Positions 1 to 21,527 of a DNA stretch of 21,527 nucleotides are shown piece after piece (position 1 is the stretch's first letter; each line of letters begins with the position of its first letter). Made by a program: the position numbers and the translations under genes. The notes under the pieces were generated by a model. That model was not told where the DNA came from. It saw only the letters and a list, made by a program, of their open reading frames with translations, and did no database searches. This DNA is from a virus, in IMG/VR virus record IMGVR_UViG_3300009502_002133, positions 1 to 21,527 of that record, one strand, 5' to 3'.

Positions 1-179
1 AAGCTCGTAGAGCATCTTATCAGACTCACTAACGATGCTCATTCTATACCAATTGTTTTAACGCTAAAAGGTGGGTGGTTTTTCGGCTGGCATGGTGGGT
101 GGGTTTTCGCTTGACATTCACACCGCCTTATGCGATTGTTGGTGGTGTCCCGGCGAAAATTATAAAATTTAGAAAATAA
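1..179 (+). pseudogene. Remnant of hexapeptide-repeat acyltransferase, C-terminal end
   Basis: The last codons (123-179) read PPYAIVGGVPAKIIKFRK and then stop. This is the near-invariant C-terminal signature of left-handed beta-helix O-acetyltransferases that modify surface sugars. The frame upstream of it is closed by a TAA at 30-32. Family-like residues (TNDAHSIPI, then a KGGWFFGWHGGWVF stretch resembling KGxVxIGxxVWIG) appear instead in frame 1, which ends at a TGA at 112-114. The last beta-helix coils normally found between the VWIG motif and PPYAIV are missing. The reading is therefore a coding region broken by at least one frameshift and an internal deletion. Its position just before a glycosyltransferase fits a polysaccharide cluster. 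Sequencing error in the GGTGGG-rich tract could explain the frameshift but hardly the missing coils. The 5' part lies outside the window. Confidence 0.6.
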
Positions 180-205
180 CTTATACTTTTAATGAGTTGA
201 ACCCT

Positions 206-1357
206 ATGAATAATAACGAATACAAAATTGGTTTAGTGGCATTTTCCGACAACCCGGCCGGTACGATTCCATTGTCGAATCTGATAAACATTATCACTAA
301 CCTTTCCACAAACTCACATTGTATTATTGTTGAACCAAAGACCGCACAAAATAATATTGTCCGGCGGAACTTTAAAATTGATGTAACTAAAGTGAATCAT
401 GTTCAAGGACACTTCCCATTCAATAGAGTATTTAGTTATATTATTTCTCAAATTAAAATATCTTTTCATATATTCAGACTAAAGGCTCGTGTAGATACTT
501 GGTTCTTTTTTTTGGGGGATGGTTTACTCATCCCAATAATGATTGGCAAGCTATTAAGAAAAAATGTAGTTCTCATATTTGGAGGTTCTGTTGAGAAAGA
601 AGCAGAAATATCCAAACAAACACTTTATAAAATAATTTGCCAAATAAAAAAATTGAACTGTAGTCTTGTAACAAACATTATCGTTTATTCAGACATACTA
701 ATTGATAGCTGGGGACTGAGCCGACATCGAGAAAAAATTGTTGTAGCTCCCCAACACTATATAGATTTCCAAAAATTCAAATCAAACGAAAAATTTAATG
801 AAAAAAATAATCTAGTCGGGTTTATCGGCAGATTTAGCCAAGAAAAAGGCATCCTCAATTTATTAGAAGCTATCCCAGGTATATTAGAGATTAAACCGGA
901 TACAACGTTTTTGATAATAGGGAACGGCCCACTTTCAAAAATCGTGGAGAACTCCCCAGTTCTTCTCGAACATCAAGCACAAATAAAATTGATTGGTTGG
1001 ACAAAACACGACGATCTACCCTATTACATGAATCAACTGAAGGTAATAGTTATACCATCATATACGGAGGGTCTCCCGAATGTCATGCTTGAAGCCATGG
1101 CTTGCGGGGCAGCGGTATTGGCCACCCCTGTGGGTTCAATACCGGACTTTATTAAAGATGGAGTAACTGGTTTTATAACCGAAAACAATTCGAGCGAATG
1201 TATTTCCCGAAATGTCTTGCGAGTTCTGGGCGAACCACGACTCGAAATTATCAGCAATAACGGACATAAATTGGTTGAAAACGATTTCACCTTCGATAAG
1301 GTAGTGAATAGATATACAAAATTACTAGAAAGTTATAGGGTAAGCCTACATCGATAA
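206..1357 (+). CDS. Glycosyltransferase family 4 (GT-B fold)
   Basis: A retaining GT-B glycosyltransferase that would transfer a sugar from a nucleotide-sugar to a lipid-linked or polysaccharide acceptor at the cytoplasmic membrane face. The C-terminal half carries the family hallmarks: VGFIGRFSQEKGI (about residue 205), FLIIGNGPL (about 236), and the EX7E donor-binding motif E-GLPNVML-E followed by AMACGAAVLATPVGSIPDFI (from about residue 288). The N-terminal acceptor domain is divergent and AT-rich. I chose ATG at 206; an in-frame TTG at 197 would add three residues, and neither has a clear Shine-Dalgarno sequence. Length (383 aa) is normal for the family. It begins 26 bases after the acyltransferase remnant and converges on the minus-strand membrane protein. 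The sugar and linkage cannot be told from the sequence. Confidence 0.9.
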   Translation: MNNNEYKIGLVAFSDNPAGTIPLSNLINIITNLSTNSHCIIVEPKTAQNNIVRRNFKIDVTKVNHVQGHFPFNRVFSYIISQIKISFHIFRLKARVDTWFFFLGDGLLIPIMIGKLLRKNVVLIFGGSVEKEAEISKQTLYKIICQIKKLNCSLVTNIIVYSDILIDSWGLSRHREKIVVAPQHYIDFQKFKSNEKFNEKNNLVGFIGRFSQEKGILNLLEAIPGILEIKPDTTFLIIGNGPLSKIVENSPVLLEHQAQIKLIGWTKHDDLPYYMNQLKVIVIPSYTEGLPNVMLEAMACGAAVLATPVGSIPDFIKDGVTGFITENNSSECISRNVLRVLGEPRLEIISNNGHKLVENDFTFDKVVNRYTKLLESYRVSLHR

Positions 1358-1378
1358 AAATAACCAGTTGTGGCGGCT

Positions 1379-3073
1379 TTACCCCCTATGTGTAAATACC
1401 GAGAGTTCATTTGATTCATAGACTTTGTTTTCCCCTTGTGAAGTTGGCATCCCAAGTGTTTCCATCTGCGCTATAACTGACGTTCTGGGCGTTGGATAAT
1501 ACAGCCGCTCAAAAGTAATATCTGTTTTATTAATAATGATCCAATCAAATTTGGACAGGTCAACATTTTCTTGTTCGGAATCTCCTAAATTTTGATACAG
1601 TTCATAGATTGCATAACGAGAATACGAATTACTAATAACCTTCCCTTCAGAAAAATCAAGTGCTTTTGCGAGAGCATAATCAGAAACCGAGGTAGAGTAA
1701 GACAAGCCTTTCGCGTTCGAATCCCATGTCAACGGATCAATTCCAAAAATATTATAAAACATAAATAAAATGACTGACAAAAAGCCTAGTATTGCTAATA
1801 TTCTAGTTTTCGCTTTTAAAATTGCAACACATAACGGCCCGGAACCTAAAAGCCAACCATACATTAGGAACCTATCCGGAAACGCGCCCACCCCATATTT
1901 CAAAACGTACATTTGCATTAAGCCCACTATACCGCAAAGAAAAAGGTAAGTCGTAAATGAATATATTTCTAAATGCTTTTTCCCCCTATTAACCAGTTGA
2001 AACAACAATATAAACCCAAAGACCAAAAGAAAAGCGAAAAAACCATAAAATAAAATAAAACCCCTAATATTTTGTATCGCACCGACGGCAACCCCGGCCT
2101 TGCTTGCATATGTACCCATACCCCATTGGCTCACTGATAATAAATCTCGGGCAAATTTGGATAACGAATTAAGGGGTGTAGTAATCACATATCCCCAATA
2201 AAAAGTAATTCCAACGAAAGCAAAAGCCAAGAACACTGAACCAACCCGAGTTTCAACATTTTCCAATGATACCCGTTTCCTTACTAAACGAAGGTTCACT
2301 AACTTGCTGAAAATGAATTGAATCAATATAAAAACAAACAGCATGAAACTCGTTAGATGATGGCTAACAACTGTGACTATAAAAAAGAAAATTGCGAGAA
2401 CCATTCTAGAAGATGAATATGCCGATAATTTTGATGTGAAATACAGGTAAAGACAGCAAATTGCAAAGAAAAGCGCCAGTGTTTCGCGAATATATAACGA
2501 GCAAAATAAAATATATTGTTGAAGGCAAACAAGAAATAATGTTGCAAATAATGCAATTCTGATTTCTTTGAATATTTTCTTGTTGAAAAGATAATAAATG
2601 GGAATAAAAGCTAAAGAAAAAAATGCAGGCATCCATTTTGCTATTTCCAACATGGGCCAGCCAGTAACCAAAGCGACTTGAGCCCCTAAAACATGAATCA
2701 ATGGAAAATACGATGCGGGATTAATGTACTGTGGCGCTCCACGAATAAACCCAGTCGCTAAAATACCTTCTGCTGATACAAGATCGATATATGCATCCGA
2801 ACCATAAAGACCATAGATAGAAATTTGATAAACCAAATGAAACAAAAGGGCAGCTACTGCGATTTCAATTATAATTAGCATCTCGAACTTAGAAGATAAT
2901 TGAGTTCGAAATGACTGAAATACTACCGTGAAAATCAACAAACCTACTGAAACCCAGAACGCCCACAATGGCAGGCTAAACCCTTGTCTTACTGAAAGCA
3001 AATACCCAAGAAATAGTGTTGCAGATAGAAAATAAATAATCGTGGATAATAATTTTTTATTCCAAGCCGACAT
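1379..3073 (-). CDS. Multi-spanning membrane protein, GT-C glycosyltransferase-like
   Basis: A 564-residue protein with about a dozen hydrophobic segments through residue ~450 and a soluble C-terminal tail of about 110 residues. The first large loop after the second or third membrane segment holds GSDAYIDLVSAEG (around residues 91-103), with acidic residues placed where GT-C enzymes (PMT, ArnT, PglB/AglB type) keep their catalytic or metal-binding Asp. This topology is typical of polyprenyl-phosphate-sugar-dependent transferases or oligosaccharide-unit membrane enzymes. It lies 73 bases downstream of the methyltransferase on the same strand and probably shares its transcript. A polysaccharide polymerase (Wzy-like) is the main alternative. 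Family membership is inferred from topology and loop residues, not from a decisive motif. Confidence 0.7.
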   Translation of the reverse strand: MSAWNKKLLSTIIYFLSATLFLGYLLSVRQGFSLPLWAFWVSVGLLIFTVVFQSFRTQLSSKFEMLIIIEIAVAALLFHLVYQISIYGLYGSDAYIDLVSAEGILATGFIRGAPQYINPASYFPLIHVLGAQVALVTGWPMLEIAKWMPAFFSLAFIPIYYLFNKKIFKEIRIALFATLFLVCLQQYILFCSLYIRETLALFFAICCLYLYFTSKLSAYSSSRMVLAIFFFIVTVVSHHLTSFMLFVFILIQFIFSKLVNLRLVRKRVSLENVETRVGSVFLAFAFVGITFYWGYVITTPLNSLSKFARDLLSVSQWGMGTYASKAGVAVGAIQNIRGFILFYGFFAFLLVFGFILLFQLVNRGKKHLEIYSFTTYLFLCGIVGLMQMYVLKYGVGAFPDRFLMYGWLLGSGPLCVAILKAKTRILAILGFLSVILFMFYNIFGIDPLTWDSNAKGLSYSTSVSDYALAKALDFSEGKVISNSYSRYAIYELYQNLGDSEQENVDLSKFDWIIINKTDITFERLYYPTPRTSVIAQMETLGMPTSQGENKVYESNELSVFTHRG

Positions 3074-3146
3074 AGTGGTCCCTTATAATTTTATAATGAC
3101 AGCCCAAAATAAAGTCGAAACATAATTTGACACGCTAATCAATACA

Positions 3147-3935
3147 TCAATCGCGTATAGCAAGATAACCGCAACCGGGGAGGAGGATGTCCCCAATTAG
3201 CCCAGTAAAATCATTTAACTTAATAATGCGTAAAACAAACTTTTTGAAAACACTATATGATTCTGGTTGAATGAGGTCCCACCTGTCATACACACGATTG
3301 AATCCAATTTCTTTTAGTGCTTTCCTAGTCCCCCAGGGCGAAAACCAGTTAATTGCTGGTGTTTCGGTATAACCAACTAAACTTGGTTTATTTTTAAGCG
3401 TCCAGTTCATAACTCGCACCTTGAGTTTTTGCGGGTACCACGAAAAAAATGGGAAAAACCTTATTTCATCTTGCCGCGGACACATCACTGATGCTGTAGT
3501 AAAATAGAGGGCGCCCTTTGGTTTTAAAACTCGGGATATTTCAGCCAATACTTTGGGGAAATCTCTGACGTGTTCTAAAACCGATTCCCCAATAACCAAA
3601 TCGAATCTATTACTATCGTAGGGAATTTCTTCGGCATACCCACGTATGATATCTAAATGAATTCCCAAATTGTGCGATAATTGCTTTGAAACATTAATTG
3701 CATTCTCATTTGGTTCAATTCCATGACTTTGATAACCTAGTAATTGGCATGCGGCGACTAATTTTCCTTGCGCCGCGCCAATTTCCAGGATCGCAGCATT
3801 CCGATCTAAACTATAAAACTTCTGTATATTTCTAAGGGTTTGTACAACATCTTGTTTTGTTCGTGGAAACGTGGCTAAACAATAATCGAACCCCCGTTTT
3901 TCAGTAGCCGCATGCTTTTTTAAACTCATCACCAT
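3147..3935 (-). CDS. Class I SAM-dependent methyltransferase
   Basis: A 262-residue Rossmann-fold methyltransferase. Motif I is ILEIGAAQGK (residues 49-58), the ribose-binding acidic residue is in HGIEPN (about 71-76), and motif IV with the following helix is FDLVIGESVLEHVRDFP (about 111-127). Next comes RVLKPKGALYFTTASV, as in the Methyltransf_11 family. The C-terminal part is longer than the minimal domain and contains WFSPWGTRKALKEIGF, common in methyltransferases near glycan gene clusters. The N-terminus has two close ATGs (at 3935 and 3929 on the minus strand); I keep the first. Together with the downstream GT-C-like gene it forms a two-gene minus-strand unit, suggesting methylation of a glycan or glycolipid. 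Confidence 0.88.
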   Translation of the reverse strand: MVMSLKKHAATEKRGFDYCLATFPRTKQDVVQTLRNIQKFYSLDRNAAILEIGAAQGKLVAACQLLGYQSHGIEPNENAINVSKQLSHNLGIHLDIIRGYAEEIPYDSNRFDLVIGESVLEHVRDFPKVLAEISRVLKPKGALYFTTASVMCPRQDEIRFFPFFSWYPQKLKVRVMNWTLKNKPSLVGYTETPAINWFSPWGTRKALKEIGFNRVYDRWDLIQPESYSVFKKFVLRIIKLNDFTGLIGDILLPGCGYLAIRD

Positions 3936-4086
3936 AATATCGCGCCTCGCCGATTTTGGGATAGTGCAATTTCTATCATGAAAATTTATTTGCCCCCAAG
4001 ATTCCTAGTTCCTAACAATAATCGTTTCTATTCAATAATTCAAACGAAAACCAATACTTTATGCACTGGATAAAGTAGAACATTTG

Positions 4087-4100
4087 TGCTAATATTAGCA
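4087..4100. promoter_or_regulatory. Perfect 14-bp palindrome, possible operator
   Basis: TGCTAATATTAGCA is its own reverse complement. It stands alone in the non-coding junction about 300 bases ahead of the replisome organizer gene, in the divergent gap between that gene and the methyltransferase. Palindromes of this size often bind dimeric regulators, but no partner regulator or matching promoter is visible, so function is a guess. Confidence 0.3.
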
Positions 4101-4248
4101 TTAGTGAGTCAACAATATACGCAAGAGATCGCCCCCGGATTTCCCGCTTTTTTACATTTTATTTCTGCAATATGCACCTACGTTTTGGGGGTACGAGATT
4201 GCCATCCGCCCAGACGGACCATGCTCCCCGCAATGACAACGGGTGGAT

Positions 4249-4271
4249 GGGGGGGGTTGGGTGGGGAGGGG
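4249..4271 (+). other. G-rich tract able to form a G-quadruplex
   Basis: Within 23 bases there are four G-runs: a run of eight, then GGG, GGGG and GGGG, separated by TT, T and A. This satisfies the usual G3+N1-7 pattern. It lies at the composition break just left of the phage genes. Confidence 0.5.
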
Positions 4272-4403
4272 TACTGGGTCGGCTCTGGATCCCCCGAGGC
4301 ACGAGGCGCAAGCCTGAGAATAACAAAAAGATAATAAAAGTATGAGGGCCCGACAATAAAAAATATAGGTCGGGAATGACACAAACCCTCTAAAGGGGTA
4401 CAA

Positions 4404-5210
4404 ATGGCACGACCTAAATCGAATGCAGTCATGTACTTTGCCCATGACGTCGATGCTTCAACCAGCAAAACATTAACAGTAATCCAAAATAGTTTTGGAA
4501 ATGCAGGTTACGCGTTCTGGTACAAACTTCTCGAATGGCTCGGAGGTTCTTCAGAAGAGCACTCCTATGACGCAAGAGAGACTGCCGACCTCGAATTCAT
4601 TTCAAACAGGTGCGGAAGCGACCTTGAAACAGGAACGAAAATACTTCAGAAACTAGCGGATGTCGGAGCAATCGACCCTGTGCTCTGGGATCACCGGATA
4701 ATCTGGTGTCAAAATTTCATTGATCGATTAGAGGACCTTTACAAAAGAAGAGCCCGAGAACTGCCGCTTAAGCCGAGTTATTGTAACAATAACTGCCATC
4801 ACAAGGGGGTTATTGTCGAAAATACGGGGGTTTCTGTAACAATAACCCCACAAAGTAAAGTAAATAAAAGTAAAGAAAAGGAAAGTATACTAAATAAAAT
4901 CACACCTATTGTTATGTCTCATAAAGCACTTAATGAAAACTTCGTGTACGAAATGTTCGAGCAACACATCGGCGAACTTACACCAGCGATCCGTGAAGAT
5001 ATAAAAGCCAAGCTCACGAAATTCCCAGCCTCCTGGATTGCCGAAGCATGCAAAGAGGCAGGCAACAAGCCGCAGGACAGGTCTTGGCCTTTTGCATCGG
5101 GGCTGCTGGAAATCTGGAAACGTGAAGGCCGAACAGCGGAAAGCGGGCCGAGCCCGGGCAATGCGGATAAATATCATAAGGGCAAGTTCAGCCACCTGGT
5201 GAAGGGTTAA
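4404..5210 (+). CDS. Phage replisome organizer (Lin1244/Lin1753-type N-domain, DnaD-like C-domain)
   Basis: A 268-residue replication initiation protein that would bind the phage origin and help load the host helicase. Residues about 7-115 (NAVMYFAHDVDAS... FWYKLLEWLGG... ILQKLADVGAIDP... RIIWCQNF) match the winged-helix Lin1244/Lin1753 N-terminal domain as I know it. Residues about 175-245 (LTPAIREDIKAKL, then SWIAEACKEAGN and LLEIWKREG) have the DnaB2/DnaD-tail pattern. The linker (about 125-170) is low-complexity and is encoded by the iterated repeats described separately. ATG 4404 is preceded by AAAGGGG with good spacing. It is the first gene of the rightward phage block and is followed after one base by the next start. 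Domain assignment is by recognition, not search. Confidence 0.8.
   Translation: MARPKSNAVMYFAHDVDASTSKTLTVIQNSFGNAGYAFWYKLLEWLGGSSEEHSYDARETADLEFISNRCGSDLETGTKILQKLADVGAIDPVLWDHRIIWCQNFIDRLEDLYKRRARELPLKPSYCNNNCHHKGVIVENTGVSVTITPQSKVNKSKEKESILNKITPIVMSHKALNENFVYEMFEQHIGELTPAIREDIKAKLTKFPASWIAEACKEAGNKPQDRSWPFASGLLEIWKREGRTAESGPSPGNADKYHKGKFSHLVKG
4777..4905. other. Candidate phage replication origin inside the replisome organizer gene
   Basis: Two inverted repeats with shared sequence sit in the linker coding region. GTTATTGT at 4777-4784 faces ACAATAAC at 4786-4793, and GGGGTTATTGT at 4806-4816 faces ACAATAACCCC at 4839-4849. The 12-mer TGTAACAATAAC is also directly repeated at 4782-4793 and 4835-4846, 53 bases apart, about five helical turns. 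Immediately downstream, 4850-4905 is a nearly G/C-free, A-rich tract with AAAGTAAAGTAAATAAAAG-type direct repeats, suitable as an unwinding element. Origins inside the initiator gene are known for lambda O and similar phages. The function here is inferred from layout. Confidence 0.6.
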
Positions 5211-5211
5211 G

Positions 5212-5394
5212 ATGAAGATACCGGGTACCTGGCTCGCGGGTGAAAGCGGGAAATGCAAAAGAGGGGCTTGCGGCGGCAACCTCTACCTGGATTGGGACTG
5301 GCGAAAAAGAATCACAAAAAAATGCCTGTTGTGCTCGCGGGAGGAATCACTCACAAATGACGAGCAAAAGGATTTGATATTTGGCTCACGCTGA
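5212..5394 (+). CDS. Small zinc-ribbon-like phage protein
   Basis: A 60-residue protein starting one base after the replisome organizer stop. It has four cysteines at 15, 20, 38 and 41 (C-x4-C-x17-C-x2-C, with GACGGNLY after the first pair and CLLCSREE at the second), the arrangement of a zinc ribbon. Its 3' end overlaps the following gene by 14 bases. The tight coupling to both neighbours supports a real gene. Function is unknown; small zinc ribbons in phage early regions often bind nucleic acid. Confidence 0.65.
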   Translation: MKIPGTWLAGESGKCKRGACGGNLYLDWDWRKRITKKCLLCSREESLTNDEQKDLIFGSR

Positions 5395-5881
5395 TAACGA
5401 CGAAAGGACTGACCCGGAGGCACTGGCAGGTTATACGCCCCAGCAGGACCTCCGCTTCGACAGGAGCGATGTAATCTGGCTGCTCGCGATATTGCCGCAG
5501 TTGAGGCTCGGCAGATACCCGGCGGGGGACGCGGAAGCGAACAGGGAAGAGGGGAAAACCGGCGTGTCGGAAAGGGCACCTTTCGAAAACGCGGGACTCC
5601 TGGCCGCAGAGGTGGAAGAACGACTCGACGCCTGCGGAAGGGATGGGGTGCTGCTGGAACTGGTTTATACACTGGGTATCACGACGTCAAAGGCCGCGAC
5701 GCTGGCAGGCGAGAGACCAGAGAAGATGGCACGGAGGCTCGAAACGGCACTGGGGTACATCGCCTCGGGGTGGTGCAGGAGGTGGATATCATGCACAAGG
5801 TGCCTTACCAGGCCGAATTGCATGAAGGCTAAGAAGGGGAGGGCCGCGAAGAACTATAAGGACTGGAGGGGGCATAGATGA
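5381..5881 (+). CDS. Candidate HTH regulator of late phage genes
   Basis: A 166-residue protein from a TTG start at 5381 with AAGGA about 8 bases upstream. Its start overlaps the preceding zinc-ribbon gene. Residues about 88-130 (VLLELVYTLGITTSKAATLAGERPEKMARRLETALGYI) look like a sigma-region-4-type helix-turn-helix, as in phage late activators of the RinA/ArpU or DUF1492 kind. The C-terminus is basic and has cysteines at 132, 138, 141 and 147 (CRRWISCTRCLTRPNC), possibly a zinc knuckle. It is the last gene before a long non-coding leader with terminators and the terminase genes, exactly where late regulators usually sit. Family assignment is tentative and the start codon is uncertain. Confidence 0.55.
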   Translation: MAHADNDERTDPEALAGYTPQQDLRFDRSDVIWLLAILPQLRLGRYPAGDAEANREEGKTGVSERAPFENAGLLAAEVEERLDACGRDGVLLELVYTLGITTSKAATLAGERPEKMARRLETALGYIASGWCRRWISCTRCLTRPNCMKAKKGRAAKNYKDWRGHR

Positions 5882-5891
5882 GGGCGAGCTC

Positions 5892-5919
5892 TCAGCCTTC
5901 AGCTTTCAGCGATCAGCTG
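5892..5919 (+). repeat. Heptamer repeat TCAGCNN, four units
   Basis: Four exact-length units (TCAGCCT, TCAGCTT, TCAGCGA, TCAGCTG) follow one another without a gap. The conserved TCAGC core with two variable bases recurs in a second array at 6180-6214. Confidence 0.85.
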
Positions 5920-5920
5920 T

Positions 5921-6003
5921 TGATTTGTCGGCGCGATCCGCCCAGGTGGATTAAGGAAATGTACTTCGGATGTGTTGAGGGCACGGCGCGCCGTGCCCCT
6001 ACA
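5921..6003 (+). repeat. Dispersed repeat, long form, with perfect 20-bp palindrome
   Basis: This copy shares TTTGTCGGCGCGATCC, CCCAGG.GGATTA.GAAATG and the palindromic core with the tandem copies at 21225-21300 and 21434-21509. Its core, GGGCACGGCGCGCCGTGCCC at 5979-5998, is a perfect palindrome; other copies have CA in place of CG at the centre. It is a REP-like element rather than a coding sequence. Confidence 0.85.
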
Positions 6004-6048
6004 GATGCCGGGGACCGGCCTGGGATGACAACCCTGAACCCCGCAACT

Positions 6049-6112
6049 CGTGCCTGAATGCGGAGATGAAGAAAACAACCCACAGGCACGGAAACGCTTT
6101 GACTTACCCGTG
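6049..6112 (+). ncRNA. Possible structured leader RNA with competing stems
   Basis: CGTGCCTG (6049-6056) can pair perfectly with CAGGCACG (6083-6090). The same CACGG (6087-6091) can instead pair with CCGTG (6108-6112), so the two stems exclude each other. A terminator-like hairpin follows 25 bases downstream. This is the logic of an attenuator or a small regulatory RNA. I do not recognise a known riboswitch family and there is no covariation evidence, so the call is speculative. Confidence 0.25.
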
Positions 6113-6137
6113 AATTGGTGGTAGAGTTAAATAGTAA

Positions 6138-6176
6138 GGGCTGAGATTCCGCAAGGACTCCAGCCCGTTTTGTTTT
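6138..6176 (+). terminator. Terminator-like hairpin with GCAA tetraloop
   Basis: GGGCT-GAG pairs with CTC-(C)-AGCCC with one bulged C, and the apex TCC-GCAA-GGA forms a GNRA-capped stem. The hairpin is followed by GTTTTGTTTT. It could end transcripts from the early genes or a leader RNA. Confidence 0.65.
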
Positions 6177-6179
6177 AAC

Positions 6180-6214
6180 CAGCTAACAGCGTTCAGCAAT
6201 CAGCGGTCAGCAAG
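6180..6214 (+). repeat. Heptamer repeat CAGCNNN, five units
   Basis: CAGCTAA, CAGCGTT, CAGCAAT, CAGCGGT and CAGCAAG follow in perfect 7-base register. The last unit runs into the 5' arm of the next terminator. It is the same repeat type as at 5892-5919, so the two arrays flank the leader segment. Confidence 0.85.
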
Positions 6215-6245
6215 CCTCTTCTTTCGAGAAGGGGCTTTTTGTTTT
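6213..6245 (+). terminator. Rho-independent terminator ahead of small terminase
   Basis: AGCCTCTTCT and AGAAGGGGCT form a 10-bp stem (one T-G pair) around a TTCG tetraloop (6223-6226), followed directly by TTTTTGTTTT. It separates the early genes from the terminase genes; the small terminase start lies about 20 bases downstream, so late transcription must read through or start very close by. Confidence 0.85.
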
Positions 6246-6264
6246 ACCAAAAGGGGGATTAAAC

Positions 6265-6645
6265 TTGGCCATAGAAAAACTAAAGAAAAGCGAGGATGGC
6301 ATCATCCGGTTTAACCAGGGGCAATTGATCGATCTTGAAAAACTATTGGGGATGCAAGCCACCGACCAGGAAATCGCAGCCTGTTTCGGGATACACCGCT
6401 CCACATTGATAGATATCAAAAAACGAGACCCCGTTTTTGCTGAATGTTATACCCGAGGGAAAGACACGGGAAGGGCTTCGCTTCGCCACTTAATGTGGCA
6501 ATCGGCTTTGGGAAGCGAAACCCGCGAACCGAACATCGCCATGCAGATATTCCTTGCAAAAAACATCTTGGGAATGTCCGACAAACAGGAATTAACCGGC
6601 AAAGATGGCAAAGACTTCACAATCGGCATAGCGAGAGATGGATAA
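6265..6645 (+). CDS. terS: Phage terminase small subunit
   Basis: A 126-residue DNA-recognition subunit of the packaging motor. The N-terminal helix-turn-helix is ATDQEIAACFGIHRSTLIDIKKRDPVF (about residues 32-58). The central part AECYTRGKDTGRASLRHLMWQSAL and the C-terminal IAMQIFLAKNILGMSDKQELTG are typical of small terminases of this group, whose end contacts the large subunit. The start is TTG 6265 with AAGGGGG seven bases upstream; no upstream ATG is in frame. Its stop overlaps the large terminase start by eight bases, supporting translational coupling. Confidence 0.85.
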   Translation: MAIEKLKKSEDGIIRFNQGQLIDLEKLLGMQATDQEIAACFGIHRSTLIDIKKRDPVFAECYTRGKDTGRASLRHLMWQSALGSETREPNIAMQIFLAKNILGMSDKQELTGKDGKDFTIGIARDG

Positions 6646-7924
6646 ATACTATGCCCACGTAAGGAATACGGACACCCACCCATCCCAGCACGCTTTTGTA
6701 TATTCAGATAAAAAACGCATCGTCATTAAAGCCGGGCGACGCGGCGGTAAAACGGTCGGAATCGCGATAAGAGCTGTAACACGATTCAGCGTTTTTGGAC
6801 GGAGGCAATTATACGCCGCCCCGACCTCGGAACAAACCGACGCATTCTGGTTCGAAGTATTAAAAGCGCTTCAAGCCCCTATCCTTGCTGGAAGACTGAA
6901 AGTCGATAAAACAGAAAGAACAATCGAGAATCCAGGTACCAAGCAGCGCATCAAAGCCAAAACCGCCTGGAACGCCGACACACTGCGCGGCGACTATGCC
7001 GACGACCTCTACCTCGATGAATACCAGCTCATGAACGAAGATGCCTGGGAAGTAGTAGGGCAGCCAATGCTTCTAGATAACAACGGCGACGCGGTTTTCA
7101 TCTACACGCCGCCGTCGCTCATCTCGGCGGGAGTATCCAAAGCGCGGGACCCGCTCCATGCATCAAAACTATTCAAAAAGGCACAAGCGGATGAATCCGG
7201 ACTATGGACTACGTTCCATTTTACATCGTGGGACAACCCGTTCATCTCGAAAGAAGGACTCAAGATAGTGGCGGCCGATATGAGCCAGGCGGCCTACCGG
7301 CAGGAGATCATGGCCGAGGATGATGAAATCTCGCCGAAGCAGTTGATATACTCTGCATTCAACGAAGGGCTCTGCAAGGTGCCGCGAATCGCTATCCCGC
7401 CGCGCTGGCAGGTTTATGCCGGCCACGACTTCGGCTCGGCAAATCCGGCGGCTCTGTTCTTCGCCAAAGACCCGGACACGGGTTACTTCTATCTGTTCAA
7501 CGAATACCTGCCCGGGGGCGGGCGCTCAACATACCAGCACACGCTCGAATTCAAGCGGATTACCGAGGGGCTTAGAGTTGAGACACGGGCGGGAGGAAGC
7601 CACCAGGAAGACGAAATACGGCAGGGCTACGCTTCGCATGGCTGGCCCATCAAGGAGCCCAAGATTTCGAACGTAGGGGCGGGCATAGATAAAGTGCGGG
7701 GGATGTTCGAACTCGGGAAGATAAGAATCTTCGACGATATGGCGCTGACTCTCTCCGAACTATCGGTCTACAAGTGGAAAGTGGACTCAAGCGGTATCAT
7801 AACCAACGAGATAGATGACAAGGCAAAGTTTCACCTGATGGATTGCATGAGGTATATACTGAGCGACTTCGCGCCGGACACGGCTGAAAGACAAGAAGGG
7901 CCGGAGTTGAGGCGAGGGTGGTAG
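6638..7924 (+). CDS. terL: Phage terminase large subunit
   Basis: The ATP-driven DNA-packaging motor with a C-terminal nuclease that cuts the concatemer. Walker A is GRRGGKT (residues 33-39), Walker B with the catalytic Glu is LYLDE (124-128), and the coupling-motif region is FIYTPPS (154-160). The RNase H-like nuclease starts with YAGHDFGSANP (Asp264) and carries a later acidic residue in HLMDCMRY (Asp402). Length (428 aa) is that of compact terminases. It overlaps the small terminase by eight bases and is followed by a repeat-filled gap before the portal. ATPase and nuclease motifs look intact, so the gene is not visibly decayed. Confidence 0.95.
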   Translation: MDKYYAHVRNTDTHPSQHAFVYSDKKRIVIKAGRRGGKTVGIAIRAVTRFSVFGRRQLYAAPTSEQTDAFWFEVLKALQAPILAGRLKVDKTERTIENPGTKQRIKAKTAWNADTLRGDYADDLYLDEYQLMNEDAWEVVGQPMLLDNNGDAVFIYTPPSLISAGVSKARDPLHASKLFKKAQADESGLWTTFHFTSWDNPFISKEGLKIVAADMSQAAYRQEIMAEDDEISPKQLIYSAFNEGLCKVPRIAIPPRWQVYAGHDFGSANPAALFFAKDPDTGYFYLFNEYLPGGGRSTYQHTLEFKRITEGLRVETRAGGSHQEDEIRQGYASHGWPIKEPKISNVGAGIDKVRGMFELGKIRIFDDMALTLSELSVYKWKVDSSGIITNEIDDKAKFHLMDCMRYILSDFAPDTAERQEGPELRRGW

Positions 7925-7935
7925 ACGATTGCAGG

Positions 7936-8018
7936 ATATGGTGAGGGCACGGCACGCCGTGCCCCTACGGGATGCCGAATGTGGCGCTCCGGCATCACAA
8001 TCGAGGCCCGGGATGACA
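7936..8018 (+). repeat. Dispersed palindromic repeat between terminase and portal
   Basis: The core GGGCACGGCACGCCGTGCCC is at 7945-7964, followed by CTAC and a tail (GGATGCCG..., then CTCCGGCATCACA and CCCGGGATGACACGCG) that resembles the tail of the copy downstream of the portal gene. The element nearly fills the 107-base gap between the two genes. Confidence 0.8.
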
Positions 8019-8031
8019 CGCGAGAAAATGA

Positions 8032-9699
8032 ATGGACTATCTGAAATTAATCACAAACAAGCAGAGCGAACTGTCCCAGATGTTCGACAGGATGGACCGC
8101 GATGCCGCGATGTTTCATTCCAAGCCATATTGCATGCTGGGCGTCGATGGCAAAAAGATCGACAAAGCCTATCACATCACCCTGCTCGACGCCGCGCAGT
8201 TTTTGGACAAGGCTGTGGCGAGGATAACGGCGGTATCACGGCAGGTACTGGTGGAATCCACCAGGCTGCCCGGCGAAAAGACTTCCGCTATCGAAAACTT
8301 CATTAACGACTTGCAGTTCGAAATAGACGCCCGACTCGCAGCTAAAGGCGAAGCCGATACTTTCACCCAGCATACGGAATTAGTGTGCGCACGGGGGCCG
8401 ATAGTGGAACAAAACCTCCTGCGGGTGGAAAACGGCCAGCTTATCCCCGACTCACGCCCGATAGATTCCCGCTGGTTCACCTATGAGTTGACCGAGGGGA
8501 GGATGATATGGGGATGCGTGGAAACACTGCGAACAGCAGCCGACATCGAGGCTGAATTCGGATATCGCATCACAGGTACGACAGGCAGCGTACTGGATTT
8601 CTGGAACGACAACCATGAAACCATCTTCGTAGACGGGCACCAGGTAGATGAAAGACCAAACGGCTACGGATATCCGCCTTTCGTGGTAGCTTTTCCCGCC
8701 ACATCTTCGGCATTGAAAGACCCCGATTACTACCTGCGGCTCGGCGACTCCATCATGCACTCGCTCCGCACCGCCGACGGGCATTACCTTTTCGATGAAA
8801 AGAACTTCATCGCTTCGAACCTAAAAACGCTTTCATCCAAATCCATCGCCCCCGACCTGCAATTCCCCTCCCCGGCAGACGGCGACTACCAGGCATTGCC
8901 CCAGGAATACCCTGCTGGAACCGGAGTGATGCTTCAGACGAAAGACCCTATCCAACTTATACCACGGCCCGACGTGGCCAATTCCACATTGCGTTATGCA
9001 GAAATAATTCAGGAGCAGATAGACCGGGGGTCGTTTTCGGCCATGGATTACGGCACGGTAAGCCTGCCCCTTTCAGCCGTGGCGATCGCCCGACTGATGA
9101 CCGGTAGGGAAGAACTTATGCTGCCGCGTCTCAACACTCTTGCTGCATTATGTCAATCATCCAGCAAGATGAAAATAAGGCAATTTCAGAGGTTCGGTGA
9201 AAAGCTGGACCTCGGGGAAGAAGGGCACCGGCGCACGTATTCACCGGTAGACCTCGACGGTGAATATGTCATCAAATACCGGTTCTTCACTTCATCGCAG
9301 GAGCAGATGGCAGGGGCTGCCGCGATATGCAACGCCCTCGGCGACCACGTTTCTGAAGAGTACAAGCAGGAACAAGTGCTGAGGCTTCAGGACCCGGCGG
9401 GCGAACGGGCGCAGATAGCTATCGAACAGGCGGCGAAAGCGGACCCGATCATAGCACTCGAAAACCAGATGCGGGGATTCATCAAGGCGCAGGAAGCGTC
9501 AGACGACAAAGAGACTAAGGACTGGAACGACCTGCTGGCGCGGACAATCCTAGAACGCATCATCAGCATAATGAAACAGAGGAAGGCCTCGGAGAGCCAG
9601 CCGATGGCGGTAAACCTGGAACAGAACGCGCTTGATAAACCGTCGGCTATCCAGGCAGTGCCGGTGTTCGGCGGGGGAAGGGGGGTGGGGCAAAGTTGA
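8032..9699 (+). CDS. Phage portal protein
   Basis: A 555-residue protein at the portal position (terminase, portal, scaffold, capsid). It would form the dodecameric DNA gate at one capsid vertex. Recognisable stretches include SRWFTYELTEGRMIWGCVETLRTAADIEAEFG (wing and clip region), a stem/crown-like helical segment near SLPLSAVAIARLMTGREELMLPRL, and a hydrophilic helical C-terminus. The size is nearer to head-tail connectors of short-tailed phages than to HK97-type portals. ATG 8032 gives MDYLKLI; it has only a weak GAGAAA ribosome site, and the repeat lies immediately upstream. The final residues are glycine-rich, and the TGA stop is the start of the next repeat copy, so the C-terminus may have been rewritten. 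Identification rests mainly on context and general pattern. Confidence 0.8.
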   Translation: MDYLKLITNKQSELSQMFDRMDRDAAMFHSKPYCMLGVDGKKIDKAYHITLLDAAQFLDKAVARITAVSRQVLVESTRLPGEKTSAIENFINDLQFEIDARLAAKGEADTFTQHTELVCARGPIVEQNLLRVENGQLIPDSRPIDSRWFTYELTEGRMIWGCVETLRTAADIEAEFGYRITGTTGSVLDFWNDNHETIFVDGHQVDERPNGYGYPPFVVAFPATSSALKDPDYYLRLGDSIMHSLRTADGHYLFDEKNFIASNLKTLSSKSIAPDLQFPSPADGDYQALPQEYPAGTGVMLQTKDPIQLIPRPDVANSTLRYAEIIQEQIDRGSFSAMDYGTVSLPLSAVAIARLMTGREELMLPRLNTLAALCQSSSKMKIRQFQRFGEKLDLGEEGHRRTYSPVDLDGEYVIKYRFFTSSQEQMAGAAAICNALGDHVSEEYKQEQVLRLQDPAGERAQIAIEQAAKADPIIALENQMRGFIKAQEASDDKETKDWNDLLARTILERIISIMKQRKASESQPMAVNLEQNALDKPSAIQAVPVFGGGRGVGQS

Positions 9700-9834
9700 G
9701 GGCACGGCACGCCGTGCCCCTACAAAACGAGATTCTGGATCCCTCGAGAACACGCTCGAGGACAAGAACCTCGGGGAACCCTCCGAGGGCCGGATGTGCG
9801 CTCCGGCATGACACGCGGAGGATAGGAGTACGCA
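9695..9834 (+). repeat. Dispersed palindromic repeat with hairpin-rich tail, downstream of portal
   Basis: The core GGGCACGGCACGCCGTGCCC (9700-9719) is followed by CTACAAAACGAGATTCTGGATCC and a series of short palindromes (CCCTCGAG...CTCGAGG, then CCTCGGGG and CCTCCGAGG) ending in GGCATGACACGCG. The same tail follows the copy at 14193. The portal stop codon (9697-9699) lies inside the conserved TTGAGGGCACGG start of the repeat. Confidence 0.85.
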
Positions 9835-9909
9835 ATGAAAGAAGGGTATCTGACAGTCGAAGAGGCGGTGAGGGAGATAAGGGGGGCGATGGAGGGGGGA
9901 AATAACTGA
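9835..9909 (+). CDS. Possible 24-residue peptide gene
   Basis: ATG 9835 follows GGAGGATAGGAG and opens MKEGYLTVEEAVREIRGAMEGG, ending at TGA 9907-9909. The good ribosome site and helical, charged sequence suggest either a real small phage gene or the surviving 5' end of a longer one. A second 24-codon frame (9909-9983) starts in a TGATG overlap with its stop and runs into the AT-richer segment upstream of the cargo gene. Neither is recognised. Confidence 0.3.
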   Translation: MKEGYLTVEEAVREIRGAMEGGNN

Positions 9910-10033
9910 TGGCGCCCAAATTGGAGTCGATCCCGAACCGTCCAAGCCATCATAAATGTTTGATTGTAACCCCAAATACTTGACATATGAGAGTATACTG
10001 TCACAAGGCGCGTTTCGAAGGAGGGGTAATCTC

Positions 10034-11326
10034 ATGGCATTCTGTTGGAAATGTGGCACCAAAATAAATGAAGGAAAGCAGTTTTGCGGCAACTGCGGAT
10101 CGGATATTCATAAAGCAACCTCGCTTCCCACCACCCCCCAATCACCCCCTCCAGACGTTCCTCCTGATCCAATTCAATATCGAAATGCAAACGATACCAA
10201 AAAGAGCACGGGTTTAAAGATTCCTGTTCTTGTGCTTTCAATCGTACTCGTGCTGGTACTTATAGCCAGCTCGATAGGATACGTTACATTCAATCAAAAA
10301 GTAACTGATTTAACTTCCCAGAAAACGCAATTAACCAGCGATTTAAACGCAGCGCATAATTCCATTACAACATTAAACAACCAGTTAAACACCGCGAACG
10401 GAACGATATCGAAACTAAATGACGATTTGAGCATCGCAAACACGAAGGCCTCCGCCTTGACAGCGAGCCTCAGCGCCGCGAATTCTTCAATAACTAAACT
10501 GAATTCGGATATTGTGACCGCCAATAATTCGATAACTTCCTTGAATTCACAAAATGCCCTGCTCACTGCAAACCTATCCACAGCTAACAGTACAATTACT
10601 GGTTTGAATTCAAATATCGCCACTTTGAATACTTCTATCGCCTCTATGAATTCCAACTACCAGGCAATAGTATCAGCGATAAACGTGCGCTTTGCATTCA
10701 CCCAAGCGATAGCGGAATCCTTCGTCACCCCCGGAGATTCGAGCGTAATATCCAGGGTACATTCATTAGTCACTGCCTTCACTACTTGGAACAAAGCCTG
10801 GCAAGACTTTTATACGATGTATAACTGGGTATACCAAAACATTTATTATTCCTATGACTCTCCTGAACCCGTATTGCCGAGCAATCTGAATACCAGTGCA
10901 ATCACCTGGCGGTCCGATTACTGGAGATACCCAACCGAGACCCTTGGAAAAATGACTGGAGACTGCGAAGACCAGGCATTGTTACTGGTAAGCATGATTA
11001 GAGCATACGAAGGGACTACGTACAATACGTGGGTGGTAGAAGTGACTTTTAACGATGGTTCAGCGCATATGGCAGTTATGATGGATATCGCCGGTGGCGG
11101 ACTGGTCATCCTAGACCCCGCTGGAGGCTTTTATACTCACTCCACCGCAGGTGCGATATATACCGGTAAGTCTGCAGCAGCGGCTCTCAATGATTGGTCA
11201 TCATATTGGGCTGCCCCCCCTAATAGCCGCACAGGATTGTTAGTCAGTGACGTCTTCAACGAAGGCTTTTACAAATCATTTACCAGCAATTCAGATTTCA
11301 CCAATTGGATAACTTCTCTGGGTTAA
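10034..11326 (+). CDS. Membrane-anchored zinc-ribbon, coiled-coil, transglutaminase-like protein (cargo gene)
   Basis: A 430-residue protein with four parts: a zinc ribbon (Cys4, Cys7, Cys18, Cys21; CWKCG...CGNCG), a Pro-rich linker, one membrane segment (about residues 63-83), a low-complexity N/S/T/L-rich coiled coil (about 92-209) with repeated LN..I...N spacing, and a C-terminal transglutaminase-like domain. The likely catalytic triad is Cys311 (TGDCEDQALLLVSMIRA), His345 (SAHMAVMM) and Asp361 (VILDPAGG). ATG 10034 has a strong AAGGAGGGG site (10018-10026). Topology suggests the ribbon stays in the cytoplasm and the enzyme domain faces outside. It interrupts the conserved portal-scaffold order, is less GC-rich than its neighbours and ends at its own terminator: a cargo (moron) gene that may act in the lysogen or at the cell surface. 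Substrate unknown. Confidence 0.8.
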   Translation: MAFCWKCGTKINEGKQFCGNCGSDIHKATSLPTTPQSPPPDVPPDPIQYRNANDTKKSTGLKIPVLVLSIVLVLVLIASSIGYVTFNQKVTDLTSQKTQLTSDLNAAHNSITTLNNQLNTANGTISKLNDDLSIANTKASALTASLSAANSSITKLNSDIVTANNSITSLNSQNALLTANLSTANSTITGLNSNIATLNTSIASMNSNYQAIVSAINVRFAFTQAIAESFVTPGDSSVISRVHSLVTAFTTWNKAWQDFYTMYNWVYQNIYYSYDSPEPVLPSNLNTSAITWRSDYWRYPTETLGKMTGDCEDQALLLVSMIRAYEGTTYNTWVVEVTFNDGSAHMAVMMDIAGGGLVILDPAGGFYTHSTAGAIYTGKSAAAALNDWSSYWAAPPNSRTGLLVSDVFNEGFYKSFTSNSDFTNWITSLG

Positions 11327-11360
11327 CAAATAGACCACAGGAGTTTTTATAAAGTATCTT

Positions 11361-11380
11361 TCGGGTTTTCTTAACCCGGA
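11361..11380 (+). other. Stem-loop downstream of the cargo gene
   Basis: CGGGTT and AACCCG form a 6-bp stem, extendable by two weak pairs, around TTCTT. It is followed by ATAAAAAATAT, not by a T-run, so it is a poor terminator by itself. Confidence 0.4.
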
Positions 11381-11422
11381 TAAAAAATATTTGTACTAAA
11401 CAGCCAAACATACAGCGTAATC

Positions 11423-11456
11423 AAAAGCCCCGCGGAATAACAACGCGGGGCTTTTT
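11423..11456 (+). terminator. Strong Rho-independent terminator between cargo and scaffold genes
   Basis: GCCCCGCG (11427-11434) and CGCGGGGC (11444-11451) form a perfect 8-bp stem around a 9-base loop. It is extended by AAAA/TTTT and followed by TTTTTCT. It lies only about 8 bases ahead of the scaffold ribosome site, so capsid genes can be expressed from upstream only by readthrough or antitermination. Confidence 0.92.
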
Positions 11457-11481
11457 CTATTTGAAGGAGAAACAACGAATT

Positions 11482-12126
11482 ATGGACGGAACTGGAACTA
11501 AGCAGGATACCGGGGCGACGCAAAACTTGCCAACGGCTTCTGCGACAGAACAGGGAACTTCAACCCCCGAAACATTTAGCGAAGAACAGGTCATTGCAAG
11601 GGAACTCAAGGCTGTGAGCGATTATGCCTCGCGTACAGGCAGAGTTGAGGAAACCCTGATCAAACGGGAGCAAATCGTAAAAGAAGCCGAGGCACGAAAA
11701 GCCAAAGAGGAACAGGAACGTGAACTAGCTGAACTCGAAAAAGTGAAAGACAAACCCGAAGAGCTATCTATCGTGGAAAGGCGGCAGAAATTGGCCGCCG
11801 ATATCCGCGTCTATAACGTGGAAGTTGAAAAATTCCAGGCCGAAAAATCATTGCATACCGCCGAACTGGCAGAGGCGAAAACCAGCCGATTCGATATGGC
11901 AGTCGCAGGCATCGCCGAAAAGAACAACGTGAGCACAGCCATCCTTAAAGAATGGTCGGCAAAACGGGGCATAACGGACCTTAGCCTTATCGAAGACTAC
12001 GCTGCGGTGATGCCGAAGAAAACAGCCGTCATCGTGCCGGATTCGGGCAAGAACGCAGGAGGCGGTGAAGACATCTCCCGCCTTTCACCAAGGGAGCTAA
12101 TCTCCCGTGGACTAAATAAAAAGTAA
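11482..12126 (+). CDS. Phage scaffolding protein (probable)
   Basis: A 214-residue, highly charged, mostly helical protein directly upstream of the major capsid gene, the standard place of the internal scaffold. It has a Thr/Gln/Gly-rich flexible N-terminus, a long coiled coil (from EEQVIARELKAV to about EKSLHTAELAEAK), then a more globular part and a basic C-terminal tail (SRLSPRELISRGLNKK) of the kind that binds coat protein. I prefer ATG 11482; AAGGAG lies 12 bases upstream, and an in-frame TTG at 11461 would add seven residues. No protease partner is visible, so the scaffold would leave the procapsid intact or be cut by a protease not seen here. Confidence 0.75.
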   Translation: MDGTGTKQDTGATQNLPTASATEQGTSTPETFSEEQVIARELKAVSDYASRTGRVEETLIKREQIVKEAEARKAKEEQERELAELEKVKDKPEELSIVERRQKLAADIRVYNVEVEKFQAEKSLHTAELAEAKTSRFDMAVAGIAEKNNVSTAILKEWSAKRGITDLSLIEDYAAVMPKKTAVIVPDSGKNAGGGEDISRLSPRELISRGLNKK

Positions 12127-12145
12127 ACTGGAGGGTTTCTAATAA

Positions 12146-13168
12146 ATGGCCGCAACACTCGCACAATATAAATACCTTGGACCTGACGCCGAGATCAGGC
12201 GGGGCATCGGGCTAACCATCGTGAAACAATCACCGTGGCTGTCCGAACTGCCTTTCGTAGAGATCAATAACAACATCTCCCGCTACAAGATGGAACTTGC
12301 CGCCGCTGCCGCCGATACCTACGAAGTCGGCGACACCTGGCTGGAAGGCACACCCACGTGGGAATACCGCGACGCGGCGCTATCCATCCTTGGCGGCGAC
12401 GCCGATGACGACAAGTTCGGACGCCTCGCCACCGGTGGGGAAGACACGATGGCTTCGATGATTGAACTCAAATCGAAGGCTGTCGCCAACTGGTTCGATG
12501 AACTGGCGATCCTGGGGCAGACCACCGCCGTAGCCAAATGGAGCGCTTCCAAAAACTTCAAAGGACTGCTGCGACTAATCTGCGAATGCGAAAGCGCCGC
12601 GTCAACCGACCTCGACGGGGCAATCTTCAGCGCGTTCAGCGCAGGAAACAACAGCCAGGTGGTACAGGCGGCTTCCGGCGCATCAGGGGTACTGACGCTC
12701 GACATGATCGACGTACTGGTGGACTGCGTGAAACCCAAACCCACGCACCTCGTCATGAACCGCCAGCTGCGCCGCAAACTCGGCGGGCTCGCCCGGGCGG
12801 CAGGCAACAACCTGACGATAAGAACCGGGGCACTCGGTGAAATCATCACTTCCTACGGTGAACAGATAATCCTGGTGGACGACTATACCCCGATCAACTT
12901 CCCCGACCCGACCACCATCGTCTCCGCTCCCGCCGCGTATACACCCACAACGAGCGTAGCCGCAGGGAACGACACTTCACCCGTATTCGCATTGCGCATG
13001 GGAGAGGACGGGCTCTGCGGGATACACGGAGCCGGGATGATACACGTGGAAAGGTTCAACCAGCTCGAAACGAAGGACGCCGAAAGGGTCCGCATCAAAT
13101 TTTACGCAGGCATGCGGCTCACCAATAAACTGGCCGCAGCCGTGCTGCTGTCTGCCACCGCAAGCTAG
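12146..13168 (+). CDS. Phage major capsid protein (HK97 fold)
   Basis: A 340-residue coat protein. Residues about 44-97 (ISRYKMELAAAAADTYEVGDTWLEGTPTWEYRDAALSILGGDADDDKF) have the look of the E-loop with its following P-domain strands, and the centre has spine-helix-like MIELKSKAVANWFDELAIL. The end (DGLCGIHGAGMIHVERFNQLETKDAERVRIKFYAGMRLTNKLAAAVL) is the usual C-terminal strand pattern of HK97-fold coats that report receptor-like 'G..V...RFAGL' endings. GGAGGG precedes the ATG at good spacing. It follows the scaffold by 19 bases and precedes a decoration-like gene. No N-terminal delta domain is obvious, consistent with a separate scaffold. Confidence 0.88.
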   Translation: MAATLAQYKYLGPDAEIRRGIGLTIVKQSPWLSELPFVEINNNISRYKMELAAAAADTYEVGDTWLEGTPTWEYRDAALSILGGDADDDKFGRLATGGEDTMASMIELKSKAVANWFDELAILGQTTAVAKWSASKNFKGLLRLICECESAASTDLDGAIFSAFSAGNNSQVVQAASGASGVLTLDMIDVLVDCVKPKPTHLVMNRQLRRKLGGLARAAGNNLTIRTGALGEIITSYGEQIILVDDYTPINFPDPTTIVSAPAAYTPTTSVAAGNDTSPVFALRMGEDGLCGIHGAGMIHVERFNQLETKDAERVRIKFYAGMRLTNKLAAAVLLSATAS

Positions 13169-13176
13169 GAGGGAAG

Positions 13177-13710
13177 ATGGCTAATCCTACCGCATTAAAG
13201 ATGCAACTGGACATGACCAAATCATCCGACCAGGCGGGGGCCTGCCGCGAATTCTGGATGAGGTTCCCCGGACTGAGGGGAGCATCCGACCAGGACGCGG
13301 GAGCAAACGACGGGATCTACTACATCGAGAACCCCTACTACAAAGACCTCGTCGTGCTGGACTCATTATGCGTGATCACAACGCAGACAGCTAACGACGG
13401 CGATATCGACGTGGGGTTCGCGGACAATGCCGCGGGCACAGCTTCCCTTTCACATTCAAACGTCATCTTCGACTCGATAGTAAATACCGCAACCGGCGTT
13501 TTCGAGGGGACGATCCCCCAGGCACTGGCAGGAACGGGGCAGAAGTATATCTGGAAAGCCAAAGGATCTGCTGCCGACGCGTTCTTGTATATCATCCAGA
13601 ACGGTGACGTCGATTGTTCGGCGCTGAGATGGAACCTGTTCCTGAAAGTGGTCCCGTACAACGACCTGCTCAACGACAATATCGACCTGGGCGCAATCAC
13701 GGTTTCTTAA
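13177..13710 (+). CDS. Capsid decoration-like protein (probable)
   Basis: A 177-residue protein, eight bases downstream of the capsid stop, with GGAGGGAAG as ribosome site. It is rich in short beta-type segments (YKDLVVLDSLCVITTQTANDGDIDVGFAD, NVIFDSIVNTATGVFEG, KYIWKAKGSAADAFLYIIQNG), which suggests a beta-sandwich. A gene of this size and fold directly after the coat gene is usually a head decoration or stabilising protein. I recognise no family. A second head-completion protein is the alternative. Confidence 0.5.
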   Translation: MANPTALKMQLDMTKSSDQAGACREFWMRFPGLRGASDQDAGANDGIYYIENPYYKDLVVLDSLCVITTQTANDGDIDVGFADNAAGTASLSHSNVIFDSIVNTATGVFEGTIPQALAGTGQKYIWKAKGSAADAFLYIIQNGDVDCSALRWNLFLKVVPYNDLLNDNIDLGAITVS

Positions 13711-13719
13711 TAGCGACGG

Positions 13720-13737
13720 GGCCGGGGTAACCCGGCC
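13720..13737 (+). other. GNRA-capped hairpin after decoration gene
   Basis: GGCCGGG and CCCGGCC pair perfectly around a GTAA tetraloop, ten bases after the stop codon. No T-run follows, so it may be an mRNA-stabilising or processing hairpin that keeps capsid and decoration messages abundant, rather than a terminator. Confidence 0.55.
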
Positions 13738-13751
13738 TCGAATGGAGGCAA

Positions 13752-13997
13752 ATGTTAATCCCCAGTGTAACCTACACGGATTTCAAGAAATTGACCCACA
13801 GCCAGATCAAAGAACTCAAATCTTGCGAAGTCACCTTTTACAACCAAACGCTTTTCATCGCTATCATCCCATCGGACAAGGGCGGAACCGCGATAAAAGA
13901 CGACGTCACAACCCATGCTGAATTCCTGGCCGTACGCATGAATTCGGTATCCGGCAAAGAGTACGCGGAGGTAAAGGATGCCGATATATCCGTTTAA
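13752..13997 (+). CDS. Small phage protein of unknown function
   Basis: An 81-residue protein with TGGAGG ahead of ATG 13752. It has an N-terminal helical segment (YTDFKKLTHSQIKELKS) and then beta-like segments (CEVTFYNQTLFIAIIP, HAEFLAVRMNSV). It overlaps the next gene by 20 bases in a different frame, as expected of packed phage genes. Not recognised; a head-completion or regulatory role would fit the place. Confidence 0.6.
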   Translation: MLIPSVTYTDFKKLTHSQIKELKSCEVTFYNQTLFIAIIPSDKGGTAIKDDVTTHAEFLAVRMNSVSGKEYAEVKDADISV

Positions 13998-14181
13998 ATG
14001 CATCGGGAACCATGATTTCGATGAGCTGAAAGCATTCAGCGACGGAGATACGGCGGTATGCCCAGAATGCGGAAAAACAGCGCATAAACAATTCGGGGCC
14101 TGCAACTGGACGTTCGGATGGCGGCTTTCCGAGTCATCGCACATCAAAGGGAACCGAGACAAACTGGAAAGAGACATCTAA
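13978..14181 (+). CDS. FmdB-like zinc-ribbon protein
   Basis: A 67-residue protein starting MPIYPFKC and holding VCPECGK and a conserved-looking end WTFGWRLSESSHIKGNRDKLERDI. This is the pattern of the FmdB-type regulatory zinc ribbons often found in phage structural operons. The first knuckle is altered: instead of C-x2-C it reads CIGNH, so metal binding would be Cys8-x3-His12 with Cys-x2-Cys in CPEC. The start has GGAGG eight bases upstream, inside the preceding gene. A repeat copy follows directly after the stop. Confidence 0.75.
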   Translation: MPIYPFKCIGNHDFDELKAFSDGDTAVCPECGKTAHKQFGACNWTFGWRLSESSHIKGNRDKLERDI

Positions 14182-14189
14182 TAGAGTGT

Positions 14190-14335
14190 AGAAGGCACGG
14201 CACGCCGTGCCCCTACAAAACGATATTCTGGATCCCGGCTGCCCTCGAGCCTCGAGGACGAGAACACCCGAGCCGCGGGTGCGAGAACCTCGGGGGACAT
14301 CCCGAGGCCCCTCCGGGATGACAACGAAGCGAACG
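14190..14335 (+). repeat. Dispersed palindromic repeat with nested hairpins
   Basis: The core AGGCACGGCACGCCGTGCCC (14193-14212) is followed by CTACAAAACGATATTCTGGATCC and nested palindromes: CCTCGAG/CCTCGAGG, ACCCGAGC/GCGGGTG, and CCTCGGG/CCCGAGG, ending GGGATGACAACG. The tail matches the copy at 9695-9834 in order but with different stem sequences. It fills the 204-base gap before the next gene. Confidence 0.85.
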
Positions 14336-14385
14336 GGATTGCCGTACTACGCTCGCAACTGCAATGAATGGGAAATGGAGATGTT

Positions 14386-15270
14386 ATGGCAGGTGAATTA
14401 TTCGACAGTTACGGGAGGCCGGTGGTGATACCGGTGGCATTTGACGACTCCAGCGGGTTGACCGACAACTTCGGAAGGCCGCTTGTTGTGGTCAATGCGA
14501 TTCCGCTCACGGGCGGAACTATGACAGGTGACCTGAATATCGGGGCGAACAAGATAAGGACCTCCCATTTGACGATTGTTGAGGACGCGGATGGGGTAAC
14601 TCTCGACATCATGGATTCAGGCGCCAATTTCCGCAATCTTCAAGGGCTTAATTGGGTCATCGCCAACGCCGGATATTTGAAAACACAGGATTCCGATGGG
14701 CGTTATTTCGCATTCGGGGCCAGAGACACGACCGTGAACATGGTGGAGGTTGGCAGAGTCCAGGGCGCCGCTGACCCTTACTTTCGTATCGGGCGAGACG
14801 ACACCGGGATGTCCCTGAACACCGTCACCGACGTGCTGGTGATCCAGTCGGGCGGGGGTGGTGGAAACGCGGCCGCCGGCATGGGGGCTGGAATCGCATT
14901 CAACCTGAGTAATGATGCCCATGAGGTTGAGAAACGCGGCTCTATAGACTGCAAACTAGCTGTTGCGACTAACGGGGGAGAAACAGCCAGTATAGTTCTT
15001 AACGCACAGGCCGGGGGAACGTCATACCCCATGGCAACCTTTACGGGGGCTGGTTTCTATTCCAATAACCCATTAATACTGCAACAGAATGCCAGCCAAA
15101 GCGCCGGGGTAGATGTTATATCAATAAACGGCTACGACATTTCCGCCGGCCACCGCGCGCTATCGATCGGCACCGAAGAAGTCGTGGTCGCCGCCGCCGC
15201 CGGTGCCTCGGACGTTTACATGCCCATCCGCTGGAACGGCGTGACCTACAAATTACTACTGCACACATAG
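14386..15270 (+). CDS. Tail-fibre or virion-surface protein (probable)
   Basis: A 294-residue protein. ELFDSYGRPVVIP and LTDNFGRPLVVV near the start are two related copies, followed by PLTGGTMTGDLNIGANKI, the repeat unit typical of phage tail fibres and receptor-binding proteins. Further on are Gly/Ala-rich beta segments (QSGGGGGNAAAGMGAG, SIVLNAQAGGTSYPMATF) and a compact C-terminal motif ending in PIRWNGVTYKLLLHT, like fibre tips that report an 'R..G' style closing strand. GGAG lies five bases before ATG 14386, which I prefer over the ATG at 14368. It sits among head genes rather than at the end of a tail module, which is unusual for a fibre; a head fibre is possible. Confidence 0.65.
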   Translation: MAGELFDSYGRPVVIPVAFDDSSGLTDNFGRPLVVVNAIPLTGGTMTGDLNIGANKIRTSHLTIVEDADGVTLDIMDSGANFRNLQGLNWVIANAGYLKTQDSDGRYFAFGARDTTVNMVEVGRVQGAADPYFRIGRDDTGMSLNTVTDVLVIQSGGGGGNAAAGMGAGIAFNLSNDAHEVEKRGSIDCKLAVATNGGETASIVLNAQAGGTSYPMATFTGAGFYSNNPLILQQNASQSAGVDVISINGYDISAGHRALSIGTEEVVVAAAAGASDVYMPIRWNGVTYKLLLHT

Positions 15271-15279
15271 GGGTGAAAT

Positions 15280-15450
15280 ATGGAAATCAAAGAACTTCAA
15301 GACCACAGAAACAAACTTATCCAACAGCGGCAAGGGATACTGGCACAAAAAGCGCTGATACAAACCAGCCTGGACATGCTCCAGGGCGCGATACAATCGA
15401 CTAACATCCTGATAGAAAAAGCGATTCCCAGGGAAAATAATGGCCTCTAA
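15280..15450 (+). CDS. Small coiled-coil phage protein
   Basis: A 56-residue frame (MEIKELQDHRNKLIQQRQGI...) from ATG 15280 to TAA 15448-15450, nine bases after the preceding stop and with GGGGTG upstream. It is a single amphipathic helix with regular L/I spacing and a tail PRENNGL. It overlaps the next gene's ATG (15440) by 11 bases, as in the other coupled genes here. Function unknown; a chaperone-like or minor virion role is possible. Confidence 0.7.
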   Translation: MEIKELQDHRNKLIQQRQGILAQKALIQTSLDMLQGAIQSTNILIEKAIPRENNGL

Positions 15451-16819
15451 AACACTGGCCGCTTTAATAATAGAAACTTCCGCAATACTCGAAGACCCGT
15501 TGAACGCCATATTCGGAAGCAACACGATAACCCAACACCTGAATAACGCCGTCATCGAGGCTTCAAGATACGTTCCCGCCGAATCGAAAGAGACAGTGAC
15601 CATGACAGCCGGGAATACGGAGGTTACAACTTCGGGGATCGTTGGGCTAAGGCGAATCGTTAAAGCCGAATATCCGGTTGACCAGACACCGAGAAATTTT
15701 CGAAATGTGACGGAGTTTTCCGGTGCAGCAACCATCGAAACAGACATCAAGCCGCAGGCCGGAGACAAAGTTTACCTATTTTGCGAGGAGGTGCACACGC
15801 TAACTTCCGGCGCATCGACCCTGACCCCGGAACTGGAGCCCATAGTCGTAAACCTTGCGGCCGGGAATGCGGCTCTGGATAACATAGGAGACGGCAGGAC
15901 GCAAATCAAGGCCGCCGTAGATGCCGCCGCGTTAATCAATACAGCCGTTGACAGCATGGCCGCAAGAATAGCACAGGCGGCCACGGATATCACGGCCGCC
16001 AGAAATGCTATCACAGCCGACCTCTCCTTGGCCGGAACCGCCATCACTAACGCAGGGAACACTATCACAACAGCGATGGCTACCCTCGCCTCGGGCAAAG
16101 CGGCGGCCGGCAATATAACCGCCGATGTGACGGCTGCAGGTACACAGCTCGGGCTCGCTATCACAGATGTTGCCGCGGCCAGGGCAAAACTGGCGACGGC
16201 GATCGCCGGTTTCAGCAGCCAGCTAGCAGATATCGGCACGCAGATAAGCAACTCCGAAGACGACCTGGCGGCTTCGAGGGCCTTGAATGACACCATCCCG
16301 ACCTGGGCGACGGCGGAAACGGGGCTGCATTCATCGGCCAGCGGCGGTTTCGGCGCAGCTTCCAGCCGGATAAACGAAATCAAAGCTATCCTCAACGACT
16401 CCACCGGCATATCGCAGGAAGGCGCACTGGCTTCGAACCAACTCAATATCGTTTCCGGGCTGCTCAACGAAATAAAGACCAACCTATCGGCCAACGAAGG
16501 CAAAGCAGGCCAATACAGGGGGCTCGGTTCACTTGAACTCAGCGCGGCCAACACTTATATCGGACAAGCCAATGCCTTGCTTTCGAAGATAAGCCAGACC
16601 GTGAACATCTACATGGGAACGGCGGCGCATGAGATGACGACAGCCAACGGGTATTTGAGCGAGGCATCCGGCTATATGCGCGAGGCTTCGTCACGCCTGA
16701 GCGTTGCAAATACACAGATGCAATTCACCAACTGGGGCCGCAACAAGATACAGAAAGCCGAAGCGGACCTGAGATTGCTCGTTAAACCGCATGTCTTTCA
16801 CACATACCCGAGGACTTGA
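15440..16819 (+). CDS. Connector-like N-domain fused to a long Ala-rich coiled coil
   Basis: A 459-residue protein. Residues about 1-165 (LIIETSAILEDP...ITQHLNNAVIEASRYVP, then IVGLRRIVKAEYPVDQTPRNF, KVYLFCEEVHTLTSGASTLTPELEPIVVNLAAGNAAL) resemble head-tail connector/adaptor proteins: a helical start with a conserved DP, a beta core, and the P-x-ELE helix after a CPHTL-like strand. From about 166 to 430 it becomes an Ala/Thr-rich helical repeat (SMAARIAQAATDITAARNAI, ANTYIGQANALLSKI) predicted as a coiled coil, and it ends with a basic C-terminus. A free adaptor is normally 100-170 residues, so this is a fusion. The rod could be a tail shaft substitute, an internal protein or a fibre stalk. 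The next ATG overlaps its stop. Confidence 0.6.
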   Translation: MASKTLAALIIETSAILEDPLNAIFGSNTITQHLNNAVIEASRYVPAESKETVTMTAGNTEVTTSGIVGLRRIVKAEYPVDQTPRNFRNVTEFSGAATIETDIKPQAGDKVYLFCEEVHTLTSGASTLTPELEPIVVNLAAGNAALDNIGDGRTQIKAAVDAAALINTAVDSMAARIAQAATDITAARNAITADLSLAGTAITNAGNTITTAMATLASGKAAAGNITADVTAAGTQLGLAITDVAAARAKLATAIAGFSSQLADIGTQISNSEDDLAASRALNDTIPTWATAETGLHSSASGGFGAASSRINEIKAILNDSTGISQEGALASNQLNIVSGLLNEIKTNLSANEGKAGQYRGLGSLELSAANTYIGQANALLSKISQTVNIYMGTAAHEMTTANGYLSEASGYMREASSRLSVANTQMQFTNWGRNKIQKAEADLRLLVKPHVFHTYPRT

Positions 16820-17889
16820 TGAGAACGATATCCGCAGAACTGCAAGGTGCGCAGGAATTGATTGAAGGCTCCCGGGTCCCGTACATCCATCTGGATTTCG
16901 TACCGAACTCCGGCATAGGAACCCATATCGACTATTCCAGCCGCTGGCTGATCGTAGACCAGTGGGAAACGACTTACGGTATGGCTAACGGCTGCACGGT
17001 GACGCTCACCAACCATGACCGGGCCGTCGCGGACCTTCGCGGTTATTACTGCGACATCGGATGGGGGGATGTCGTCGAAGGGGCGCCGGAATATGCGGTG
17101 CTGCAGCGGTTCTGGGTGGTATCACAAACATGGGTAAGTTCGCCGAACGGCCTTGTCTCGACCGTGACGCTTGAAGACGCCATGCAGCATATCTTCAAGA
17201 ACACCGAATGGGACAGCACTGGCTCCCCTCCCGGGTTCCGGGCCATCTGGGACAGAACATATTCGCCTTACGCGCTCCTGAACCTGATATTGATAACCGC
17301 ATTCGTGGTTGTGCCTGGTGGATTCACTTTAGTCGCCCCGGACGTTTACGACGACATCATAGATACCTTCCTGCCGTATTTCATCATCAACGACGGAACA
17401 TGGAACCCGTCAAAGCCGAACACCATGGGGGCTTACGAGAAATATTACGATATCATCGTCAAACTGATCAGCATGACCAGAAGTTACCTGCGGCCGCAGG
17501 CTGGTCTCGAGTATAAGGTCATCTTCCCGCAAATCGACGACCCGGTGGACATGACTTACTACTCCGACAAAAAACCTCAATTCTATGAATACCAGGAAAA
17601 GCTGAATGTGCTCACGCCGGACAAAGTGACGGTCTTCTACAATGCGACACTCGACGCCAAAGGGTATGTGCTCGATTGGGACAATATCGAAAGCGCCACG
17701 TCCGGTGACGGGAACATCGTGGCTTATTACATGTTCCCGCGTATAGATGACGCCGGAGATGCCGGGAACCAGGCCGCCGCCATCCTGACTCACCTGAAAT
17801 CCGCAATCATGTCAGCAACTATCGTCGTGCCTCACGACTGCCGCATAGAACTTTATGACAGGCTGGCGATAAAAGACGCGAGGGCTTAA
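16819..17889 (+). CDS. Baseplate/hub-like virion protein (probable)
   Basis: A 356-residue protein in a TGATG overlap with the preceding gene. Mixed alpha/beta sequence with aromatic-rich strands (SSRWLIVDQWETTYGMANGCTVTLTNHD, VLQRFWVVSQTWVSS) and a C-terminal IVVPHDCRIELYDRLAIKDARA resembles the hub-type domains of baseplate proteins (gp27/gpD-like 'DR..I.D' endings), where an element contacts the cell surface. I recognise this as a general pattern, not as a named family. The gene overlaps the next start by one base. Another tail-tip or head-fibre protein is the alternative. Confidence 0.5.
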   Translation: MRTISAELQGAQELIEGSRVPYIHLDFVPNSGIGTHIDYSSRWLIVDQWETTYGMANGCTVTLTNHDRAVADLRGYYCDIGWGDVVEGAPEYAVLQRFWVVSQTWVSSPNGLVSTVTLEDAMQHIFKNTEWDSTGSPPGFRAIWDRTYSPYALLNLILITAFVVVPGGFTLVAPDVYDDIIDTFLPYFIINDGTWNPSKPNTMGAYEKYYDIIVKLISMTRSYLRPQAGLEYKVIFPQIDDPVDMTYYSDKKPQFYEYQEKLNVLTPDKVTVFYNATLDAKGYVLDWDNIESATSGDGNIVAYYMFPRIDDAGDAGNQAAAILTHLKSAIMSATIVVPHDCRIELYDRLAIKDARA

Positions 17890-19061
17890 TGTCGATTACG
17901 ACGCATACAGTAAACATTGACTGGCAAACTCCACGAAGCATTTATGCCGAGGATGGAAGTCCTGCAGGTTGGCCTAACACCGGTTCTCAGTACAATCCGA
18001 CTATTGCCGCCGCAGCCGCCATAAGTACAGGGGTAGTTGGTTACTTGCCATATTACAGATGGGGGTTCAGGGGCGGGTCGTGGCCAATGGCGGGCATATA
18101 TTTCGGTGACTCAAGTTCCGCTTGTGTAAGGGGGGTCTACGTTTACCATCCTACCAATGAGTCCGTTCCCGAAGCAGCAACAATTTTATCGGTTAAATTT
18201 CACGGGGGGTTTACCGACGTATGCAACGGCACAGCCTATCTTAAAAACTGTAACGGTATCAGCCCTGACCTCATAGCGAATGACCTTGTTCCATCGGACT
18301 TCGGAGCGATAAATGCCTGCTCAACTATCGCATCCTATTATTCTTCTGTCGCAAACTGGCCAGATATAGACCTGCCGGTAAGTATATTTGACGGGAGACG
18401 GACAGGACGCGTTCAAATCGGGGTTACATTTGTTCCTGTTTTGCCATCTGCCACTACTTATATGTCAGCTCACAATTATTTGGCTAATAGTGGCGGCGGG
18501 GGCTATCCAAATCTGATAACGACCTACACACTCGATCTGGAAGTAGCAACCAGCGGCGCAACCAACAAACTCGGAAACCGCGCCACGGTGCACGGTACAC
18601 TTGTAAAAGGCGGGGGCGTCCATTGTTTCTGCTGGTTCGAATGGGGGTTGACTACCGCTTACGGGCATACAACGAACTCAACGCAACAGGAAACCGGGGA
18701 AAGTTTCGCTCAAACTCTGAAGGGGCTAGACCCCGAAGCAACCTACCACTACCGCGCCGCGGCTGAATACAGGTTCGACGGCCAAACTATCATTTTTTAC
18801 GGGGCGGATGCGACGTTTACGGCGATGGCATATACCGGCTACCCGGCCGACCCTATCACCCGCGTCACGACGCTGAGACATTATGCCAACAGGATGACGG
18901 GGGTATACCGGCTGACGGCGTACCTGGGCGGCCTTTCCAACCTGCCTGAACTGCCCTTCAGCACTTCGAAAACCCCTGCCGGCACGACGCCGCTATACCC
19001 GGCACAATCGCCGGAGCTGGCGCATTATGACGACGACGGGAATTTCATGGGGTTTTATTAA
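17889..19061 (+). CDS. Adhesin-like virion protein with Fn3-like domain
   Basis: A 390-residue protein. The N-terminal half (about 1-205) is aromatic- and Gly/Ser-rich beta sequence (GYLPYYRWGFRGGSWPMAGIYFGDSSSACVRGVYVYHP), compatible with a jelly-roll or carbohydrate-binding fold. Residues about 215-315 look like a fibronectin-III-type unit: RATVHGTLVKGGG, then FEWGLTTAYGHTT, and GLDPEATYHYRAAAEYRFDG. The C-terminal part (TRVTTLRHYANRMTGVYRLTAYLGGL) is unassigned. ATG 17889 shares its first base with the stop before it. A receptor-binding or surface decoration role fits; the target glycan or protein cannot be inferred. Confidence 0.6.
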   Translation: MSITTHTVNIDWQTPRSIYAEDGSPAGWPNTGSQYNPTIAAAAAISTGVVGYLPYYRWGFRGGSWPMAGIYFGDSSSACVRGVYVYHPTNESVPEAATILSVKFHGGFTDVCNGTAYLKNCNGISPDLIANDLVPSDFGAINACSTIASYYSSVANWPDIDLPVSIFDGRRTGRVQIGVTFVPVLPSATTYMSAHNYLANSGGGGYPNLITTYTLDLEVATSGATNKLGNRATVHGTLVKGGGVHCFCWFEWGLTTAYGHTTNSTQQETGESFAQTLKGLDPEATYHYRAAAEYRFDGQTIIFYGADATFTAMAYTGYPADPITRVTTLRHYANRMTGVYRLTAYLGGLSNLPELPFSTSKTPAGTTPLYPAQSPELAHYDDDGNFMGFY

Positions 19062-19073
19062 AAGGACGGAAAT

Positions 19074-19301
19074 ATGAAAATACCTGATTTAACTGTGACC
19101 GACCTGGCGAAGAACATCATCTGCCTGCTGATAATCGCGGCCACTCTGTTCCTCTATGTTCAGGGGATGGAACCGCCGCTAGAACTCAAACTCATTTCAG
19201 GCGCAGTGTTGACAGGCTATGGGATAAATGTGGCACAGACGGCAGTGACGCAGGCGAAGGCCAAAGCCCCGAAAGATACCCCTCCGGCGGCGAAGCCTTG
19301 A
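19074..19301 (+). CDS. Small membrane protein, holin-like
   Basis: A 75-residue protein with one clear membrane segment (NIICLLIIAATLFLYVQGM, about residues 14-32), a possible second segment (LKLISGAVLTGYGINVAQTAV) and a basic, Lys/Ala/Pro-rich tail, the plan of small class II holins. AAGGACGG precedes the ATG. With the following membrane protein and the peptidase it makes a plausible lysis module at the end of the phage block. No family-specific motif is seen. Confidence 0.55.
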   Translation: MKIPDLTVTDLAKNIICLLIIAATLFLYVQGMEPPLELKLISGAVLTGYGINVAQTAVTQAKAKAPKDTPPAAKP

Positions 19302-19327
19302 ATATAACGGCCGGGGAGTTCGCGGCG

Positions 19328-19639
19328 ATGAACGAAGAACAACGGACGGTGCTGACATTCGAGATACTTTCCAGCATCGATAAAAGCGTCGCGGCCCTGG
19401 CCGAAGATATGGCCGGGGTTAAAAAGTGCGTTCAGGACGGCAAACTCACCGACACGAACAACGAGAACGCCGTCCGAAAAGCGCAGGCTGCGGGGGATGA
19501 GGGAATCCGTATAGCGATAGCCGCCGACAGGCGCATCGACAAGATCATCTGGGCCGGGCTCGTTCTTTCGGTAACGACGCTGGCATCGTTGATAATCGCC
19601 GTCCTGGGATACCTGATTCAAAAAGGATTGAAGATATGA
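19328..19639 (+). CDS. Small protein with C-terminal membrane anchor
   Basis: A 103-residue protein from ATG 19328 (GGGGAG nine bases upstream); a TTG at 19298 overlapping the preceding stop would add ten residues. The first two thirds are helical and charged, the last 25 residues are a membrane segment (IIWAGLVLSVTTLASLIIAVLGYLI) with a Lys tail. This is the layout of XhlA-like haemolysin/holin partners. It overlaps the next start by four bases. Role in lysis is inferred from position. Confidence 0.55.
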   Translation: MNEEQRTVLTFEILSSIDKSVAALAEDMAGVKKCVQDGKLTDTNNENAVRKAQAAGDEGIRIAIAADRRIDKIIWAGLVLSVTTLASLIIAVLGYLIQKGLKI

Positions 19640-20409
19640 ATGGTTTGAAACTCGGCAAACTGCCCGCGAGAGAAGACAAACGAACATTTCAGATGCGCAT
19701 GTTCCTGCCGGCGAAACTGCCGCCGATACCTGATTCGTTCAACGTCGATAATTCGCTTCCTTGCCCGATGACGATAGACATGCTGGCGAACGACGAACTG
19801 GGGGACTGCGTGATGGCGGGGCGCGGGCATCACACGCGCCGCTTCGAGGGAAAAGAACAGGGATGCTTGACGCTGTTGCCGGATAAATCGGTCCTTTCGG
19901 CCGTAAGGTCGGAATACATCAGAGAAGGCCATGGGCAGGACAACGGACTGGTAGTGCTGGATTCACTTAACTGCTGGCGCAAAGGCTGGACGGTGAACCG
20001 GCGCAGATATAATATATACGCTTTCGGGCGGATCCATCCCGGTGACCGCGAGGAAATCGCCGCAGCTATCTACCTGCTGGGAGGGGCCCAATTCGGGCTC
20101 GAACTTCCGATTTCGGCCGAGACGCAGTTCTTTGCCGGTGAACCCTGGCATATCGTTGCCGGACCGAAAAGTAAAAAAGGTTCACTCGGCGGGCACCTCG
20201 TTTACAACCACAAGTACGAAATGAAATCATGTGATGCGGCAGGGGTTACAGCGATTACCTGGGGGAAAGAGCAACTGATGACCTGGGACTTCCTCGAATA
20301 TTACTGCGACGAAGCTTTCGCAGTGGTGGACAACAGGAACAAATGGCTTGGGTCATCGACCCTCGATGTGGAAAAGCTGGATGGGTACCTGAAGGCAGTG
20401 GCGGGGTGA
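19636..20409 (+). CDS. Papain-like cysteine peptidase-like protein
   Basis: A 257-residue protein with the order expected of a papain-fold peptidase: a nucleophile Cys58 in NDELGDCVMAGRGHHTRRF at a helix start, a His187 in SLGGHLVYNHKYE, and a WG pair (209-210) in AVTAITWG-type context ahead of TWDFLEYYCDEAFAVV. Family members of this kind occur in phage genomes as I recall, but the fold call is by pattern. It follows two small membrane proteins, so a lysin role or a role in cell-wall entry is possible; a capsid maturation protease is less likely this far from the head genes. ATG overlaps the preceding gene by four bases. It is the last gene before the TA pair. Confidence 0.55.
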   Translation: MNGLKLGKLPAREDKRTFQMRMFLPAKLPPIPDSFNVDNSLPCPMTIDMLANDELGDCVMAGRGHHTRRFEGKEQGCLTLLPDKSVLSAVRSEYIREGHGQDNGLVVLDSLNCWRKGWTVNRRRYNIYAFGRIHPGDREEIAAAIYLLGGAQFGLELPISAETQFFAGEPWHIVAGPKSKKGSLGGHLVYNHKYEMKSCDAAGVTAITWGKEQLMTWDFLEYYCDEAFAVVDNRNKWLGSSTLDVEKLDGYLKAVAG

Positions 20410-20437
20410 GGCAGAAAACCCACTGAACGGTATCATC

Positions 20438-20458
20438 GTACTTTAAATGCCAAAGTAC
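20438..20458. other. Stem-loop between phage block and toxin-antitoxin pair
   Basis: GTACTTT (20438-20444) and AAAGTAC (20452-20458) form a perfect 7-bp stem around a 7-base loop. No T-run follows on either strand. It marks the end of the phage gene block; it could be a weak terminator or a recognition site. Confidence 0.5.
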
Positions 20459-20468
20459 AACGCAGGCA

Positions 20469-20505
20469 TTGACTTAGACGTTCAATTATTTCATACTATA
20501 GTATG
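20469..20505 (+). promoter_or_regulatory. Promoter and palindromic operator of the toxin-antitoxin operon
   Basis: TTGACT (20469-20474) lies 17 bases from CATACT (20492-20497), a plausible sigma-70 pair; TATGAT at 20502-20507 is a competing -10 with poorer spacing. CATACTATAGTATG (20492-20505) is a perfect 14-bp palindrome lying over the -10, as expected if the RHH antitoxin represses its own operon. AAGGAG lies 10 bases before the antitoxin ATG. Confidence 0.65.
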
Positions 20506-20531
20506 ATAATAGTATTAAGGAGCGTTCCAAA

Positions 20532-20786
20532 ATGCCTGGAACAAACAAAGTAGCCATCAGCCTACCTTGTGAAACATTCAAGGCCATAGAACAAGAACGG
20601 AAAGAAAGCGGAGAAAGCCGCAGCGAGCTATTCAGACGCGCTATCGAGATGCTGCTGCGCCGACGTCAGGAGGAAGCAAAAATCAGGCAATATGCCCGCG
20701 GATATGAACTTATGCCTGAAACCCCTGAGGAAATCAAAGCCGCCGACCATGCCGCCGTTGCCATACTGACAGAGGAGCCATGGTAA
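20532..20786 (+). CDS. Ribbon-helix-helix antitoxin
   Basis: An 84-residue protein whose first 45 residues are an RHH (CopG/MetJ-type) DNA-binding domain: the strand KVAISLPCETF, helix KAIEQERKESG, the turn ESRSELFRRAIEMLLRRR. The C-terminal half (PETPEEIKAADHAAVAILTEEPW) is acidic and probably disordered until it wraps the toxin, like MazE/PemI-type antitoxins. It overlaps the toxin start by seven bases. It should neutralise the toxin and repress the shared promoter. Confidence 0.85.
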   Translation: MPGTNKVAISLPCETFKAIEQERKESGESRSELFRRAIEMLLRRRQEEAKIRQYARGYELMPETPEEIKAADHAAVAILTEEPW

Positions 20787-21100
20787 TGCGCCGCGGGGAG
20801 ATCTGGTGGGCTGAACTTAACCCGCCTTCCGGGCGGCGTCCTGTGCTGCTGATATCCCGTGACACGGCCTATGAAAAACGGGCGCTTGCCATCGTCGCCC
20901 CGGTGACCACGCGCGTCAGAAACATCGCTGCCGAGGTCCATCTCACAAACCGGGATGGAATGCCTCAAAATTGCGTCATCAATCTTGATACGCTCGTTAC
21001 GATTTCGAAAGATCGCCTTGCCAGCCGCCTGACCGTCCTCACTCCTGAAAAGGTAAAAGAGGTCGATGCGGCCCTCCACTTTGCGCTGGGATTGGATTAG
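20780..21100 (+). CDS. mazF: MazF/PemK-family endoribonuclease toxin
   Basis: A 106-residue toxin of the CcdB/PemK fold that cuts mRNA when free of antitoxin. Family landmarks are RRGEIWWAELNPPSGRRPVLLISRD near the N-terminus, VAPVTTRVRN (with the catalytic-region Thr/Arg), EVHLTNRDGMPQNCVINLDTLVTISKDRL, and the helical end LTPEKVKEVDAALHFALGL. ATG 20780 (MVMRRG) overlaps the antitoxin; the third codon ATG at 20786 is an alternative. It lies just beyond the phage block and may act in phage or prophage maintenance, but could equally be a host pair. Confidence 0.92.
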   Translation: MVMRRGEIWWAELNPPSGRRPVLLISRDTAYEKRALAIVAPVTTRVRNIAAEVHLTNRDGMPQNCVINLDTLVTISKDRLASRLTVLTPEKVKEVDAALHFALGLD

Positions 21101-21154
21101 GCAGGACCGGAACCCCGGGGAACAGCCAGAGGTCGCGATTGGCAATGAAGGTCC

Positions 21155-21362
21155 CCTCTCTTTTCGTTCTCTCCCACGGAGTGAAGAGAATAGCCCACAT
21201 GCCTCTCCGGGATGACATTGATGGTCTGCCGGCGCGATCCCCCCAGGCGGATTATGAAATGGACCCCGGATGTTTTGAGGGCACGGCACGCCGTGCCCCT
21301 ACAAAACGAGATTCCGGATGCCGGGTACCAGCCCGGTTTGTCATTCATATCGGGTCGCATGG
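21155..21362 (+). repeat. Tandem repeat unit 1 (about 208 bp)
   Basis: From CCCCTCTCTTTTCG through the CTCCCACGGAGTG motif (21171), GGCGCGATCC (21231) and the palindromic core GGGCACGGCACGCCGTGCCC (21279-21298) to the tail CCGGATGCCGGGTACCAGCCCGGTTTGTCATTC. The same landmarks recur 208-209 bases downstream in unit 2. There is no gene in 21101-21527 that I can support. Confidence 0.85.
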
Positions 21363-21527
21363 AAGACGCCCTCTCTTTCTCCCACGGAGTGGAGAAAAAA
21401 CCCCCAATCCCCTTTCGGGCTGACTTTGATGGTTTGTCGGCGCGATCCCCCCAGGCGGATTAAGGAAATGGGCCCCTGATGTGGTGAGGGCACGGCACGC
21501 CGTGCCCCTACACAACGAGATTCTGGA
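21363..21527 (+). repeat. Tandem repeat unit 2, cut by the window end
   Basis: The CTCCCACGGA motif (21379), GGCGCGATCC (21439) and the palindromic core (21488-21507) are at offsets of 208, 208 and 209 from unit 1. The sequence has diverged at many positions, so the duplication is not recent. It continues past the window end into ACGAGATTCTGGA. Confidence 0.85.

Follow-up and report, generated by a model that had tools for sequence, protein, structure and literature searches.

The gene we designate P0001, which lies between the presumed portal and scaffold genes of a 21.5-kb viral contig (the window, i.e., the whole stretch of DNA analyzed), occupies, by sequence comparison, a variable slot in which two different low-GC membrane-protein genes are known. 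The available evidence supports its classification as an accessory (moron-like) phage gene. A transglutaminase-like fold is well supported by modelling for the core of its product, for which the closest solved relative, as judged from a family profile and a fold match, is LapG. As to what this protein does, we hold with moderate confidence that it is an accessory membrane-tethered LapG/BTLCP-like enzyme whose targets are proteins of the host surface or associated with its cell wall. The features on which these views are based are collected in Table 1.

Table 1. Positions in the window of P0001, its parts and its surroundings.
Feature	Position	Strand	Basis
34-nt palindromic repeat, six copies	5969-6002, 7935-7968, 9690-9723, 14183-14216, 21269-21302, 21478-21511
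Presumed small terminase	6265	+
Large terminase (TerL)	6638-7924	+	phrog_2
Presumed portal, 555 aa	8032-9699	+	Position, synteny
Small ORF of the phage backbone, 24 aa; homologue of the first part of a 45-aa L003 ORF	9835-9909	+	Alignment with L003
Variable slot, contents unrelated to the L003/L026 slot	9888-11422	.	Flanks conserved left and right, interior dissimilar
Shine-Dalgarno-like AAGGAGGGG, 7 nt before ATG	10018-10026	+	Sequence
Gene P0001, membrane-anchored transglutaminase-like protein, 430 aa	10034-11326	+	ORF, Pfam, sequence anatomy
Zinc ribbon (CxxC...CxxC), residues 3-24, predicted cytoplasmic	10040-10105	+	Pfam Zn_Ribbon_1 above cut-off
Membrane helix, residues about 61-84, lysines N-terminal to helix	10214-10285	+	Hydropathy
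Coiled coil, 18 unbroken heptads, residues 90-215, Asn/Ser/Thr-rich	10301-10678	+	Heptad test against shuffles
Transglutaminase-like core, residues about 255-370	10796-11143	+	DUF553, alignment, LapG profile match, model and fold searches
Codon of Cys311	10964-10966	+
Codon of His345	11066-11068	+
Codon of Asp361	11114-11116	+
Hairpin terminator, 12-bp stem, U-run, symmetric (readable on both strands), right slot edge	11423-11456	.	Folding and relatives
Presumed scaffold	11482-12126	+	Position, synteny
Major capsid protein	12146-13168	+	phrog_212

A variable slot in the head-gene region

The edges of the slot are set by comparison with the closest relative, L003 (IMGVR 3300050033_000888), whose matched head genes are about 79–83% identical to those of the window, with the portal at 91% and the capsid protein at 99%. 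On the left, similarity stops at about 9887, inside the small backbone ORF; on the right it resumes with a hairpin (11423–11455; −22.5 kcal/mol, z −4.8) whose sequence L003 shares without change for about 31 nt. Because this terminator is conserved in relatives without P0001, it is part of the phage backbone. The original prediction, which counted a strong terminator among the cargo gene's own signals, was thus right about the hairpin and its strength but not about its ownership.

Between the same flanks L003 lacks P0001 and carries instead a minus-strand gene for a 140-aa membrane protein, and no similarity was found between the slot contents of the two genomes. The replacement (L003 positions 3833–4255) has four hydrophobic helices, its own ribosome site and 41.6% G+C; a search for a family match to it found none. 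A second relative, L026 (3300037076_000325), has its slot arranged as in L003, to which it is 99.98% identical, and the two may come from the same population and hence not be independent. The P0001 gene is found again in 3300022555_002185, a contig that matches the window without a difference as far as position 11840 and may likewise represent the window's own population; this near-identical contig excepted, the gene is absent from the stretches examined of the relatives found via the capsid gene. From inside the scaffold gene onward (11841–12560), 3300022555_002185 and the window show 71 differences in 720 bp after 11.8 kb of identity, a pattern suggestive of either recombination or chimeric assembly.

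That the slot is variable, with a replacement in a close relative, is the strongest reason to regard P0001 as accessory. The moron-like status originally proposed is borne out by its absence from L003 and L026, and homologues do not always sit at this place. Composition also fits the earlier description of a gene with lower G+C than its neighbours: P0001 has 44.9% G+C (GC3 47%) vs. 54.9% in the upstream gene, 51% in the scaffold gene and 51–59% across the adjacent head genes, and its codon usage is atypical. The portal–scaffold order that P0001 was said to break is not, however, as tight as had been supposed, since an ORF of 1353–2147 aa lies directly upstream of the scaffold gene in other relatives (L004, L005, L049, L051, L053, L054, and L055). 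In L004 this giant ORF (4612–8673) carries the polyvalent-protein domain LPD38, and in L005 (2966–8875) it follows a portal homologue (26% identity).

The strong ribosome site attributed to P0001 is present ahead of its ATG start, whereas a longer alternative frame from 9956 (456 aa) has no Shine-Dalgarno-like site. A scan for sigma-70-type promoters found none upstream of the gene, and the gene may therefore be expressed late, together with those for the terminase and portal. A palindromic operator candidate in the same region (TGACA...TGTCA, near 9981–10002) was dropped, its five-base arms being too short relative to chance. A tRNA search found none, and no integrase was found among the part of the window's ORFs scanned; the expression by a lysogen that was originally proposed finds no support in these scans.

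The portal and scaffold identities are presumed, as Pfam and PHROG searches gave no significant match for either protein, nor did the PDB give any for the portal. Clues to the host are split: TerL points to a methanogen virus, while a DnaD/Lin1244-type replication gene and the hairpin terminator point to a bacterial host. Residues 39–236 of TerL are 59% identical to the terminase of the Methanosarcina virus MetMV and the rest is without similarity; the MetMV frame has about 390 residues ahead of its TerL-like part. The 34-nt repeat (GAGGGCACGGCACGCCGTGCCCCTAC core) is mostly intergenic, with one copy just upstream of the slot, and in L003 different repeats of this type are likewise scattered. 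The left 4 kb of the window (1–3935) has 36–40% G+C and distinct codon usage, and encodes a glycosyltransferase, a multi-helix membrane protein and a methyltransferase; it may derive from the host chromosome or form a second block of cargo, devoted to surface polysaccharide.

Protein anatomy and the transglutaminase-like core

The zinc ribbon, membrane segment and coiled coil described in the original prediction are all present. Zn_Ribbon_1 scores 31.2 bits against a Pfam cut-off of 25, and hydropathy defines one clear helix (Kyte–Doolittle 2.94 at residue 63; 1.42 in the next-best region). In the coiled coil, 89% of the a/d positions are hydrophobic, as compared with a maximum of 65% in 5000 shuffles; its 126 residues would form a stalk of ~18–19 nm (calculated at 0.15 nm per residue). 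The lysines ahead of the helix ('NDTKKSTGLK') and the charge-poor, Asn/Ser/Thr-rich coiled coil after it suggest an N-inside, C-outside topology, i.e., a predicted outward-facing membrane anchor. Whole-protein matches in PHROGs, NCBIfam and PADLOC (SMC, LmuB, JetC, tape measure, scaffold) were discarded, as almost all fell on the coiled coil.

The core itself matches DUF553 (PF04473, "transglutaminase-like") at 28.1–29.4 bits, above the curated Pfam cut-off of 20.5, and Pfam C93 (PF06035) at 16.0–18.7 bits, below the cut-off of 27 that its relative L011 passes (35.6). Searched alone, P0001 reaches LapG sequences only at E 0.06–0.19. We built a family by iteration from the core, adding L008, L011, L022 and L023 and then 19 more proteins from viral contigs, for an alignment of 24 divergent viral proteins (P0001 and 23 others). 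A Trp, a Gly-Asp-Cys, an Asp two residues after the Cys, and a His are invariant in this alignment; Cys311 and His345 are thus kept in 24/24 proteins, and the third catalytic position is mostly Asp or Glu. Against the PDB, the family profile recovers the two LapG sequences at E 8e-19 and 2e-17.

Structure prediction agrees with the profiles. A first model of P0001 from three sequences was set aside (pLDDT 46). The AlphaFold core model is confident over model residues 41–150 (block mean pLDDT about 71–94) and poorly predicted over model residues 152–205. With it, Foldseek places LapG entries as the top PDB matches (E 8e-5), and in VIA-align LapG scores Z 11.2 (124 residues, 3.6 Å), ahead of other proteins with this fold: Streptococcus pyogenes TglA (Z 9.3) and the pseudomurein endoisopeptidases PeiW (Z 7.9; Foldseek E 0.005) and PeiP (Z 7.3). 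The catalytic Cys, His, and Asp fall exactly where they had first been placed, and the C-terminal part, for which a transglutaminase-like fold had been proposed, has such a fold in the model. Acidic residues (D310 and E312) flank Cys311 within a retained GDCED motif; the calcium-dependent cleavage of a surface protein expected of a BTLCP/LapG member would be a candidate activity. We infer that the core is catalytically active.

Probable action at the host surface and its alternatives

In the reading that we favor, P0001 would reside in the cell membrane, probably as an oligomer, with its zinc ribbon on the cytoplasmic side and a LapG/BTLCP-like Cys-His-Asp enzyme held outside the membrane on a coiled-coil stalk of about 18 nm. 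For as long as the cell contains the phage genome, this enzyme would most likely cleave or modify host proteins of the surface or cell wall, for example adhesins, S-layer proteins or components of capsule export; adhesion, capsule formation or receptor display would change, to the benefit of the phage or of the infected host. Action on host surface proteins is proposed because of the analogy with two known enzymes: LapG, which is described as cleaving surface adhesins (PMC4694147, PMC3032545), and HvyA, a Caulobacter transglutaminase homologue that prevents capsulation and sets sensitivity to phage phiCr30 through its Cys and His (PMC4241560). On this analogy, surface remodelling of the infected cell is the probable role of P0001. 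A bolder reading makes P0001 a one-protein inside-out switch, in which something sensed or bound by the zinc ribbon in the cytoplasm would govern, by way of the membrane helix and coiled coil, a LapG-like protease that strips surface proteins outside and so excludes other phages. We think this very doubtful; were it true, one chain would unite the functions that LapD and LapG divide between them. Our literature search found no work combining transglutaminase, prophage, and superinfection exclusion.

The gene's surroundings allow a different role, in which P0001 is packaged in the virion and ejected, replacing the giant polyvalent-type protein and aiding genome entry through the envelope via its enzyme domain. 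Its place on the late-gene strand, the giant ORFs upstream of the scaffold gene in other relatives (with LPD38 in one and a portal homologue ahead of another), and the several viral transglutaminase-like proteins that adjoin tail genes are all consistent with such a role. We nevertheless consider it unlikely, as the closest relative, so similar in portal and capsid, has no such protein and carries its slot gene on the opposite strand, as P0001 has low G+C and atypical codon usage, and as a zinc ribbon with a single outward anchor is unusual for an ejected protein.

There are two further alternatives. PeiW and PeiP are among the fold matches, psiM2 Pei is present in the viral list, and the ATPase part of TerL resembles that of a Methanosarcina virus, all of which would suit a cell-wall or S-layer hydrolase for lysis or egress comparable to these endoisopeptidases. 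Yet the LapG match is clearly stronger (Z 11.2 vs. 7.9), a cytoplasmic zinc ribbon with a membrane tether is not endolysin-like, and the DnaD/Lin1244-type replication gene suggests that the host is a bacterium, so that we regard a hydrolase as quite improbable. In the other alternative, the transglutaminase-like domain would bind without catalysis, and P0001 would serve passively as an adhesin or a coat on the surface: although the long, regular coiled coil resembles surface fibers, the Cys-His-Asp and the flanking GDCED are kept and the Cys and His are invariant across the 24 divergent proteins, which makes a passive role, to our minds, highly improbable. An enzyme acting on the host surface is the reading we retain; its own anchor and stalk would confine its activity to the outside of the host membrane, and the idea of host-surface remodelling can thus be tested directly.

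Relation to other transglutaminase-like proteins

Transglutaminase-like proteases are common as auxiliary genes in environmental viruses. In river single-virus genomes, those of the BTLCP type are the most frequent auxiliary gene, and the data suggest that the gene moves between virus clusters (PMC11283719). The original prediction knew of no described phage system with the domain order of P0001. Virus-borne transglutaminase-like proteases were already known; the order itself—zinc ribbon, membrane helix, coiled coil, transglutaminase-like core—was found in 0 of the 23 other viral proteins examined and in no paper recovered by our literature search. Those of L008, L011, L022, and L029–L047 are 135–338 aa long and soluble, secreted or lipoprotein-like. 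Because those of L008, L011, L022, and L042 sit among tail genes, some viral transglutaminase-like proteins may be virion parts. The small proteins of L008 (9872–10279), L022 (3433–3882) and L011 (9722–10393) lie amid tail genes, and two of the three have signal or lipoprotein-like starts.

Beyond these proteins, a tblastn search of phage and plasmid records with P0001 gave no match, and a Geoglobus pleomorphic virus matched weakly. A scan of cellular genomes, narrow in extent, returned one relative, on a contig that also has tail genes and was binned as Aenigmarchaeum. In a search of 60 genomes from that phylum, most matches were to the coiled coil. The architecture of P0001 may have originated in cells.

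Among described systems, DUF553 is a domain family of unknown function, which does not include the regions that P0001 has ahead of its core. The river-virus BTLCP genes (PMC11283719) and the small viral proteins share with P0001 the transglutaminase-like core and motif. PeiW and PeiP of methanogen viruses share its transglutaminase-like fold and act on the cell envelope, but are endolysins and match the P0001 model less well than LapG does. HvyA of Caulobacter crescentus is, as proposed for P0001, a BTLCP-type enzyme at the envelope, and its catalytic residues control capsulation and phage sensitivity; it differs in being chromosomal, with a signal sequence and a place in a capsule gene cluster, and no zinc ribbon or stalk has been described for it. 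LapG (Pseudomonas fluorescens/Legionella; BTLCP, Peptidase C93; PDB 4U65, 4FGO) shares with P0001 the transglutaminase-like fold, the Cys-His-Asp, the W..P.E...GDCED and AHM motifs with acidic residues beside the Cys, and (as predicted for P0001) a location on the extracytoplasmic side. P0001 falls under the C93 cut-off; and where LapG is soluble, periplasmic and recruited by its receptor LapD, the P0001 chain itself includes a zinc ribbon, a membrane helix and a coiled coil.
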